Source of the DNA: an uncultured Prevotella sp.
Lineage (GTDB): Bacteria; Bacteroidota; Bacteroidia; Bacteroidales; Bacteroidaceae
DNA length: 64,000 nucleotides
Direction of reading: 5' to 3'
Assembly: GCA_900317405.1 (NCBI GenBank)
Contig: ONGP01000011.1
Span: 33,166-97,165, forward strand
The translations under genes and the position numbers were made by a program. Within the stretch, counting starts at the first letter, position 1. Every line of letters starts with the position of its first letter. Below the pieces are notes generated by a model. The model saw only the letters and a program-made list of their open reading frames with translations. It did no database searches and had not been told where the DNA came from. Positions 1 to 64,000 of this stretch are shown piece by piece.

Positions 1-259
1 CATGGTTAGGTCCACTTTTTACATTAGTATATTCTTCATTATAACCTGTAACGCCTTGAATATATTTCTGCCATTCTGCTTGTTCCTTACCTTTATCGTG
101 CAATAATCCCATCACATATCCCAAGTCTCCCATTTGGAATTCTGTAGCAAAGGCCTTGGCTAATTCAGCAACCCCTTGCTGGTGTTCTTCATTCGATTGA
201 ATATTTCTATTTCCATCGATATGAGAAATGGTGATATTTGAAAGGTCTTGTAGTTTCAT
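1..259 (-). CDS. cas3: Cas3 N-terminal HD nuclease domain (partial, runs off left edge)
   Basis: Open reading frame on the minus strand starting at the CAT at 257-259 and open to base 1, about 86 residues. It shows the Cas3'' HD signature: a His in SNEEHQQGVAELA, then GLLHDKGKEQAEWQKYI (the HD dyad), then GPNH at the edge, where the third metal ligand region begins. Cas3 is the helicase-nuclease that shreds target DNA after Cascade recognition in type I CRISPR-Cas, and it is often the first gene of the operon. A consensus promoter (310-341) sits 50 bases upstream and points into it. The rest of the protein, the other cas genes and any array lie outside the window. Subtype cannot be decided from this fragment. 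Confidence 0.85.
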   Translation of the reverse strand, partial: MKLQDLSNITISHIDGNRNIQSNEEHQQGVAELAKAFATEFQMGDLGYVMGLLHDKGKEQAEWQKYIQGVTGYNEEYTNVKSGPNH

Positions 260-309
260 TTTTAATATTGATAGCTTTACAATTCTTCTTTTGGTGTCTA
301 TTTCTGCCA

Positions 310-341
310 CAAAAATACATATTATTAATTATTTTGCCAAA
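310..341 (-). promoter_or_regulatory. Bacteroidota-type promoter for cas3
   Basis: Reading the minus strand: TTTG (341-338), a 20-base spacer, then TATTTTTG (317-310), an exact match to the Bacteroidota -33/-7 consensus TTTG-N19-21-TAnnTTTG. The transcript would start near 303, giving an AT-rich 5' UTR of about 45 bases before the cas3 start at 259. Confidence 0.7.
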
Positions 342-503
342 TATTTGGAGTGTTTTTATTCAAACAACTCGCTTTGAACCCATTTATCGGCTTTATATAA
401 AGCTTATTTTGAATGGTGTTGTTGACTTTGATGGTTTGGGGAGTAGTGATGGGCACTACTTTATCAGCTTGTCGTTCGGCTAACATGAAAAGATAACTCT
501 GAA

Positions 504-591
504 TTTTATGTAAAATATCGTATTCCGATTAACACTTTTTTTGTAAAATATCGTATTCAGAGAATCTCATTTTATGTAAAATATCGTATTC
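504..591. repeat. Three 33-bp-phased direct repeats (operator-like iterons)
   Basis: The 16-mer GTAAAATATCGTATTC occurs exactly at 510-525, 543-558 and 576-591, always 33 bases apart (about three helical turns). Copies 1 and 3 share an extra 5' TTTTAT. Each contains an imperfect dyad, AATA-TCG-TATT-like. The array ends 84 bases before the HTH gene. The even phasing suggests cooperative binding of a repressor, perhaps the adjacent HTH protein. It is too short-period and spacer-poor to be a CRISPR array. Confidence 0.75.
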
Positions 592-674
592 TGGCATAAA
601 ATCATACAAGTTAAATTAATTTTTAAGTTAATTGTTTGGTACTTTCGAAAATACTTCTTACATTTGCTCTTGAT

Positions 675-947
675 ATGGAGAAAAGCAGTATTATTGAAGC
701 AAGACGTAAGCAGGTTAATCCGTCAGTCAGTCAGAAGGTTGAACTTTCGTTCCAAATCGTGGATCGTATTCACGAGATACTTGAGTCAAGAGGACTTAAG
801 CAGAAGGATTTGGCTATAATGCTTGGCAAGAAAGAGGCAGAAATCAGCAAGTGGATGCGTGGTACTCATAATTTCACGATAGATACGCTTGTATCTATTG
901 AGAAAGCCCTCGATGCTCCTATCCTGCGAGTGGTGCATCAGGATTAA
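675..947 (+). CDS. HTH (XRE/HigA-like) DNA-binding protein
   Basis: A 90-residue protein using the ATG at 675; a longer frame opens at 636, but its first 13 residues look like leader. Residues about 30-85 form a Cro/CI-type helix-turn-helix: RIHEILESRGLKQKDLAIML then KKEAEISKWMRGTHNFTIDT, then a helix with LVSIEKALDAPIL. The size and N-terminal extension are like type II antitoxins of the HigA class, but no toxin gene lies beside it on the same strand. Its partner may be lost or it may act alone as a repressor. The three phased repeats just upstream are its best candidate operators. It is convergent with the DUF3791 gene (9 bases apart). Confidence 0.75.
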   Translation: MEKSSIIEARRKQVNPSVSQKVELSFQIVDRIHEILESRGLKQKDLAIMLGKKEAEISKWMRGTHNFTIDTLVSIEKALDAPILRVVHQD

Positions 948-956
948 TGAAGAGTA

Positions 957-1187
957 TTATGGAGTGCTCAAGGCTCCTCCGTTACGATTACATATAATAG
1001 TTAGATCTGTTACAGCATCGCTGATTGATAACAGATGCTCTGCCTCATAACACTCGTCAAGGAATGTTATTCCCTTAAAGCGTTTAAGGTAAGAATACGC
1101 CTGCTTATTATTCAAACCATGATGGTTTGCAAATGCGCTGACGCAATATACCATATAGGTAACTTTATACTGAACTTCTTCACTCAT
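957..1187 (-). CDS. DUF3791 family protein
   Basis: A 76-residue protein. The pattern YKVTYMVYCVSAFANHHGLNN, then AYSYLKRFKGITFLDECYEAEHLLSI, then a short polar tail fits the DUF3791 family. These are small Bacteroidota/Firmicutes proteins usually found beside DUF3990 or other ADP-ribosyl-transferase-like partners in toxin/antitoxin-like loci. No DUF3990 partner is visible. Immediately 5' on the same strand is the relic of a DUF6575-like gene (1199-1263), and before that the small acidic gene and MNT gene, so all may be read as one leftward transcript. Function unknown. Confidence 0.7.
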   Translation of the reverse strand: MSEEVQYKVTYMVYCVSAFANHHGLNNKQAYSYLKRFKGITFLDECYEAEHLLSISDAVTDLTIICNRNGGALSTP

Positions 1188-1198
1188 AGAACCGATGT

Positions 1199-1263
1199 TT
1201 ATAAATCATTGTCGTCAGTTAACTTGTAACCAAGTATTCTGTCAATAGTCAGTTTGTTATTTA
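1199..1263 (-). pseudogene. 5' relic of a DUF6575-like gene
   Basis: Translating the minus strand from 1263 gives (I)NNKLTIDRIL, then GYKLTDDNDL and a stop. The first eleven codons match the start of the intact gene at 2790-3215 (MNNKLTIDRIL), except that its ATG is replaced by ATA. The rest of the gene is missing. At DNA level this is a 31-base exact copy (1231-1261 versus 3182-3212). It begins directly at the stop codon of the small acidic gene, much as the intact copy begins at the stop of its own upstream ORF. Confidence 0.65.
1231..1261. repeat. 31-bp direct repeat, copy 1
   Basis: Identical to 3182-3212 over 31 bases (begins CAAGTATTCTGTCAATAGTC). It encodes the N-terminus of a DUF6575-like protein on the minus strand. 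The two copies, in the same orientation about 1.95 kb apart, bracket the small acidic gene, the MNT gene and the Fic gene. Confidence 0.85.
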
Positions 1264-1461
1264 TCTTAACCATGGAAACTTTTCAAACAGATATTTGTCC
1301 ACTTCTTCAGAGGGTACCCATTTGCTGGGATCGTTCATCTCTTCCTCTGCTTTTTCTATACGCGCAATGGCTTCTTCTTCAGTAAACGGACCGCAACTAG
1401 GAAAATTATCCCAGTCAATGCCGTCAATCCGTTTGTTGTGTATGAATTGTTTATTAGACAT
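1261..1461 (-). CDS. Small acidic antitoxin-like protein
   Basis: A 66-residue protein starting MSNKQFIHNKRIDGIDWDNF (a start nine bases earlier at 1470 is also possible). The middle is a charged helix, FTEEEAIARIEKAEEEM, and the end is VDKYLFEKFPWLR. It overlaps the 3' end of the MNT gene by 8 bases, so translation is probably coupled. Size, charge and coupling suggest an antitoxin or regulatory partner, but no family is recognised with certainty. HEPN toxins that usually partner MNT proteins are much larger, so this is not one. Confidence 0.55.
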   Translation of the reverse strand: MSNKQFIHNKRIDGIDWDNFPSCGPFTEEEAIARIEKAEEEMNDPSKWVPSEEVDKYLFEKFPWLR

Positions 1462-1747
1462 ATATTGCATCTTTTTGAATGTTTGTCTTGAATAGGGGGC
1501 GCAGTGAGTCGCGGAATCTTACAAGGTTGACCTCGCAATCGAATATTTGTTTCAAGGCTTCTTTGAGTTCGTACATCAACAGCAAAGATGGCTCCTGCAC
1601 TTCGACTACGATGTCAATATCGCTATTTTCGGTATTCTCTTTTCTGGCTACAGAACCAAAAATGCCGAGTTTCGTTATGCCATATTTTTGAGCGAATTTA
1701 CTTTTGAAATCGACCAACTTTTCAATACAGTCTTGAAGTTCTAACAT
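1454..1747 (-). CDS. MNT-type nucleotidyltransferase domain protein
   Basis: A 97-residue minimal nucleotidyltransferase. The polymerase-beta-fold motif is complete: LGIFGSVARKE (G31-S32) followed by NSDIDIVVEV with the metal-binding D43 and D45. Family members (MntA type) transfer AMP or other nucleotides and often neutralise HEPN RNase toxins by AMPylating them. No HEPN gene is adjacent; the next coupled gene is a 66-residue acidic protein instead. It lies 12 bases downstream of the Fic gene in the same direction, which puts two nucleotide-transferring enzymes side by side. Confidence 0.8.
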   Translation of the reverse strand: MLELQDCIEKLVDFKSKFAQKYGITKLGIFGSVARKENTENSDIDIVVEVQEPSLLLMYELKEALKQIFDCEVNLVRFRDSLRPLFKTNIQKDAIYV

Positions 1748-1759
1748 GCTCTTGTTAAA

Positions 1760-2539
1760 TCAGAAAAACATCATCGGTAAGCTATTCTTGTGCTTTTGGG
1801 CTAGTTCTTCTTTCATTCGATTGATGGCGGTTTGGAAGAAGAAGGCGATGAGGAACTCGTCAGTGCCTTCGGTGCGAATCTTTTTTAGCGCAGAGATGTA
1901 GCCTGAGCGATCCTCTAGTTTTACGATTAGCAAGGGGTGTTCTGCACGTAGCAAAATGAAATTTGATAACAGGCGTCCTGTCCTGCCGTTGCCATCGCGG
2001 AAGGGGTGTAGGTATTCGTAGTAACCATGAAACTTAGCTGCTACAATCATCGGGTGCTGACCGTCAGCGATAGCTTTCTGTGTAGATGCCATCAGGCTAG
2101 GTACTCGGGCTATCAGAGTCTCGTGGTCGCCAAATACGGTATCGCCTGCGGCCATATCTTCGGTGGTGTATTCGCCAGCGATGGCTCCTGGGGCGCGATA
2201 GGCTAGGGTGTGCTCTGTTACCAGGCGGTTCACCTCTTTCAGCAGAGCCTCGTCGAAGGGATGGTCCAGGTTTTCAACCATATAATCGAAAGCACGGAAA
2301 TGGTCTGCCATTTCTGTACATTCCAAGAGTGAACGACCTACCGGAATCATTGCCATACCTTGCTCGCGCAGAATTCTCGTGTCATCAACTGTAAACGAAT
2401 TACCTTCGATGGCGCAGGAGTGAGCAGAGAACAGAACCTCATTGTATTCCATCCACTGAGTCTTACCCATCCTGTCGGCTATCTTCTGCTGATATTCCTT
2501 ACGGATGTCTTCGTATTCTTTAATTTCATTTTCAAACAT
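1760..2539 (-). CDS. fic: Fic/DOC family protein (AMPylator)
   Basis: A 259-residue Fic protein. The catalytic loop HPFRDGNGRTGR (residues 178-189) is intact, including the His and the GNGR nucleotide-binding turn. SCAIEGN (41-47) near the N-terminus matches the inhibitory motif (S/T)xxxE(G/N), so this is a self-inhibited class II Fic enzyme that is switched on when the inhibitory Glu moves away. Fic enzymes transfer AMP to Ser/Thr/Tyr of target proteins; the target here is unknown. The reading frame is complete. It is followed by the MNT gene on the same strand. A short REP-like sequence lies upstream (2604-2637). Confidence 0.92.
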   Translation of the reverse strand: MFENEIKEYEDIRKEYQQKIADRMGKTQWMEYNEVLFSAHSCAIEGNSFTVDDTRILREQGMAMIPVGRSLLECTEMADHFRAFDYMVENLDHPFDEALLKEVNRLVTEHTLAYRAPGAIAGEYTTEDMAAGDTVFGDHETLIARVPSLMASTQKAIADGQHPMIVAAKFHGYYEYLHPFRDGNGRTGRLLSNFILLRAEHPLLIVKLEDRSGYISALKKIRTEGTDEFLIAFFFQTAINRMKEELAQKHKNSLPMMFF

Positions 2540-2603
2540 CGCTGCAAAGTTACAACTTTTTCTGGAATAGAAAAGGTTTTAAAAGAAAAATATGTGTTTC
2601 ACC

Positions 2604-2637
2604 GCTCGGCCTGTGGTCGCTTGGCTAGTCCAAGAAG
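2604..2637. repeat. REP-like short dispersed repeat
   Basis: GCTCGGCCTGTGGTCGCTTG and the following GGCTAGTCCAAGAAG resemble the repeat at about 41156-41190 (GCTCGGC, CGCTTGGCT, GTCCAAGAA shared in order). It is intergenic, with no coding role visible. Confidence 0.5.
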
Positions 2638-2687
2638 GCTTGTGGAGTAGGAAAGTGGTGGAGAGAAGTGGTGGGAGAAAGATACAT

Positions 2688-2720
2688 AAAGCCCCGATGC
2701 GTCTCGCACCAGGGCTTTTT
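2688..2720. terminator. Bidirectional intrinsic terminator
   Basis: Outer stem AAAGCCC (2688-2694) with GGGCTTT (2712-2718) and inner stem TGCG/CGCA, followed by a T-run on the plus strand. On the minus strand it lies about 70 bases past the end of the DUF6575-like gene and probably ends that transcript. Confidence 0.65.
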
Positions 2721-2789
2721 AAATGCTCTTTAATTTATGAAGTATCCGAGTCGTTTCCATTAACGGAAAGACGCAGCTTTGTAATTTAC

Positions 2790-3215
2790 TTAAAAAACGC
2801 AGGCCCAACCGAACTTGCGGACAATATCTTTCAGAAGACTGCGGTCTTTTACTGGTATACGAACAACTATAGCTTCATGTTCGTCACCTGATATCTTGTA
2901 ACCTGAAAGCGGAAGCCTTTCTTCTTCTAATGTTGCTCCTATATGAGGTTCAAAGAAATAATTGTCGTCTTTGTATTCCACATCGAAGTACTCAGAGGGG
3001 GCCTCTGGCGAAATAAACAGATCTCTTAGATCTTTTTCTCCACTAATAAACTCTTGCAATCTGCTATTTGATATGCGTATTGCGGTATACTGGCATGAAG
3101 GCTCGTCCTCATACAAAAGGCACAAGTATGTTGTTTCAAATGCGTCTTTCGCAATGAACAATTGAGGGACGTCGCAGAAATCAAGTATTCTGTCAATAGT
3201 CAGTTTGTTATTCAT
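2790..3215 (-). CDS. DUF6575-like protein
   Basis: A 141-residue soluble protein beginning MNNKLTIDRILDFCDVPQLF, with a beta-rich, acidic core (FETTYLCLLYEDE, YFFEPHIGA) and no signal peptide or membrane segment. It looks like the DUF6575 family found in accessory loci of Bacteroidota; the family call is from memory of its pattern. Its start codon overlaps the stop of a 33-codon ORF (3212-3313), and both are read from a consensus promoter at 3336-3367. A truncated second copy of its first eleven codons lies at 1199-1263. The biochemical role is unknown. Confidence 0.55.
   Translation of the reverse strand: MNNKLTIDRILDFCDVPQLFIAKDAFETTYLCLLYEDEPSCQYTAIRISNSRLQEFISGEKDLRDLFISPEAPSEYFDVEYKDDNYFFEPHIGATLEEERLPLSGYKISGDEHEAIVVRIPVKDRSLLKDIVRKFGWACVF
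3182..3212. repeat. 31-bp direct repeat, copy 2
   Basis: Partner of 1231-1261, inside the 5' end of the intact DUF6575-like gene. See that entry for the enclosed cassette. Confidence 0.85.
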
Positions 3216-3313
3216 ACCTTTTCAATTCCTTTTGCAATTCTATAGTATGTTCCTTCGCATGGTACAGCATCCACGGGAGGACATAGTTCGGGTAATTGTT
3301 CGTACCAATTCAT
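3212..3313 (-). CDS. Short ORF translationally coupled to the DUF6575-like gene
   Basis: A 33-codon ORF starting at 3313 (MNWYEQLPELCPPVDAVPCE..., ending GIEKV). Its TGA overlaps the ATG of the next gene in the form ATGA. The opening WYEQLPELCPPVDAV resembles the N-terminus of a longer Bacteroidota family of small proteins found in accessory loci, so this may be a shortened member kept as a coupling leader. It sits 23 bases after the promoter -7 box, close enough to be the first translated ORF. Function unknown. Confidence 0.55.
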   Translation of the reverse strand: MNWYEQLPELCPPVDAVPCEGTYYRIAKGIEKV

Positions 3314-3335
3314 ATAATCTCTAATTTTCTAACTG

Positions 3336-3367
3336 CAAAGGTAGAAAGAATATCCGAAGTTTACAAA
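3336..3367 (-). promoter_or_regulatory. Promoter for the short ORF / DUF6575-like pair
   Basis: On the minus strand: TTTG (3367-3364), a 20-base spacer, TACCTTTG (3343-3336). This is an exact Bacteroidota consensus. Confidence 0.75.
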
Positions 3368-3774
3368 CTTTTATTGGATTTTTTGTAAAAACGTGTGTGA
3401 ATCTAGGAGAAATTTGCAGTCAACCGAGTAAAGATGTATACGTAAAATTCGCTGATTTATTGTGTGGTTAAGATAATTTAATTTCATTAGAATTATTTAT
3501 TATTTGGAATAGTCGCAAACCTTGATTGTATAGATATTTTTAACGTGGATAATTTGGTTATTAAATAATTAATATTGTAAGAAATATTAGTTGTATAAAT
3601 ATTCTCGTATTTTAAATAAATTTAGTAATTTTGCACTCGTTTTGACTGTATGGTCATGACACTAAATTTGAAGTGTAACCCCGCGAAGCTCGCGTGAGTT
3701 CAGTGCCGGCACGAAAAGTAAATAGGAGACGCGTTTCCTTTCTCAAGCCTGCTGAGCCTTAAACCTGCTTTGCA
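3368..3774 (+). other. Gene-free AT-rich stretch and structured 5' leader of the DUF6043-like gene
   Basis: 3368-3625 is AT-rich with no gene seen. TAATTTTG at 3626-3633 is a likely -7 box, giving a leader of about 135 bases before the ATG at 3775. The leader holds short self-complementary pieces: CGCGAAGCTCGCG, the palindrome GTGCCGGCAC and the near-palindrome GGAGACGCGTTTCC. No known riboswitch pattern was recognised. Confidence 0.5.
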
Positions 3775-4248
3775 ATGGGAAAGATTAGAAAGGTCGTCCG
3801 TGAAGACTTAAAACACATGGATTGGTTTCTAACTGCTATCGATGAGGGTAGAGTGCGTATCGAGATAACCGATGATAGCGTTAGTAGACATGCTGTTATT
3901 AATAATGTACGCGCGTACGTGGCGCGTATTGAGGGGATTGTTGCTAAGAAGTATCGGGATAGCATAAAGTGCCTTTGGGACAGGTTGCTGGAAACAGACA
4001 AAGTGGCTGATATGATGATGCCTAGTGCCAGAGCCAGAAAATGCCGAGAGTTTGATAAATACAATGTGGTGCGCGTGATAGGCGTGCTGATGGAGCATGG
4101 ATTCTACGATTATCGCAATCAGCAGGATATAATGGAAATGCTGGAAGGTAATCGCGAAAACAGCTATCGTAGCTATCTGGGCAAAGGTATAGACGACGCT
4201 AAGATACGACGTGATATCAGGGCAATTCTGGAAGAATTTGAGATTTAA
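3775..4248 (+). CDS. DUF6043-like protein
   Basis: A 157-residue basic, helical protein (MGKIRKVVREDLKHMDWFLT...), with no signal or membrane segment. It resembles DUF6043-type proteins that precede VirE-N/DUF3987 genes in Bacteroidales mini-elements. Near the C-terminus, ENSYRSYLGKGIDDAKIRRD could contact nucleic acid. It is the first gene of the rightward cluster ending at 8.3 kb, separated from the next gene by a 211-base leader with its own promoter-like box. Function unknown; the family call is moderate. Confidence 0.5.
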   Translation: MGKIRKVVREDLKHMDWFLTAIDEGRVRIEITDDSVSRHAVINNVRAYVARIEGIVAKKYRDSIKCLWDRLLETDKVADMMMPSARARKCREFDKYNVVRVIGVLMEHGFYDYRNQQDIMEMLEGNRENSYRSYLGKGIDDAKIRRDIRAILEEFEI

Positions 4249-4291
4249 CATTTTGATAATTCGGATGTTTTTATCAAGGTTTTTATCGCCG

Positions 4292-4299
4292 TACCTTTG
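4292..4299 (+). promoter_or_regulatory. -7 box of the KilA-C/DUF3987 gene cluster
   Basis: TACCTTTG inside CCGTACCTTTGCACCCGGAA. The same block with one change (CCGTAACTTTGCACCCGGAA) recurs at 36391-36410. A 7-bp hairpin, CCTTCCG/CGGAAGG (4365-4383), lies in the leader that follows; it has no T-run, so it is not an obvious terminator. Confidence 0.6.
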
Positions 4300-4403
4300 C
4301 ACCCGGAAATCAGAAATGACTGCAAAACTCCGAAAGCGTTCTTTGACTTACTGACACACAGATCCCTTCCGAACGGCGGAAGGCAAAAACAAAGAAAAAG
4401 AAA

Positions 4404-4463
4404 ATGAATAAACTTAAAGGTCGCCTGAAAGGGGGCGACGTAAAACAAAAACAGAAATTATGA
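4404..4463 (+). CDS. Tiny leader ORF coupled to the KilA-C gene
   Basis: ATG at 4404, 19 codons (MNKLKGRLKGGDVKQKQKL), lysine-rich. Its stop overlaps the next start as ATGA (4460-4463). It may serve only to load ribosomes for the downstream gene. A similar 12-codon ORF coupled the same way precedes the lipoprotein at 33788. Confidence 0.4.
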   Translation: MNKLKGRLKGGDVKQKQKL

Positions 4464-4813
4464 AGATTACAATCACATGCGAAGAAGACCTGATAAGTGC
4501 CTCGGAAGAGGTGGTAGCCAGAAAGCTGGCTTATGAGAACAGATTTGACGACCGATGCGTGACGATATCGCAGATAGCTAAGCCTTACCACCTGGAGCCG
4601 GCTGACCTGAACTCATTCCTATGCGACAAGAAGGTGCAGCGCAAGGCTGACGGGCGATACTATTTGCAGCCTAAGTACTGCGGCAAGGGATACGCCGCTG
4701 ACCGTCGCAGATACTACTTTACAAAGGATGGCCGGCTGAAGTACACCACCAATCTGGTGTGGACAGAGAAGGGCCGCGAGATGATAGAGCGAATGCTGAA
4801 GAATAATTTTTAA
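4460..4813 (+). CDS. KilA-C (phage antirepressor C-terminal) domain protein
   Basis: A 117-residue protein. Residues about 30-112 match the KilA-C/ANT pattern: VTISQIAKPYHLEPADLNSF, then LCDKKVQRKADGRYYLQPKY, the CGKGYA turn, and finally LVWTEKGREMIERML. In phages this winged-helix-like domain sits at the C-terminus of antirepressors and binds DNA. Here it stands nearly alone, without a Bro or AntA N-terminus. Its place before a primase/helicase-like gene suggests a control or origin-binding role in the element, which is inference. Confidence 0.7.
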   Translation: MKITITCEEDLISASEEVVARKLAYENRFDDRCVTISQIAKPYHLEPADLNSFLCDKKVQRKADGRYYLQPKYCGKGYAADRRRYYFTKDGRLKYTTNLVWTEKGREMIERMLKNNF

Positions 4814-4831
4814 TCAATTAATCAATAAGAA

Positions 4832-5149
4832 ATGAAGATGAACAAGAAGAACAAGAAGAAGACGATGCGAAACATTGCTGAGGGTGATCGCATCTATCGA
4901 CAGATGAGAGCAGCAATGCTTTCGGTAGAGCCAACAATCGGTGGACTGGTATCGATGAACTATGCACTGAGCAAGTTAATAGCCAACTACAAACTTGCTG
5001 CCAAGAAGATAGACATCTGCGTAGACGACTACATCGGCGACATGGTGAAGTGGTGGGAACATCAATTGGAGCACGGCGAGGCTGACGACCAACTGGAGTT
5101 TGACGGATTTGCATACACCGTGGAGCGACTGACCGAAGCGCAGGGCTAA
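4832..5149 (+). CDS. Hypothetical protein of the mini-element
   Basis: A 105-residue protein with a lysine-rich start (MKMNKKNKKKTMRNIAEGDR) and a helical remainder ending in an acidic stretch (LEHGEADDQLEFDGF). No signal peptide, no membrane segment, no recognised family. It lies 18 bases after the KilA-C gene and before another unknown gene, in the run leading to the VirE-N/DUF3987 protein. The start used is the first ATG, just after AATCAATAAGAA. Confidence 0.55.
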   Translation: MKMNKKNKKKTMRNIAEGDRIYRQMRAAMLSVEPTIGGLVSMNYALSKLIANYKLAAKKIDICVDDYIGDMVKWWEHQLEHGEADDQLEFDGFAYTVERLTEAQG

Positions 5150-5203
5150 CGACACCAACCAAGACGAAACACACACATGAATAACAATTGAAAACCAAAA
5201 GAA

Positions 5204-5551
5204 ATGAAGAAGAAATTTGTTAACATCTTGAATATTATCGAAGTGATGGACCGACTGATGCGAGGACTGACAGTGGAGGGCTCGCTGTATGTAGACAAAG
5301 ACACACACATGCTGTCGTTCAGACCATACCGCATGGCAAAGTATCAACCTGGTTATTATCGCAAGCGCCCCAAACCTAGATTGATAAAGAAGTTGCCGTG
5401 GGGCTGGCTGAAGAAGTCGGTAAAGAATAATATGCTGTATGTGAGTGTGCCTGAAGAACTTGGTACGACAATGACGATGGGTATCATCGACGAGCACGCG
5501 CGTATGGCTAAAGATGCACTGATAGACGAGGAATTGAAGGAGTTCTGCTAA
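5204..5551 (+). CDS. Hypothetical basic protein of the mini-element
   Basis: A 115-residue protein. The N-terminal half is mixed (IIEVMDRLMRGLTVEGSLYV). The middle is very basic (KRPKPRLIKKLPWGWLKKSV) and the C-terminal helix acidic (DALIDEELKEF). The basic centre could bind nucleic acid. No family is recognised. It is 24 bases upstream of the VirE-N/DUF3987 gene and probably co-transcribed with it. Confidence 0.55.
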   Translation: MKKKFVNILNIIEVMDRLMRGLTVEGSLYVDKDTHMLSFRPYRMAKYQPGYYRKRPKPRLIKKLPWGWLKKSVKNNMLYVSVPEELGTTMTMGIIDEHARMAKDALIDEELKEFC

Positions 5552-5575
5552 TATTGTTAACCTAAGAATATATAT

Positions 5576-7975
5576 ATGTTTTGTTATCAGAGGAATTTTA
5601 GTAATCCCACACAGCCCGTGGACGAAGCGCAATTCTATGCGCTCGTCAGGGCTACGGAGTGGGGCGAGAAGATTGACAAGTATCGTGAAACGGGTGATGC
5701 TGCCATAAAGCGCAAGTTGCCTGCGTTTATATTTCAGGCCACGTTTGATGAAACCACGTCGCCGAAGGGTAAGACTGGCGCTTGGCGCAAACAAGCGGCT
5801 ACGCGACTGACCGGACTGGTGGTGATGGATTTGGACCATCTCGACAATCCGTTGGCTCTGTATCAGGGATGGATAGAGAAGGGGCTTGATCTGAAGGCGC
5901 TCGGTATAGTACTGGTATACGTCAGTCCTAGTGGCAAGGGATTGAAGATAGTGTTCAAGGCCCGTTTGGACTGGGGAAACCTTATCGACAATCAGCACGC
6001 TATGGCTAAGATACTTGGCGACGATGTGGAACCAGATGAGGCTTGCAAGGACGCATCGCGTATGTCGTTTATATGTAAAGAATCTGACATTTTGTATATT
6101 GACAAAGAACTATTTGCGTATGAGAATAAGGAATATGCTGAGAGATATGATGCTCTATATCGAGACGGTCATACACAGGCTACGCGAGAGAATTGTGACA
6201 GGGTACAGGGACCTGTAACAACTACTGCCGGCGATTTGTATTGTGACAGGTACCAGTCCCCAGTCACAAGAGAAAAATCCTTTAAAGGTATCGCATACTC
6301 CGCGATTATCGACGAGTGGTGGCGACAGAATGGCGGAGTGCCGCAGGAGGGCGAGAGAAATGTAAAGCTGTATCAGCTTGCGGTTAGTCTTAGGGCGATT
6401 TGCGATAATAACAAATCACTGATTCTGCAGATTATCCCACGCCTAGGTCTGGGCGAAATAGAGGTGGAACGTATTGTAGACTCAGCCTGCAAAGAAACTC
6501 CTAAAGGTTTGTCGAAGACTATGCAGGAAGTGCTTGGAGCGCTGATGCCCAAGAAGCCTGAGGCGCCTACTGAGCGCGAGATTGACCAATGGCTCTGGGA
6601 TTGGGGTGAGCAGATAGAGGCGCTGATGCCACAATTCCCAATACTTAAGGATGTATGTAAGGGGCTGAAGAAGAATCAATACGTAGCAGCCCTGTTTGTG
6701 GCTGGCGGGTTTATGATGACGCTGATGACACGCTGTACGTATAGCTTCTATCATCGTCCGGAGGATTTGCGAAGACTGAACTGCGCAGTACAGATTATCG
6801 GCGATCCTGCCAGTGGAAAATCGTTCGCCACGCGACTCTACAAACTGCTCATCGCACCAATAATCGAAGCTGACAGGGCGGGTAAGGATGCCATTAACGC
6901 CTATCGCGAACAGATGAAGACGAAGGGTGCCAACAAGGAGAAACCTAAGAAACCGAAAGCGGTGATCCGCGTGCATCCTGCGCGTACGTCGAATGCTCAG
7001 TTTATACAGGACATGGTGAACGCTGTGGAGGAAGTGGATGGTGAGAAGATGCAGTTACACATGCTGACCTTCGACACAGAGCTTGATAATACAATCAGTG
7101 TGCAGCGTGGCGGTTCGTGGATAGACAAACAGTCGCTTGAACTGAAAGCGTTTCACAATGAGGAGGACGGACAGGCGTATAGCAACATGGACTCGGTGAT
7201 AGAGAACTTTGTGGTGACGTGGAACTATGTGTATACGGGTACGCCACTGGCGCTGAGAGCCAAGATTAACGAGGCTAACTTTGGTAGTGGACTTGCCACC
7301 CGACTGACGTGCATACCGCTACCGCCAACCAACTTTGAGATGATGAGCCGTGTGAGTACTAAGGATGAGGCTAGCGACAACCGTCTGAAAGAGTGGGGTG
7401 TGAAACTGGATCGTATGAAGGGTGTGCTTTCGCTGGGCAAGATTGTGGATGAGCTGTATGAGTGGACCGCACGCCGCATGGCTGATGCAAAGGAGGACAA
7501 CTCGAAAGCAGAGGAGATGCTGCTGAAGCGATGCGCCTACCACGGAATTAACTTCGCTGCGCCATTTATAGTGATGCGCCACTGGGACAAGATGCATCAG
7601 GACGGGGCGTACTATTGTGGAGAGTTTGAAACTGACGAAGTGGACTGGAAGTTGGCTGAGTTGATAGTAAACGTGCAGTATGCCTGTCAGCGCCATTACT
7701 TCATGGCTCTTGCCGAGCGGTACTTTGACGACCAGATGCGCGATATATCCATAAATGCACATCGCAACAGCAAGACGATTGAGGCATTCAACCGATTGCC
7801 TGACGAGTTTACCGTAGAAGATGTGATGCAGTGCTTCTCGATAGCGAAGGATAACATCGCCAGAGCGAGAATAAGCAGACTGGTGAAGGATCACTATGTA
7901 GAGAAGGTGGGAGAGTATGTGGAAAATGGCACGACCAAGGCCGCATTTCAGAAAACTGGCAGAGCGATGTGCTAA
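5576..7975 (+). CDS. BT4734/VirE-N + DUF3987 primase/helicase-like protein
   Basis: A 799-residue protein of the type carried by many Bacteroidales genomes. Residues about 1-190 match the BT4734/BF3469 (VirE N-terminal, primase-like) domain, including LTGLVVMDLDHLDN and VYVSPSGKGLKIVFKA. Residues about 230-330 form a helical connector of PriCT-like type. About 340-790 is DUF3987, a superfamily-3-like ATPase with Walker A GDPASGKS (409-416) and the DTELDN segment. It would prime and unwind DNA for replication of a small integrated element. It sits downstream of four small genes and upstream of a broken M15 peptidase, which is the usual order. The frame is intact although the element is not. 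Confidence 0.85.
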   Translation: MFCYQRNFSNPTQPVDEAQFYALVRATEWGEKIDKYRETGDAAIKRKLPAFIFQATFDETTSPKGKTGAWRKQAATRLTGLVVMDLDHLDNPLALYQGWIEKGLDLKALGIVLVYVSPSGKGLKIVFKARLDWGNLIDNQHAMAKILGDDVEPDEACKDASRMSFICKESDILYIDKELFAYENKEYAERYDALYRDGHTQATRENCDRVQGPVTTTAGDLYCDRYQSPVTREKSFKGIAYSAIIDEWWRQNGGVPQEGERNVKLYQLAVSLRAICDNNKSLILQIIPRLGLGEIEVERIVDSACKETPKGLSKTMQEVLGALMPKKPEAPTEREIDQWLWDWGEQIEALMPQFPILKDVCKGLKKNQYVAALFVAGGFMMTLMTRCTYSFYHRPEDLRRLNCAVQIIGDPASGKSFATRLYKLLIAPIIEADRAGKDAINAYREQMKTKGANKEKPKKPKAVIRVHPARTSNAQFIQDMVNAVEEVDGEKMQLHMLTFDTELDNTISVQRGGSWIDKQSLELKAFHNEEDGQAYSNMDSVIENFVVTWNYVYTGTPLALRAKINEANFGSGLATRLTCIPLPPTNFEMMSRVSTKDEASDNRLKEWGVKLDRMKGVLSLGKIVDELYEWTARRMADAKEDNSKAEEMLLKRCAYHGINFAAPFIVMRHWDKMHQDGAYYCGEFETDEVDWKLAELIVNVQYACQRHYFMALAERYFDDQMRDISINAHRNSKTIEAFNRLPDEFTVEDVMQCFSIAKDNIARARISRLVKDHYVEKVGEYVENGTTKAAFQKTGRAMC

Positions 7976-8013
7976 CACCGCACACCGCACGCCGCAACTT
8001 TTATAAATAATAT

Positions 8014-8301
8014 ATGGAACAGATAGTACAATTAAACAGTCAAGCAAAACTCTCTGAGCACTTGGCTTCGCCGAGTGAGGCTACGCTCGGCCATTCGAAC
8101 AAGCTCGATGGCTCTCACTTATCGCCTCACTTCACTCTCGGAGAGATGACAAAGAGCAATAGCCATCCCGAAGTGTATAACATCCCAAGCCATGAGGCTA
8201 TCGCTATGGCGCGATATGGCTGCACTTCGCGGTGCGCCCGTTCTCTAATCGCCGCAAGGTCGCGTTTATACGAGCGTAGACAAGCTTGCTTGATCTACTG
8301 A
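8014..8301 (+). pseudogene. Broken M15-type peptidase (N-terminal remnant)
   Basis: The frame gives 95 residues, but only LSPHFTLGEMTKSNSHPEVY and the following NIPSHEAIA match the conserved N-terminus of M15 D-Ala-D-Ala carboxypeptidase-like proteins that follow VirE-N/DUF3987 genes. The metal-binding core (HxxxxxxD...H) is absent. The part before it (LASPSEATLG... to DGSH) and the part after EAIA look like REP-type repeat sequence read in frame. Removing the first insertion would give AKLSEHFTLGEMTKS, a normal start. I therefore read this as a gene destroyed by repeat insertion and deletion. Confidence 0.6.
8060..8130. repeat. REP-like insertion inside the M15 remnant
   Basis: Short stem-forming pieces (GGCTTCGCCGAGTGAGGCTA, CGCTCGG, AAGCTCGATGG) flanked by CACTT on both sides. 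The vocabulary (GCTCGG, GGCTT.GCC) is shared with the repeats at 2604 and 41150. Confidence 0.4.
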
Positions 8302-8312
8302 GTGGTAGCGAG
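8280..8312. repeat. REP-like sequence related to the tRNA-Glu spacers
   Basis: Contains ACAAGCTTGCTTGATCTACT then GAGTGGTAGCGAG. The core CAAGCTTGCTTGA is exact in the spacer after the first tRNA-Glu (60815-60827), where it is also followed by a CTGAGT..GCGAG-like string. Confidence 0.5.
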
Positions 8313-8355
8313 CTAGAGCATAGCTCAAGGTGAATATAATCAACGCTTAAAAGAA

Positions 8356-8390
8356 AAAGTGCAGAGGTGTTGAAGCCTCTGCACTTTATA
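8356..8390 (-). terminator. Intrinsic terminator after purM
   Basis: A 12-bp perfect stem, AAAGTGCAGAGG (8356-8367) with CCTCTGCACTTT (8376-8387), 8-base loop, followed on the minus strand by TTCTTTT. It closes the leftward phoH-to-purM run. Confidence 0.85.
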
Positions 8391-8394
8391 ATAT

Positions 8395-9558
8395 TTAGTA
8401 ATTGAATTCGCCGAACTCTGACTTAATTGTCAAAGATTTTGGTCCCTCTTCGATGTGACCTACTACCTGGGCATCGATGTTGAATGTGCTGGCCAGAGCG
8501 ATGACCTTCGGGGCAATCTCCGGGCGCACGTAGATCTCCATGCGATGACCCATGTTGAACACCTGATACATCTCCTTCCAGTCGGTGCCTGAGCACTCGT
8601 GGATGGCGCGGAACAGTGGTGGAACTGAGAACATGTTGTCCTTGATGACGCGGCAGTTGTCGTTGACAAAATGCAGCACCTTGGTCTGGGCGCCACCGGT
8701 GCAGTGTACCATACCGTGAATCTCGGGACGGAGCTCGTCGAGCAGCTTCTTGATTACGGGTGCGTAGGTGCGGGTGGGCGAGAGTACCAGCTGTCCGGCA
8801 TCGATGGGCGAACCCTCTACGGCATCGGTAAGGCGGTACTTTCCGCTGTAAACCAGCTCGTCGGGCACAGCGTGATCGTAGCTCTCGGGATAGTTCTCGG
8901 CCAGATATTTGGCGAACACATCATGGCGGGCTGAGGTAAGTCCGTTAGAGCCCATACCGCCGTTGTAACGCTTCTCGTAAGTGGCCTGACCAGTTGACGA
9001 CAGACCAACGATAACGTCGCCCGGACGGATGTTGGCATTGTCGATAACGTCGGAGCGCTTCATGCGGCAGGTAACGGTGCTATCCACGATGATGGTGCGA
9101 ACCAGGTCGCCTACATCGGCAGTCTCGCCGCCAGTGGGATAGATGCCGATGCCCATTTCGCGGAGCTCGGCCAGCAGCTCATCGGTGCCATTGATGATGG
9201 CCGAGATGACCTCGCCGGGGATGAGCATCTTGTTGCGGCCGATGGTGGAGCTAACCAGGATGTTGTCGACGGCACCCACGCAGAGCAGGTCGTCGGTATT
9301 CATCACGATGGCATCCTGAGCGATACCCTTCCAAACAGAAAGGTCGCCAGTCTCCTTCCAATACATGTATGCGAGGGCCGACTTGGTGCCGGCGCCATCG
9401 GCATGCATAATGTTACAATACTCAGGGTCGCCCCCCAGAATGTCGGGGATAATCTTGCAGAAGGCCTGCGGGAAGATTCCCTTGTCAATGTTTTTGATAG
9501 CAGCGTGAACGTCTTCCTTTGCGGCCGAAACGCCACGCATCATATATCTGTTGTCCAT
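8395..9558 (-). CDS. purM: Phosphoribosylformylglycinamidine cyclo-ligase (AIR synthase)
   Basis: A 387-residue PurM-family protein, the length seen in Bacteroidota. It shows HADGAGTKSALAYMYWKETG near the N-terminus, NTDDLLCVGA (metal/ATP site), IGIYPTGGETADVGDLVRT, and the C-terminal GHRMEIYV. It catalyses ATP-dependent ring closure of FGAM to AIR in purine synthesis. It is the last gene of the leftward phoH-purC-menG-aroE-purM set, 9 bases after aroE, and is followed by a strong terminator. purC, another purine gene, is three genes upstream. Confidence 0.92.
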   Translation of the reverse strand: MDNRYMMRGVSAAKEDVHAAIKNIDKGIFPQAFCKIIPDILGGDPEYCNIMHADGAGTKSALAYMYWKETGDLSVWKGIAQDAIVMNTDDLLCVGAVDNILVSSTIGRNKMLIPGEVISAIINGTDELLAELREMGIGIYPTGGETADVGDLVRTIIVDSTVTCRMKRSDVIDNANIRPGDVIVGLSSTGQATYEKRYNGGMGSNGLTSARHDVFAKYLAENYPESYDHAVPDELVYSGKYRLTDAVEGSPIDAGQLVLSPTRTYAPVIKKLLDELRPEIHGMVHCTGGAQTKVLHFVNDNCRVIKDNMFSVPPLFRAIHECSGTDWKEMYQVFNMGHRMEIYVRPEIAPKVIALASTFNIDAQVVGHIEEGPKSLTIKSEFGEFNY

Positions 9559-9567
9559 ATTCTAATG

Positions 9568-10314
9568 TTATTTTTCGTGCCAGAATTCCCAACTTGCAAA
9601 GGCTTGGAGCAGTAGCATTTCGAGTCCGTTCTTAACCTCGGCGCCGTATTTCGCACCCATGCGCATAAACAGCGTCTGGTCGGGGTTGTAGATGAGGTCG
9701 TAGAGAATAGTGTGAGAGTCCATTGCCTCGTAAGGCAGCAATGGGCACTCGTCGGTATGTGGATACATGCCCACGGGGGTGCAGTTTACTATCACATTGT
9801 ACTCCTTGATGACATCGGGCGTGATCTTATCGTACTGGATGGTGTCGGGGCGCTCGTAGCGACTAACAAACACCGTCTCTAGTCCGAGCGACTTCAGTCC
9901 GTAGTTGATGGCCTTAGAAGCACCGCCTGTTCCCAGGATAAGTGCCTTTTTGTGCCACTTGGGGTCGAGCATCGACTCGATACTCTGGGTGAAGCCGATA
10001 ACGTCGCTATTGTAGCCCTTGAGCAGGGTCTTGTTCTTCTGATGAACCACGCGGATGACGTTGACGGCGCCTATAGCGCGAGCCTCGGGCGAGATGCTGT
10101 CGAGGAACGGGATGACCTTCTCCTTATAAGGAATAGTGACGTTAAGACCGCGCAACTCGGGGTTGCGGGCAATGATCTCGGGCAACTCGTCGATGGTAGG
10201 AATCTCGAAGTTCTCATACGTGGCATCGATGCCTTCATCGGCAAACCTCTGATTGAAGTAGCTGATGGAGAATGAGTGGCCCAAAGGGTAGCCGATAAGT
10301 CCGTACTTGTCCAT
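9568..10314 (-). CDS. aroE: Shikimate dehydrogenase
   Basis: A 248-residue protein. Substrate-binding N-terminus YGLIGYPLGHSFSISYFNQR and LRGLNVTIPYKEKVIPFLD (shikimate-binding Lys/Thr), then SPEARAIGAVNVIRV, then the NADP-binding LILGTGGASKAINYGL. It reduces 3-dehydroshikimate to shikimate in aromatic amino acid synthesis. It is slightly shorter than E. coli AroE, which is normal for the group. It lies between menG and purM with spacers of about 10 bases, so it is surely co-transcribed with them. Shikimate also feeds menaquinone through chorismate, which may explain the link to menG. Confidence 0.93.
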   Translation of the reverse strand: MDKYGLIGYPLGHSFSISYFNQRFADEGIDATYENFEIPTIDELPEIIARNPELRGLNVTIPYKEKVIPFLDSISPEARAIGAVNVIRVVHQKNKTLLKGYNSDVIGFTQSIESMLDPKWHKKALILGTGGASKAINYGLKSLGLETVFVSRYERPDTIQYDKITPDVIKEYNVIVNCTPVGMYPHTDECPLLPYEAMDSHTILYDLIYNPDQTLFMRMGAKYGAEVKNGLEMLLLQAFASWEFWHEK

Positions 10315-10327
10315 TTTTACTTAATAC

Positions 10328-11059
10328 CTATTTAGTTGCGAAATACATCGTGCAGATGCCGAACGTGAGTCGGCGGAACGAGGCTTCGGCAAAGCCAGCC
10401 TTCATCAGTATGTCGACCATACGCTCGCCCTGAGGGAAAGCTTCGATGGTCTTGGTGAGATAAGAGTAGGCGCTGGTGTCGCGCGAGATGAGTCGGCCGT
10501 AGACGGGCAGCACCGTGTGAGAATAGATGCGGAACAGCTGCTTCATGGGGAACTTGACCGGTGTGGTAAGTTCTACGATGCTGAGATGACCACCGGGCTT
10601 GAGCACTCGGTACATCTCGCGCAGACCTGCATCGAGATCGGCAAAGTTGCGAATGCCGAAGGCGGCAGTTACGGCGTCGAAGGTGTCGCTATTATAAGAT
10701 AGGTGGCAACAGTCTTCCTTCTCGAAGGTTACAATGTCGCTTAGTCCCAGTGAGGCTACCTTCTCGCGGCCTATCTGCATCATGCCCTCGCTGATGTCGG
10801 CGCCAACCAGGCGCTTGGGCTTGAGCATCTGTGCGGCCAGTATGGCAAAGTCGCCCGTGCCGGTAGCAATGTCGAGCAGCGACTGAGGGCTATATGGCGC
10901 CAGAGCCTTGATGGCCTTGCGGCGCCAACCGCGGTCGATATCCCACGAGAGGCGATGGTTGAGCTTATCGTAGGTAGGGGCGATGTTGTCGAACATCTGC
11001 TCTACCTGCGAGGCCTTTTCGCCGTCGTGATACGGAGTGATTTTTTCCTGCTCGTACAT
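10328..11059 (-). CDS. menG: Demethylmenaquinone methyltransferase
   Basis: A 243-residue SAM-dependent methyltransferase of the UbiE/MenG family. Visible motifs: [20 protein letters not shown] (family signature 1), [15 protein letters not shown] (SAM-binding motif I), and [16 protein letters not shown] (motif post-II). It methylates demethylmenaquinone to menaquinone, the respiratory quinone of Bacteroidales. No sign of the ubiquinone pathway is seen, so MenG is the better name than UbiE. It lies between purC and aroE in the leftward operon. Confidence 0.92.
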
Positions 11060-11085
11060 ACTAGTTGAGAATTTAGAATTGAGAG

Positions 11086-12042
11086 TTAGCGAGACTTGAA
11101 GGCTGACAGCCAGGCGCTTACGTTCTTCTCGATGCGCTCGGCGATGTCGCCATTGCTGGTTTCGCGCTCAAACTTCTCGCCTACGATGTGCTCGTAGAGC
11201 TCGATATAGCGATCGCTTACGCTCTCGGCATACTCGTCGGTAATCTCGGGCATGGTCTGTCCGGGCTCGTTCATGAAGTCGTGCTCGATGAGCCACTGAC
11301 GAACAAACTCCTTTGACAGCTGGCGCTGGGGCTCGCCCTTAGCAAACTTCTCCTCGTAGCCGTCGGCATAGAAGTAGCGGCTAGAGTCGGGGGTGTGGAT
11401 TTCGTCGATGAGGTAAACCTTACCATCGCGCTTACCAAACTCGTACTTGGTGTCGACGAGGATCAATCCGCGCTTGGCGGCAATCTCCTGACCACGGGCA
11501 AAGATCTTGCGGGTGTAGTCTTCCATGATGGCATAGTCCTCGGCCGAAACGATACCCTGAGCGATGATCTCCTCCTTAGAGATATTCATGTCGTGACCCT
11601 CATCGGCCTTAGTGGTTGGGGTGATGATGGGCTCGGGGAAACGCTCGTTCTCGCGCATGCCGTCGGGCAGCTTTACGCCGCAGATTTCGCGACAGCCATT
11701 CTTGTACTCGCGCCAAGCAGAACCGGTAAGGATGCTGCGGATGATCATCTCAACGCGGAAACCCTCGCACTTCAGGCCTACGGTTACCATAGGATCGGGA
11801 GTGGCCAGCTTCCAGTTGGGGCAGATGTCGGTAGTGGCATCGAGGAACTTGGCTGCAATCTGATTGAGCACCTGACCCTTGAAGGGGATACCCTTTGGCA
11901 GCACTACGTCGAATGCTGAAATACGGTCGGTGGCTACCATTACCATCAGATTGTCGTTGATGTTGTAAACGTCACGAACCTTGCCGTGATAAACGCTCTT
12001 CTGTCCTTCGAACTTAAAGTCCGTCTTAGTTAATGCTTTCAT
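11086..12042 (-). CDS. purC: SAICAR synthase
   Basis: A 318-residue phosphoribosylaminoimidazole-succinocarboxamide synthase of the long (yeast-like) form. Motifs: [25 protein letters not shown] at the N-terminus (ATP loop and DRISAFDV), [20 protein letters not shown], and [14 protein letters not shown]. It joins CAIR and aspartate in purine synthesis. Start ATG at 12042, 16 bases after phoH. The C-terminal extension ([20 protein letters not shown]) is typical of the Bacteroidota form. Confidence 0.94.
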
Positions 12043-12058
12043 CTTTATATCAAATTTT

Positions 12059-13006
12059 CTATTCCTTCATCTCTTTGTCGAACTGCTCGTAGGCATTTAC
12101 TATGCGGGTTACGAGTTTGTGGCGCACGATGTCGCCGCGGTCCAGATTTACTATGCCTATGCCCTCTACATTATTTAATATATGCAGGGCCTCGATGAGT
12201 CCGCTCTTCTGCGAGTGGGGCAGGTCTATCTGGGTCATATCGCCCGTGATGATCATCTTGGTGTTCCATCCCATACGGGTGAGGAACATGCGTATCTGGG
12301 CGGGTGTGGTGTTCTGAGCCTCGTCGAGGATTACTACAGCATCGCTGAGTGTGCGACCGCGCATGAATGCCAGCGGGGCTATCTGGATGATGTGTTTCTC
12401 CATCATGTCCTGCAGCTTGACCTGTGGCAGCATGTCCTCGAGTGCATCGTAGAGCGGTTGCAGATAGGGATCGATCTTCTCCTTCATATCGCCTGGCAGG
12501 AATCCCAGTTTCTCGCCAGCCTCAACGGCAGGGCGCGAGAGGATAATCTTCTTAGCGGTCTTATCCTTCAGGGCCTTTACGGCGAGGGCTATAGAGAGGT
12601 AGGTCTTACCAGTACCGGCAGGACCAACGGCAAACACCATGTCGTTGCGGTTATAAGCCTCGATGAGTCGCTGCTGATTAGGTGTGCGCGCCTTGATGGG
12701 GCGACCCGACATGGAGTAGACCACTACGCCATCGGGCACGTCGTCGCGCGTGCGCTTACCTTTAATAATATCCAGGATATCCTCGTCGCCGAGAGAATTG
12801 AAACGGAGTACGTGGGCGCGGAGTTTCTCTACACTTTCTTCGAAGGCAGCCATCTGCTCCTCGTCGCCAAGTACGCGGACAACATTGTCGCGGGCCATGA
12901 TGCGCAGTTTTGGATAAAGCGAGCGTATCATCTGTAAGTGCCCGTTGCCAACCCCATAGAAAATGACGGGGTCAATGTCTTCTAATACGATATGTTTCTC
13001 TATCAA
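12059..13006 (-). CDS. phoH: PhoH family ATPase
   Basis: 315 residues if started at the TTG at 13006 ([20 protein letters not shown], which fits the usual MIEK... start of Bacteroidota PhoH). The frame stays open to an ATG at 13096, but that start lies upstream of the probable -7 box at 13033-13040, so it cannot be used from that promoter. P-loop [20 protein letters not shown] and Walker [21 protein letters not shown] are clear. PhoH proteins are RNA-related ATPases, sometimes paired with YbeY; the exact role is uncertain. It is the first gene of the operon with purC, menG, aroE and purM. Confidence 0.9.
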
Positions 13007-13032
13007 ATGCTGAAGTTTTTTAAATTTGGGCA

Positions 13033-13061
13033 CAAAGTTACAAAAATTATTTGTATCTTTG
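13033..13061. promoter_or_regulatory. Back-to-back promoters for phoH and the DUF5715 gene
   Basis: CAAAGTTA at 13033-13040 reads TAACTTTG on the minus strand (phoH side). TATCTTTG at 13054-13061 faces right (DUF5715 gene, start 13084). The two -7 boxes are only 13 bases apart, so the two polymerases would exclude each other. No good -33 box is seen at normal spacing for either. Confidence 0.65.
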
Positions 13062-13083
13062 CAACGCAAAAGAAAATTTTTAG

Positions 13084-13857
13084 ATGAAACTGACAAAAAA
13101 AAGATATTTGATAGGTTTTACAGGGGCGGTTTTGGTCCTTGCGGGGGTGCGCGCGGCATTTCCGCAGGTGGCTGAGAGCAATGCTAACGTATCGAGCGAG
13201 GTGAGTGCTCCCGGCGATGGCGACGTAGAGATGGATGCTCCAGCTAGCGGCCCAGCCGAAGTGAAGCCCATCGGCCATATTTCGAAAAAACATCGCATAC
13301 TATCTGTACCCAATTTCAAGGCTTGTTTCCCTGATACTCAGGCAGTTCAGCTGTCGGCAGCGATGAAATACGGTGTGAAGCGCGTTAAAAATCGCGAGGA
13401 CGCCGAGAAACGTAAGAACGAACTGGTGTATGTGGGCGCAAACCCGTATTATCACATCGATCCGCTATACTCAAGCATCCCATATCTGGTGCCTCGTGCG
13501 GCCGTGTTGCTACAGGATATCGGTCAGGCATTCTTTGATAGTCTGTATGTAAAGGGCATACCCTTGCATCGACCGATAGTGACCAGTGTGCTACGTTCGG
13601 AGGCCGATGTGGTGAAGCTGCGCCGACACAACGGCAATGCTACCGAGAACTCGTGCCACCTGTATGGCACCACATTTGATATATGCTACAACCGCTATGA
13701 AACGGTGGAGAATCCTAACGGACCAGCCCGACGAGCCGTGCGTAACGACTCGTTGAAGTATGTGCTGAGCGAGGTGCTTCGCGATATGCGCGAACAAGGC
13801 CGATGCTACATAAAATATGAGGTGAAGCAGGGCTGTTTCCACATGACGGTGCGATGA
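13084..13857 (+). CDS. DUF5715 family exported protein
   Basis: A 257-residue protein with one N-terminal hydrophobic segment (YLIGFTGAVLVLAGVRAAF), so anchored or exported. A low-complexity linker follows (SEVSAPGDGDVEMDAPASGP), then a conserved domain with YYHIDPLYSSIPYLVPRAA, VTSVLRSEADVVKLRRHNGN, SCHLYGTTFDICYNRY and CFHMTVR. The SxCHLYGTxFDI and CFH strings look like the metal ligands of LAS-type (VanY/M15-like) peptidases, so it may be a peptidoglycan-related metallopeptidase; this is inference. It is transcribed divergently from phoH. Confidence 0.75.
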   Translation: MKLTKKRYLIGFTGAVLVLAGVRAAFPQVAESNANVSSEVSAPGDGDVEMDAPASGPAEVKPIGHISKKHRILSVPNFKACFPDTQAVQLSAAMKYGVKRVKNREDAEKRKNELVYVGANPYYHIDPLYSSIPYLVPRAAVLLQDIGQAFFDSLYVKGIPLHRPIVTSVLRSEADVVKLRRHNGNATENSCHLYGTTFDICYNRYETVENPNGPARRAVRNDSLKYVLSEVLRDMREQGRCYIKYEVKQGCFHMTVR

Positions 13858-13859
13858 CG

Positions 13860-13894
13860 TTAAACATTAAACATTAAACATTAAACATTAAATA
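13860..13894. repeat. Tandem TTAAACAT-type leader repeat
   Basis: Four and a half copies of the 8-mer TTAAACAT/ATTAAACA between the DUF5715 gene and the zinc metallopeptidase gene. Related tracts precede nadC, tsaD and pncC, and end ftsY. Confidence 0.8.
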
Positions 13895-13911
13895 ATAAAA
13901 CCTAAAAGACT

Positions 13912-14784
13912 ATGAGATTAGATGGACGAAGAGAAAGCTCGAATGTAGAGGATCGACGCGGACTTAGCGGTGGTGCTAAAGTGGGAATCGGAGGTATCGG
14001 CGGTATCATCATTGCCGCCCTGTTTGCCTGGATGAGTGGTGGTGACCCGCTACAGGCCGGACTACAGGCTGCACAACAGATGCAGGCGCCAACCGAGACC
14101 GTGGGCGAAGAAAACTTTACCGAGGAGGAACAGGAACTGGCATCGGACTGCAAGAAGATTCTGGCTAGTACCGAGGAGGTGTGGACCAAGATTTTCCAGG
14201 ATCAAGGCTGGGGCGAGTATCAGTTCCCAACGCTGGTGCTGTTTACCAATCAGGTGAACTCTGCGTGCGGATCGGCTACAGCTGCTGTGGGACCGTTCTA
14301 TTGCTCGGGCGACCAGAAGCTATATGTTGACTTGTCGTTCTTTACACAGATGAAGCGCCAACTGGGTGTGGAGGGTAACACCTTTGCCTACGCCTACGTG
14401 ATAGCCCACGAGATAGGACATCATATCGAATACCTGACGGGTACGCTCAACAAGGCGCATTCGGCTATGAATCAGACAGATAAGGTGACGGCCAACCAGA
14501 TAAGTGTGCGACTGGAGTTGCTGGCCGACTACTATGCCGGAGTGTGGGCTCACTACGAGGACGCTATGAACCACTCGATGGAGTATGGCGACCTGGAGAA
14601 GGGTCTGGAGCTTGCTAAGGCTATCGGCGACGACTGGCTACAGAAGAAGGCGCAGGGTAGGGCAACTCCCGAATCGTTTACCCACGGCACCAGCGACCAG
14701 CGCAAGCGTTGGCTGAAGCGTGGATTCGACACGGGCGATATGCAAACCACCACGTTTAGTGTGCAGAATTACAATGACCTATAA
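13912..14784 (+). CDS. ypfJ: Neutral zinc metallopeptidase (YpfJ/KPN_02809 type)
   Basis: A 290-residue protein starting MRLDGRRESSNVEDRRG, the typical opening of this family. A transmembrane or signal segment (VGIGGIGGIIIAALFAWMSG) follows, then the domain with QVNSACGSATAAVGPFYCSG, LYVDLSFF and the zinc motif HEIGHH (166-171); downstream RLELLADYYAGVWAHY supplies the third ligand. The role is unknown beyond probable proteolysis at the envelope. Its stop codon directly abuts the stop of rlmH on the other strand, with no spacer. Confidence 0.88.
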   Translation: MRLDGRRESSNVEDRRGLSGGAKVGIGGIGGIIIAALFAWMSGGDPLQAGLQAAQQMQAPTETVGEENFTEEEQELASDCKKILASTEEVWTKIFQDQGWGEYQFPTLVLFTNQVNSACGSATAAVGPFYCSGDQKLYVDLSFFTQMKRQLGVEGNTFAYAYVIAHEIGHHIEYLTGTLNKAHSAMNQTDKVTANQISVRLELLADYYAGVWAHYEDAMNHSMEYGDLEKGLELAKAIGDDWLQKKAQGRATPESFTHGTSDQRKRWLKRGFDTGDMQTTTFSVQNYNDL

Positions 14785-15255
14785 TTATTCGTGATGATAC
14801 GGTTCGCCTTTGATTATGGTGCAGGCACGATAGATCTGCTCGGTGAAGACGAGGCGAATCATCTGATGAGAAAACGTCATTTTAGATAGAGATAGCTGCT
14901 CGTTGGCATGAGAATAGACAGCTTGCGAAAATCCATACGGTCCGCCGATGACAAATACCAGTCGGCGGGCTGTATTTCGTTTCTGCTCAAGCCACTTGGC
15001 AAACTCTATGCTTCGAAACTCCTTGCCGTGCTCATCGAGCAGCACAACGGTGTCGCTGGTCTGAATCTGTTTCAGAATGAGTTCGCCCTCGGCTTGTTTC
15101 TGCTGGTCCTCGCTCAGACTCTTGGTGTTCTTGAGTTCGGGGATGGTTATGAGTTCGAACGGCATATAGTGGCCGATGCGGTCGCAATAGTCGTTGATGC
15201 CCGCCTGAAAGTGCTTGTCGGTGGTCTTGCCAACCAATATCAAGAGAGTTTTCAT
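14785..15255 (-). CDS. rlmH: 23S rRNA (pseudouridine1915-N3)-methyltransferase
   Basis: A 156-residue SPOUT methyltransferase. LLDEHGKEFRSIEFAKWL, FVIGGPYGFSQAVYSHANEQ and the C-terminal FTEQIYRACTIIKGEPYHHE form the trefoil-knot SAM site and the universal YHxE tail. It methylates pseudouridine 1915 in helix 69 of 23S rRNA. It lies 16 bases downstream of the GH25 gene on the same strand. Confidence 0.94.
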   Translation of the reverse strand: MKTLLILVGKTTDKHFQAGINDYCDRIGHYMPFELITIPELKNTKSLSEDQQKQAEGELILKQIQTSDTVVLLDEHGKEFRSIEFAKWLEQKRNTARRLVFVIGGPYGFSQAVYSHANEQLSLSKMTFSHQMIRLVFTEQIYRACTIIKGEPYHHE

Positions 15256-15271
15256 AATTGAGAATTTAGAG

Positions 15272-16591
15272 TTATTTGATACTCTTGGTGGCTACGAACT
15301 CCTGGAACTGGCTCTTGTAGCCATTAAACACATTGATGTCGACCTCGCCCTGAATGCCCTTTACACGGCCATCGGGACAAAGTTGCCAGAAGGCCAGGCG
15401 CACATCGGGTTTGTATTCGCCGTAGCGGGCTATCCACACGTCGTAGTCGCGCTTGATGTCGGGAGCCAACCCTAAGTACTTGTTGATGAACATCTGGTTT
15501 ATATATAAGATAGGTGAAACTCCGCAACGGCGCTTGACCATCTGGAGCCACACACGTATCTGCTGGAACATCTTTTCGGGGCCGCCAGCCGCCATGATTT
15601 GTGCGTCGCTAGGTTCTACGTCGAGCACTGGTGGCAGGTCGCCGTGCTTAAAGAGCGTATTGTTGATGAAATGCTGAGCCTGAGCCGCACCCGAAGTCTT
15701 GAGCGAGAAGAAGTGATATGCGCCGATGGGGATGCCCTGTTTGCGGGCGGCGGCATAGTCGGACACGTAGAATTTGTTGCGTATGCTGGTGCCTTCGGTG
15801 CTCTTGATGAATATGAACGATACGGGGTAATCGGCCGTGCCGTGAACATTCTTATGCGACTTGCGTCCCAGGTAGCTGATACTAAGCTGTTTCCAATTGA
15901 TGGGGAGGGGGCGGCGACCCTTGCCGTGCTGGTATCGGGCAATGTCTATGCCATAGATACGCTCGGAGGTGTACTTCATGCGTTCGCCCCAGAATCGGTT
16001 CTTCTTCCATTCGCCCACCTGCAGTCGTGGATCGTCGTCGGCAGGAGTAAACAGCTGTATGCCGAATCCGTCGCGCATATTATCGGTCCAGTGGCCCTCG
16101 AAATACGCGTCGCTGGTAACGTAAGCTCCGTGGCCACTGGCCTCAGTGCCCTTGAAGTCGCCCAGATATGTACCCAGGGTGTCAACGCGCAATCCCGTCT
16201 TGATGGTATCGGCATCGTAGGTGGCAATGATGGTGAAACCGGCCGAATCGAGGGTTAGAACGGTGCCCTCGTGGATGCGATTACGCCACGAACCGACATT
16301 CCATACGGAGAGTCGGCGTGCGGGTTCGATGGTGAGACGCTTGCCGTTGGCAAAGGCTGCCACCATCTCATAACCCTCGTCCATCACATTATGACGGTCG
16401 AAGTAATACTTGAATTCGTCGCCCAGAGCGGGGATAGTATCGCGATGTGCGCTATCGGCGGGGTGTGCGGGTATCGTGTTTCTCAGTTCTGCGCTAAGCT
16501 GCATGCCGCGATGGGCAGGGCGGGGCATCACAAAGGTAGATGCCGACAGAAGCAGAACGGGTGATATAATAGATATTAATACCTTTTTCAT
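15272..16591 (-). CDS. GH25 muramidase (lysozyme) with MORN-like N-terminus
   Basis: A 439-residue exported protein (N-terminal hydrophobic segment LISIISPVLLLSASTF). Residues about 50-205 hold a Bacteroidota-specific region with MORN-like strands (GDFKGTEASGHGAYVTSDAY then FEGHWTDNMRDGFGIQ). Residues 210-435 are glycoside hydrolase family 25: YGIDIARYQ (D216), FIFIKSTEGT, PIGAYHFFS, VLDVEPSD (D324 and E326, catalytic pair) and WIARYGEYKPDVRLAFWQL. It cleaves the MurNAc-GlcNAc bond of peptidoglycan. A -7 box (16613-16620, minus strand) lies about 20 bases upstream of the start. Confidence 0.88.
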   Translation of the reverse strand: MKKVLISIISPVLLLSASTFVMPRPAHRGMQLSAELRNTIPAHPADSAHRDTIPALGDEFKYYFDRHNVMDEGYEMVAAFANGKRLTIEPARRLSVWNVGSWRNRIHEGTVLTLDSAGFTIIATYDADTIKTGLRVDTLGTYLGDFKGTEASGHGAYVTSDAYFEGHWTDNMRDGFGIQLFTPADDDPRLQVGEWKKNRFWGERMKYTSERIYGIDIARYQHGKGRRPLPINWKQLSISYLGRKSHKNVHGTADYPVSFIFIKSTEGTSIRNKFYVSDYAAARKQGIPIGAYHFFSLKTSGAAQAQHFINNTLFKHGDLPPVLDVEPSDAQIMAAGGPEKMFQQIRVWLQMVKRRCGVSPILYINQMFINKYLGLAPDIKRDYDVWIARYGEYKPDVRLAFWQLCPDGRVKGIQGEVDINVFNGYKSQFQEFVATKSIK

Positions 16592-16612
16592 TTATTTACA
16601 ACTTTTCGGATG

Positions 16613-16641
16613 CAAAGTTACAAATAAATTTTCTATATTTG
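16613..16641. promoter_or_regulatory. Divergent -7 boxes before GH25 and the leu leader region
   Basis: CAAAGTTA (16613-16620) reads TAACTTTG toward the GH25 gene. TATATTTG (16634-16641) faces right. The first right-hand frame after it is an 18-codon ORF at 16664-16720 (MQKDKELIYDYPAKSGRK), which may or may not be made. Confidence 0.5.
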
Positions 16642-16758
16642 CAATCGAAATAGTGATAAAATTATGCAGAAAGATAAAGAATTGATATACGATTATCCCG
16701 CCAAAAGTGGGAGAAAGTAATAAAATGAAAGATTTTTCGATAAAAAAGTTACGAATTG

Positions 16759-16790
16759 TTTGTTTATTCCAAAGATTATGATTAATTTTG
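16759..16790 (+). promoter_or_regulatory. Promoter of the leu operon
   Basis: TTTG (16759-16762), 20-base spacer, TAATTTTG (16783-16790), followed 16 bases later by the leader peptide ATG at 16806. This is a consensus Bacteroidota promoter. Confidence 0.8.
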
Positions 16791-16805
16791 CAGCCGAAAT
16801 CAAAA

Positions 16806-16904
16806 ATGAGAGTAAGTATGAAGAGTCTGAATCTACTTAATGGCCTAATTATTATTCGACTGCATGGGGCAGGCGGAAGTGATTTAGGTGTACGCATAAG
16901 TTAG
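16806..16904 (+). CDS. leuL: leu operon leader peptide (attenuation)
   Basis: A 32-codon ORF (a second in-frame ATG is codon 5). Codons 8-19 read L-N-L-L-N-G-L-I-I-I-R-L: five Leu and three consecutive Ile codons within twelve, plus another Leu at 27 and Ile at 31. This is the composition of a branched-chain amino-acid sensing leader. Its 3' half overlaps the antiterminator strand CGGAAGTGA (16874-16882). When Leu-tRNA or Ile-tRNA is scarce the ribosome would stop at 16827-16862 and leave that strand free; otherwise it covers it up to the stop at 16902-16904. Confidence 0.85.
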   Translation: MRVSMKSLNLLNGLIIIRLHGAGGSDLGVRIS

Positions 16905-16967
16905 ATGTAAGATCAAAATGAATGTTATATAGAGCCTTTCTCACTTCCGAGTGTGAAAGGCTTTTTT
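16874..16967 (+). promoter_or_regulatory. Transcription attenuator of leuACD-cimA-leuB
   Basis: Two exclusive structures are visible. Terminator: AGCCTTTCTCAC (16933-16944), loop, GTGTGAAAGGCT (16951-16962), one mismatch, then a T-run (16962-16967). Antiterminator: CGGAAGTGA (16874-16882) pairs perfectly over 9 bases with TCACTTCCG (16941-16949), which removes the 5' arm tip and loop of the terminator. Together with the Leu/Ile-rich leader peptide this is a complete ribosome-mediated attenuator 39 bases before leuA. Confidence 0.85.
16933..16967 (+). terminator. Attenuator terminator hairpin before leuA
   Basis: A 12-bp stem with one mismatch and a six-T tail; see the attenuator entry for the competing structure. 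Confidence 0.85.
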
Positions 16968-17005
16968 CTTGGAATAAGTCAAACCGTAAAAATATAGAAA
17001 CAGAA

Positions 17006-18511
17006 ATGAGTGACAGATTGTTTATTTTCGACACAACGCTCCGCGACGGCGAACAGGTGCCCGGATGCCAGTTGAACACCGTAGAGAAGATTCAGGTGGC
17101 CAAGGCTCTGGAGCAGCTCGGCGTGGATGTGATCGAAGCAGGATTCCCTATCTCAAGTCCTGGCGACTTTAACAGTGTGATTGAGATTTCAAAAGCCGTG
17201 ACCTGGCCAGTGATTTGTGCGCTGACACGAGCAGTAGAGCGCGATATCGACGTGGCATTCGAGGCTCTGCAGTATGCCAAGCACAAGCGTATACACACCG
17301 GTATCGGCACTAGCGACGAACATATACAGTATAAATTCAACTCAACCCGCGAGGAGATATTGGAACGCGCCGTGGCAGCAACCAAGTATGCCAAGAGATT
17401 TGTGGACGATGTGGAGTTTTATTGCGAAGACGCCGGACGTACGGATAATGAGTATCTGGCACAGGTGGTAGAGGCGGTAATTAAGGCCGGAGCAACGGTT
17501 GTAAACATCCCTGACACCACCGGATACTGCTTGCCCGAGGAGTATCACGACAAGATAAAGTATCTGATGGAGCATGTGGATAATATCGACCGCGCAATCA
17601 TCTCTACCCATTGCCACAACGATCTGGGTATGGCTACGGCCAACTCGCTGAGCGGTGTGATGGCCGGAGCACGACAGGTAGAGGTGACCATCAACGGAAT
17701 AGGAGAGCGCGCGGGTAATACATCGCTCGAGGAGATAGCGATGATACTGAAGTGTCACAAGCAGTTGGAAATCGAGACTAACATCAATACCACAAAGATT
17801 TATCCTACATCACGTATGGTATCGAGTCTGATGAATATGCCTGTACAACCCAACAAGGCTATCGTGGGCCGAAATGCATTCGCACACTCAAGCGGAATAC
17901 ATCAGGACGGAGTGCTGAAGAACGTTCAGACATACGAGATAATGGACCCCAAGGATGTGGGTATCGACGACAACTCAATAGTACTGACAGCCCGCTCTGG
18001 TCGTGCCGCTTTGAAGCATCGTCTGCACGTGAACGGTGTGGATCTGTCGGAGGAGAAGTTGGACAAGGTATACGAGAAGTTCTTGGTATTGGCCGACCAG
18101 AAAAAGGAGGTTACAGATGCCGATGCACTGATGCTTGCTGGTGCGGATATGGCTGAAACTCATGCTGTTAGACTTGATTTCCTACAAGTTACTACAGGTA
18201 AGGGCGTGAAGAGTGTTGCTTCTATCGGACTCGATATCAGCGGACAGAAATTCGAGGCTGCAGCATCAGGAAACGGTCCTGTAGATGCCGCCATCAAGGC
18301 CCTGAAGAAGATTATCATAAAGCAGATGACGCTGAAGGAATTCACCATTCAGGCTATCTCGAAGGGAAGCGACGATGTGGGTAAAGTACACATGCAGGTG
18401 GAGTACGACGGAAGTCTGTACTACGGATTCGGCGCCAACACCGATATCGTAACCGCATCGGTCGAGGCTTATATAGATTGTATCAACAAATTTAAAACTG
18501 AAGAGGAATGA
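17006..18511 (+). CDS. leuA: 2-isopropylmalate synthase
   Basis: 501 residues from the ATG at 17006 ([20 protein letters not shown]). The frame is open further upstream to 16922, but that would run through the attenuator hairpin. [28 protein letters not shown] (metal-binding HxH) and [13 protein letters not shown] mark the catalytic TIM barrel, and [15 protein letters not shown] follows. Residues about 390-500 are the LeuA regulatory dimer domain ([19 protein letters not shown]), which mediates leucine feedback. It condenses acetyl-CoA with 2-oxoisovalerate, the first step of leucine synthesis. Its stop overlaps the leuC start (ATGA). Confidence 0.95.
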
Positions 18512-19902
18512 ATACGCTATTTGATAAGATATGGGATAAGCACGTGGTGCAGAAGGTTGACGACGGACCACAACAGCTTTACATCGACCGACTGTATTGT
18601 CACGAGGTGACATCGCCCCAGGCATTCGACGGTATGAGGGCTCGCGGACTGAAGTGTTTCCGCCCCAAGCAGATATTCTGCATGCCTGATCACAACACAC
18701 CTACGCACGATCAGGACAAACCCATCGTTGACCCTGTATCGAAGGCTCAGGTAGATGCGCTCGCAAAGAATGCCGCCGAGTTCGGATTGACACACTACGG
18801 CATGATGTCGAAGGACAATGGTATCATCCACGTAGTTGGTCCCGAGAAGGGATTGAGTCTGCCCGGAATGACGATAGTCTGTGGCGATTCGCACACATCT
18901 ACTCATGGTGCTATGGGAGCCGTTGCATTCGGCATCGGCACCAGCGAGGTTGAGATGGTGATGGCGTCGCAATGCATTCTGCAACAGAAGCCTAAGTCGA
19001 TGAGAATAAGTATCAATGGCGTGCTTGGAAAGGGCGTAACAGCTAAGGATGTGGCCCTGTATCTGATGGCACAGATCACTACAAGCGGTGCTACGGGGTA
19101 TTTCATCGAGTATGCCGGTTCTACGGTTAAGGCTATGTCGATGGAAGGCCGACTGACGCTCTGTAACCTGTCGATAGAGATGGGTGCTCGCGGAGGATTC
19201 ATCGCTCCCGACAGCACTACATTTAATTATATAAAAGGTAGAGAATATGCGCCTAAGGGCGAGGAGTGGGACAAGGCTGTGGCCTACTGGAAGACGCTGA
19301 AGAGCGGCGACGATGCTGTGTTTGATAAGGAGTTGACATTTGATGCTGCTGATATCGAGCCTCGTATCACTTATGGTACTAATCCTGGTATGGGCATAGG
19401 CATAACTGAGACCGTTCCTGCTAATGCAGAACAAGCTAAAACGCCCGAAGCTGGATTTGAGAAAGCCCTGAAATATATGGGATTTGAGGCCGGACAGAAG
19501 TTGCTGGGCACTAAGATTGACTATGTGTTCCTGGGTGCTTGTACCAATGGCCGTATTGAGGATTTCCGTGCGTTTGCCCATCTGGTAGCAGGTCGCCATA
19601 AGTCGCCCGATGTAGTGGCTTGGTTGGTGCCTGGTTCGTGGGCAGTCGACAAGCAGATTCGCGAGGAAGGGCTCGACGAGGTGCTTGAGGCGGCTGGTTT
19701 CGAAATCCGTCAGCCCGGTTGTTCGGCTTGTCTGGCGATGAACGATGACAAGATACCCGCAGGCAAACTGAGCGTATCAACATCAAACCGCAATTTCGAA
19801 GGTCGCCAAGGCCCTGGTGCACGCACCATTCTGGCATCGCCACTAACGGCCGCAGCTGCCGCTATCACAGGAGTAATCACTGATCCCCGTGAGTTTATAT
19901 AA
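18508..19902 (+). CDS. leuC: 3-isopropylmalate dehydratase large subunit
   Basis: 464 residues, aconitase family. [20 protein letters not shown], the Fe-S cysteine in [13 protein letters not shown], and GCSACLAMN (the other two cluster cysteines) are all present. With LeuD it isomerises 2-isopropylmalate to 3-isopropylmalate. It starts within the leuA stop codon (4-base overlap) and is followed by leuD after 23 bases. Confidence 0.95.
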
Positions 19903-19925
19903 TCCGTAGGCTAAACAGAAAAGAT

Positions 19926-20522
19926 ATGAAACAGAAATTCAACGTAATAACATCAACGTGTGTTCCACTGCCAATGGAGAATGTGGACACCGACCAGATA
20001 ATACCCGCACGATTCCTGAAGGCAACAACCCGCGAGGAGAAGTTCTTCGGCGACAACCTGTTTCGCGATTGGCGATACAACGCCGACGGAACGCCCAACA
20101 AGGATTTTGTGCTAAACGATCCGAAGTACTCGGGATGTATACTGGTGGCTGGTAAGAACTTCGGTTCGGGCTCTAGTCGCGAACATGCCGCTTGGGCTAT
20201 CGCAGGATATGGTTTCCGAGTAGTTATCAGTAGCTTTTTTGCTGATATCCACAAGAACAACGAGTTGAACAATTTTGTGCTCCCAGTGGTGGTGAGCGAG
20301 GGATTCCTTGCAGAACTCTTTGCCTCGATAGCCGCCGACCCGAAGACCGAGGTTGAGGTTGACTTGCCTAATCAGAAGGTAACCAACAAGGCTACGGGCA
20401 ATTGCGAGCACTTCGACATCAACGGATACAAGAAACACTGCTTGATAGAGGGACTAGACGATATCGACTTCCTGGTTAAGAACCAACAGAAAACAGAATT
20501 ATGGGAACAAGCGAACAAGTAA
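19926..20522 (+). CDS. leuD: 3-isopropylmalate dehydratase small subunit
   Basis: 198 residues. NVDTDQIIPARFLKATTREE at the N-terminus and GKNFGSGSSREHAAWAIAGYG in the middle are diagnostic for the swivelling small subunit. It partners LeuC. Its last 22 bases overlap the next gene (20501). Confidence 0.95.
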   Translation: MKQKFNVITSTCVPLPMENVDTDQIIPARFLKATTREEKFFGDNLFRDWRYNADGTPNKDFVLNDPKYSGCILVAGKNFGSGSSREHAAWAIAGYGFRVVISSFFADIHKNNELNNFVLPVVVSEGFLAELFASIAADPKTEVEVDLPNQKVTNKATGNCEHFDINGYKKHCLIEGLDDIDFLVKNQQKTELWEQANK

Positions 20523-22075
20523 ATAAGTTTAAGCGCGTCCAGCCGTTTGTGGAGATAATGGACTCTACGCTTCGCGATGGTGAACAGACCAGCGGAGTGT
20601 CGTTTCTGCCCCATGAAAAGCTGATGATGGCCCGCATGCTGCTGAACGATCTGAATGTGGATCGTATCGAGGTGGCTTCGGCACGAGTATCGGATGGCGA
20701 GCGCGAGGCGGTTAGTATGATTTGTCGCTATGCCGCCCGTATCGACAAACTCGAAAGGGTAGAGGTGCTGGGCTTTATCGATGGCGGAAAGAGTATCGAC
20801 TGGGCCGCAGAGTGTGGTTGCAAAACCGTGAATCTGCTGGCTAAGGGCTCGCTGAAACATTGCACCCAACAACTACAGAAAACTCCCGAGGAACACATTG
20901 AGGATATACATCGCGAGGTGAAGTATGCCCACTCTAAGGGCATCACCGTAAACCTGTATCTGGAGGATTGGAGCAATGGTATGAAGGATTCGCCATCGTA
21001 CGTCTACACGCTGATGGACGCTCTGTGCGATGTGGGAATCCGCAGATTTATGTTGCCCGATACGCTGGGTATAATGAACCCTCTGCAGTGTATCGAGTAC
21101 TTCCGCAAGATGCTTAAGCGCTATCCTGATACGCACTTCGACTTCCACGCCCACAACGACTACGATCTGGCCGTGTCGAATTCGCTTGCCGCCGTGCTTA
21201 GTGGCGCTAAAGGACTACACGTAACGGTGAACGGCCTGGGCGAGCGATGTGGAAATGCGCCGCTATCCAGCGTTCAGGTTATTCTGAAGGACCAGTTTAA
21301 TGCCCGTACCAACATCCGCGAGGATAAACTCAACGATATCTCGCGCATGGTTGAGAGCTATAGCGGTATAGCCGTTGCACCCAACCAACCGATTATCGGC
21401 GACAACGTGTTTACCCAGGTGGCCGGCGTGCATGCCGATGGAGATAAGAAGGACAATCTGTATTGCAACGCCTTAGTGCCCGAACGATTCGGCCGAAAGC
21501 GTGAGTATGCCCTTGGCAAGAATAGCGGCAAGGCCAATATCGCCAAGAATCTTGAGGAACTTGGTCTGGAACTTACTCCAGAGCAGACTCGCCGTGTAAC
21601 CCAACGTATCACCGAACTGGGCGATAAGAAGGAGATAGTGACTCAGGAAGACCTGCCGTTCATCGTGAGCGACGTGCTGAAACACGATGCTCCCGAGGAT
21701 AAGGTAAAGCTGGTAAGTTACGTAGTATCAACGGCTTACGGACTTAAGCCGGGTGCTAATATCAAAGTAGAGATTAATGGCAAGGAGTATGAGGCCAGCG
21801 CTACTGGTGACGGTCAGTACGACGCCTTCGTGAAGTCGTTGCGATACATCTATAAGAAGTATCTCGACCGTACTTTCCCCATTCTGCAGAACTACGCCGT
21901 TACTATCCCACCTGGCGGACGAACCGATGCGTTGGTACAGACCGTCATCACCTGGAACGACAACGGCAAAATCTTCCGCACCCGCGGACTGGATGCCGAC
22001 CAGACCGAAGCGGCCATCAAGGCTACCTTCAAGATGCTGAACATTTACGAGAATGAACAAAACAATGAGTTATAG
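20501..22075 (+). CDS. cimA: Second LeuA-like synthase, probably (R)-citramalate synthase
   Basis: A 524-residue homologue of LeuA: MDSTLRDGEQTSGVSFLPHE, FDFHAHNDYDLAVSNSLAAV (HxH), NGLGERCGNAPLSSV, GVHADGDKKDN, and a C-terminal regulatory domain (VEINGKEYEASATGDGQYDA). Standing between leuD and leuB in addition to a full leuA, it most likely makes citramalate from pyruvate and acetyl-CoA, letting LeuCD and LeuB also serve isoleucine synthesis. The Ile codons of the leader peptide fit this. Substrate choice (pyruvate or 2-oxoisovalerate) cannot be read with certainty here. It overlaps leuD by 22 bases. Confidence 0.75.
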   Translation: MGTSEQVNKFKRVQPFVEIMDSTLRDGEQTSGVSFLPHEKLMMARMLLNDLNVDRIEVASARVSDGEREAVSMICRYAARIDKLERVEVLGFIDGGKSIDWAAECGCKTVNLLAKGSLKHCTQQLQKTPEEHIEDIHREVKYAHSKGITVNLYLEDWSNGMKDSPSYVYTLMDALCDVGIRRFMLPDTLGIMNPLQCIEYFRKMLKRYPDTHFDFHAHNDYDLAVSNSLAAVLSGAKGLHVTVNGLGERCGNAPLSSVQVILKDQFNARTNIREDKLNDISRMVESYSGIAVAPNQPIIGDNVFTQVAGVHADGDKKDNLYCNALVPERFGRKREYALGKNSGKANIAKNLEELGLELTPEQTRRVTQRITELGDKKEIVTQEDLPFIVSDVLKHDAPEDKVKLVSYVVSTAYGLKPGANIKVEINGKEYEASATGDGQYDAFVKSLRYIYKKYLDRTFPILQNYAVTIPPGGRTDALVQTVITWNDNGKIFRTRGLDADQTEAAIKATFKMLNIYENEQNNEL

Positions 22076-22078
22076 ATT

Positions 22079-23140
22079 ATGAGATTAAAAATTGCTGTTT
22101 TAGAGGGCGATGGTATCGGCCCAGAGATTATGAAACAAGGTGTGGCTGTGATGGATGCGATTGCCGCTAAGTTTGGCCACGAGTTTGAATATACTCCCGC
22201 TATCTGTGGTGCTCACGCCATCGAGGAGGTGGGCGATCCATATCCTGATGCTACTCATGAGGTGTGTATGCAGGCCGATGCCGTATTGTTTGCGGCCGTT
22301 GGCTCGCTTAAGTTCGACAATGATCCTACGGCCAAGATACGTCCTGAGACGGGTCTGCTGGCTATGCGCAAGAAGTTGGGACTGTTTGCCAACGTTCGTC
22401 CTGTAGCCACATTTGATTGCCTGCTACACAAGTCGCCACTTAAGGAAGAACTGCTGAAGGGAGCCGACTTCGTTGTAATCCGCGAACTTACCGGAGGTAT
22501 GTACTTCGGCGAAAAGTATCAGGACAACGACAAGGCCTACGACACTAATGTATATACCCGTCCGGAGGTGGAGCGAATCCTGAAGGTTGGTTTCGAGATG
22601 GCTATGACCCGTAAGAAGCACTTGACCGTGGTAGATAAGGCTAACGTGCTGGCTTCCAGTCGTTTGTGGCGCCAGATAGCCAAGGAGATGGAGTCGCAGT
22701 ATCCTGAGGTTACTACCGACTATATGTTTATCGACAATGCCTCAATGCGTGTGCTTACAGAGCCTCGCTACTTCGATGTTATCGTAACAGAGAATACTTT
22801 CGGCGATATCTTGACCGACGAGACTAGTTGTATCACTGGTTCGATGGGCCTCCAGCCTTCATCATCACTTGGCGAGCATACACCTCTGTTCGAGCCCGTA
22901 CACGGCTCTTGGCCACAGGCCGCTGGACAGAATCTTGCCAACCCAATCGCCCAGATCCTCTCGGCCGCTATGTTGCTTGAGCACTTTGGTTTGAACGAGG
23001 AAGGAGCACATATCCGCAAGGCTGTAACCGCATCGCTCGATGCCAATGTGCGCACTCCTGAGATCCAGGTAGAAGGCGGCGAGAAATACGGCACTCGCGA
23101 GGTGGGAGAGTGGATAGTAAACTATATCAAGAATGCTTAA
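22079..23140 (+). CDS. leuB: 3-isopropylmalate dehydrogenase
   Basis: 353 residues. [20 protein letters not shown] at the N-terminus, [34 protein letters not shown], and the NAD/metal signature [20 protein letters not shown] plus [20 protein letters not shown]. It oxidises 3-isopropylmalate to 2-oxoisocaproate and probably 3-methylmalate for isoleucine. It starts 3 bases after the citramalate synthase gene and overlaps the next gene by 8 bases. Confidence 0.95.
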
Positions 23141-23822
23141 AGTCGGATTTCTAGCACGACTAGTATGCCTAGTTCTTCTTGTCTCGCTGGCCGAATCGGC
23201 CAGCGGACAAACGCCCAAAGAATGGCGCGACTCGATATCGGTGCTGATTCAGCAATTGGATCAGCACCCTAATAGCATCGATCTGCGATTGAAAAAGGCT
23301 GAGGCTAACATCAATCTTAGCCAGTATGATTATGCTATCGATGAGTATAGCAAGGTGCTAAAACTGGATGATAAGAATCTGGCGGCTCTGTATTTCCGTG
23401 CGTTCTGTCACACCCAGTTGCGTCATTATGATATGGCCCGCGCTGATTACGAGGCGTTTCTCGCTATCCAGCCCGAACACCTTGAGGCACATCTTGGATT
23501 GGCCCATGTGTTGCAATTGCTGGGGCGTAAGGCTGATGCTACCGATGAGTTGAACCGTTGTGTGTTGCTATTCCCCGATAGCGCCGATGCCTATGCGGCA
23601 AGAGCGGCCCACGAGACGCAACTGCAGCAATACGATGCCGCTCTGTATGATTGGGATGAGGCTCTTCGCCTGAAACCAAGCGATGCTTCGCTAGCGGCAT
23701 CTAAGGCCGATGTGCTGATAAAAATGGAGAAATGGCGTGATGCCCGACAGACACTCGACAATGCCGTAAAGCAGGGTACCCCTCGTGCCGCCCTGAAGGA
23801 ATGGTACGATAAACTGAAATAA
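23133..23822 (+). CDS. Exported TPR protein at the end of the leu operon
   Basis: 229 residues with an N-terminal signal segment ([20 protein letters not shown]) and four or five tetratricopeptide repeats (for example [60 protein letters not shown]). It overlaps the leuB stop by 8 bases, so it is transcribed with the leucine genes although nothing in it points to amino acid synthesis. Likely a periplasmic scaffold. A bidirectional terminator follows. Confidence 0.85.
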
Positions 23823-23856
23823 ACGGGTAAACGGCACAACGCCATATCGCCAAATA

Positions 23857-23896
23857 AAAATACCGCCGATAGACATCATCTACCGGCGGATATTTT
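23857..23896. terminator. Bidirectional terminator between TPR gene and uxuB
   Basis: AAAATA-CCGCCG (23857-23868) pairs with CGGCGG-a-TATTTT (23884-23896). The A/T flanks give T-runs on both strands, suiting the two convergent genes. Confidence 0.75.
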
Positions 23897-23914
23897 TGCG
23901 CTATAATCAGCGAT

Positions 23915-25501
23915 TTATCTAGCCTGAACGTACTTGTGCAGAGTGCTACGAACAGCACCGTTGCCAGCAAACAGTTCCTTAACCATTCCCTCAATCTGCT
24001 CGCCCAGACCAGCCTCGTAGAGGTCGAGTCCGAACACATCCTTGCGGGTGTAGAGTTTCTTCAGTGGGTTCCAGTCCTGATCGGCCTTGCCAATCTCCAG
24101 AGGAGCTACGATAGCCTGCAGTTCCTCGAGCATTGGGTCGGGTGAACAATCGAATGATGTGCCGTCGTCCTTGATACCCTTCAGGTAGCGGGCATAGCCA
24201 GCCAGAGTGAGTGGGATAAGTACCAGATTGCTCTTGTCAAGTCCGCGAGCGATGTACTTCTTCAGTGTCTCACCGAAACGGATAGGCAGCTTCTGGCTGG
24301 TATCCATTGCGATTCGCTGAGGAGCATCGGGCATGAATGGGTTAGGCAGACGACGATTGATAACGGCGCCGATAAACTCGTATGGGTTAAGTACGCCTGG
24401 ATCAACTACTACAGGCATAGCCTCGATATAACCCAACTTCTGTACGAATGGGCGCAGATCCTCGTCGGCCATCTCGGCAGAGATCAGTGTGTAACCCAGC
24501 ATGCAACCATAGATACTCATAGCTGTGTGCAGAGGGTTCAGACAGGTAGTAACCTTCATGGTCTCAACCTTATCTACGGTCTCGCGAGTGGTATAGAGTG
24601 CGCCACCCAGATCGAGTGGTGGGCGACCGTTGGTATAGTTGTCCTCGATTACGAGATACTGAACCTCTTCGGCATTAACGAATGGAGCAGTGAAGGTGTG
24701 CTTCTCGGTCTCGATGTAGTTGTTGTCGTCGAATCCGTCGGCGGCCAGCATCTCCTTAACCTTCTCGTGTGGACGAGGGGTGATCTTGTCGATCATCGAC
24801 CATGGGAAGGTGATTTTCTTCTCATCCTTCAGATACTCGAGGAATGCGGCAGGTACCAGTCCGTCCTTGACCCAGCGCTCGGCATAGGCAAATACGCCAG
24901 CCTTAACCTTATCGCCATTGTGCGAGCAGTTGTCCATGCTCTGAACGGTAAGTGGCAACTGTCCGGCGTTGAATCGCTCGAGCAACAGGGCACAAACCTT
25001 ACCCATAGCGAATACGGGCTTCAGTCCGCGAGCCAAGTCGGCCTCGTTGTAAGTGTAACCCTTCTCGGTGATGGTGAATGAAATCATCTGCAGACTTGGG
25101 TTCTTGAAGATTTCTACCAATCGGTTCCAGTCCTCAAACTGAGGATCGGCCTTCAGGGCCTCGGTAACGCTGGCGATAACCTTCTTCTCGATAGAACCGT
25201 CAGAGCAGAGGTTCACGCAGAGCGAAAGGTTGTTGTATGGGGCATAAGCCTTGTCGATTACCTCGAAGTCGAAAGTCTCGGCTACGATTACACCACGGTC
25301 GTACTTACCTGTGTTCAGTGCATCGTTCAGGATGGCTGCAGGGAAAGCGCGGAAGATGTTTCCACCACCAAAGTGTACCCATGTGGGCTCCTTGGCAGTC
25401 TTTTCGCGAACGGCCTTAAGGTCAAACTTAGGAAGCTGATAGCCTTTGGCTTCCCACTCTGCGGCATTATAGTTGCCGCTAAAAATATCATTGAGTTTCA
25501 T
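23915..25501 (-). CDS. uxuB: Fructuronate reductase (mannitol dehydrogenase family)
   Basis: 528 residues. WVHFGGGNIFRAFPAAILND is the NAD-binding start of the polyol/hexuronate dehydrogenase family; SMDNCSHNGDKV and the Lys/Asn catalytic region near MKVTTCLNPLHTAMSIYGCM follow. With uxuA 26 bases upstream, the natural substrate is D-fructuronate, reduced to D-mannonate. Tagaturonate reductase (UxaB) is the alternative within the family, but the uxuA neighbour argues for UxuB. Confidence 0.85.
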   Translation of the reverse strand: MKLNDIFSGNYNAAEWEAKGYQLPKFDLKAVREKTAKEPTWVHFGGGNIFRAFPAAILNDALNTGKYDRGVIVAETFDFEVIDKAYAPYNNLSLCVNLCSDGSIEKKVIASVTEALKADPQFEDWNRLVEIFKNPSLQMISFTITEKGYTYNEADLARGLKPVFAMGKVCALLLERFNAGQLPLTVQSMDNCSHNGDKVKAGVFAYAERWVKDGLVPAAFLEYLKDEKKITFPWSMIDKITPRPHEKVKEMLAADGFDDNNYIETEKHTFTAPFVNAEEVQYLVIEDNYTNGRPPLDLGGALYTTRETVDKVETMKVTTCLNPLHTAMSIYGCMLGYTLISAEMADEDLRPFVQKLGYIEAMPVVVDPGVLNPYEFIGAVINRRLPNPFMPDAPQRIAMDTSQKLPIRFGETLKKYIARGLDKSNLVLIPLTLAGYARYLKGIKDDGTSFDCSPDPMLEELQAIVAPLEIGKADQDWNPLKKLYTRKDVFGLDLYEAGLGEQIEGMVKELFAGNGAVRSTLHKYVQAR

Positions 25502-25527
25502 TAAACGTTATTTATTAACATTGAACA

Positions 25528-26781
25528 TTAATCGAAAAAGCCTGGTTGCTTATATTCGATGCCTAACTCTCTGTCGACTGTAGCCAGGATACCCTGTACC
25601 TGACCTAGTGCGAACATACGGCCGAGTAGGGTATAGCCGGCATTGTGGCCATGACTGCTCTCGTCCATTATTCCTCCAGGCTCGTCGGTAAATGTCATAC
25701 CGTGGTCTACACGCATTGGCAACTCTGGGTTCTCCTTCTCGAAGATACGGCAGAGCTCAATCAGGTCGGCACGACCACCCAGGTGGCTTGCCTCTGTGAA
25801 GTCGCCATTGGGGAAGATATGGCATGAGCGCAGATGTACAAAGTGTGTGCGCGATGCAAACTTCTTGGCCAGCTCTACTACATTATTATATGCACCAGCC
25901 GAGAGTGAACCAGCGCAGAATGTCAATCCGTTATGCTTGTTGGGCACGGCATCCAGGAACCACTGGATATCTTCCTCGGTACGTACGATGCGTGGCAAGC
26001 CGAGAATCTCGATAGGGGGATCGTCGGGGTGAACACACATGTTCATGTTGCACTCCTCGCAAACAGGCATGATAGCCTCGAGGAAGTACTTCATGTTGGC
26101 ACGAAGCTTAGCCTTGTCGATGCCCTTATACAGATCGAGGAACTCGCGGAACTTCTGTACAGGAGCCTCGTCGTTCTCGCTGAAGTTACCGCTAACAAAG
26201 CCCTGAGTCTTGATTACGATGTTCTCAACCAGCTTGTGGTCCTTCTCTGGAGTCATGGTCTTGGCCAGCTCGTCGCACTCGGCGATTACGCTACGACCCT
26301 TGCCCCAACCCTCGGGGAACTGGAACTTCTCCCACTCCTCGCGAGCGCCTGGACGCTTCAGGATATAGATGTCGAAATAAGCAAATTCGGCATAGTTGAA
26401 GTACAGGTTGGTTGCACCGTTTGGATTGTCGTGGAACAGGTCTGTACGAGCCCAGTCTAGCACAGGCATAAAGTTGTAGCAGATGCAATGTATGCCTTCG
26501 GCTGCCAGGTTGCGCAGACTCTCCTTATATACCTCTATCTGGTGGTCGCGGTCGGGACCACCATATTTGATTGTCTCAACTACCGGCAACGACTCTACTA
26601 CGCTCCAGCGCATGCCGTAGCTCTCGATATATTCGCGCAGGTCGCGGATTTTCTCACGAGTCCAAACCTCGCCCAGAGGTACGTCGTGAAGTGCAGTAAC
26701 GATGCCTTCTACACCGATCTGTCTCAGTTGTGCAAGAGTAATCTTATCCTTCTTGCCAAACCATCTCCAAGTTCTTTCCAT
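25528..26781 (-). CDS. uxuA: Mannonate dehydratase
   Basis: 417 residues. It opens MERTWRWFGKKDKITLAQLR, the usual start of UxuA. NMCVHPDDPPIEILGLPRIV holds a metal His, and HFVHLRSCHIFPNGDFTEAS and LPMRVDHGMTFTDEPGG follow. It dehydrates D-mannonate to 2-keto-3-deoxygluconate in the glucuronate pathway. It is the first gene of the uxuA-uxuB pair; a -7 box (CAAAATTA at 26815-26822, minus strand) lies about 34 bases upstream of the start. Confidence 0.94.
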   Translation of the reverse strand: MERTWRWFGKKDKITLAQLRQIGVEGIVTALHDVPLGEVWTREKIRDLREYIESYGMRWSVVESLPVVETIKYGGPDRDHQIEVYKESLRNLAAEGIHCICYNFMPVLDWARTDLFHDNPNGATNLYFNYAEFAYFDIYILKRPGAREEWEKFQFPEGWGKGRSVIAECDELAKTMTPEKDHKLVENIVIKTQGFVSGNFSENDEAPVQKFREFLDLYKGIDKAKLRANMKYFLEAIMPVCEECNMNMCVHPDDPPIEILGLPRIVRTEEDIQWFLDAVPNKHNGLTFCAGSLSAGAYNNVVELAKKFASRTHFVHLRSCHIFPNGDFTEASHLGGRADLIELCRIFEKENPELPMRVDHGMTFTDEPGGIMDESSHGHNAGYTLLGRMFALGQVQGILATVDRELGIEYKQPGFFD

Positions 26782-26856
26782 GTTACTATTGTTAATTTGT
26801 TATTTTTGATGCTGCAAAATTACGCAATTATTGCCAAAGTAGGTTGCACTTTTGGC

Positions 26857-28323
26857 TCATTTCTTTTTCGATTTGTACTTTTTTTGCTTATCGCCGATGA
26901 TAAGATGGCGGAAATCCATAGGTTTGCTATTTCGTGGTGATGAAACACCCTGCATGCTGGCGGGTTCGCTTTCCTGTCCGTAGCGGTTCATTGCCGTCAC
27001 AGCGTAGTAGAGTGGCCGACCCTTGTGGGGAACCGTAATCTGCAACTCGCGCTGACGGGCGGCAATCAGATTCTGGGGATTGCTCACGTCAACGGGCTGG
27101 TGGTCTGATGCGTATACATTATATAATAGGTAGTCGGCCCCCGAATTGTCGATGGCTTTCTGCCACGAGATGATATCTGCGCTCATACCACGCTTTACCT
27201 GCAGGCGTGATACGGCCGATGGGGCTTGTTTGCCGGCCCATGTCATCGGCGGAATCAGGGCTGGAGTTACGTTGAAATCGCAGGTAAAATCGTAGATACC
27301 CTTGGTGTTGTCGGTAAAGAACTTACTGCGGAAGAAAGTGCATCCCAATCCCAGATCGCGCAATACGTTCATCTCGCGGGTGATAACCTCCAGATCCCAG
27401 TTCTTTTCGCGGGGATGAAGCATGTAAACGGCCAGTCCTGGAGCAATGATACGGCCGTAGCTATGCTCAAGCCAGTCGACGGCGAATGGATAGAAGTTGT
27501 TGCCCTGAAAATACATCATCGGGAAGAGGGCATCCATCAGTCCGTCGCGGAGCCATCCTTGGGCATCTTGACACACCGTTGTGTTGGCGTTCCAACCATT
27601 ACTGCGATAGCGAGTTAGGTCGTCGTATTTGCCTATGGGTGAGCAAGATAGCTTAATCCATGGTTTTAAAGGTTTAACTGCTCTATTTATCTTGCGGACT
27701 ATGTCTGTGATATATTGTCGGCCTACGGGACGAGACACCTTCAGCTTCCATGTTTCGGGGTATCGGATGTAGTCCAGATGTATGCCGTCAACATCATATT
27801 TGCGAGTCACTTCGGCACAGAATTTTGCCAGGTAATCGCCCGTCTCTGGCTTCTCAGGATCCATATATCCCTCTTCGCCTATCTTCTTTATCAGCGCGGG
27901 GTACTTCTGTCGCAACTGCTTGCAACCCAGTCCGTTCCACTTGCCCACAGGGATGGTTACTATCCAAGCGTGGCACTCCATGCCTCGGCGATGACACTCG
28001 TCGATGCAGAACTGCAACGGATCGTAGCTGGGACCAGTACCAGGACGGCCAGTGATACATCCGTCCCAAGGCTCTGTGGTAGTAGGGAAAATGGTGGTTG
28101 CACGCACTCTGGTCTGTATCATCACCATGTTGATGCCCGCCTGTTGCAGCTGGTCCAGAATGTCGATCAACTCGCGCTGCTGGGTGGCAGTAGAGTAGGA
28201 GTGAGGCCAGTCTATGCCTCCGATGGTAGTAAGCCAGACTGCTCTGACTTCGTGTTTTGGATTGCCTGCTTTTGTGCTTAGCACTAGTGCTAAAAGCACG
28301 AAAATATGTATAATTTTCTTCAA
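26857..28323 (-). CDS. GHL10 (DUF187)-type glycoside hydrolase
   Basis: 488 residues with a signal peptide (MKKIIHIFVLLALVLSTKAG). EVRAVWLTTIGGIDWPHSYS is the diagnostic start of the GHL10/DUF187 family; YDVDGIHLDYIRYP carries the probable catalytic Asp, and MDALFPMMYFQG follows. About 350-470 looks like a fibronectin III-type C-terminal module (DYLLYNVYASD...YYAVTAMNRYGQESEP). The C-terminus is lysine-rich. The family includes enzymes acting on cell-wall or plant glycans; the substrate is unknown. It lies upstream of uxuA on the same strand, so a uronate-containing glycan is possible. Confidence 0.8.
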   Translation of the reverse strand: MKKIIHIFVLLALVLSTKAGNPKHEVRAVWLTTIGGIDWPHSYSTATQQRELIDILDQLQQAGINMVMIQTRVRATTIFPTTTEPWDGCITGRPGTGPSYDPLQFCIDECHRRGMECHAWIVTIPVGKWNGLGCKQLRQKYPALIKKIGEEGYMDPEKPETGDYLAKFCAEVTRKYDVDGIHLDYIRYPETWKLKVSRPVGRQYITDIVRKINRAVKPLKPWIKLSCSPIGKYDDLTRYRSNGWNANTTVCQDAQGWLRDGLMDALFPMMYFQGNNFYPFAVDWLEHSYGRIIAPGLAVYMLHPREKNWDLEVITREMNVLRDLGLGCTFFRSKFFTDNTKGIYDFTCDFNVTPALIPPMTWAGKQAPSAVSRLQVKRGMSADIISWQKAIDNSGADYLLYNVYASDHQPVDVSNPQNLIAARQRELQITVPHKGRPLYYAVTAMNRYGQESEPASMQGVSSPRNSKPMDFRHLIIGDKQKKYKSKKK

Positions 28324-28351
28324 AATGATGCTTTTTTTACGAATTTTGGTG

Positions 28352-28399
28352 CAAAGTTACTCTATTTTTTCCATTTTTCAAATAAAAACACTACTTTTG
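28352..28399. promoter_or_regulatory. Divergent -7 boxes before GHL10 gene and cstA
   Basis: CAAAGTTA (28352-28359; TAACTTTG on the minus strand, toward the GHL10 gene) and TACTTTTG (28392-28399, toward cstA, start 28432). Neither has an obvious -33 TTTG at standard spacing. Confidence 0.55.
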
Positions 28400-28431
28400 C
28401 ACAAAATTTAATCAAAAATAGCTAAAGAAAG

Positions 28432-29892
28432 ATGATTTCATTTGTATTGAGTCTTGTGGCTCTTGTTTGTGGTTACTTGTTCTACGGTCGACTCGTGGAG
28501 CGAGTTTTTGGTCCCGATGACCGTGTTACTCCTGCAGTTGCCAAGGCCGATGGTCTTGACTACATCGTGTTACCCTCGTGGAAGATCTTTATGATCCAGT
28601 TCCTCAACATTGCTGGTACTGGCCCTATCTTCGGTGCCATCATGGGTGCCAAGTTTGGACCTGTGGCCTATCTGTGGATTGTGCTTGGCTGTATCTTTGC
28701 CGGAGCTACTCACGATTACTTCAGCGGAATGCTGTCGATGCGCCACGATGGTGCCGGACTACCCGAGTTGATAGGTAAGTATCTGGGCAAGACTACCAAG
28801 GGCATTATGCTGGTATTCACCGTGCTGTTGCTTGTTATGGTAGGAACGGTGTTTGTTTACAGCCCTGCCGAGATTCTGCATACTATGGGTGGCGAAACTA
28901 TCATGTGGGTAGCCATCATCTTCTGCTACTATATCATCGCCACCATGCTTCCTATCGATAAGATCATCGGTAAGGTTTATCCCCTGTTCGCCTTCTCGCT
29001 GCTGTTTATGGCGGGAGCGCTGATGGTATGGCTGTTTATTCACTGGCCAACTGTGCCTGAGTTATGGAACAGCCTGTATAACATGGGTGCTGCCACCGAG
29101 CCTGATACTTGGAAGGACAACATCTTCCCAGCCCTGTTCATCACTATCGCCTGTGGTGCTATCTCTGGTTTCCACGCCACACAGAGCCCGCTGATGGCCC
29201 GTTGCGTAAAGAGCGAGAAGATGGGCCGACCAATCTTCTACGGTGCTATGATTACCGAGGGAATCGTCGCTCTCATCTGGGCTACTGTAGCTTCGTGGTT
29301 CTTCTATGGCAATCCAGCCCCTGGATATACCCTGATAGAGCAGGCCACAGCTGGATTCCACACTTCTGCTCCTGCAGTAGTTAATCTGGTTTGCAATGAC
29401 TGGCTTGGTGTAGTAGGCGCCATCCTGGCTATGCTGGGTGTGGTTGCTGCTCCTATCACCTCGGGCGATACAGCCTTCCGTTCGGCCCGACTGATTGTGG
29501 CCGAGTGGCTGAAGATGAACCAGCGCCCCATTCCAAAGCGCTTGCTCATCTGTATCCCATTGTTCGCATTGTCTATCGCCATGCTGGTTTGGCAGATTGA
29601 GAATCCTGATGGATTCAACACCATCTGGCAGTACTTCGGATGGAGCAATCAGGCACTCAGCGTGTTCACACTCTGGACTATTACCGTCTATCTGGTGCGT
29701 AACCACAAGTGCTTCTGGCTCACACTGATACCAGCACTATTCATGACCACCGTTTGCTCTACCTATTTCTTTGTGTCGAAGCAGATGCTGGGTATGGGTA
29801 ATGATGGCTATCCTTACGGCGTAGCTTGTTTGGTTGCTGCTATCATTTGGTTTGCTATATGGTATAAGAAACAAAATAAAAACGAAGAATAA
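28432..29892 (+). CDS. cstA: CstA-family peptide/pyruvate transporter
   Basis: A 486-residue integral membrane protein with about 13 hydrophobic segments. The CstA signature is clear: YIVLPSWKIFMIQFLNIAGT, GPIFGAIMGAKFGPVAYLWI, GATHDYFSGMLSMRHDGAGL. Carbon starvation protein A members take up peptides or pyruvate in E. coli; in Bacteroidales the substrate is untested. The protein is shorter than E. coli CstA (about 700), as is usual for the group. It is followed after 1 base by the beta-barrel gene. Confidence 0.88.
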   Translation: MISFVLSLVALVCGYLFYGRLVERVFGPDDRVTPAVAKADGLDYIVLPSWKIFMIQFLNIAGTGPIFGAIMGAKFGPVAYLWIVLGCIFAGATHDYFSGMLSMRHDGAGLPELIGKYLGKTTKGIMLVFTVLLLVMVGTVFVYSPAEILHTMGGETIMWVAIIFCYYIIATMLPIDKIIGKVYPLFAFSLLFMAGALMVWLFIHWPTVPELWNSLYNMGAATEPDTWKDNIFPALFITIACGAISGFHATQSPLMARCVKSEKMGRPIFYGAMITEGIVALIWATVASWFFYGNPAPGYTLIEQATAGFHTSAPAVVNLVCNDWLGVVGAILAMLGVVAAPITSGDTAFRSARLIVAEWLKMNQRPIPKRLLICIPLFALSIAMLVWQIENPDGFNTIWQYFGWSNQALSVFTLWTITVYLVRNHKCFWLTLIPALFMTTVCSTYFFVSKQMLGMGNDGYPYGVACLVAAIIWFAIWYKKQNKNEE

Positions 29893-29893
29893 T

Positions 29894-30391
29894 ATGAAGA
29901 AGTTTATGATGGCGGCCATCGGCCTGATGATGGCTATTGGTGCAAACGCACAGTATCTGAACGATTCTGAGAAGGTGTTCAGTCAGGGTAAGTTCTATCT
30001 TGGAGCTTCTGCCTCGGGTGCCAGTCTGAGCTATCACAAGGGTAGCGACTGGAATCTTAACTTGCAGGCTAAGGCTGGATACTTGCTTGCCGACGACTGG
30101 ATGGTAGTTGGTCAGCTGGGCTACGAGGCTCAGACCGATTACGATGATGTAGTTCAGCTTGGTGCCGGTTTGCGCTATTATTTCGAGAGTTGCGGAGTGT
30201 ATGCTGGCGCTACAGCTAAGTATGTAAAGTGTGGCGACTTCAGCGATTTCCGTCCAGAGCTCAGCTTGGGCTATGCCTACTTCCTTACAGGCAAGCTTAC
30301 CGTTGAGCCCGAGGTGTATTATGAGCACAGCACCAAGAGCTCTGACTATTCAGGTTTCGGATTCCGCATCGGATTTGGCGTGTACTTCTAA
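29894..30391 (+). CDS. Small outer-membrane beta-barrel protein
   Basis: 165 residues from the ATG at 29894 (signal peptide MKKFMMAAIGLMMAIGANAQ). The mature part alternates aromatic and polar residues in eight or so strands (LNLQAKAGYLLADDWMVVGQ, LGAGLRYYFESCGVYAGATA) and ends GFGFRIGFGVYF with a C-terminal aromatic, as outer-membrane barrels do. It follows cstA by one base, so it is probably co-expressed. Function unknown. Confidence 0.8.
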   Translation: MKKFMMAAIGLMMAIGANAQYLNDSEKVFSQGKFYLGASASGASLSYHKGSDWNLNLQAKAGYLLADDWMVVGQLGYEAQTDYDDVVQLGAGLRYYFESCGVYAGATAKYVKCGDFSDFRPELSLGYAYFLTGKLTVEPEVYYEHSTKSSDYSGFGFRIGFGVYF

Positions 30392-30393
30392 AA

Positions 30394-30426
30394 GATTAAA
30401 CATTAAATATTAAACATTAAACATTT
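30394..30426. repeat. TTAAACAT-type leader repeat before nadC
   Basis: Four imperfect units (ATTAAACATTAAATATTAAA then CATTAAACATTT) filling the whole spacer up to the nadC ATG. Confidence 0.75.
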
Positions 30427-31275
30427 ATGTTAAGTGTAGACGAACTAGTTGACAGACTGATTGATCTGTCGTTTGCCGAAGATATAGGCGATGGCGACCA
30501 CACCACACTTTGCTGTATCCCTGAGGATGCGATGGGTAAGAGTCATCTGCTGATTAAGGAAGATGGTATCTTGGCTGGCGTAGAGATCGCTAAAGAGGTG
30601 TTCCACCGTTTCGACCCCACCATGCAGGTTGAGGTGCTGATGCAGGACGGAACCCGCGTAAAGAAGGGCGATATCGCCATGATTGTTTCAGGAAAGATCC
30701 GTTCGCTCCTTCAGACAGAGCGACTCATGCTGAACATCATGCAGCGCATGAGTGGTATTGCCACCATGACCGATAAGTATGTGAAGCGTCTGGAGGGCAC
30801 TGGCACCCGTGTGCTCGATACCCGCAAGACCACTCCTGGTATGCGTATGCTCGAGAAGCAGGCAGTTAAGATTGGTGGCGGATGCAATCACCGCATCGGT
30901 CTGTTTGATATGATCCTGCTTAAGGACAATCACGTTGACTTTGCCGGAGGCATCACCAATGCTATCGACCGTTGCCACAAGTATCTCGACGAGAAGGGTC
31001 TGAAGCTTAAGATCGAGATCGAGGTACGCTCGTTTGATGAGCTCCAGCAGGTATTGGATCACGGAGGCGTTGACCGTATCATGCTCGACAACTTCAGTGT
31101 GCCCGACACCAAGAAGGCTGTAGATATTATCAATCATCGCTACGAGACCGAGTCGAGTGGTGGCATCACCTTCGATACCATCCGCGATTATGCCGAGCAG
31201 GGTGTCGACTTCATCAGCGTAGGCGCACTGACTCACTCTGTGAAAGGACTCGACATGTCGTTCAAGGCATGCTAA
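30427..31275 (+). CDS. nadC: Nicotinate-nucleotide pyrophosphorylase (carboxylating)
   Basis: 282 residues. AEDIGDGDHTTLCCIPEDAM at the N-terminus, TERLMLNIMQRMSGIATMTD, LDTRKTTPGMRMLEKQAVKI, GGGCNHRIGLFDMILLKDNH and IEIEVRSFDELQQVL give the full quinolinate phosphoribosyltransferase fold and active site. It converts quinolinate and PRPP to nicotinate mononucleotide in NAD synthesis. nadA and nadB are not in the window. Confidence 0.95.
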   Translation: MLSVDELVDRLIDLSFAEDIGDGDHTTLCCIPEDAMGKSHLLIKEDGILAGVEIAKEVFHRFDPTMQVEVLMQDGTRVKKGDIAMIVSGKIRSLLQTERLMLNIMQRMSGIATMTDKYVKRLEGTGTRVLDTRKTTPGMRMLEKQAVKIGGGCNHRIGLFDMILLKDNHVDFAGGITNAIDRCHKYLDEKGLKLKIEIEVRSFDELQQVLDHGGVDRIMLDNFSVPDTKKAVDIINHRYETESSGGITFDTIRDYAEQGVDFISVGALTHSVKGLDMSFKAC

Positions 31276-31299
31276 CTCTATTATATATATAAATAAGGT

Positions 31300-33024
31300 A
31301 TGAAAAGAAAACTGATACTAGCTATCGCGCTGATGGCCACTATGGGCGCATCGGCATGTACAAATTTTATTGTTGGCAAGAAAGCCAGCGCCGACGGATC
31401 GGTGTTTGTAACCTATAATGCCGACTCGTATGGCGCATTTATGCCCCTCTATCACTATCCTGCAGCCAAGCATCAGCCTGGCGATATGCGCAAGGTGTTC
31501 GAATGGGATACAAACAAGTATCTCGGCGAGATAGCCGAGGCTGCCGAGACTTATAACGTTATCGGCAATTCAAACGAGTGGCAGGTAACCATCGGCGAGA
31601 CCACTTTTGGCGGTCGCGAGGAGATGCACGATTCTACTGGTGTGATCGACTATGGTTCGCTCATCTATATCGCCCTGCAGCGTTCTAAGACAGCTCGCGA
31701 GGCTCTGCAGATTATGACATCGCTCGTTGAGCAGTATGGCTACTACTCTGAGGGGGAGACATTCTCTGTGGCCGATAAGGACGAGGCTTGGATGCTCGAG
31801 ATGATGGGTTGCGGTCCTGACCGCACCAAGTCGAAGGAGCGTACCGTATGGGTGGCTATCCGCATCCCCGACAATGCCGTAGCAGCTCACGCCAACCAGA
31901 GCCGCATCACCAAGTTCCTGGATGGTCGCTACACCCGCGTAAAGATGAAGGACCTGATGAGCAAGAAGTATGCTCTCAATGCCAAGAAGCCTATCACCAA
32001 CCTGATGCTCTGCTCAGACAATGTAGTGAGCTACGCCCGTGCTATGGGATGGTTTGATGGCAAGGATGCCGACTTCAGCTACAACGCTGCCTATGCAGCC
32101 CCCGACTTCTCAGGTCGCCGCTATTGCGAGGCTCGCGTTTGGAGTTTCTTCAATCGCTTTGCCGACGACTTCTCTGAGTATGTGCCTTACGCAGCCGGCA
32201 AGGAGAAGGGTGCTAAGGAGATGCCACTCTGGATTATCCCTAACAAGAAGGTAACCATTCAGGATCTGCGCGATGCTATGCGCGACCACTACGAGGGCAC
32301 ACCATTCGCACTCGATACCAACATCGGTGGCGGCATCTACGATATGCCTTACCGCCCATCACCACTGTCGTTCAAGGTAGGCGAGCAGGAGGTGTTCAAC
32401 GAGCGCCCCATCTCTACCCAGCAGACAGCTTGGAGCTTCATCTCGCAGATGCGCAGTTGGATGCCACGCGAGGTAGGAGCCTGCTTCTGGTTTGGCAACG
32501 ACGATGGCAATATGGTGGCTTACACCCCAATGTATTCTTGCATCACACGTCGCCCCAAGTGCTACAGTGGCGAGGGTGCCGACGATGTGACATTCTCGAT
32601 GGACAACGCATTCTGGGTATGCAACTGGGTTAGCAATATGGTTTATCCACGCTACTCGCAGATGTTCCCAACGCTTAAGGCCGTTCGCGACTCGCTCGAT
32701 GCCTCTTACTCACAGCTTCAGCCTGAGATCGAGGCCCGTGCGCTGGCTCTGCCCACTGCCCAGGAGCGTGTGGCATTCCTCACCAAGTACAGTTGCCAGA
32801 AGGGCGACGAGATGATAGCCCGTTGGCAGCAACTGGCATTCTATCTCATCGTTAAGTTCAACGATATGGTAGAGAAGCCTACCGATGCCAATGGCCGTTT
32901 TGAGCGCACTCCTTACGGCAATGGCGCCCGTGTGGTTCGTCCAGGCTATCCTGAGAAATACGCCCGCGAGCTGCTCAAGGCCACAGGCGATAAATATCTG
33001 GTACCAGCGGAGGAGAAGAAATGA
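31300..33024 (+). CDS. C69 family dipeptidase
   Basis: 574 residues. The signal sequence (MKRKLILAIALMATMGASA) runs straight into CTNFIVGKKASADGS, so removal of the leader would expose Cys20 as the N-terminal nucleophile of this Ntn-hydrolase family (PepD/C69). TYNADSYG, GNSNEWQVTIGETTFGGREE and EAWMLEMMGCGPDRT follow. It is predicted to cleave dipeptides in the periplasm. It overlaps the HAD gene by 4 bases (ATGA). Confidence 0.9.
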   Translation: MKRKLILAIALMATMGASACTNFIVGKKASADGSVFVTYNADSYGAFMPLYHYPAAKHQPGDMRKVFEWDTNKYLGEIAEAAETYNVIGNSNEWQVTIGETTFGGREEMHDSTGVIDYGSLIYIALQRSKTAREALQIMTSLVEQYGYYSEGETFSVADKDEAWMLEMMGCGPDRTKSKERTVWVAIRIPDNAVAAHANQSRITKFLDGRYTRVKMKDLMSKKYALNAKKPITNLMLCSDNVVSYARAMGWFDGKDADFSYNAAYAAPDFSGRRYCEARVWSFFNRFADDFSEYVPYAAGKEKGAKEMPLWIIPNKKVTIQDLRDAMRDHYEGTPFALDTNIGGGIYDMPYRPSPLSFKVGEQEVFNERPISTQQTAWSFISQMRSWMPREVGACFWFGNDDGNMVAYTPMYSCITRRPKCYSGEGADDVTFSMDNAFWVCNWVSNMVYPRYSQMFPTLKAVRDSLDASYSQLQPEIEARALALPTAQERVAFLTKYSCQKGDEMIARWQQLAFYLIVKFNDMVEKPTDANGRFERTPYGNGARVVRPGYPEKYARELLKATGDKYLVPAEEKK

Positions 33025-33665
33025 GCCAACTGAAAGCAGCACTCTTCGACCTCGATGGAGTAGTATTCGACACCGAGCCCCAGTACTCAATATTCTGGGG
33101 CTCGCAGTGCCGACTCTACCATCCCGAGCATCCCGGACTGGAGCATGAGATCAAGGGCCAGACCCTCACTCAGATTTACGACCAGTGGTTCAGTGGCGAG
33201 CTACTTAAGGAGCAGCCCATCATCACGCAAAGACTAAACGAGTACGAGGCTCAGATGCACTATGACTATATCGACGGTTTCGAGCAGTTGATAGCCGATC
33301 TGCATGCCCACGGCGTAAAGACAGCCGTAGTAACCAGCTCTAATCTGCCCAAGATGCAGGCCGTGTACCGCTATCAGCCGCAGTTCCGCCAGCTGTTTGA
33401 TGCCATCCTTACCAGCGAGGATTTCGAGCGCAGTAAGCCCGATCCCGACTGTTATCTCAAGGCTGCCGCCCGCCTGGGCGCACAGACCTCTGAGTGCATA
33501 GTGTTCGAAGATAGTTTCAATGGTCTGCGTTCAGGCCGAGCCGCCCAGATGGCGGTAGTAGGTCTGGCCACAACCAACCCCGTTGACTCTATTCGCGAAT
33601 TGTCCGACATCCAGATTTCCGATTATCGGAATATGGACTTTAACCAACTTTCCTCTCTACTTTAG
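33021..33665 (+). CDS. HAD-family phosphatase/phosphomutase
   Basis: 214 residues. HAD motif I FDLDGVVFDTEP (D10, D12), motif II VVTSSN, motif III KPDPDCYLKAA with the conserved Lys, and motif IV IVFEDSFNGLRSG. A helical cap lies between motifs I and II. It is closest to the beta-phosphoglucomutase-like subgroup, so a sugar phosphate is the likely substrate. It is translationally coupled to the C69 peptidase gene. Confidence 0.88.
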   Translation: MSQLKAALFDLDGVVFDTEPQYSIFWGSQCRLYHPEHPGLEHEIKGQTLTQIYDQWFSGELLKEQPIITQRLNEYEAQMHYDYIDGFEQLIADLHAHGVKTAVVTSSNLPKMQAVYRYQPQFRQLFDAILTSEDFERSKPDPDCYLKAAARLGAQTSECIVFEDSFNGLRSGRAAQMAVVGLATTNPVDSIRELSDIQISDYRNMDFNQLSSLL

Positions 33666-33696
33666 GGAAATCCCCATCGCAGTTTATGGAATTTCC

Positions 33697-33728
33697 TTTG
33701 CTAGGGTGGACCGAATTACTTAACTTTG
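33697..33728 (+). promoter_or_regulatory. Promoter of the lipoprotein/DUF4359 pair
   Basis: TTTG (33697-33700), 20-base spacer, TAACTTTG (33721-33728): exact consensus. It is followed by a 12-codon ORF (ATG 33753 to TGA 33791, MSNNKQIERVQL) whose stop overlaps the lipoprotein start as ATGA. Confidence 0.75.
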
Positions 33729-33787
33729 CAACAAGAAAATTAATTAATCAAGATGTCTAACAATAAACAAATAGAAAGGGTACAGTT

Positions 33788-34288
33788 ATGAAGAAGCTTT
33801 ACACAACACTGATGATGGCCATGATGGCAATGATGACACTGTCGTTCACATCATGCGAGACCGATGAAGAGATAGCCTACGATCTGGAAGGCACTTGGGT
33901 AGGTAACATGTCGATAGCCGATGATTGGGGCGAGTCGTATGTTGAGTCAGAAATCACATTCCTCCGTTACCCCGGTTCATACACAGATGGTAATGGTCTC
34001 TGGGCCGACTACTACGGACCACGCGACTACGAGGTATATCGTTTCGAATGGTATGTAGAGTATGGTACTATATATATCCGCTTTGAGGATGGCGCTCGTG
34101 TAGAGATTCGCAACTACTCATTGAATTCAAATAGATTCCGTGGCAGTTTCTGGGATGGCGACAAGGAAGTAAGCTTCGAGTTGCGCAGTACTACTCACAA
34201 GTACGACTACGATTACACTTGGGACTCTCACTATCGCACCCGTGGAGCATCCGATGCAGCTCGCCCCACACACCCACGCATCAAGTAA
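33788..34288 (+). CDS. Lipoprotein of unknown function
   Basis: 166 residues. A Met-rich signal (MKKLYTTLMMAMMAMMTLSF) ends in a lipobox TSC, followed by an acidic stretch (ETDEEIAYDLEGTWVGNM), a lipocalin-like start seen in many Prevotella lipoproteins. The domain is aromatic and beta-rich (YEVYRFEWYVEYGTIYIRFE). The tail RTRGASDAARPTHPRIK is basic. No specific family is assigned. It sits 15 bases before the DUF4359 gene. Confidence 0.75.
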   Translation: MKKLYTTLMMAMMAMMTLSFTSCETDEEIAYDLEGTWVGNMSIADDWGESYVESEITFLRYPGSYTDGNGLWADYYGPRDYEVYRFEWYVEYGTIYIRFEDGARVEIRNYSLNSNRFRGSFWDGDKEVSFELRSTTHKYDYDYTWDSHYRTRGASDAARPTHPRIK

Positions 34289-34303
34289 GTATAGCTTAAT
34301 GAG

Positions 34304-34678
34304 ATGAAGAAGTTTCTAATATTTATAGGTATTATCGCTGTGGTTGCCATCGCTCTGATGGCAACCACTCCTGATAAACAGCAACATCAGGAAGCGATTA
34401 AGTCAGTGTTTGTGTCGGCCGTCAATGCCGAACTTCGTGAAAACCATATCGATGGTGCAGTAGGCTCTATAGCCACAGCCGCTGCCATCACTGGTATAGA
34501 TGCATTCTTAAACCACAGTCTGATTATCCGCGATCATCGCTTCTTCAACATCGGAGTGATCGACTACGAAGGCGAATTCCAGATGATATCAGTGGGTGCG
34601 TTCAACCATGTGTGGACACTGAACGAAGACCAAGCCCGGCAGATAATAAAGCAAAAAATGAAAACCCTAGCACTATAG
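34304..34678 (+). CDS. DUF4359-like membrane-anchored protein
   Basis: 124 residues: an N-terminal transmembrane segment (FLIFIGIIAVVAIALMATT), then a short domain with PDKQQHQEAIKSVF, RDHRFFNIGVIDYEGEFQMI and SVGAFNHVWTL, the DUF4359 pattern. Function unknown; probably a periplasmic domain on a membrane anchor. Confidence 0.7.
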   Translation: MKKFLIFIGIIAVVAIALMATTPDKQQHQEAIKSVFVSAVNAELRENHIDGAVGSIATAAAITGIDAFLNHSLIIRDHRFFNIGVIDYEGEFQMISVGAFNHVWTLNEDQARQIIKQKMKTLAL

Positions 34679-34729
34679 ATATCATTAACACCAGATAATC
34701 AAATTACAATAATCTAAATCAAATAACCA

Positions 34730-36322
34730 ATGACATCAACCTATTTCATACCAGTGAAAAAGCTAATTTTAATGCTCTTGTTGTGGTGGATGGTTGCTCC
34801 GTGCGCTTTTGGCGAGGGAGCAGATCAGTCCAAGAAGCGGGCCATGCGCCTGTATGAGGCCAGCGGCCGATACTACGAGGAGCAGCTCTACGATAGTGCT
34901 GTGATCGTAGGCGAACAGGCACTGCCTATGCTACGCCAACTGGGTATGACCGACGAGGTGGCCGACGAGCTTAGCATACTGGCAGTATGTACCTCGCGAC
35001 AGTCTGACTACCAGAAGGCCCTGCGCTATGCCAAGGAGTGCAACGCCATGGACCGTGCCAGTGGCGACAAGGAGATGATATCTTCGTCGCTCAACACTAT
35101 CGGCGCTATATATGTTGATGCCAAACAACCACAAGAGGGACTTAAATACATACTCGAGGCACTCCAACTGGCCGAAGAGATTAATCACCGTGGCCGCATA
35201 GCCATGTATTGCGGGGCGGCAGCCGAGACTGAGTTTACTATGAACCATTTCGACGCAGCCCAGCGCTATATAGAGCGAGCCATACAGCTGGAGCGCGAGG
35301 ACGGGCGAGAGATGAAACTGCGTGTGCGCCTGTCGCAAAAGGCCGCCATCCTGTTGGGCATGAAGCAGCACAAGGAGGCATTGGCCATCTTCGACACCAT
35401 CATACCTTACTTCCGCCGCGAGGGCAACCGCCAGTCGCTGGCCATATCGCTCAACAAGGTGGGCCACACGCTGCTCTCAATGAGTCGCGAGGAGAGCTGT
35501 GCCGATGCCGAGAAACACCGACTGGAGCGCCAGGCCGTACCATATCTGCGCGAAGCCGTAGCCCTTTGCCACGAGATGGGCAACCCTTATAATGAGATGC
35601 ACGCCCGCGACGGACTGTGTCAGGCTTTGTGGACCATCAGTCCTGATAGTGCCATGCTGGAACTTGAACGTTTCGACCTGCTGCGCGACTCGCTCTACAA
35701 CAATGGTGCTGCCGACCTGCTGGCCCGCTACAATGCCGAGTTTGGCAATACCCGACTGACCGAGGAAAACACCAAAGCCCAGCGCTCGCTCACTATTATC
35801 ATAATCATTTGTATCGCGGTGCTGGCTGTGGCCGCAGCAGTGGTGCTAAGTCTGCGTCGCCGAGCTGCACTCCAACGCCGCCGACTCAACGAGATGACTA
35901 TGACGCTCGACGAATTACGCCAGCGATACGAGAACGAACATGCCGAAAAGCAGCAGGAACTATCTGCCCGCGATAAGGACTTCCTTACCCGCACCATCAA
36001 CTTCATAGCCGAGCAGATAGAGACCAACAGTGTGAATGTGGATGCACTGGCAGCGCAGATGGCACTGAGCACCACTCAGTTCCGTTACCACCTTAAGGAG
36101 ATTACCGGCGAAACACCACAGAGCTATATCACCAACATCCGCATGCAGAAGGCACGCCATCTGCTGGATACTATCACGCCCGAGACCACCATCCTCGACA
36201 TTGCCCTGAAATGTGGCTATGAAGATCAGGGTGCATTCGGCCGAGCCTTCAAGCGATTCTTTGGTGTAACTCCAAGCGAATATATGGCCCGAAATGAAGA
36301 AAAACCTGCCGAAATGTGCTGA
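34730..36322 (+). CDS. Membrane TPR protein with cytoplasmic AraC-type HTH
   Basis: 530 residues. Order: signal segment (about 8-28, LILMLLLWWMVAPCAFG), a periplasmic array of TPR-like helices (about 35-340), one transmembrane helix (about 358-378, LTIIIIICIAVLAVAAAVVL), a coiled-coil linker (LRRRAALQRRRLNEMTMTLD), and an AraC/XylS DNA-binding domain (about 415-522: MALSTTQFRYHLKEITGETP, then ILDIALKCGYEDQGAFGRAF). This makes a one-component regulator that senses outside and binds DNA inside, like Bacteroidota SusR/hybrid relatives but without kinase parts. It stands before a cluster of exported small proteins that it may control. Confidence 0.88.
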   Translation: MTSTYFIPVKKLILMLLLWWMVAPCAFGEGADQSKKRAMRLYEASGRYYEEQLYDSAVIVGEQALPMLRQLGMTDEVADELSILAVCTSRQSDYQKALRYAKECNAMDRASGDKEMISSSLNTIGAIYVDAKQPQEGLKYILEALQLAEEINHRGRIAMYCGAAAETEFTMNHFDAAQRYIERAIQLEREDGREMKLRVRLSQKAAILLGMKQHKEALAIFDTIIPYFRREGNRQSLAISLNKVGHTLLSMSREESCADAEKHRLERQAVPYLREAVALCHEMGNPYNEMHARDGLCQALWTISPDSAMLELERFDLLRDSLYNNGAADLLARYNAEFGNTRLTEENTKAQRSLTIIIIICIAVLAVAAAVVLSLRRRAALQRRRLNEMTMTLDELRQRYENEHAEKQQELSARDKDFLTRTINFIAEQIETNSVNVDALAAQMALSTTQFRYHLKEITGETPQSYITNIRMQKARHLLDTITPETTILDIALKCGYEDQGAFGRAFKRFFGVTPSEYMARNEEKPAEMC

Positions 36323-36393
36323 AAATGCACATTTTGTAAGATTCTGCACAATTTTCCGCGTTTTCTGCTGAAGGGTTTTGCCCCTTTTTGCCG

Positions 36394-36401
36394 TAACTTT
36401 G
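36394..36401 (+). promoter_or_regulatory. -7 box before the 50-residue protein gene
   Basis: TAACTTTG within CCGTAACTTTGCACCCGGAA, nearly identical to the block at 4288-4307. Confidence 0.6.
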
Positions 36402-36431
36402 CACCCGGAAACCAAAAGTTACGAAACGCTG

Positions 36432-36584
36432 ATGGATAAGATAACACCCGACCACAAATCCCGCCTCAGGCATCAGGCAGCCAAAAGCTATACTGAAGAC
36501 CAGGCCAGACTCATACTCGCAATGCGCGATATGGTGAAGTCGGAGGTTACGCGTCAATTAAAAGAGTTAATTAAATCACTATAG
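36432..36584 (+). CDS. Small basic helical protein
   Basis: 50 residues from the ATG at 36432 (MDKITPDHKSRLRHQAAKSY...). Upstream in-frame codons belong to the promoter. The whole chain is predicted helical and amphipathic, rich in Lys and Arg, with no signal peptide. No family recognised. It is 27 bases before the LolA-like gene and probably heads that transcript. Confidence 0.55.
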   Translation: MDKITPDHKSRLRHQAAKSYTEDQARLILAMRDMVKSEVTRQLKELIKSL

Positions 36585-36611
36585 TATTAATCATTTCAAA
36601 TCAAGAATGTT

Positions 36612-37280
36612 ATGAAGAAGTTAATGATGTTTGTGGCTTTCGCAGCTGTGTGCTTCACTGCTAATGCGCAGATTGACAGCAAGGTGAAGGACGTGATGCA
36701 GAAGTGCGTGAAGGCGATGGAGAACCCCGCTGGAGTGGAGTACGACATGGACTTCAAGGTAGGCATGGGCGAGGTCTCGATGATGTCGTGCCACGTATTG
36801 GCCAGCTCTAAGGGCAACCTGTCTAAAGCCGTAGTTACCGCCAAGGTTTTCGGCATCGAAGCTAAGTCGGAGACGGGTTTCGACGGCAACGAGGAGTGGG
36901 AGTGGAACCATACTCCATCGCTCAGCGCCGACGAGCCTGCAAAGAAGGACACTGTGTTTGTGCAGAAGGCCACCGAGCGCAAGAAGACTCCGATGGACCT
37001 GGATCTCGACATACTCGAACAGTACCGCAAGGCCACGATGAAGACCGATGCCAACTACTATGTCATCACCCTGAGCAATCCTGTGGAGCAGGAGAAGGCA
37101 CTGCCTGCCGAGGTTGTCATCAAGGTATACAAGAAGGATTACTACCTTCGTGAACTCTCGATGGAGCAGGAGGGAGCCACCATCTCGATGACTGTAACCA
37201 ATGTGCGCACAGGCCTGACCGACGAGTACTTCCGTTTCGATCCCAGCCATTATCCCGACGCTGTGGTAGTTAGGAAATAA
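36612..37280 (+). CDS. LolA-like outer-membrane lipoprotein-sorting protein
   Basis: 222 residues with a signal peptide (MKKLMMFVAFAAVCFTANAQ). The mature part follows the LolA/LolB half-barrel pattern: DVMQKCVKAMENPAGVEYDM, then strands around FKVGMGEVSMMSCHVLASSK, ending TNVRTGLTDEYFRFDP, as in the LolA-like family of Bacteroidota. It may carry lipoproteins or lipids across the periplasm, or only share the fold. Its signal peptide is nearly identical at DNA level to that of 38590. Confidence 0.75.
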   Translation: MKKLMMFVAFAAVCFTANAQIDSKVKDVMQKCVKAMENPAGVEYDMDFKVGMGEVSMMSCHVLASSKGNLSKAVVTAKVFGIEAKSETGFDGNEEWEWNHTPSLSADEPAKKDTVFVQKATERKKTPMDLDLDILEQYRKATMKTDANYYVITLSNPVEQEKALPAEVVIKVYKKDYYLRELSMEQEGATISMTVTNVRTGLTDEYFRFDPSHYPDAVVVRK

Positions 37281-37305
37281 TCATCCCGAAAATAGAATCA
37301 CTAAA

Positions 37306-37328
37306 TTATTAACCTTTTAATATAAAAG
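37306..37328. repeat. Intergenic repeat in the exported-protein cluster, copy 1
   Basis: TTATTAACCTTTTAATATAA then AAG, directly before the next gene. A close copy is at 38562-38583 (ATTAACCTTTTAAAATAAAA) and a looser one at 39064-39080. Confidence 0.6.
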
Positions 37329-37331
37329 AAG

Positions 37332-38561
37332 ATGAGAAAGTTATTGTTGCTGGTTGCTATGTTTGCGATGGCGATGGCTGCCGATGCGCAGAAACTGGTG
37401 CTCGACCAGAGTCTGAACCCAGGTTGGGGTGGTGCTAACCTTACAAACAAGAACAAGCCCGAAGGCCGATTCTACCGACTGAGAAACGAAGTTCAGGTCA
37501 CCGGATTTCAGACACCGCAGATAGTCAAGGACCTCGAGCTCTATATCTCTGAGCCCATCTCTACCGGCTATATGGCACTCTACCGCCTGCCGCTTTCTGC
37601 ACCTAACTACAAGTTCTACGTAGTGCTCTACAATGAGCGCAAGGTTACCGAATATGTGCTCGACCTGTGCGCTATCACTGGCAACGACTACTGCGAAGTG
37701 CAGGATGTGCGCTGGGATCCCACTACCGAACGCGTGCTGTTCAACATGGCCTGCCCCAGCTACTCGTCCGAGATTAACGGCCGCGGCTCTAAGCTCTACT
37801 GCGTAAACCCCGACGGCACTATCGCATGGGAAACTGGCTACCTTACCAGCAACGATATTTTCATCCTCGACGATGAATTTGTGTACTGCGGCTACGGATT
37901 TACCAGCGAGAAGGATTACATCTTCCTGCTCGACAAGAACACAGGTCGTGTGTACTCCAAACTGCCCGTGCCCAAGAAGATACAGTACCTGGAGCTTCAG
38001 GAGCGCAATGGTAGGCAAGTGCTCTTTGCTGCCGATAGCGACGACAAGCTGTATACCTTCCGTGTAGACTACTCAGTGCTGCAGTCGCCCATCGACATGA
38101 CCATCCCTGGCGGTCCTAAATGCTTCACTCTGGTATATGCCACCAGCAGCGACGGCTATCTGAACGTGCGCGAAGAACCATCGATGAAGGCTAAGGTCAT
38201 CGACCGCTTGAACGCCAAGCAGGGCGGTCTGGGCGAGGCCGAACTGCTGAAGACTATGGGCGAGTGGAGCAGGATTTTCATCCACGGCAAGGTGGGCTAC
38301 GTATATACCAAGTACATGGGCAAACAGACGTGGTACAACGGCAAGGGCGACGACTTGATGATAGCCCATTCCATGCAGACACCTATCTATGCCGACGAGT
38401 TCGACGAGAATGGCAATCGCCCCATACGTTTCATACTGAACGGTGGCGTGGTGATAGGCGACAAGTTCAGCTACCCCGGCGGCGACTACTTCGTACTGAC
38501 CACCCCCGAGAATTACCTCTTCGTAAAGCGCGACGACGTGCTCATTAAATCAAAGAAATAA
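37332..38561 (+). CDS. Exported protein with SH3-like domain
   Basis: 409 residues. Signal peptide (MRKLLLLVAMFAMAMAADAQ). About 25-265 is beta-propeller-like (repeated strands such as YMALYRLPLSAPNYKFYVVL and YIFLLDKNTGRVYSKLPVPK). About 268-330 is a bacterial SH3 module (YLNVREEPSMKAKVIDRLNA ... WSRIFIHGKVGYVYTKYM), a type that often binds peptidoglycan. A last region of about 80 residues follows. Function unknown; it acts in the periplasm or at the surface. Confidence 0.75.
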   Translation: MRKLLLLVAMFAMAMAADAQKLVLDQSLNPGWGGANLTNKNKPEGRFYRLRNEVQVTGFQTPQIVKDLELYISEPISTGYMALYRLPLSAPNYKFYVVLYNERKVTEYVLDLCAITGNDYCEVQDVRWDPTTERVLFNMACPSYSSEINGRGSKLYCVNPDGTIAWETGYLTSNDIFILDDEFVYCGYGFTSEKDYIFLLDKNTGRVYSKLPVPKKIQYLELQERNGRQVLFAADSDDKLYTFRVDYSVLQSPIDMTIPGGPKCFTLVYATSSDGYLNVREEPSMKAKVIDRLNAKQGGLGEAELLKTMGEWSRIFIHGKVGYVYTKYMGKQTWYNGKGDDLMIAHSMQTPIYADEFDENGNRPIRFILNGGVVIGDKFSYPGGDYFVLTTPENYLFVKRDDVLIKSKK

Positions 38562-38583
38562 TATTAACCTTTTAAAATAAAAG
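38562..38583. repeat. Intergenic repeat in the exported-protein cluster, copy 2
   Basis: See 37306-37328. It lies directly before the 38590 gene. Confidence 0.6.
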
Positions 38584-38589
38584 TAGATT

Positions 38590-39060
38590 ATGAAAAAGTT
38601 TATGATGTTAGTAGCTTTCGCAGCTATGTGTTTCACTGCTAATGCGCAGGATGTTAAAACCCATGAGTTCGACAAGTTCGTGGCAGTTTATCCAGCAGAT
38701 TTCCAGCCCAAAATAGTATGGGGCGATGTTGATGGCTTTAATAAAGGCGAAGATCACTTGTTCGAAGTTGTGATTGATCCTTATTGCGCTACACTCGCTA
38801 CTCTGAAGGATTTTGGCGATGATAGAAAGGAGTCGCTGGAGGACAAGGGATTTAAGTGCGATGAGCCTGTTGTGAAGGGCAACACCGTATACGTTCGCGG
38901 TGTGAATGGCAATGAGGTGCGTTATTGGTTCGCAGTTAAGGATGCTGCACTGCCTGACGAGGAGTGCTTCCGAGGACTGTTCTGGTGCCTTACTACCGAC
39001 GAAGCTAAGTATAAGCCCATCCTGCTCGAGAAGATGATTCCTGGCCTTAAGCTGAAGTAA
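38590..39060 (+). CDS. Small exported protein of unknown function
   Basis: 156 residues. The signal peptide MKKFMMLVAFAAMCFTANAQ is almost the same as in the LolA-like protein at 36612, but the mature sequence (DVKTHEFDKFVAVYPADFQP...) is unrelated. It is acidic, alpha/beta, with two Cys (YCATL, FKCDEP) and a C-terminal helix. No family recognised. It is preceded by the TTAACCTTTTAA-type intergenic repeat. Confidence 0.65.
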   Translation: MKKFMMLVAFAAMCFTANAQDVKTHEFDKFVAVYPADFQPKIVWGDVDGFNKGEDHLFEVVIDPYCATLATLKDFGDDRKESLEDKGFKCDEPVVKGNTVYVRGVNGNEVRYWFAVKDAALPDEECFRGLFWCLTTDEAKYKPILLEKMIPGLKLK

Positions 39061-39091
39061 ACTAATTAACCTTATAAAATATATAGTGAAG

Positions 39092-39544
39092 ATGAAACTA
39101 AGTGCTAAAATCTCGATGATGGCTCTGATGGCCATGTTCGCATTCACAGTGCCAGCCCAGGCTGAGCGTATCGGTGGTGTGAGCGCTATGAGCAGTACTG
39201 ACGGTAATACCGAACTCCGTCGCGGTGGCAGCCAGTTTGGCGAGTTGCGCTCTAATGGCGACGTGTATATCGGTGGCAGCTGCAAGGGCCAGTTGCGCTC
39301 CAATGGCGACATCTACGTAGGCGGCAGTTGTAAGGGCGAAATCCGCTCCAACGGCGACATCTACAAGGGTGGCAGAAAGGTGGGCGAGGTACGCTCGAAT
39401 GGCGATATCTATGAGGATGGCCGCTGCATCGGCGAGATTCGCTCTAATGGCGAAGTACGCAAGGGAGGCAGCCAGATAGGCGAAGCCCGCAACATGCACG
39501 ACGCCCGCAAGGTGGCCGTCATCTATTTCTTCGGATTTTTCTAA
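39092..39544 (+). CDS. 5-fold beta-flower repeat protein
   Basis: 150 residues from the ATG at 39092 (a GTG six bases earlier is less likely). Signal peptide MKLSAKISMMALMAMFAFTV then PAQA. The body is seven short repeats of the form G(E/Q)(L/I/V)RSNG(D/E)(I/V)Y.GG (for example GELRSNGDVYIGGSCKGQLR), each about 15 residues, and it ends in VAVIYFFGFF. This fits the 5-fold beta-flower proteins of Bacteroidota, in which the repeats close into a ring of hairpins. Function unknown. Confidence 0.8.
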   Translation: MKLSAKISMMALMAMFAFTVPAQAERIGGVSAMSSTDGNTELRRGGSQFGELRSNGDVYIGGSCKGQLRSNGDIYVGGSCKGEIRSNGDIYKGGRKVGEVRSNGDIYEDGRCIGEIRSNGEVRKGGSQIGEARNMHDARKVAVIYFFGFF

Positions 39545-39577
39545 TTATTAACCCCCTAATAAAAAACCATTATCATT

Positions 39578-40393
39578 ATGAAACAGTCTATCAAAACCGC
39601 AGTGATGGTGCTCGTCGCCATGTTCGCATTCAGCACAACGGCTGATGCACAGTTCGGAAAGTTGCTTAAGAAGGCAAAGTCGGCTGTTACAGGCAAGTCT
39701 TCGCAAGACGCATTCTTGGAGCAGCAGAGGAAGAATGAACAGTATGAGAAGCAGTTGAAGGAGAAGCAGGCAGCCGAGCTGGCCGAGAAGCTTAAGCAGG
39801 TGGGCACCAAGCCTTACGATGCCAGTGCCGAACTGCCTTCTAGCCCTGTGGCCCGCACTATCTATACAGATCCTAATACAGGCGAAAAGATGATGATAGA
39901 CCTGAAGTCGAACTATGGTAATGGTGCCATTCATGGTATCTGGTCTGTCGAGGGTCTTAAAAAAGAGGGTTATCTGGATTGGCAGCTTAGTGACGAGTCG
40001 ATTATCCCTCGTGTAAAAAAGCTGTTCGACAAGAAGTTCGGCGGCATTACCTCGCCAGCCCGTGGCTCATCTACCCGTACCGACTGCAAGAGCGACCACA
40101 TGTTTCTGGTGGGCAACATCGGAACCGAGACAGCCAGTTGGCAGTATCGCCGCAACGACTATGGCACACTTATCTGCCGCTATCTGGTGCTGATGGTTTT
40201 GATGGAGTTTGACGATGGCGAGAACATCATCGCCCGCTTCGAGGCCAAGCAAGATCACATCGACGGCAGCACATTCGACGAGGACGGCATGACCGTAGGC
40301 TTTGTAAACGGCCTGGTAAACCGAACAGAGTGGCGTGTGGTTAACGGCTGGGAAGTCAAAACCGATTGCTTCACCTCTACACTGAAAAAGTAA
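39578..40393 (+). CDS. Exported protein with coiled-coil start
   Basis: 271 residues. Signal peptide (MKQSIKTAVMVLVAMFAFST then TADAQ), then a Lys/Glu/Gln-rich helix (FLEQQRKNEQYEKQLKEKQA), then a beta-rich domain (IYTDPNTGEKMMIDLKSNYG ... IIARFEAKQDHIDGSTFDED). No family recognised. Last gene of the exported-protein run; a terminator follows. Confidence 0.65.
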   Translation: MKQSIKTAVMVLVAMFAFSTTADAQFGKLLKKAKSAVTGKSSQDAFLEQQRKNEQYEKQLKEKQAAELAEKLKQVGTKPYDASAELPSSPVARTIYTDPNTGEKMMIDLKSNYGNGAIHGIWSVEGLKKEGYLDWQLSDESIIPRVKKLFDKKFGGITSPARGSSTRTDCKSDHMFLVGNIGTETASWQYRRNDYGTLICRYLVLMVLMEFDDGENIIARFEAKQDHIDGSTFDEDGMTVGFVNGLVNRTEWRVVNGWEVKTDCFTSTLKK

Positions 40394-40419
40394 TCCCACT
40401 GTTTTTTTTAAAACATCCC

Positions 40420-40460
40420 CAAGGGTGGTTCTGCTTGATCGGCGGAACCGTCCTTGTTTT
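40420..40460 (+). terminator. Terminator of the exported-protein cluster
   Basis: CAAGG.GGTTC.GC (40420-40433) pairs with GC.GAACC..CCTTG (40442-40456), followed by TTTT. Confidence 0.8.
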
Positions 40461-40592
40461 ATATATAATAGGTAAATGATAGATGATAGAATGATAGATT
40501 GATAGATTTTTGGCCGAAAAGTTTGGAGTTTGTGTTATTTTCATTACCTTTGCAACGAATTATTTATAAAACGTTTTCAACCGTAGCATTGT

Positions 40593-40943
40593 ATGAAAAA
40601 AGAAAGATTGTTGCATGTTGTCATCTTTATGATGATTGCGTTGTTTAGTGTCGCATCCATGTCTTGTAGTAGCGACGATGATGAGAATGATACACTTATC
40701 CCGGCAGGCACCTATGTGGAGGAGAATGGACATGAGAGTGAGTTGTTTACAATCACTGTCAAAGGTAATACTATCCACTGGGTATGTACGGTATATGGTG
40801 TGGTAGAGTCGGAGATAGATTATGTCTACGTGATAAAAGGCAATCAGATTACAGCCACATATAATGGAATACCTGAAACTGTATACTATAAACGCGACGG
40901 CAAAAGAGTCACTATTGGCGAGATAACGTATATCAAGCAGTAG
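40593..40943 (+). CDS. Small lipoprotein (lipocalin-like)
   Basis: 116 residues. Signal ends VASMSC (lipobox) followed by SSDDDENDTLIPAGTYVEEN, a typical surface-lipoprotein start. The rest is five or six beta strands (ELFTITVKGNTIHWVCTVYG, YVIKGNQITATYNGIPETVY) like a short lipocalin-type domain. Function unknown. It is followed by a strong terminator. Confidence 0.75.
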   Translation: MKKERLLHVVIFMMIALFSVASMSCSSDDDENDTLIPAGTYVEENGHESELFTITVKGNTIHWVCTVYGVVESEIDYVYVIKGNQITATYNGIPETVYYKRDGKRVTIGEITYIKQ

Positions 40944-40962
40944 TAATACTAATCTATAAGCA

Positions 40963-40996
40963 AGATAGGGTCCGCATGCGGGCCCTATCTTTTTTT
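40963..40996 (+). terminator. Strong intrinsic terminator
   Basis: AGATAGGG, inner CCGC/GCGG, CCCTATCT (40963-40990), then a seven-T run. It separates the lipoprotein gene from the leftward smalltalk gene, whose stop codon lies at the T-run. Confidence 0.9.
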
Positions 40997-41098
40997 CTAC
41001 GCTCCGACGCACGAGGTGGCGCCTAGGGCGGTTAGGATAGCTGATGCAATGGATGCGATAAGCTGAATCACGAATTTTGCGGTTTCCTTCTTTGTCAT
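40997..41098 (-). CDS. Smalltalk protein
   Basis: 33 residues: MTKKETAKFVIQLIASIASA then ILTALGATSCVGA. This is the pattern of the Bacteroidales smalltalk protein: basic start, a hydrophobic helix I(Q)xIAsIxxAILTALGATSC, and a Cys near the end. The family usually sits between an HU-like gene and an N-acetylmuramoyl-L-alanine amidase gene in loci carrying a VirE-N/DUF3987 gene. Here only the broken HU-like gene (41294-41575) is upstream and no amidase follows. The role is unknown; it may be a membrane or lipoprotein-like peptide. Confidence 0.8.
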   Translation of the reverse strand: MTKKETAKFVIQLIASIASAILTALGATSCVGA

Positions 41099-41134
41099 AG
41101 TAGTTTGTTTTTTAAGGTTAATTTCTATCCCCCG

Positions 41135-41276
41135 TTGTCATCTCGAGCGTAGTCGAGCGCTCGGCTTTGCCGCTTGGCTTGTCCAAGAAATCTCCTCGGA
41201 TGCCGTATAGATATCTCCATGCGCTACGCTTAGTCGAGATGACAGGGGAGGGGGCTACGCAAGGTCGAGATGACAT
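41135..41276. repeat. REP-type palindromic element
   Basis: TGTCATCTCGA (41137-41147) is inverted as TCGAGATGACA at 41234-41244 and again at 41265-41275, with GCTCGGCTTTGCCGCTTGGC then TTGTCCAAGAAATCTCC between. It resembles the GTCATTTCGAGC...GAAATCTC repeats common between genes in Bacteroidota. It separates the smalltalk gene from the HU-like remnant. Confidence 0.7.
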
Positions 41277-41293
41277 AACGTTAGGGGAGTGGT

Positions 41294-41575
41294 TTAATCG
41301 TAGGTGACGCCGTCATCATTGCCGCCGCCACCGCCTGAGGTATTAGCACCTCCACTGGTGGTGCTACCTCCTGAGGTGTTGCCGCCTTGGTTCTGATTCT
41401 GACTGCCGCCATTGCTTGGCTAGTTGTCCTCTGGATCCTCAATCTCGCCCGAGGTAGAGGTAACTCGCTTAACCTCCTTACCTGTGCGGTCGTAGCATTA
41501 GATTACGATGGCGGTAGATGCCAGCTCTTCCTTCAGGTCGACGCTTGGGGTGAAGATGATGCGTCGGCTCGAAAT
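41294..41575 (-). pseudogene. Broken HU-like gene with Gly-rich tail
   Basis: Reading the minus strand to the stop at 41294 gives SSRRIIFTPSVDLKEELAST then AIVI, a stop, CYDRTGKEVKRVTSTSGEIE then DPEDN, a stop, PSNGGSQNQNQGGNTSGG... and a Gly/Ser/Asn tail ending DDGVTYD. RIIFTPSVDLKEEL and CYDRTGKEV match the C-terminal half of the HU-like proteins that precede smalltalk genes, and the Gly-rich tail is also typical. Two in-frame stops and loss of the N-terminal half show it is dead. Confidence 0.7.
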
Positions 41576-42135
41576 CTAAGTGTCATAATTACTGTAAATT
41601 TTAAGGGGTGTAAAACCTTTTCCTATTCCTTGAAACCTGTTCATTATTCCTTGCTTTGTCCGTTAAGCTATGCAGTACTGTCTTGTGCACTAAGAAAAAT
41701 TTACTCCATAACTATGCCGGAATTTTTAGACGCCTATGTCTTTTCTTATATCTGATGCAAAGGTACGAAATTTTCATAAAACGACCAAACATTTTGCCAA
41801 TTTAAAAAAATCATCCCGAGGTTATTCACTTATAACTTGATTTGTCTTTCTGATTGGAACTGGTGTTTTTTAAAACTCGTGTAAACTCTAGTAAACGTAT
41901 CCTGCAGTTCTATTGTATGGATGGCAAGACTGTATGGTTCGCTGAAGACAAACGTGTATAATTCTAGATTGTGATTATCTACACTTTGAGGTCTTTTAGT
42001 GGACCAACACTATGAATATAGTAATAACTCCCGTGGGTTTCTCCCTGCCTTTTTGCAAAAAAATCGCAAATTATTTTGTGTTTCGATATAATTGCAGTAC
42101 CTTTGCAGCCCGATACGTATATATAATAAGGTGAA
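41576..42135. other. Gene-poor stretch before map
   Basis: No intact gene. CAAAGGTA at about 41758-41765 reads TACCTTTG on the minus strand, probably the old promoter of the HU-like/smalltalk pair. A 36-codon open stretch on the plus strand ends at 41961 (RILQFYCMDGKTVWFAEDKR then V-stop), which may be a gene remnant. The map promoter is at 42075-42105. Confidence 0.5.
42075..42105 (+). promoter_or_regulatory. Promoter of map
   Basis: TTTG (42075-42078), 19-base spacer, TACCTTTG (42098-42105). The map ATG is 31 bases further on. Confidence 0.75.
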
Positions 42136-43002
42136 ATGAGCACGTTTAAGAAGAAAAAAAGATGGCATTGCATGCCAGGACAGGAGCCCACAGAGATGGA
42201 CAAGACCATCATGTACTGGGAGAACAAAGGCAAACTGGTGCCAACACGTGAATTGATTAAAACCCCTGAACAGATAGAAGGCATCCGCAAGGCGGGTGTG
42301 GTAAATACCGCTGTGCTCGACGCAGTGGCTGCCGAGATACATGCCGGCATGAACACGCTGGAGATTGACCAGATATGTCGCCGTGTGTGCGAGGAAAACG
42401 GGGCCATACCGGCCTGCCTCAATTACGAGGGATTCCCCATGAGCGTCTGCACATCGATAAACGAGGTGGTGTGCCACGGCATACCTAAGGAGGAGGATGT
42501 GCTTGAGGAGGGCGACATAGTGAACGTAGACTTCACCACAATCCTCGACGGATATTACGCCGACGCCAGCCGTATGTTTATCATCGGCAAGACCAGCCCC
42601 GAGAAAGAGCAACTGGTGCGCGTGGCCAAGGAGTGTCTGGAGATAGGTATGGAGGCCGCCAAGCCCTACAGCTTTGTGGGCGACATAGGTCACGCCATCG
42701 AGAAGCACTGCAAGCCTTACGGCTACGGCATAGTGCGCGATCTGGCCGGACACGGCGTGGGACTGAAATTCCACGAGGAGCCCGACGTGAACCATTACGG
42801 ACATCGCGGCACAGGCATGCTGCTGGTGCCAGGCATGGTGTTCACCATCGAGCCTATGATCAACATGGGCACATGGAAGGTGTTTATTGATGCCGACGAT
42901 CCATACGGATGGGAGGTGATAACAGAAGACGAGCAGCCCAGCGCACAGTGGGAACACACGCTGGTGATGACAGAACATGGAGTGGAGGTACTTACGTACT
43001 AA
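42136..43002 (+). CDS. map: Methionine aminopeptidase type I with N-terminal extension
   Basis: 288 residues. The first 25 residues (FKKKKRWHCMPGQEPTEMDK) form a short basic extension unlike the bare E. coli enzyme. The catalytic domain starts at about 40 (IKTPEQIEGIRKAGVVNTAV); metal ligands lie in GDIVNVDFTTILDGYYADAS, GHGVGLKFHEEPDV and FTIEPMI. It removes the initiator Met from new proteins. It is followed by tsaD after a TTAAACAT-type spacer. Confidence 0.94.
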   Translation: MSTFKKKKRWHCMPGQEPTEMDKTIMYWENKGKLVPTRELIKTPEQIEGIRKAGVVNTAVLDAVAAEIHAGMNTLEIDQICRRVCEENGAIPACLNYEGFPMSVCTSINEVVCHGIPKEEDVLEEGDIVNVDFTTILDGYYADASRMFIIGKTSPEKEQLVRVAKECLEIGMEAAKPYSFVGDIGHAIEKHCKPYGYGIVRDLAGHGVGLKFHEEPDVNHYGHRGTGMLLVPGMVFTIEPMINMGTWKVFIDADDPYGWEVITEDEQPSAQWEHTLVMTEHGVEVLTY

Positions 43003-43034
43003 CATTAAACATTAAAGATTAAACATTAAACATT
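43003..43034. repeat. TTAAACAT-type leader repeat before tsaD
   Basis: ACATTAAACATTAAAGATTA then AACATTAAACATT, four units, running into the TTG start of tsaD. Confidence 0.75.
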
Positions 43035-44061
43035 GGAAAAGGATATATATATATTAGGTATAGAGTCGAGTTGCGACGACACGTCGGCTGCAGTGCTTAA
43101 GAACGGTGTGCTGCTGTCGAACGTTACGGCATCGCAGGCTGTGCACGAGGCTTACGGTGGAGTGGTGCCCGAGTTGGCATCGAGAGCCCACCAGCAAAAC
43201 GTGGTGCCTGTGGTAGATCAGGCCATAAAGAAGGCTGGTATAACCAAGGAGCAGCTTACGGCCATAGCATTTACACGCGGTCCGGGACTGATGGGATCGC
43301 TGCTGGTGGGAGTGAGTTTTGCCAAGGGATTTGCCCGCTCGCTGGGCATACCTATGATAGACGTGAACCATCTGCAGGGACACGTGATGGCGCACTTTAT
43401 CCGCGAGAGCGAGGACGACCAGCATCAGCCACCACTGCCATTCCTCTGCCTGCTGGTATCGGGAGGAAACTCGCAGATAGTAAAGGTGAATGCCTACAAC
43501 GATATGGAGGTGCTGGGTCAGACCATCGACGACGCTGCCGGCGAGGCTATCGACAAGTGCTCGAAGGTGATGGGACTGGGCTATCCCGGTGGACCTATCA
43601 TCGACCGACTGGCCCGACAGGGTAACCCCAAGGCCTACCAGTTTGCCGAGCCTAACATACCCGGACTGGACTATAGTTTCTCGGGACTTAAGACATCATT
43701 TCTGTACTCGATGCAGAAGTGGGTGGCCGAGGATCCCGACTTCATCGAGAAGCACAAGGATGACATAGCAGCATCGCTGGAGTGGACCATCGTAGACATA
43801 CTGATGAAGAAGCTGAAGAAGGCCGTAAAGCAGACCGGCATTAAGCATGTGGCTGTGGCCGGAGGTGTGAGTGCCAACAACGGACTGCGCAATGCATTCT
43901 ACGATGCCGAGAAGCGCTACGGTTGGACTATCTACATACCTAAGTTCAGCTATACCACCGACAATGCTGCCATGATAGGCATAGTGGGCTACTACAAGTA
44001 TCAGGACAAGCAGTTCTGCGACATCAACGCACCTGCATTCAGTAAAGTAACGTTTAAGTAA
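43033..44061 (+). CDS. tsaD: tRNA N6-adenosine threonylcarbamoyltransferase
   Basis: 342 residues starting at a TTG (43033; MEKDIYILGIESSCDDTSAA when initiated as Met). ASRAHQQNVVPVVDQAI carries the first metal His pair, LPFLCLLVSGGNSQIV and DDAAGEAIDKCSKVMGLGYP form the ATP/ASKHA fold, and VAGGVSANNGLR and FSYTTDNAAMIG follow. It makes t6A37 in ANN-decoding tRNAs together with TsaB, TsaC and TsaE (not in the window). The start codon lies at the edge of the AT-rich repeat. Confidence 0.94.
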   Translation: MEKDIYILGIESSCDDTSAAVLKNGVLLSNVTASQAVHEAYGGVVPELASRAHQQNVVPVVDQAIKKAGITKEQLTAIAFTRGPGLMGSLLVGVSFAKGFARSLGIPMIDVNHLQGHVMAHFIRESEDDQHQPPLPFLCLLVSGGNSQIVKVNAYNDMEVLGQTIDDAAGEAIDKCSKVMGLGYPGGPIIDRLARQGNPKAYQFAEPNIPGLDYSFSGLKTSFLYSMQKWVAEDPDFIEKHKDDIAASLEWTIVDILMKKLKKAVKQTGIKHVAVAGGVSANNGLRNAFYDAEKRYGWTIYIPKFSYTTDNAAMIGIVGYYKYQDKQFCDINAPAFSKVTFK

Positions 44062-44094
44062 GATTAAACATTAAACATTAAAAATTAAACATTA
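44062..44094. repeat. TTAAACAT-type leader repeat before pncC
   Basis: GATTAAACATTAAACATTAA then AAATTAAACATTA, filling the spacer between tsaD and the next ATG. Confidence 0.75.
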
Positions 44095-44099
44095 TATAG

Positions 44100-44615
44100 A
44101 TGGATTTTGAAAGTAAGATTACAAGTAGAGAGGTGAGCGAGATCCTCTGGGAGACTGAAAAGACTGTAAGTACTGCCGAAAGTTGCACTGGCGGACGCAT
44201 AGCCGAGGCTATCATCGCCGTGCCAGGCGCATCAAAATACTTCAAGGGTGGCATCATCTCATACATCGATGAGGTGAAGATGAGTCTGCTGGGAGTAGAC
44301 GGAAAGCTGCTCGAGGAGAAAACCGCTGTGTGTGAGGAAGTTGCAATAGCTATGGTAAAGGGCGCCTGCACCACACTTAACACCGATTACGCCATCGCCG
44401 CCACAGGTTTTGCCGGACCTACCGGAGGTACCAAAGAGATACCCGTGGGCACCATCTGGCTGGCATGCGGAAACAAGGAGAGAGTAGTGACCATGAAGCT
44501 GGAAGAAGACTACGGTCGCGACATCAATCTGGCCATCGCTACAAATCGCGCCATGGAGATGTTTTTGGGCTTCCTGAAGGACGAAGATGCACCCAAAGTG
44601 GTCCGAGAAGGTTAA
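44100..44615 (+). CDS. pncC: Nicotinamide-nucleotide amidase (CinA C-terminal family)
   Basis: 171 residues, a CinA C-terminal domain standing alone. STAESCTGGRIAEAIIAVPG, YFKGGIISYIDEVKMSLLGV, and AATGFAGPTGGTKEIPVGTI are the family signatures. It hydrolyses NMN to nicotinate mononucleotide in pyridine-nucleotide recycling. Read with map and tsaD. Confidence 0.9.
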   Translation: MDFESKITSREVSEILWETEKTVSTAESCTGGRIAEAIIAVPGASKYFKGGIISYIDEVKMSLLGVDGKLLEEKTAVCEEVAIAMVKGACTTLNTDYAIAATGFAGPTGGTKEIPVGTIWLACGNKERVVTMKLEEDYGRDINLAIATNRAMEMFLGFLKDEDAPKVVREG

Positions 44616-44674
44616 AAATCATTAATTCTTTGATTTTCCACGCGCGTAATTATCTGATTTCCAATAAAAATGTG

Positions 44675-44682
44675 TAATTTTG
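44675..44682 (+). promoter_or_regulatory. -7 box of the rpmB-rpmG-DUF4295 operon
   Basis: TAATTTTG followed by CACGC, 53 bases before the L28 start. The -33 region (TTTCC) is weak. Confidence 0.55.
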
Positions 44683-44734
44683 CACGCTGTTTGGAATAAG
44701 TAAGTGTAAATCACAAGTAAAAAGGTAGATAGAA

Positions 44735-44905
44735 ATGTCTAAGATTTGTCAAATTACAGGAAAGAAGGCACAGATAGGTTGCAATTTGAAGATTAGCGCT
44801 GCTGGTCTTCGTATGATCAATAAAGTAGGTCTGGATGCTGCCTTGAAGCAGGCTGTTGCCAAAGGATTTGTAGACTGGAAGGACATTAAAGTGATAGGAG
44901 ATTAA
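44735..44905 (+). CDS. rpmB: 50S ribosomal protein L28, internally shortened
   Basis: 56 residues: [17 protein letters not shown], then directly [39 protein letters not shown]. Bacteroidota L28 is about 86 residues. The block normally between IGN and the WI(S/K)L strand (the basic SHSKRRTKR...F..N region that contacts rRNA, about 30 residues) is missing, in frame, with both flanks well conserved. Either this is a real deletion, another L28 copy exists elsewhere, or the assembly lost about 90 bases. Followed by rpmG after 4 bases. Confidence 0.8.
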
Positions 44906-44909
44906 AATC

Positions 44910-45101
44910 ATGGCAAGTAAGAAAGCAAAAGGTAATCGCGTTCAGGTTATCCTGGAGTGCACAGAGCACAAGAATAGTGGTATGCCCGGTACTAGCCGTT
45001 ACGTAACCACAAAGAATCGTAAGAATACGCCAGAGCGTATGGAGCTTATGAAGTATAACCCAATCCTGAAGAAGATGACTCTTCACAAGGAGATTAAATA
45101 A
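44910..45101 (+). CDS. rpmG: 50S ribosomal protein L33
   Basis: 63 residues: [56 protein letters not shown]. It has the long Bacteroidota form of L33, with only one of the usual zinc cysteines (C17), so it is a zinc-free type. It lies between rpmB and the DUF4295 gene as in other Bacteroidota. Confidence 0.94.
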
Positions 45102-45113
45102 TACGACTGAAGT

Positions 45114-45269
45114 ATGGCAAAGAAAACCGTCGCTACCCTCCACGAAGGCTCAAAGGATGGTCGCGCTTATTCAAAGGTAATCAAGATGGTTAAGAGCCCT
45201 AAGACTGGCGCTTACATCTTCGATGAGCAGATGGTTCCAAACGAGGCCGTTAAGGACTTCTTTAAGTAA
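45114..45269 (+). CDS. DUF4295 protein (Bacteroidota ribosome-associated)
   Basis: 51 residues: MAKKTVATLHEGSKDGRAYS, KVIKMVKSPKTGAYIFDEQM, VPNEAVKDFFK. This small basic protein is DUF4295, found only in Bacteroidota and always after L33. It is probably a lineage-specific 50S ribosomal protein; I believe it corresponds to the protein called bL38, but that is from memory. A terminator follows 60 bases later. Confidence 0.85.
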   Translation: MAKKTVATLHEGSKDGRAYSKVIKMVKSPKTGAYIFDEQMVPNEAVKDFFK

Positions 45270-45328
45270 TCGGCGAAGCCGCTTACTACCGAAGGGACGT
45301 AAGAACTAATACAAAATAAAAGAAAATG

Positions 45329-45361
45329 GAGGTCGCAAAGAAATTTGCGGCCTCTTTTTTT
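45329..45361 (+). terminator. Terminator of the rpmB operon
   Basis: GAGG.CGCAAA (45329-45339), GAAA loop, TTTGCG.CCTC (45344-45354), then T6-T7. The T-run doubles as part of the -33 TTTG of the ftsY promoter. Confidence 0.9.
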
Positions 45362-45390
45362 GGTCGTGTCACAAAATTTACCTATCTTTG
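45359..45390 (+). promoter_or_regulatory. Promoter of ftsY
   Basis: TTTG (45359-45362), 20-base spacer, TATCTTTG (45383-45390). It excludes the upstream ATG at 45326 as the ftsY start. Confidence 0.8.
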
Positions 45391-45409
45391 CAATCGAAAA
45401 TATTGCAAT

Positions 45410-46369
45410 ATGGGATTATTTGGATTTTTTAGTAAGGATAAGAAGGAGACACTCGACAAGGGTTTGGAGAAAACCAAGACGAGTGTGTTCGATAAACTGA
45501 CTCGTGCCGTAGCCGGTAAATCGAAGGTAGACGATGACGTATTGGACAATCTGGAAGAGGTGCTCATCACCAGCGATGTGGGTGTAGACACCACGCTGAA
45601 GATTATCCAGCGCATCGAGGAGCGTGTGGCTCGCGATAAGTATGTAAGCACATCGGAACTGAACAGAATTCTGCGCGAAGAGATAGCAGAACTGTTGGCC
45701 GAGAACAATAGCGACGATAATGACAACTGGGATCTGCCCGCCGACCATAAGCCCTACGTAATACTGGTAGTAGGTGTGAACGGTGTGGGCAAGACCACCA
45801 CCATCGGCAAACTGGCCTGGCAGTTTAAGCAGGCCGGCAAGAAGGTATATCTGGGCGCCGCCGACACATTCCGTGCAGCAGCCGTAGAGCAGCTGTGCAT
45901 ATGGGGCGAGCGAGTAGGAGTGCCCGTGGTAAAGCAGCAGATGGGTAGCGACCCCGCCAGTGTGGCATTCGACACACTGCAGAGCGCCAAGGCCAACGGT
46001 GCCGACGTGGTGCTGATAGACACTGCCGGCCGACTGCACAACAAGGTGGGCCTGATGAACGAGCTTAAGAAGATAAAGGACGTGATGAAGAAGGTGCTGC
46101 CCGAGGCTCCCGACGAGGTGATGCTGGTGCTCGACGGTTCTACCGGACAGAACGCATTCGAGCAGGCCAAGCAGTTTGCTGCCGTCACACAGATCACATC
46201 GCTGGCCATCACCAAGCTCGACGGTACTGCCAAGGGCGGTGTGGTAATCGGTATCTCTGACCAGCTGAAGGTGCCCGTAAAGTACATCGGACTGGGCGAG
46301 GGTATGCAGGACCTGCAGTTGTTTAATAAACGCCAGTTTGTAGATTCGCTGTTTGACATTAAAGATTAA
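45410..46369 (+). CDS. ftsY: Signal recognition particle receptor
   Basis: 319 residues from the ATG at 45410 (MGLFGFFSKDKKETLDKGLE). A short N domain is followed by the GTPase: VVGVNGVGKTTTIGKLAWQF (G1), YLGAADTFRAAAVEQL, VLIDTAGRLHNKVGLMNELK, ITKLDGTAKGGVV and YIGLGEGMQDL. There is no long acidic A domain as in E. coli. It docks SRP-ribosome complexes at the membrane. It ends in a TTAAACAT-like tract running to the rimO start. Confidence 0.94.
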   Translation: MGLFGFFSKDKKETLDKGLEKTKTSVFDKLTRAVAGKSKVDDDVLDNLEEVLITSDVGVDTTLKIIQRIEERVARDKYVSTSELNRILREEIAELLAENNSDDNDNWDLPADHKPYVILVVGVNGVGKTTTIGKLAWQFKQAGKKVYLGAADTFRAAAVEQLCIWGERVGVPVVKQQMGSDPASVAFDTLQSAKANGADVVLIDTAGRLHNKVGLMNELKKIKDVMKKVLPEAPDEVMLVLDGSTGQNAFEQAKQFAAVTQITSLAITKLDGTAKGGVVIGISDQLKVPVKYIGLGEGMQDLQLFNKRQFVDSLFDIKD

Positions 46370-46375
46370 ACATTA

Positions 46376-47689
46376 ATGGCGAAGACGATAGATATCATAT
46401 CACTGGGATGCTCTAAGAATCTTGTGGACAGCGAGACTCTGATGGGACTGATGGAGGCCAACGGCTATCAGTGCACTCACGATAGCGATGACCCGCAGGG
46501 CGAGATTGTGGTTGTAAATACCTGTGGATTCATCAACGACGCCAAGGAGGAGAGCATCAATACCATACTGGAATTTGCCCAGGCCAAGACCGAGGGACGT
46601 ATCGAGAAGCTATTTGTAATGGGCTGTCTGTCAGAACGTTATCTGGCCGACCTGGAGCGCGAGATACCCGAGGTGGACGGATGGTACGGCAAGTTTAACT
46701 ACAAGAAACTGTTGAAGGACCTGAAGGGTGAGGACTTTGCTGCTTGCGAGGGCAAACGCCATATCACCACTCCGCGTCACTATGCATATATCAAGATAAG
46801 CGAGGGCTGCGATCGCCACTGCGCCTACTGTGCCATCCCGCTGATAACGGGCAAGCATCAGAGCCGCCCCATGCAGGAGATACTGGATGAGGTGCGCTAT
46901 CTGGTAAGTCAGGGCACCAAGGAGTTTAATGTCATCGCACAGGAGCTTACCTACTATGGTGTAGACCTGGACGGCAAGCAGCACATAGCCGAGCTTATCG
47001 AGCAGATGGCCGACATCCCCGGTGTGGAGTGGATCCGCCTGCACTACGCATATCCCACACACTTCCCATGGGACCTGCTGCGAGTGATCCGCGAAAAGCA
47101 GAACGTATGTAAGTATCTCGACATAGCCCTGCAGCATGTATCAGATAATATGCTGAGTCGTATGCGTCGCCATGTCACTAAGGAGGAGACATACGAGCTG
47201 GTTCGCCGCATGCGCCAGGAGGTGCCCGGCATACACATCCGCACCACACTGATGGTGGGATTCCCAGGCGAGACCGATCAGGACTTTGAGGAGTTGAAGG
47301 AGTTTGTAAAGTGGGCCCGCTTTGAGCGTATGGGCGCCTTTGCATATTCTGAGGAAGAAGGCACATATTCGGCCGACAACTTCGAGGACGATGTGCCCGA
47401 GGATGTGAAGCAGGCCCGACTGGACAAGATAATGCGCATACAGCAGAACATCAGTACCGAACTGGAGGCCGAAAAGGTGGGCAAGGTGCTCAAGGTAATC
47501 ATCGACCGACAGGAGGGCGACTACTATATCGGCCGAACAGAATACTGCTCGCCCGAGGTTGATCCAGAGGTGCTTATCCCTGCGGCCGAGGCCAAACTCA
47601 CCGTGGGCAACTTCTACGATGTTAAGATTACAGATTCGGAAGAATTTGATATATACGGAACCACAATCATTAAAACATATGAACAATAA
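46376..47689 (+). CDS. rimO: Ribosomal protein S12 methylthiotransferase
   Basis: 437 residues. UPF0004 domain with the first cluster (SLGCSKNLVDSETL, VVNTCGFINDAKEE, GCLSERY), the radical-SAM motif EGCDRHCAYCAIPLITGKHQ (CxxxCxxC) and a C-terminal TRAM domain. It adds a methylthio group to Asp of S12. It overlaps the HU gene by 11 bases. Confidence 0.95.
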   Translation: MAKTIDIISLGCSKNLVDSETLMGLMEANGYQCTHDSDDPQGEIVVVNTCGFINDAKEESINTILEFAQAKTEGRIEKLFVMGCLSERYLADLEREIPEVDGWYGKFNYKKLLKDLKGEDFAACEGKRHITTPRHYAYIKISEGCDRHCAYCAIPLITGKHQSRPMQEILDEVRYLVSQGTKEFNVIAQELTYYGVDLDGKQHIAELIEQMADIPGVEWIRLHYAYPTHFPWDLLRVIREKQNVCKYLDIALQHVSDNMLSRMRRHVTKEETYELVRRMRQEVPGIHIRTTLMVGFPGETDQDFEELKEFVKWARFERMGAFAYSEEEGTYSADNFEDDVPEDVKQARLDKIMRIQQNISTELEAEKVGKVLKVIIDRQEGDYYIGRTEYCSPEVDPEVLIPAAEAKLTVGNFYDVKITDSEEFDIYGTTIIKTYEQ

Positions 47690-47966
47690 AGACTTTATCA
47701 CAGAATTGGCACAGCGCACGGGTTACTCGACCGACGAGGCCCAGCAGTTTGTGAATTGCGTTGTAGATGCAATGGGTGATCATTTCCAGGATGATGACTC
47801 AGTGCTGATACCTACTTTCGGTACATTCGAGGTGAAAAAGAAGATGGAGCGAATCATGGTCAATCCCTCAACCGGACAGCGTATGCTGGTACCACCAAAA
47901 CTGGTGCTGACATTCAAGCCTAATGTAAGTTGGAAAGAACGCGTAAAGAATGGAGGAGCCGAGTGA
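47679..47966 (+). CDS. HU family DNA-binding protein
   Basis: 95 residues from the ATG at 47679 ([20 protein letters not shown]). It has the classical HU layout: two helices, then [20 protein letters not shown] with the flexible arm and [16 protein letters not shown]. It bends DNA non-specifically. It overlaps rimO by 11 bases, and its stop codon (TGA) shares one base with the ATG of the giant HU-LysM gene. Confidence 0.92.
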
Positions 47967-50362
47967 TGGGAAAGATTTCGATACAAGAGCTGGCCAATGT
48001 GCTGATAGAGAAGAAGCATCTGAACAAGCGCGACGCAAGTCTGTTTGTTAGCGCCATGTTTGATATAGTACAGCAGCGCCTGGAAACCGACAAACTGGTT
48101 AAGGTAAAGGGCCTGGGTACATTTAAAATTATAGATGTAGAAGACCGCGAGAGCGTGAACGTAAATACCGGCGAGCGAGTGCTGATAGAGGGTCACGGCA
48201 AGATAACCTATGTGCCCGATGCACTGCTTAAGGAACTGGTAAACAAGCCATTCTCGCAGTTTGAGACAGTGGTGCTGAATGATGGCGTAGACTTCGAGGA
48301 TGTTCCTACAACATCTACCGACGAGCCTGAGGTTGAGGTAGATACTGAGCCAATAGTAGAGCCAGAACCAGTGGTTGAGCCTGAGCCAATCGCTGAGCCA
48401 GAGATTACCATTCGCCCTGAGGCTGCACCCGAGCCAGAGCCTGTGGCAGAGGATGAGCACTCATCGATGCCGCTGGTAGATTTCGGATTTGTAGAAGAGG
48501 AGCCCGTGGTTGCTCCTGCGCCTGTGGCAGCACCAGTTGCTGACATTGAGGATGAGCCGGAAGACGAACCCGAAGATGAGTTGGAAGACGAATTCGACGA
48601 CGATATAGATGATGAACTCGAGGAGGAGAAGAATCTCGGAATGACAATCCGCCCCGAAGTAACATATCGCCCAGAGCCCATGCCAGAGCCCGAGCCAATG
48701 CCCGAGCCCGAAATCGAACCTGAGATTACTGTTCGTCCTGAGACAACTGTACGTCCTGATGCTATGGTTGAGCCTGAGTTTGAATCAGAACTCGATGAAA
48801 AACTGGAGCCAGAGATGGAGGCAGCAATGGCCAAGCCCGAGCCAAAGGTGATAGAGGAAATCGCAGACGAAGATATTCCAGAATGGGTAATCGAACCATA
48901 TGCAGCTCAGCCTGAGCAGCCAAAGGCAGAAGAGCCAATAGCTGAACCCGAACTGGAGCCCGAGATAACCGTTCGCCCAGAGCCAATGGCAGAAGAGCCA
49001 ATAGCTGAACCCGAGCTGGAGCCCGAGATAACCGTTCGCCCAGAGCCAATGGCCGAGCCTGAGCCAATCGTTGAGCCTGAGCCTATGCCCGAGCCTGAGC
49101 CTGTTCGCGAGACTCCAAAGCCTGTGGCAAACGATCTGCAGTCGATTCTGAGTCAGTTCCAGACGATTAAGAAGCCTGCTCCAGCCCCCGAGCCAGAGCC
49201 CGCTCCAATCGTAGAACCCGAACCCGCTCCAATCGTAGAGCCCGAACCAGTTCAGATTCCTGAACCAGAGCCAGTATACACTCCTGAGTCCGAGCCAATC
49301 GTAGCTCCTGAGCCTGTATACACTCCCGAGCCGGAACCAATTGTAGCTCCTGAGCCTGTATACACTCCTGAGCCCGAGCCTGTTCAGCCAATCATCACTC
49401 AGCTTTCTGACGAAACAAAGATTACTGAGGAGATGCTGATGGATGAGCCAATAGTAGAGCCCGAACCAATCGTAGAGCCCGAACCCGTATATGTGCCTGA
49501 GCCAGAGCCAATTGTGGCCCCTGAGCCAGAACCAATAGTAGAGCCCGAGCCAAGAAAGATGACTGCCGACGAAGAGCTGGCTGCAGCATTCGGCGAGGTG
49601 AAGGAAGAGATTATAGCCCCAGTAGCTGAGGAGCCAATCGCTGAGCCAGAACCAGAATACGAAACAGAGGAAGAAGACGACGAGCCCGAGTTTGATACCA
49701 AGCCAACCCGCGAGAGAAAGTCGGGCAGCAAGTGGCTCCTGGTATTGCTCGCACTGATAGTAGGCGTGGGTGGAGGATACTTCCTGGGTAGCTACTATCC
49801 ATACGAAAAGCTGATGGCACCAGCCGAAGAAGGTACAGTGATAAATGTACAGAAGGCCGATGTGGAGAAAGCCGCAGCCCCAGAGCCAAAGGCCGAAGAG
49901 CCCGTAGCCGAGGAGCCTGCAGCCGAAACCGCTGAGCCAAACGAGGCCGATGCAAAAGCTAAAGCCGAAGCAGAAGCTAAGGCCAAAGCTGCAGCCGAAG
50001 AAAAAGCAAAAGCTGATGCCGCCGCTAAAGCCAAAGCCGAGGCAGATGCCAAAGCAAAGGCAGCCGCTGACGCAAAGGCCAAGGCAGAAGCCGACGCTAA
50101 AGCCGCATCAAACAAGTACGACGCGATGGACGTAAGAGTTAGACTGGGAGCCTATCGTATCGTAGGTACCGACAAGGTGGTTAAGGCAAAGGAAGGCGAT
50201 GATCTTGTAAAGATTTCACGCCGTGTACTTGGTCCTGATATGGAGTGCTATCTCGAGGTTTATAACAACATCAAGGCATCGACTCCACTCAAAGTAGGAC
50301 AAGAAATAAAGATTCCAAAACTGGAGTGGAAGAAGAAAAAGAAGGCCGCAACAGCCAACTAA
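47966..50362 (+). CDS. HU-(PE)n-TM-LysM protein: nucleoid-to-envelope bridge candidate
   Basis: 798 residues. Domain order: HU-like DNA-binding domain (1-95: [20 protein letters not shown] ... [20 protein letters not shown] ... [18 protein letters not shown]); an acidic proline-glutamate region of about 480 residues with repeats such as [20 protein letters not shown]; one transmembrane helix (589-612, [20 protein letters not shown]); an Ala/Lys/Glu-rich helix (650-715); and a C-terminal LysM-like domain (722-790: [20 protein letters not shown] ... [20 protein letters not shown]). The HU part would be cytoplasmic and the LysM part periplasmic. Physical linking of nucleoid and peptidoglycan is inference. 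It is coupled to an ordinary HU gene. Confidence 0.85.
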
Positions 50363-50376
50363 AACTGCAAATAATG

Positions 50377-50415
50377 AAAAAGTTTCTTAAAACTTAGGTT
50401 TTGGGAAACTTTTTT
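50377..50415 (+). terminator. Terminator after the HU-LysM gene
   Basis: AAAAAGTTTC (50377-50386) pairs with GAAACTTTTT (50405-50414), ending in T6. It is U-rich and A-stemmed. Confidence 0.75.
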
Positions 50416-50461
50416 AATATTATTTAGACAGACAAATAGTGGCTAAGTGCTATAAAAAAAG

Positions 50462-50469
50462 TATTTTTG
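50462..50469 (+). promoter_or_regulatory. -7 box of the Bat operon
   Basis: TATTTTTG followed by CAG, 39 bases before the MoxR start. No clear -33 TTTG at the right distance. Confidence 0.55.
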
Positions 50470-50507
50470 CAGTCAAATTTTAGAAAACAATTAAAGATAT
50501 AAATATT

Positions 50508-51503
50508 ATGGCAGAAGCTATTGATATCCGAGAGCTGAATATCCGGATTGAACAACAAAGCGCATTTGTAACAAATCTTGTTAGTGGAATGGACCGCGTG
50601 ATCGTGGGTCAGAAGCATCTGGTAGACTCACTGCTGATAGGTTTGTTGAGTGATGGACATATACTGTTGGAAGGTGTGCCTGGTCTGGCTAAGACATTGG
50701 CCATCAAGACACTTTCGCAGTTGATCGACTCGAAGTACAGTCGTATCCAGTTTACCCCCGACCTTCTACCTGCCGACGTTATCGGTACCATGATCTACTC
50801 GCAGAAGGACGAGAAGTTCCAGGTGAAGATGGGACCAGTGTTTGCTAACTTCGTACTGGCCGATGAAATCAACCGTGCCCCAGCCAAGGTGCAGAGTGCA
50901 CTGCTGGAGGCCATGCAGGAAAAGCAGGTTACTATCGGCAGCAAGACATTTGAATTGCCAAACCCATTCCTGGTGATGGCTACACAGAACCCGATAGAGC
51001 AGGAGGGTACCTATCCACTGCCCGAGGCACAGGTAGACCGATTCATGCTGAAGGTGGTAATCGACTATCCTACACTCGAAGAGGAGAAGAAGATTATCCG
51101 CGAGAACATCGCAGGCGAGATGCCAACCGTTACCCCAGTGACCACAGCCGACGAGATACTGAAGGCTCGCAGTGTGGTTCGCGAGGTTTACATCGACGAG
51201 AAGATCGAGCAGTATATTGCCGACATAGTATTTGCAACCCGCTATCCTGAGCGCTACGGCCTGAAGGATCTTAAGGATATGATTTCGTTTGGTGGTTCGC
51301 CCCGTGCCAGCATCAATCTGGCTAAGGCTGCCCGCGCTTATGCATTCATCAAGCGTCGCGGATACGTGGTGCCTGAGGATGTGCGTGCTGTGGCTCACGA
51401 CGTACTGCGCCATCGTATCGGACTGACCTACGAGGCCGAGGCAAGCAACATCACAAGCGAGGAAATCGTTTCGAAGATTATCAATAAGGTTGAAGTGCCC
51501 TGA
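50508..51503 (+). CDS. MoxR family AAA+ ATPase (Bat operon)
   Basis: 331 residues. Walker A is degenerate in the family manner (LLEGVPGLAKTLAIKTLSQL). FTPDLLPADVIGTMIY, FANFVLADEINRAPAKVQSA (Walker B), KTFELPNPFLVMATQNPIEQ and EAQVDRFMLKV follow. MoxR ATPases act as chaperones that mature complexes with VWA proteins. First gene of MoxR-DUF58-(unknown)-BatA-BatBC-BatDE; the next ATG lies in the stop codon. Confidence 0.92.
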   Translation: MAEAIDIRELNIRIEQQSAFVTNLVSGMDRVIVGQKHLVDSLLIGLLSDGHILLEGVPGLAKTLAIKTLSQLIDSKYSRIQFTPDLLPADVIGTMIYSQKDEKFQVKMGPVFANFVLADEINRAPAKVQSALLEAMQEKQVTIGSKTFELPNPFLVMATQNPIEQEGTYPLPEAQVDRFMLKVVIDYPTLEEEKKIIRENIAGEMPTVTPVTTADEILKARSVVREVYIDEKIEQYIADIVFATRYPERYGLKDLKDMISFGGSPRASINLAKAARAYAFIKRRGYVVPEDVRAVAHDVLRHRIGLTYEAEASNITSEEIVSKIINKVEVP

Positions 51504-52372
51504 TGGAAACCTCTGAGATCATAAAGAAAGTCCGTAAGATCGAGATCAAGACCCGTGGCTTGAGCTCAAACATCTTTGCCGGTCAGTACCACTCTGCCTT
51601 CAAGGGTAGGGGTATGGCCTTCAGCGAGGTGCGCGAGTATCAGTTCGGCGATGATGTTCGTGATATCGACTGGAATGTGACTGCTCGTTTCCATCGTCCT
51701 TATGTAAAGGTGTTCGAAGAGGAGCGCGAGATGACGGTGATGCTGATGATCGACGTCAGTGGATCGCTCGACTTCGGAACCCAGAAGCAGATGAAGCGTG
51801 ACATGGTGACGGAGATTGCCGCCACTCTGGCCTTCAGTGCTATCCAGAACAACGATAAGATAGGTGTAATCTTCTTCTCCGACAAGATCGAGAAGTACAT
51901 TCCGCCAAAGAAGGGCCGCAAGCACATACTGTACATCATCCGCGAGATGCTGGACTTTGAGCCGGAGTCGAAGCGTACTGATGTTAAGCAGGCCATCGAG
52001 TTTCTGTCGAGTGTTCAGAAGCGCCGCACCACGACCTTTATCCTGAGCGACTTCTATGTGCGAGGCGATTTTCTGCAGTCGCTGCAGATAGCCAATCGCA
52101 AGCACGATGTGGTGGCTATCCAGGTGTACGACCAGCGCGCCCGCGAGTTGCCCGATGTGGGACTGATGAAGGTGGTAGACGCCGAGACGGGCTACGAGCA
52201 ATATGTAGACACAAGTTCCAAGAAACTGCGCCAGGCATACAATAAATATTGGATGACCCGCCAGGCACAGTTGCAGGATACTTTTAATAAGAGCAATGTA
52301 GACAGCGTGAGCATAGCCACCAACGAGGACTTTGTAAAATCGCTACTGCTGCTATTTAAAAAGCGTAATTAA
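51503..52372 (+). CDS. DUF58 domain protein (Bat operon)
   Basis: 289 residues. GQYHSAFKGRGMAFSEVREY and QFGDDVRDIDWNVTARFHRP form the DUF58 signature; VMLMIDVSGSLDFGTQKQMK resembles a VWA metal site (DxSxS). It is thought to work with the MoxR ATPase. It overlaps both neighbours by single bases. Confidence 0.92.
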   Translation: METSEIIKKVRKIEIKTRGLSSNIFAGQYHSAFKGRGMAFSEVREYQFGDDVRDIDWNVTARFHRPYVKVFEEEREMTVMLMIDVSGSLDFGTQKQMKRDMVTEIAATLAFSAIQNNDKIGVIFFSDKIEKYIPPKKGRKHILYIIREMLDFEPESKRTDVKQAIEFLSSVQKRRTTTFILSDFYVRGDFLQSLQIANRKHDVVAIQVYDQRARELPDVGLMKVVDAETGYEQYVDTSSKKLRQAYNKYWMTRQAQLQDTFNKSNVDSVSIATNEDFVKSLLLLFKKRN

Positions 52373-53439
52373 TGAAAAGAATATTTCTGCTTATATCACT
52401 GATTGCTAACACTTTGCTGATGACGGCGCAAGTGTCGGTCGAGACTGAGATAGACTCGATACAGATCTTCGTTGGTCAGCAGACTCACCTCAAGTTGACT
52501 ACCAATGTGCAGCCAAATCAGAAGGTGGAGTTCCCCCAGTTTCAGCCCACACAGATGATTACTCCCGGAGTAGAGGTGCTGAAGTGCGAGGAGCAGAAAC
52601 AGGATATCGGCGACGGATTCGAGGCCCGTTCGATGGTTTACACACTGACATCGTTCGACGACACTCTGTACTATCTGCCGCCAATGACCGTAAAGGTAGA
52701 CGGCAAGCAGTATAAGAGCAAGAGTCTGGCACTCAAGGTGCTTACCATCGATGTAGATACTACCAAGGTCGACCAGTTCTTTGGTCCTAAGGATGTGCAG
52801 GACAATCCGTTCCTCTGGAGCGAGTGGAGCCTGCCGTTCTGGCTCAGTGTGCTGATGCTGGTGCTGCTGGCCGTATGCTATTACCTGTACCTGCGCCTGC
52901 GCGACAACAAGCCTATCATCACACATATCCGTATTGTTAAGCGCCTGTTGCCACACCAGAAGGCTATGCAGGAAATCGAGCAGATTAAGGCCGACAAGAT
53001 GGTGTCATCGGAGAACTCGAAGGAGTACTACACCAAGCTTACCGACACTCTGCGTAAGTATATCGAGGAGCGCTACGGATTCAGTGCTATGGAGATGACC
53101 AGTAGCGAGATAATCGAGCGACTCACCGCATCGCAGGATCAGAAGGCACTCGACGAACTGCGTGAACTGTTCACCACAGCCGATCTGGTTAAGTTTGCAA
53201 AGTATTCTACGCTTATCAACGAGAACGATAAGAACCTGGTTAGCGCCATCGACTTTATCAATCAGACCAAGCTCGAGGCACAGCCTGTAGAGGAAACCGT
53301 TAAGCCGCAGCTTTCGGCCGAAGACCAGCGCACACAGAAGTCGCGCCGAGTACTCAAGACTGTCATCACCATTATCTCGGTGGTTTGTGCAGTACTGTTC
53401 GGCTATGTGGCCTATACGCTTTATCAGTTATTGAATTAA
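52372..53439 (+). CDS. Membrane protein of the Bat operon
   Basis: 355 residues. Signal segment (MKRIFLLISLIANTLLMTAQ), a beta-rich periplasmic domain of about 130 residues (VSVETEIDSIQIFVGQQTHL, which starts like BatD), a transmembrane helix at about 157-177 (LPFWLSVLMLVLLAVCYYLY), a cytoplasmic helical region, and a second helix at the end (TVITIISVVCAVLFGYVAYT). Its place between DUF58 and BatA is conserved in Bacteroidota. It looks like a short BatD relative; no activity is known. Confidence 0.75.
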   Translation: MKRIFLLISLIANTLLMTAQVSVETEIDSIQIFVGQQTHLKLTTNVQPNQKVEFPQFQPTQMITPGVEVLKCEEQKQDIGDGFEARSMVYTLTSFDDTLYYLPPMTVKVDGKQYKSKSLALKVLTIDVDTTKVDQFFGPKDVQDNPFLWSEWSLPFWLSVLMLVLLAVCYYLYLRLRDNKPIITHIRIVKRLLPHQKAMQEIEQIKADKMVSSENSKEYYTKLTDTLRKYIEERYGFSAMEMTSSEIIERLTASQDQKALDELRELFTTADLVKFAKYSTLINENDKNLVSAIDFINQTKLEAQPVEETVKPQLSAEDQRTQKSRRVLKTVITIISVVCAVLFGYVAYTLYQLLN

Positions 53440-53449
53440 AAACGAAGAA

Positions 53450-54448
53450 ATGGAATTTGCCAATAAAGAATATCTGCTGTTGCTTCTGCTCATCATACCT
53501 TATATAATATGGTATGTGATGTACAGAAAGAAAACCGAGCCCACGCTGCGGATGAGCGACACTTTCGCATTCCGCTATGCGCCCAAGAGCTGGAAGGTTA
53601 CGCTGATGCCTCTCAGCATGTTGCTCCGACTGCTGGTATTTGTTATGATAGTATTGGTTCTGGCTCGCCCACAGACACAGAACTCGTGGGACAGCAAGAC
53701 CGTTGAGGGTATCGACATAATGCTGGCGATGGACGTATCGACCAGTATGCTGGCCGAAGACCTTCGCCCTAACCGTATCGAGGCTGCCAAGCAGGTGGCC
53801 AGCGAGTTTGTCATCGGCCGACCAAATGATAACATCGGACTGGTGATCTTTGCCGGCGAATCGTTCACTCAGTGCCCAATGACCACCGACCATGCCTCGC
53901 TGCTGAATCTGCTACAGAATGTGCGTACAGACATTGCCGCCCGTGGACTTATCGAAGACGGTACCGCCATCGGTATGGGACTGGCCAATGCCGTGAGCCG
54001 ACTGAAGGATTCGAAGGCCAAGAGCAAGGTGGTGATACTGCTTACCGACGGTAGTAACAACCGTGGCGACATCTCGCCATCGACCGCTGCCGAGATAGCC
54101 AAGAGCCTGGGCATCCGCGTGTATACCATCGGCGTGGGAACAAACAAGATTGCACCTTACCCGATGCCTGTGGCCGGAGGAGTGCAATACGTAAATATCC
54201 CTGTGGAGATAGACACCAAGACACTCAGCGAGATAGCTGCTGCTACCGAGGGCGACTTCTATCGCGCCACTAACACCAAGGAACTTCGTAATATCTATAA
54301 GGAAATTGACCAGTTGGAGAAGAGCAAACTCAACGTCAAGACATTCTCAAAGCGCTACGAGGCCTATCAGCCGTTTGCGCTTGTAGCCGTGCTGGCGCTA
54401 CTGCTCGAAATCCTGCTGCGTGTAACTATATTTAGGAGGATACCATAA
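53450..54448 (+). CDS. batA: BatA: membrane VWA protein
   Basis: 332 residues. Two N-terminal membrane helices (about 8-25, 50-70), a von Willebrand A domain (IDIMLAMDVSTSMLAEDLRP with the MIDAS DxSxS, TDGSNNRGDISP) and a C-terminal helix (FALVAVLALLLEILLRVTI). In Bacteroides fragilis BatA-E are needed for oxygen tolerance. It is followed by a second VWA gene one base later. Confidence 0.9.
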   Translation: MEFANKEYLLLLLLIIPYIIWYVMYRKKTEPTLRMSDTFAFRYAPKSWKVTLMPLSMLLRLLVFVMIVLVLARPQTQNSWDSKTVEGIDIMLAMDVSTSMLAEDLRPNRIEAAKQVASEFVIGRPNDNIGLVIFAGESFTQCPMTTDHASLLNLLQNVRTDIAARGLIEDGTAIGMGLANAVSRLKDSKAKSKVVILLTDGSNNRGDISPSTAAEIAKSLGIRVYTIGVGTNKIAPYPMPVAGGVQYVNIPVEIDTKTLSEIAAATEGDFYRATNTKELRNIYKEIDQLEKSKLNVKTFSKRYEAYQPFALVAVLALLLEILLRVTIFRRIP

Positions 54449-54449
54449 T

Positions 54450-56156
54450 ATGTTTAGATTTGCAGACCCTATATATCTCTATCTTTTAGCGGTGATACCA
54501 GTGCTGGCCATCATCCGCTTCCTTACGTATCGCAATCAGAAGAAACGCCTGCGTAAGTTTGGCGATCCCAAATTGCTGCGCGAACTGATGCCCGATGTGT
54601 CGCGATTCCGTCCGGCTGTGAAATTCTGGATTCTGCAGGGCGCTTTGGCATTGCTCATCGTGATGCTGGCCCGTCCGCAGTTTGGCACCAAGATCAACAA
54701 TGAGCAGCGTGTGGGCATAGAGACCATCATTGCGATGGATATCAGTAACTCGATGATGGCCGAGGATATCACGCCTAGCCGACTGGATCGCAGTAAGATG
54801 ATGGTAGAGAATCTGGTTGACCACTTTACTAATGATAAGATTGGTCTCATCGTGTTTGCAGGCGATGCATTCGTGCAGTTGCCTATCACCAGCGACTATG
54901 TTTCGGCCAAGATGTTCCTGTCGAGCATCGACCCATCGATGATGGCTACTCAGGGCACTGATATCGCCCGTGCCATCGATATGGCTACACATAGCTTTAC
55001 CCAGGAGGAAGGTATCGGCAAGGCTATCATCGTGATTACCGATGGTGAGGACCACGAGGGTGGGGCGCTCGAAGCTGCCAAAGCCGCCAAGGATGCCGGA
55101 ATGAGAGTATACGTACTAGGTGTGGGCTCTACCAAGGGCTCGCCAATACCCATCCCAGGCACCGGCGACTATATGAAGGATAATACCGGAAATACCGTTA
55201 TGTCGGCCCTCAACGAGGATATGTGTCGCCAGGTGGCTCAGGCCGGTGGTGGAGCATACATCCACGTTGAGAATAATAGCGCCGCACAAGACCAGCTGGA
55301 CAAGGAACTGGATAAGTTGGCCAAGAAGGAGACCACAAGCACAGTATACAGCGAGTTCGACGAGCAGTTCCAGGCAGTAGCCATCCTGGCATTGCTGCTA
55401 CTGATACTCGAGATTTGCATCTTCGACCGTCGCAATCCTCTGATTAAGCGTCTGTCGCTGTTTGGCTCGAAGAAGAAGGCCGCTGCTACAATGTTGCTAC
55501 TGATGGTTGCTGCCACAGCCAGCGCTCAGCAGGCCGATCGCCAGTATATCCGCGAGGGTAACAAGCAGTTCCGACTGGGCCAGTACGACAAGGCTGAGGT
55601 ATCGTATCGCAAGGCTGTAGAGAAGAATCCCAAGAATCCGCAAGCCGCATATAATCTGGGCAATGCGCTGATGGCCCAGAAGAAGGATTCGGCTGCTGTA
55701 CAGCAGTTTGAGCAGTCAACCCGCATAGAGACAAACCCAATGCGCAAGGCTGCTGCCTATCACAACATGGGTGTAATCTGTCAGACACACAAGATGTATG
55801 ACGAGGCTATCGAGGCCTACAAGAATGCCCTGCGCAATAATCCTAATGATGACGAAACTCGTTATAACCTGGTGCTCTGCAAGCATCTGAAGAAGAAGCA
55901 GGATGAAAAGCAGAAGCAGAACCAGCAGAACAAGGACGACCAGAACAAGAAGGACGATCAGAAGAAGGACGACAAGAAAGACCAGAAACAAGATAAGAAG
56001 GACGACAAACAGCAGGAGCAGCAGAAGCCCCAGATGAGTAAGGACAATGCCGAGCAATTGCTGAATGCCGCCATCCAGAACGAAAAGATGACACAGGACA
56101 AGATGAAGAAGGCTCAACAGCAGCCACAGCGCCGTGCCGTACAGAAAAACTGGTAA
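54450..56156 (+). CDS. BatB-BatC fusion: VWA plus TPR protein
   Basis: 568 residues. Residues about 1-335 are BatB: two membrane helices, a VWA domain (IAMDISNSMMAEDITPSRLD, ITDGEDHEGGALEAAKAAKD) and a third helix (AVAILALLLLILEICIF). Residues 345-500 are BatC: TPRs (YDKAEVSYRKAVEKNPKNPQ, YDEAIEAYKNALRNNPNDDE), and the tail is very rich in Lys/Asp/Gln. At about 343-357 a hydrophobic MLLLMVAATASAQ, like a signal peptide, marks the old BatC start. In B. fragilis these are separate genes. Confidence 0.88.
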   Translation: MFRFADPIYLYLLAVIPVLAIIRFLTYRNQKKRLRKFGDPKLLRELMPDVSRFRPAVKFWILQGALALLIVMLARPQFGTKINNEQRVGIETIIAMDISNSMMAEDITPSRLDRSKMMVENLVDHFTNDKIGLIVFAGDAFVQLPITSDYVSAKMFLSSIDPSMMATQGTDIARAIDMATHSFTQEEGIGKAIIVITDGEDHEGGALEAAKAAKDAGMRVYVLGVGSTKGSPIPIPGTGDYMKDNTGNTVMSALNEDMCRQVAQAGGGAYIHVENNSAAQDQLDKELDKLAKKETTSTVYSEFDEQFQAVAILALLLLILEICIFDRRNPLIKRLSLFGSKKKAAATMLLLMVAATASAQQADRQYIREGNKQFRLGQYDKAEVSYRKAVEKNPKNPQAAYNLGNALMAQKKDSAAVQQFEQSTRIETNPMRKAAAYHNMGVICQTHKMYDEAIEAYKNALRNNPNDDETRYNLVLCKHLKKKQDEKQKQNQQNKDDQNKKDDQKKDDKKDQKQDKKDDKQQEQQKPQMSKDNAEQLLNAAIQNEKMTQDKMKKAQQQPQRRAVQKNW

Positions 56157-56177
56157 GTGAAAGATTGAAAGAATTAG

Positions 56178-58769
56178 ATGATGATGAAACTAACTTCAGA
56201 TAGGGTAAATGTGATGGTGAGGGTACTGCTGGTACTGTTCGCCGTCAACTGTTCAATACTAACTATGCAGGCCCAGACGCTTACTGCATCTGCACCATCG
56301 CGTGTGGCTGTGGGCGAGCAGTTCCGTCTTACTTATACCGTAAACACGCAGAATGTATCCGACTTCCGTGCGGGCGACATACCATCAGAACTCGAAGTAC
56401 TGATAGGTCCTAATCAGTCGATGCAGTCAAGCTATCAGATTATCAACGGTCACGCCAGTCAGTCGTCGTCGGTAACCTATACTTATATAGTGGCCGCCAC
56501 CAAGGGTGGTTCGTATACTATCCCTGCAGCTAGAGCTGTAGTAGATGGTAAGGCAATACGCTCTAACGCCTTAAATATCAAGGTGGTAGGCTCTACTGGC
56601 AATAACTCTCGTCAGTATAGTGGCGACGAAGGCGAGGAGGTTCGCGACATGGGTAGCCGCATATCGGGCAGCGACCTGTTTATCAAGGTGAGTGCCAACA
56701 AGAAGCGTGTGTTTGAGCAGGAGCCTATTCTGCTTACATATAAGGTATATACGCTTGTTCAGTTGTCGCAGCTTCGTGGCGATATGCCCGACCTGAAGAG
56801 TTTCTATACTCAGGAGGTAGACCTGCCACAGCAGAAGTCGTTCAGCATCGAGAATGTAAATGGCCGTCCGTATCGTACCTGCACCTGGAGCCAGTATGTG
56901 ATGTTCCCACAGACCACTGGCAAACTGCAGATTCCTGCCATCACCTTCGAGGGTATCGTAATCCAGCAGAACCGCAATGTCGATCCGTTCGAAGCATTCT
57001 TCAATGGTGGTTCGGGCTATGTTGAAGTCAAGAAGAAGATAGAGGCTCCTGGCATCGAGATTCAGGTTGATCCTCTACCACAGCGCCCCGCATCTTTCTC
57101 GGGTGGAGTTGGTAAGTTTAATATCACTGCCCAGCTCGACAAGACCGAGACTAAGGCCAACGAGCCTATAACCTTGCGAGTAATCGTGAGCGGTACGGGC
57201 AACCTTAAGCTGATAAAGCAGCCTATCGTAAACCTGCCAAAGGACTTTGATAAGTACGAGCCTAAGGTAACCGATCAGACCAAGCTTACCACTGCTGGTA
57301 TCGAGGGCTCCAAGATTTACGATATGCTTATCGTGCCTCGCCATCAGGGCCAGTACGATATCCCTCCTGTTGAGTTTACCTATTTCGATACCGCCACCAA
57401 ACGCTACGAGACTGTTAAGAGCGAAGGCTTCCATCTGGATGTGGCCAAGGGTTCGGGCACAGGTTCTGTCAGCGACTTTACCGGCGATGGCGTAGACGAA
57501 CTGAACAAGGATATCCGCTTTATCAAGACAGGCGATGCCAAGCAGCACCTAACTAATGATTTCTTCTTTGGTTCTGGTGTATATTGGGGCATCATCGCAG
57601 CATTGATAATCGTGTTTATCACCCTGTTCGTCATCTTCCGCCAGCGTGCTATCGACAATGCCAACGTAACCAAGATGCGCGGTAAGAAGGCAAATAAGGT
57701 TGCCACTAAGCGACTGAAGATGGCTGCACGCCTGATGACAGACAACAAGCCAAGCGAGTTCTACGATGAAGTGCTACGCGCACTCTGGGGCTATGTGGGC
57801 GACAAGCTCAACATCCCAGTAGCCCAGCTCTCGCACGATAATATCAGCCAGAAGTTGGCCGAGCGCAATGTTCATCAGTCTATCATCGATAAGTTTATCG
57901 GTGCCATCGACGAGTGTGAGTTTGAGCGCTATGCTCCTGGCGATCCAAAGGGAAACATGAATAAGGTATACGATAAGGCTATGCTGGCCATCGAGAAGAT
58001 CGAAGAAGTAATGAAGCGCGGTGGCAAGAAGGTTTCGGCCATCGTATTACTGCTGCTCCTGGCTCCTATGGCTGCCAATGCTGCCACTAAGGCCGAGGCC
58101 GACAGCGCTTACGTGAATGGTAATTATCAGAAGGCCATCACCGAGTATGAGTCTCTGCTCAAACAGGGTTCTTCGGCCGAGATATACTATAATCTGGGCA
58201 ATGCCTACTATCGCACAGAGAATATCACCCGTGCCGTGCTTAATTACGAGCGCGCACTGCTACTCTCGCCTGGCGATAGTGATATCAGATTTAACCTGCA
58301 GATAGCTCGTAGCAAGACTATCGACAAGATTGTGCCCGAGAGCGAGATGTTCTTCGTAACATGGTATCGCTCGCTGGTAAACATGATGAGTGTCGACGGG
58401 TGGGGACGTACAGCTCTTATTTCGCTGGCCCTGGTCATTGTGCTGTTCCTGGTCTATCTGTTCTCGGCCCGAGTATGGATGCAGAAGGTGGGATTCTTTG
58501 GAGGCGGAGTGCTGTTGGTGCTCTTTGTGATAAGCAATTTCTTTGCCTGGCAGCAACGTCAGAATCTGCTGTACCGTCAGGGTGCCATCGTAGTCGCTCC
58601 ATCTGTAACCGTCAAGAGCACTCCAGCACAGAACGGCACCGATCTGTTTATCCTGCACGAGGGTACCAAGGTGATAATCACCGACGGCTCGATGAAGAAC
58701 TGGCGCGAAGTCCGCTTGGCCGATGGCAAGAAGGGATGGATTGAGAGTAAGAAGATAGAAGTGATATGA
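56178..58769 (+). CDS. BatD-BatE fusion
   Basis: 863 residues. Residues 1-600 are BatD (oxygen-tolerance family): signal segment, repeated Ig-like domains (LTASAPSRVAVGEQFRLTYT, KKRVFEQEPILLTYKVYTLV), a membrane helix (about 473-493) and a cytoplasmic helical part. From about 612 the sequence restarts as BatE: an in-frame ATG (58011) opens MKRGGKKVSAIVLLLLLAPM then AANA, a perfect signal peptide, then TPRs (YQKAITEYESLLKQGSSAEI), two membrane helices and a C-terminal SH3-like domain (VTVKSTPAQNGTDLFILHEG). BatE may therefore also be made from its own internal start. Overlaps the PAP2 gene by 4 bases. Confidence 0.87.
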   Translation: MMMKLTSDRVNVMVRVLLVLFAVNCSILTMQAQTLTASAPSRVAVGEQFRLTYTVNTQNVSDFRAGDIPSELEVLIGPNQSMQSSYQIINGHASQSSSVTYTYIVAATKGGSYTIPAARAVVDGKAIRSNALNIKVVGSTGNNSRQYSGDEGEEVRDMGSRISGSDLFIKVSANKKRVFEQEPILLTYKVYTLVQLSQLRGDMPDLKSFYTQEVDLPQQKSFSIENVNGRPYRTCTWSQYVMFPQTTGKLQIPAITFEGIVIQQNRNVDPFEAFFNGGSGYVEVKKKIEAPGIEIQVDPLPQRPASFSGGVGKFNITAQLDKTETKANEPITLRVIVSGTGNLKLIKQPIVNLPKDFDKYEPKVTDQTKLTTAGIEGSKIYDMLIVPRHQGQYDIPPVEFTYFDTATKRYETVKSEGFHLDVAKGSGTGSVSDFTGDGVDELNKDIRFIKTGDAKQHLTNDFFFGSGVYWGIIAALIIVFITLFVIFRQRAIDNANVTKMRGKKANKVATKRLKMAARLMTDNKPSEFYDEVLRALWGYVGDKLNIPVAQLSHDNISQKLAERNVHQSIIDKFIGAIDECEFERYAPGDPKGNMNKVYDKAMLAIEKIEEVMKRGGKKVSAIVLLLLLAPMAANAATKAEADSAYVNGNYQKAITEYESLLKQGSSAEIYYNLGNAYYRTENITRAVLNYERALLLSPGDSDIRFNLQIARSKTIDKIVPESEMFFVTWYRSLVNMMSVDGWGRTALISLALVIVLFLVYLFSARVWMQKVGFFGGGVLLVLFVISNFFAWQQRQNLLYRQGAIVVAPSVTVKSTPAQNGTDLFILHEGTKVIITDGSMKNWREVRLADGKKGWIESKKIEVI

Positions 58770-59455
58770 TAGAGTTTCTGCAAGATATCGACCGCGAGTT
58801 GCTACTTGGCATTAATGGCAGCGACTCGCTGTATCTGGACCGCTTGGTGCGAACACTCACCAACGGTCTTACATGGATTCCGTTATATCTGTCGCTGTTC
58901 TATATGGTGATGAAGAACAACGACAACTTCCGCCGACTATTGTTAGTGCTGGGTGGGGCAGGGTTGTGTATACTCCTGGCCGGCACTGTTGATGATGAGA
59001 TAGTAAAACCGCTGGTGGCCCGATGGCGACCAACCCACGATCCGCAGATAGGCATACTTGTCGACATAGTGGATGGCTATCGTGGTGGTAAGTACGGTTT
59101 CTTCTCGGCTCATGCGTCAAACACTATGAGCATAGCCACATTCTTCTGTTGGCTAGCCCGTAGCCGTAGGCTCTCTATTGCCTTAGTAATATGGTCGCTT
59201 GTAAACTGCTGGACTCGTTTGTATCTTGGTGTCCACTTCCCAGGCGACATACTGGTGGGACTCATCTGGGGCATCACCGTGGGCACAGGCGTATATTTTC
59301 TGTATCGCCGAATGACCCGTGGCATGTACACGCCTCGAAATCTTAATCCCGCGCAGTACACCACTACTTGCTATCGCCGCCTGGATTGCAACTGGCCCGT
59401 AGCTGTATTTATTTACACATTATTGTTTGTATTTATTAAAGCTTGTATTTTATGA
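58766..59455 (+). CDS. PAP2 superfamily membrane phosphatase
   Basis: 229 residues, five or six membrane helices. The acid-phosphatase motifs are present: KPLVARWRPTHD (KxxxxxxRP), FFSAHASNTMSIATFFCWLA (PSGH equivalent SAHAS) and SLVNCWTRLYLGVHFPGDIL (SRxxxxxHxxxD, here TRLYLGVHFPGD). Likely a lipid phosphatase, for example for undecaprenyl or phosphatidylglycerol phosphates. It overlaps BatDE by 4 bases and queA by 4 bases. Confidence 0.87.
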   Translation: MIEFLQDIDRELLLGINGSDSLYLDRLVRTLTNGLTWIPLYLSLFYMVMKNNDNFRRLLLVLGGAGLCILLAGTVDDEIVKPLVARWRPTHDPQIGILVDIVDGYRGGKYGFFSAHASNTMSIATFFCWLARSRRLSIALVIWSLVNCWTRLYLGVHFPGDILVGLIWGITVGTGVYFLYRRMTRGMYTPRNLNPAQYTTTCYRRLDCNWPVAVFIYTLLFVFIKACIL

Positions 59456-60669
59456 ATTCCGATCCACGACATATCCGTATCAGCGATTATAATTATCCGC
59501 TGCCCGATGAACGTATCGCAAAGTTTCCAATCGCCCAGCGCGACCACTCTAAGCTGTTGGTTTACCGTAAGGGTGATGTATCGCAAGATGTATTTTATAA
59601 TCTGCCCGAGTATCTGCCCAAGGGTGCACTGATGGTGTTCAACAACACCAAGGTTATCCAGGCTCGCATGCACTTCCGCAAGGATACTGGAGCGCTTATC
59701 GAGGTGTTTCTGCTTGAGCCAGCCGAACCTTCTGACTACGAACTGATGTTCCAGACATCAGAGCGCTGCTCTTGGTACTGTTTGGTTGGAAACTTGAAGA
59801 AATGGAAGGAAGGCACACTTCACCGCACCATCGATGTAAAGGGCCAGCAGATTGAAGTTAGTTGTACTCGCGGCCCAATCCATGGTACATCGCATCGCAT
59901 CGATTTCGAATGGACAGGCGGTGTGAGCTTCGCTGAGATTATCGACGCTATGGGCGAACTGCCTATTCCGCCATATCTGAATCGCGAGACTCAGGAGAGC
60001 GACAAGACCACCTATCAGACGGTGTACAGCAAGATTAAGGGTAGTGTTGCTGCTCCTACTGCAGGACTGCACTTTACTCCAGAAGTTCTTGCTGCAGTCG
60101 ATGCTCACGGCATAGAGCGCGAGGAACTTACTCTGCATGTTGGTGCTGGAACATTCAAACCCGTCAAGAGCGAAGAGATCGAGGGCCACGAGATGCACAC
60201 CGAGTATATCTCTGTTCGTCGTGACACCATTCGCAAGTTGATAGCTCATGATGGTTGCGCTATTGCCGTAGGTACCACAAGCGTTCGCACACTCGAGAGT
60301 CTGTATTATATGGGACTGAAGGTGATGCAGAATCCTGATGCCTCTGAGGACGAGTTGCATGTAAATCAGTGGGAGCCTTACGATACCAAAACATGCGTAA
60401 GCACAGTTGACTCGCTTACGGCTCTTGGTGCCTGGATGGATGCCCACTCACTCGAGGTTCTGCACAGCAGTACTCAGATTATCATTGCCCCAGGCTACGA
60501 GTATCACATCGTAAAGATGCTTGTAACCAACTTCCACCAGCCCCAGTCTACACTGTTGCTCTTGGTTAGTGCCTTTGTTAAGGGCGACTGGCATAAGATA
60601 TACGACTATGCTCTGGCTAACGATTTCCGTTTCCTGAGCTACGGCGACTCATCGTTATTGATTCCATAG
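59452..60669 (+). CDS. queA: S-adenosylmethionine:tRNA ribosyltransferase-isomerase
   Basis: 405 residues from the ATG at 59452. IRISDYNYPLPDERIAKFPI, GALMVFNNTKVIQARMHFRK, SVAAPTAGLHFTPEVLAAVD, ELTLHVGAGTFKPVKSEEIE and VGTTSVRTLESL are family signatures. It makes epoxyqueuosine in GUN-decoding tRNAs. It is longer than E. coli QueA (356), as in other Bacteroidota. A terminator follows. Confidence 0.94.
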   Translation: MNSDPRHIRISDYNYPLPDERIAKFPIAQRDHSKLLVYRKGDVSQDVFYNLPEYLPKGALMVFNNTKVIQARMHFRKDTGALIEVFLLEPAEPSDYELMFQTSERCSWYCLVGNLKKWKEGTLHRTIDVKGQQIEVSCTRGPIHGTSHRIDFEWTGGVSFAEIIDAMGELPIPPYLNRETQESDKTTYQTVYSKIKGSVAAPTAGLHFTPEVLAAVDAHGIEREELTLHVGAGTFKPVKSEEIEGHEMHTEYISVRRDTIRKLIAHDGCAIAVGTTSVRTLESLYYMGLKVMQNPDASEDELHVNQWEPYDTKTCVSTVDSLTALGAWMDAHSLEVLHSSTQIIIAPGYEYHIVKMLVTNFHQPQSTLLLLVSAFVKGDWHKIYDYALANDFRFLSYGDSSLLIP

Positions 60670-60691
60670 GGAATCGATAATGATGAAACAA

Positions 60692-60726
60692 AAAAAGCTT
60701 CCGAAAAATCGGAAGCTCTTTTTTTG
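60692..60726 (+). terminator. Terminator after queA
   Basis: AGCTTCCGA (60696-60704), AAAA loop, TCGGAAGCT (60709-60717), then CTTTTTTT. The A-run on the other side gives T's on the minus strand as well, so it also ends the leftward tRNA transcript. Confidence 0.9.
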
Positions 60727-60798
60727 TAGTCGATAGGGGAATCGAACCCCTATGCCAAGATTGAGAATCTTGTATCCTAACCATTAGATGAATCGACC
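60727..60798 (-). tRNA. tRNA-Glu (anticodon CTC), copy 1
   Basis: Minus strand, 72 bases, no encoded CCA. Acceptor GGTCGAT/ATCGACT (one G-U), anticodon arm CAAGA-TTCTCAA-TCTTG (anticodon CTC, reads GAG), T arm GGGG-TTCGATT-CCCC. Identical to the copy at 60905-60976. Confidence 0.92.
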
Positions 60799-60800
60799 GA

Positions 60801-60845
60801 GCAGCGAATGCAATCAAGCTTGCTTGAATTGCTGAGTCGCGAGGG
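60801..60845. repeat. Palindromic spacer after tRNA-Glu copy 1
   Basis: CAATCAAGCTTGCTTGAATTG is close to its own complement; it is preceded by CAGCGA and followed by CTGAGTCGCGAGGGAG. The same block with a few changes follows copy 2 (60979-61025). The pair forms a tandem unit of 178 bases with the tRNA. Confidence 0.75.
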
Positions 60846-60904
60846 AGAAAGGTCGTAGACCAATCGACCGGGCAGCGAGAACAATCGACCAAATTTCCTT
60901 TTTG

Positions 60905-60976
60905 TAGTCGATAGGGGAATCGAACCCCTATGCCAAGATTGAGAATCTTGTATCCTAACCATTAGATGAATCGACC
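60905..60976 (-). tRNA. tRNA-Glu (anticodon CTC), copy 2
   Basis: Minus strand, 72 bases, identical to copy 1 (offset 178 bases). It sits upstream of copy 1 in the leftward direction and is probably processed from the same transcript, starting at the promoter at 61222-61253. Confidence 0.92.
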
Positions 60977-60978
60977 GA

Positions 60979-61025
60979 ACAGCGAGAGCAATCAAGCTAG
61001 CTTGAATTGCCGAGTCGCTAGGGAG
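60979..61025. repeat. Palindromic spacer after tRNA-Glu copy 2
   Basis: CAATCAAGCTAGCTTGAATTG with CAGCGA before it and CGAGTCGCTAGGGAG after it, a diverged copy of 60801-60845. Confidence 0.75.
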
Positions 61026-61084
61026 ATAGGCTGAAAGCCAATCGACCAACATGTCAAAGACGCATCGTGGAGAAACTCCTCAGG

Positions 61085-61171
61085 CGGAAGGAGGGGGATT
61101 CGAACCCCCGGTACGGGAACCCGTACGGCAGTTTAGCAAACTGCTGGTTTCAGCCACTCACCCATCCTTCC
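61085..61171 (-). tRNA. tRNA-Ser (anticodon GCT)
   Basis: Minus strand, 87 bases with a long variable arm. Acceptor GGAAGGA/TCCTTCC with discriminator G, anticodon arm GCAGT-TTGCTAA-ACTGC (anticodon GCT, reads AGC/AGU), variable stem GTACGGG/CCCGTAC, T arm GGGGG-TTCGAAT-CCCCC. First tRNA of the leftward run. Confidence 0.94.
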
Positions 61172-61221
61172 AAAAGGACCTTGGAGTACTAAACCTCAGG
61201 GCATCTCCTCGATTGCGGGTG

Positions 61222-61253
61222 CAAAGGTACTACTATTTTTCGAATCCACCAAA
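61222..61253 (-). promoter_or_regulatory. Promoter of the tRNA-Ser/tRNA-Glu run
   Basis: On the minus strand: TTTG (61253-61250), 20-base spacer, TACCTTTG (61229-61222), 51 bases before tRNA-Ser. Confidence 0.8.
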
Positions 61254-61280
61254 TTTTTGGGGAAGTTTTTTCGAAAAAAG

Positions 61281-61649
61281 TTATTTAAAAGCTACTACCT
61301 CCTCAAGCTCTGAGTCCAGATAGAAGGTGTTTTGCAAAGTGTCACCTTCGTGTAAGTATTTCATTCTCAGGTAGTAAATGTCGCCAGTGGGTGCTTGGCC
61401 GTACTTAATTCCGCTCTTAAACAGTTCTGCACCGTTTTTTCGCATTTTTGCAATAAGCGAATCATTTATGTGTCTGGTTGTACCAAGATCGGCAAAGTCT
61501 ATTACGCTGGCATTTACTTCCTCTTTCATATTATCGGCCACAAATGCCTTTACCGTCTGCTCGGCAGTGTACTGCTTTCCGCACGAGGCGAATAGCAGCC
61601 CACCCAAGCACAACGTTATATTAATAATGTACGCGCGCGTGCGAATCAT
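61281..61649 (-). CDS. Small lipoprotein of unknown function
   Basis: 122 residues. Signal with lipobox (IINITLCLGGLLFASC) then GKQYTAEQTVKAFVADNMKE. It has a small alpha/beta domain (VIDFADLGTTRHINDSLIAK, IYYLRMKYLHEGDTLQNTFY). No family recognised. It overlaps the 3' end of pepD by 4 bases, so it is co-translated with it. Confidence 0.7.
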   Translation of the reverse strand: MIRTRAYIINITLCLGGLLFASCGKQYTAEQTVKAFVADNMKEEVNASVIDFADLGTTRHINDSLIAKMRKNGAELFKSGIKYGQAPTGDIYYLRMKYLHEGDTLQNTFYLDSELEEVVAFK

Positions 61650-63106
61650 TTCTGCGGAATGTTTTTAAGTACATCAAGCAGATGATCCCAAACCATCTGT
61701 ACGGTTGGTATCAGCAGGCGCTCGTCGGGAGTGTGAACAAATCGCAGTGTTGGACCGAAGCTTACCATATCCAACTGTGGGTAGCGCTCCGAGAACAGAC
61801 CGCACTCCAGTCCGGCGTGGATACCGCGAACGATAGGTTCCTTGCCAAACAGTTTTACGTAGCTCTCGCGTACTATCTTCTGCAGTTCGCTGTTAGCCTT
61901 CATCTTCCATGCAGGATAACCGTCGCCCGATGTAGCCTCGGCACCAGCTAGCTGGAATGCGGCACGGATAGTGGCACACATATTGTCGAGGTTCGACATT
62001 ACGTTCGAGCGCTGGCTCGACAGTATCTCGATGCTATCCTCAGATGAGTGGATGCTGGCGATGTTGCTTGATGTCTCAACCATTCCGCCCAGAGCCTCGT
62101 CCTGACAGATGGCGTAGATACCATTGTCTACAGCCTGGATGGCCCAAACAAACTTGCGTGCAACCTCAGGATCGATTACCTTCTGCGCATCGGTGCTCTC
62201 CATGCTCCAAATCATCTGGGTATCGGTTACGTGGAACTCGTCCTCAACCTCGGCTGCAAACACATTCCAGTCGGCCTTTACGTTCTCCTTTACATCGTGG
62301 GGAACAGCTATTACAAACTGACCGTCGCGTGGGATGGCGTTATGCAGTTTTCCGCTGTGGAACTCAGCCAGCTCTATGCCCTCGTAGCGGTTCATCTCCT
62401 GATACAGGAATCGGCCAAGAATCTTGATGGCGTTGGCGCGTTTCTTGTTGATGTCGTCACCAGAGTGTCCGCCAACCAGACCCTTAAGCTGAGCCTTCAT
62501 GAAGAATGCGCCATCGGTAGCATCCTTACGGGTGAATGTAAACTTGGCAGTAGTGTTACGGCCACCGGCACACGATACGAAAATCTCGCCCTCATCCTCA
62601 GAGTCGAGGTTGATAAGATAGTCGCCAGTCATAAATCCAGCCTTCATACCCTCGGCACCGCTCAGTCCGGTCTCCTCGTCACGGGTGAACACACACTCGA
62701 TAGGGCCGTGCTCGATGTCGTCGCTAGCCAGGATAGCCAGTTCGATAGCACATCCGATACCGTCGTCGGCACCCAGTGTAGTTCCCTCGGCTGTCAACCA
62801 CTCGCCGTCAACATATGTCTTGATGGCATCCTTGTCGAAGTCGAACTCTACATCCACCAGTTTGTCGCATACCATATCCATGTGGCTCTGCAGGATTACC
62901 GTCTTGCGGTTCTCCATACCCTTGGTGGCAGGCTTACGTATAATCACATTGCCGGTTTCGTCTACTTTTGTATCCAGATTGTGGCTCTCGCCCCATGACT
63001 TCAGATACTCAATCATCTTCTCTTCGCGCTTCGAAGGACGCGGAATTTCGTTAATCTTCGCAAATTCTGCGAACACAACTGCAGGTTTTAAATCGTTTTT
63101 ATTCAT
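61646..63106 (-). CDS. pepD: Aminoacyl-histidine dipeptidase (M20 family)
   Basis: 486 residues. KINEIPRPSKREEKMIEYLK, ILQSHMDMVCDK (metal His and Asp), TTLGADDGIGCAIELAI, FTRDEETGLSGAEGMKAGFM (catalytic Glu region) and GIHAGLECGLFSERYP are the M20C signatures. It hydrolyses dipeptides such as carnosine, with two zinc ions. It is transcribed away from the small membrane protein at 63112; only 5 bases separate the two starts. Confidence 0.93.
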   Translation of the reverse strand: MNKNDLKPAVVFAEFAKINEIPRPSKREEKMIEYLKSWGESHNLDTKVDETGNVIIRKPATKGMENRKTVILQSHMDMVCDKLVDVEFDFDKDAIKTYVDGEWLTAEGTTLGADDGIGCAIELAILASDDIEHGPIECVFTRDEETGLSGAEGMKAGFMTGDYLINLDSEDEGEIFVSCAGGRNTTAKFTFTRKDATDGAFFMKAQLKGLVGGHSGDDINKKRANAIKILGRFLYQEMNRYEGIELAEFHSGKLHNAIPRDGQFVIAVPHDVKENVKADWNVFAAEVEDEFHVTDTQMIWSMESTDAQKVIDPEVARKFVWAIQAVDNGIYAICQDEALGGMVETSSNIASIHSSEDSIEILSSQRSNVMSNLDNMCATIRAAFQLAGAEATSGDGYPAWKMKANSELQKIVRESYVKLFGKEPIVRGIHAGLECGLFSERYPQLDMVSFGPTLRFVHTPDERLLIPTVQMVWDHLLDVLKNIPQK

Positions 63107-63111
63107 TATTA

Positions 63112-63351
63112 ATGCTTTTTTTGTTTGATTTCGCGACTCTACTCATAACCGCGTTAATAATTGCTATAGGCATGGCATTTTTGCTCGTTAAGGTGCTTTT
63201 TAAGCCCAATGGCGAGTTCTCGTCGCAGCATATTCACGACTCACAGGCGATGAAAGACCGTGGTATCCACTGTGTGATGGACCAGGATCGCGAGATGCGC
63301 CGCAAGAGCAAGTTTGCTGTGGCAGAGAAAATTGAAGAATTGAAAAATTGA
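63112..63351 (+). CDS. Small membrane protein
   Basis: 79 residues: one N-terminal transmembrane helix (FDFATLLITALIIAIGMAFL), then a basic/acidic cytoplasmic tail (SSQHIHDSQAMKDRGIHCVM, DREMRRKSKFAVAEKIEELK). It is a Bacteroidota-type small anchored protein; no family name is assigned. It precedes the OmpH-like gene by 32 bases. Confidence 0.65.
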   Translation: MLFLFDFATLLITALIIAIGMAFLLVKVLFKPNGEFSSQHIHDSQAMKDRGIHCVMDQDREMRRKSKFAVAEKIEELKN

Positions 63352-63383
63352 AGTAAATTAATCAAAATAATTAAAAGTAAGAA

Positions 63384-64000
63384 ATGAAAAAGTACATTCT
63401 TCCTGCACTCGCCATCGCAGCTATGATGGTATCGTGCAACAACCAGAGTCCAAAGATGGACGAACAGCCCGCTGCAGTAAGTGCCGACGGACTTAAGATT
63501 GCTTATGTTGAGGTTGACTCGCTGATGACTCAGTACAATTTTGCTAAGGATTACAGCGTAACCCTGCAGAAGCAGAGCAACAACGCCCGTAACACACTTA
63601 ACCAGAAGGGTAACGCCCTGCAGGCAGCAGTGGCCAACTTCCAGCAGAAGGTTAACAACAATGGATTTACAAGCCGTGAGCAGGCTGCCAGCCAGCAGGC
63701 CGCCATCGAGCGTCAGCAGCGCGATCTGCAGGAGCTTCAGGCTCGTCTCGAGGGCGAACTGGCCAATCAGACAGCTAAGTTCAACGAGGCTCTGCGCGAC
63801 TCACTGCAGAACTTCCTGAAGGATTACAACAACGATAAGAAGTACGACATGATTCTGGCCAAGAGTGGCGACAACATCCTGATGGCCAACAAGCGTTTCG
63901 ACATCACTCAGGACGTTATCAACGGTCTGAACAAGCGTTACAAGCCATCAGCTAAGCCAGCTGCCGACGAGAAGAAGGCCGACGAAAAGAAGGCCGACGA
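63384..64000 (+). CDS. OmpH/Skp-like periplasmic chaperone (partial, runs off right edge)
   Basis: 205 codons visible, no stop before the edge. Signal with a lipobox-like VSC (ALAIAAMMVSCNNQ) suggests a lipoprotein. LKIAYVEVDSLMTQYNFAKD is the Skp/OmpH start; a long coiled coil follows (AAIERQQRDLQELQARLEGE), then YDMILAKSGDNILMANKRFD and ITQDVINGLNKRY, the conserved end of the fold. The tail is a DEKKA repeat. Skp-type proteins hold outer-membrane proteins in the periplasm. Confidence 0.87.
   Translation, partial: MKKYILPALAIAAMMVSCNNQSPKMDEQPAAVSADGLKIAYVEVDSLMTQYNFAKDYSVTLQKQSNNARNTLNQKGNALQAAVANFQQKVNNNGFTSREQAASQQAAIERQQRDLQELQARLEGELANQTAKFNEALRDSLQNFLKDYNNDKKYDMILAKSGDNILMANKRFDITQDVINGLNKRYKPSAKPAADEKKADEKKAD

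Follow-up and report, generated by a model that had tools for sequence, protein, structure and literature searches.

Among described proteins, those closest in plan to the locus analysed here are the HU-CCDC81/SPOR proteins of Bacteroidota (PF18174, PF18175, PF05036), which have two HU domains, a transmembrane helix and, at the C-terminus, a domain of peptidoglycan-binding type. When eight HU-CCDC81 proteins were scanned, both HU profiles were present in all eight and SPOR exceeded its cut-off in seven. The name HU-CCDC81 reportedly goes back to Burroughs, Kaur, Zhang and Aravind (Cell Cycle 2017), a paper whose title names novel HU clades and chromosome partitioning, and which is said to predict a chromosome-partitioning role for the SPOR type. 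Two further groups invite comparison, namely the soluble proteins IHF alpha/beta and HU (PF00216) and the LysM wall-binding proteins (e.g. the NlpC/P60 endopeptidase 4uz2, MltD 8rhf and AtlA 2mkx), the latter with a small strand-helix-helix-strand domain. How Bacteroidota place and separate their chromosomes is the question on which the locus bears; these bacteria are said to lack Min- and Noc-type systems.

The window, i.e. the whole stretch of 64,000 nucleotides that was analysed, from an uncultured Prevotella sp., carries two adjoining genes that together encode two HU domains, one membrane helix and a LysM domain. The difference from HU-CCDC81/SPOR is twofold: there the two HU domains lie in one chain and the domain of wall-binding type is SPOR, while here they are split between two genes and the domain of wall-binding type is LysM, so that the two systems may be directed to different wall sites. 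No SPOR match was found in the window protein at E≤0.05, LysM standing in its place. PF18175 (cut-off 35 bits) scores only 15.4 bits with the first HU protein, 15.2 bits with the second and 18.0–21.7 bits with naturally fused forms (see below), and PF18174 was not reported for the pair in the Pfam scan. By these profiles the pair is not a member of the HU-CCDC81 group, although it would work in a similar way. With IHF and HU it shares the fold, the dimer-type domain and, in the first protein, the arm motif; unlike them, it has its second HU domain joined to a membrane anchor and LysM, and this domain no longer has the arm proline. The LysM domain resembles those of the wall-binding proteins listed above (1.7–2.1 Å over 47–51 residues), but the window protein has no enzyme domain, and its other end is a domain of DNA-binding type.

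The preliminary description knew of no function described for this layout. This holds for the HU-LysM form as far as open-licence papers go, since literature searches of these found none on a HU-LysM protein or on its small HU partner; it does not hold for the general plan, which HU-CCDC81/SPOR shares and which the 2017 title links, through novel HU clades, with chromosome partitioning. Should that paper also treat the LysM type, the novelty of the pair would be lower. The tables of PMC10434189 include HU and LysM as two different genes.

The two genes and their domains

The two genes, their domains, rimO and the hairpin described here lie on the + strand of the window. The first gene, HU1 (nt 47679..47966), encodes a 95-residue HU-fold protein, the partner of the long gene, with a complete HU domain (PF00216, 86.1 bits against a cut-off of 22.4, E=2e-24) and an intact arm proline (VNPSTGQ). 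The 3' end of rimO (nt 46376..47689; TIGR01125), its upstream neighbour, overlaps the HU1 start by 11 bases, and the ATG of the long gene, HU2-LysM (nt 47966..50362), overlaps the HU1 stop by one base, just as had been described earlier. The 798-residue product of the long gene begins with the HU2 domain (residues 7–93, nt 47984..48244), in the arm of which V replaces the intercalating proline. A conserved 13-residue tail (nt 48242..48280), covering the end of this domain and what directly follows it, marks the clade in alignments. An acidic Pro-Glu region of 479 residues (nt 48281..49717), predicted to be cytoplasmic, leads to a single membrane helix (about residues 590–611, nt 49733..49798) with a basic stretch, RERKSGSK, before it. 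Beyond the membrane helix lie an Ala/Lys/Glu helix (about residues 660–714, nt 49943..50107), predicted to be a periplasmic spacer, and a LysM domain (residues 742–784, nt 50189..50317) followed by a Lys-rich tail. Profiles and models agree in this respect with the preliminary description, which had proposed the order HU, about 480 residues of Pro-Glu, one helix, Ala/Lys/Glu helix and LysM. A terminator-like hairpin with a T run, 3' of the long gene (nt 50375..50416), is a pattern match only, and the region holds 4 such hairpins against 5.8 in shuffled sequences. Further 3' are moxR, DUF58, batD, batA and batB/C (nt 50508–56156), genes that often adjoin the pair.

The HU2 domain is also complete (PF00216, 60.9 bits, E=1.4e-16, cut-off 22.4), and its structure model (mean pLDDT 83) has the HU/IHF fold that had been expected of this part of the protein. 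Searched against the PDB, the model gives 44 matches at E≤0.001, almost all of them described as HU, IHF, their complexes or histone-like proteins. By profile and by model the best solved matches are IHF alpha and HU, the single-chain IHF of a solved structure (2iie) being the best for the profile; in NCBIfam the best matches are IHF alpha, yet below cut-off.

The LysM assignment at the other end was likewise upheld by modelling; the profile scores straddle the cut-off. Against PF01476 (cut-off 20.9 bits) the protein scores 18.4 bits at full length and 22.8 and 24.1 bits as C-terminal pieces, and 19 of the 30 C-terminal pieces in the genus profile of this region (A2) match Pfam LysM at E≤1. 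The domain models as a LysM fold, failure to do so having been named in the preliminary description as grounds for refutation. Its top matches are mostly LysM domains, and it superimposes on the closest of these with an rmsd of 1.6–2.0 Å over 47–53 residues, although, the domain being so small, Z does not reach 6 and the best Foldseek E is 0.02.

Comparisons within the group were made with the best 80 matches, referred to as the named relatives; most of them carry the title Prevotella or Prevotellaceae, Xylanibacter ruminicola is one of the nearest, and 78 of the 80 loci hold the whole long gene. In these relatives the Pro-Glu linker shows much weaker conservation and ranges in length from 70 to 505 residues, as would suit a flexible spacer. 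Fully extended, that of the window would measure well over 100 nm, an upper bound at an assumed 0.31 nm per residue. The idea that so long a Pro-Glu region is an assembly artefact was rejected, as near relatives (L106–L111) have linkers of 390–455 residues. The membrane helix is over threshold in 74 of the 78 complete proteins, and on the same scale the other four peak at 1.15–1.38. Lys and Arg are more numerous before the helix than after it in 51 of these 78 proteins, equal in 18 and fewer in 9; in 30 further proteins the corresponding figures are 22, 3 and 5. This positive-inside bias, the folded HU domain standing first, and the lack of an early hydrophobic stretch in the window protein (by a reading of hydrophobicity, not by a signal-peptide program) make an inside N-terminus and an outside C-terminus the likelier topology, and the same orientation had been predicted earlier. 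The Ala/Lys/Glu helix has a TolA-like match, below cut-off and probably reflecting composition.

HU1, HU2 and their arms

A tree of 144 HU domains places all HU1 sequences together (support 100/97) and all HU2 sequences on one side of a branch (97/98), so that HU1 and HU2 each form a clade, distinct from the five other Bacteroidales HU that were compared; the tree has few columns, its inner forks are often open, and its HU1 rows had been picked beside the long gene. For these reasons the HU1 profile was also searched in 198 genomes of the order. All 25 matches of at least 79 bits outside the window's own genome adjoin the long gene. One member of a pair (G080) scores just 56 bits, and other short HU genes begin at 71 bits with no wide gap above them; what separates HU1 from other HU is therefore a score and not proof. 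The preliminary description had taken the upstream gene for an ordinary HU, and this part has to be revised: going by its clade and the position of its strong matches, HU1 is a partner specific to the long gene. A gene of this kind is easily mistaken for housekeeping HU, and its strong matches in the 198 genomes all stand next to the long gene. In one metagenome-assembled genome (L177, about nt 3800–4000) HU1 is shortened by an in-frame internal gap, either real or an assembly error.

The arm-tip intercalating proline is present in HU1 in 68 of 68 aligned pairs, the window included (L012, L015 and L018 were left out, having no paired HU1 row, and L037 and L069 are one gene counted twice). HU2 has lost it in 52 of the 54 Bacteroidales pairs, with two retaining it, and has kept it in all 14 pairs from another class of the phylum. 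The loss is thus confined to HU2 and to Bacteroidales. A reciprocal arrangement, in which a single subunit per pair carries the proline (in Bacteroidales HU1, in the other class HU2), was considered and rejected, because the alignment exposed the regular-expression count behind it as a pattern artefact. HU1 is basic in Bacteroidales and has a mean charge of −0.6 in the other class; HU2 domains carry little net charge, and in the other class both subunits are low in charge. As the proline is kept in HU1 and lost in HU2, and HU1 is basic, HU1 probably makes the main DNA contact in Bacteroidales and HU2 would mainly supply the leash, the alternative being that the module has shifted toward protein docking. 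DNA binding is probably ancestral, judging by the 14 other-class and two order-level pairs with the HU2 proline retained.

Compared with eleven relatives, HU1, HU2 and the C-terminal 75 residues have dN/dS values of 0.01–0.15 where dS is finite, several synonymous distances being saturated; codon comparison thus indicates that all three are under purifying selection.

In three loci HU1 and HU2 occur as a single chain that also has a membrane helix and ends in a LysM-like domain, in each case directly after rimO: L093 (nt 5563–7824, +), L095 (nt 4139–6109, −) and L104 (nt 5281–6510, +). These unite in one protein what the window divides between two genes. L093 and L095 come from one family and L104 from the genus of the window, so that otherwise adjacent genes have been fused in two separate places of the group, which is good indirect evidence that HU1 and HU2 form one unit. 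The single-chain forms also suggest an HU1-HU2 heterodimer, and the earlier proposal that the two could pair is strengthened by them. The fused form is not the common one, full-length tandem matches being found in 2 of the 198 order genomes, plus L104.

Distribution in Bacteroidota

A survey of genomes for the domain order and the coupled HU gene, as proposed in the preliminary description, covered the genus, the order and the phylum. HU1 stands directly upstream of the long gene in 79 of the 80 named loci, with the identical one-base overlap in 44 of these, and the profile of the LysM region matches all 78 complete long proteins. The surroundings are also shared, rimO lying upstream in each of the 79 named loci that extend 900 bases or more on that side and moxR downstream in 58 of the 77 that could be tested. 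In the genus, all 21 genomes at least 90% complete have a match to the long ORF; it is missing from five of 35 genus genomes, all five 50–86% complete. The weakest genus matches are those of G009 (31.6 bits) and G019 (54.4 bits, a fusion).

Besides the window's own genome, 26 of the 198 order genomes have a strong match (>80 bits) to the long gene. Forty regions were read, 27 from other families or genera (L066–L092) and 13 others. HU1 adjoins a long gene with a membrane helix in all 27; among the 13, three are the fusions described above, one (L096) has two HU in tandem and lacks a helix, and the others carry the pair. The tandem of L096 (nt 5237–5818, +) is a frame of 194 residues that resembles a soluble form of the pair. 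The genus profile A2 scores in 14 of 27 order-level long proteins, and a C-terminal profile built from those 14 matches the remaining 13 (13/13, at least 49 bits), the three fusions (at least 16.6 bits) and all 14 proteins of the other class (at least 28.6 bits), in total 46 of the 47 proteins tested; the one miss, L105, is matched by A2. Pfam LysM was not reported at E≤1 in the three fusions.

Outside the class, in a draw of 148 genomes from the phylum, one family (f134) has matches of at least 85 bits, in long open frames, in 16 of 18 genomes, and all 14 of its loci that were read have a helix and, immediately before the long gene, a small HU frame. Neither rimO nor moxR was matched in any of ten regions of this family (5.6–14 kb), and dependence on a rimO-moxR context was therefore rejected as a general feature. 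The C-terminal profile of the family aligns with that of the window group (hhalign probability 94.9) and finds LysM proteins of solved structure, with Kbp at the top; of five proteins of the family scanned, one gave a Pfam LysM match, below cut-off. The matches listed for the rest of the draw include short HU genes, and at this search sensitivity the pair is not universal in the phylum. Across these groups the pair is a genuine and conserved two-gene unit that is probably functional.

Possible roles of the pair

We lean towards the view that the pair is a nucleoid-to-wall tether. HU1 and the HU2 domain would form an IHF-like heterodimer in the cytoplasm, to which HU1 would bring the DNA-bending arm and HU2 the leash, made up of the flexible acidic Pro-Glu spacer, the membrane helix, the helical periplasmic spacer and LysM. 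Through the hold of LysM on peptidoglycan, nucleoid DNA would be fastened to the wall at many points, and such tethering could help to position or separate the chromosome as the envelope grows. The pair is conserved and genetically simple and could bind DNA on one face of the membrane and peptidoglycan on the other, so that common gut and rumen bacteria offer a means of testing direct anchoring of the nucleoid to the wall.

The loss of the HU2 arm proline and the low net charge of HU2, in the other class of HU1 as well, would also fit an HU pair that has become a module for protein-protein docking, can dispense with DNA and recruits a cytoplasmic partner to wall sites marked by LysM. This would resemble the scaffolding role suggested for the eukaryotic CCDC81 HU domains, and the weak HU-CCDC81 profile similarity, although below cut-off, points the same way. 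This reading is nevertheless an unlikely one, as HU1 has kept its proline in every pair aligned, along with the HU/IHF arm motif, and HU2 has kept its own in the other class and in two order-level pairs.

The pair shares its predicted general topology, a DNA-binding-type domain inside, one helix and a ligand-binding-type domain outside, with membrane-bound one-component regulators of the ToxR/CadC kind, and LysM might accordingly sense the state of the wall and alter the shaping of promoter DNA by the HU pair. IHF is sequence-specific, and the best matches in NCBIfam are to IHF alpha, although they fall short of the cut-off. HU/IHF proteins are, however, architectural and not activators, and a linker that varies from 70 to 505 residues is ill-suited to transmitting a signal by a rigid path, so that a regulator seems distinctly improbable. 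The long low-complexity spacers and the TolA-like helix could also belong to an envelope protein, a wall-to-membrane spacer or cell-shape factor, in which Pro-Glu and LysM do the work and the HU pair sets only copy number or oligomeric state; against this, the HU2 domain is better conserved (mean column identity 73%, 49 sequences) than the C-terminal region (55%, 50 sequences) and the spacer varies freely, and we give this explanation very little weight.

If the pair is a tether, bacteria with both this system and HU-CCDC81/SPOR (Prevotella-type and other Bacteroidales) might run two chromosome-to-wall tethers in parallel, one guided by SPOR to septal glycans and the other by LysM to the wall at large, with placement coupled to wall growth and the length of the link tuned by the Pro-Glu spacer. 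This extension is tentative and rather doubtful; were it true, a continuous link of DNA, protein and peptidoglycan would couple chromosome placement to wall growth. The idea that two tethers are a feature of most Bacteroidales was rejected on the count of 26 strong matches in 198 genomes. PF18175 is over cut-off in 157 of the 198 order genomes and in 58 of 60 genus genomes. No match over cut-off was found in the window's own genome (0/1), from which no conclusion is drawn because the assembly is 86% complete and 58 of the 60 genus genomes are positive, and G119 has none among the matches listed. All 21 genus genomes at least 90% complete carry both the long-ORF match and PF18175 over cut-off, and of the 26 order genomes in which HU2 is strongly matched, at least 17 contain both systems. 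HU-CCDC81/SPOR membrane proteins (e.g. L186, L200 and L216) often coexist with the LysM pair.
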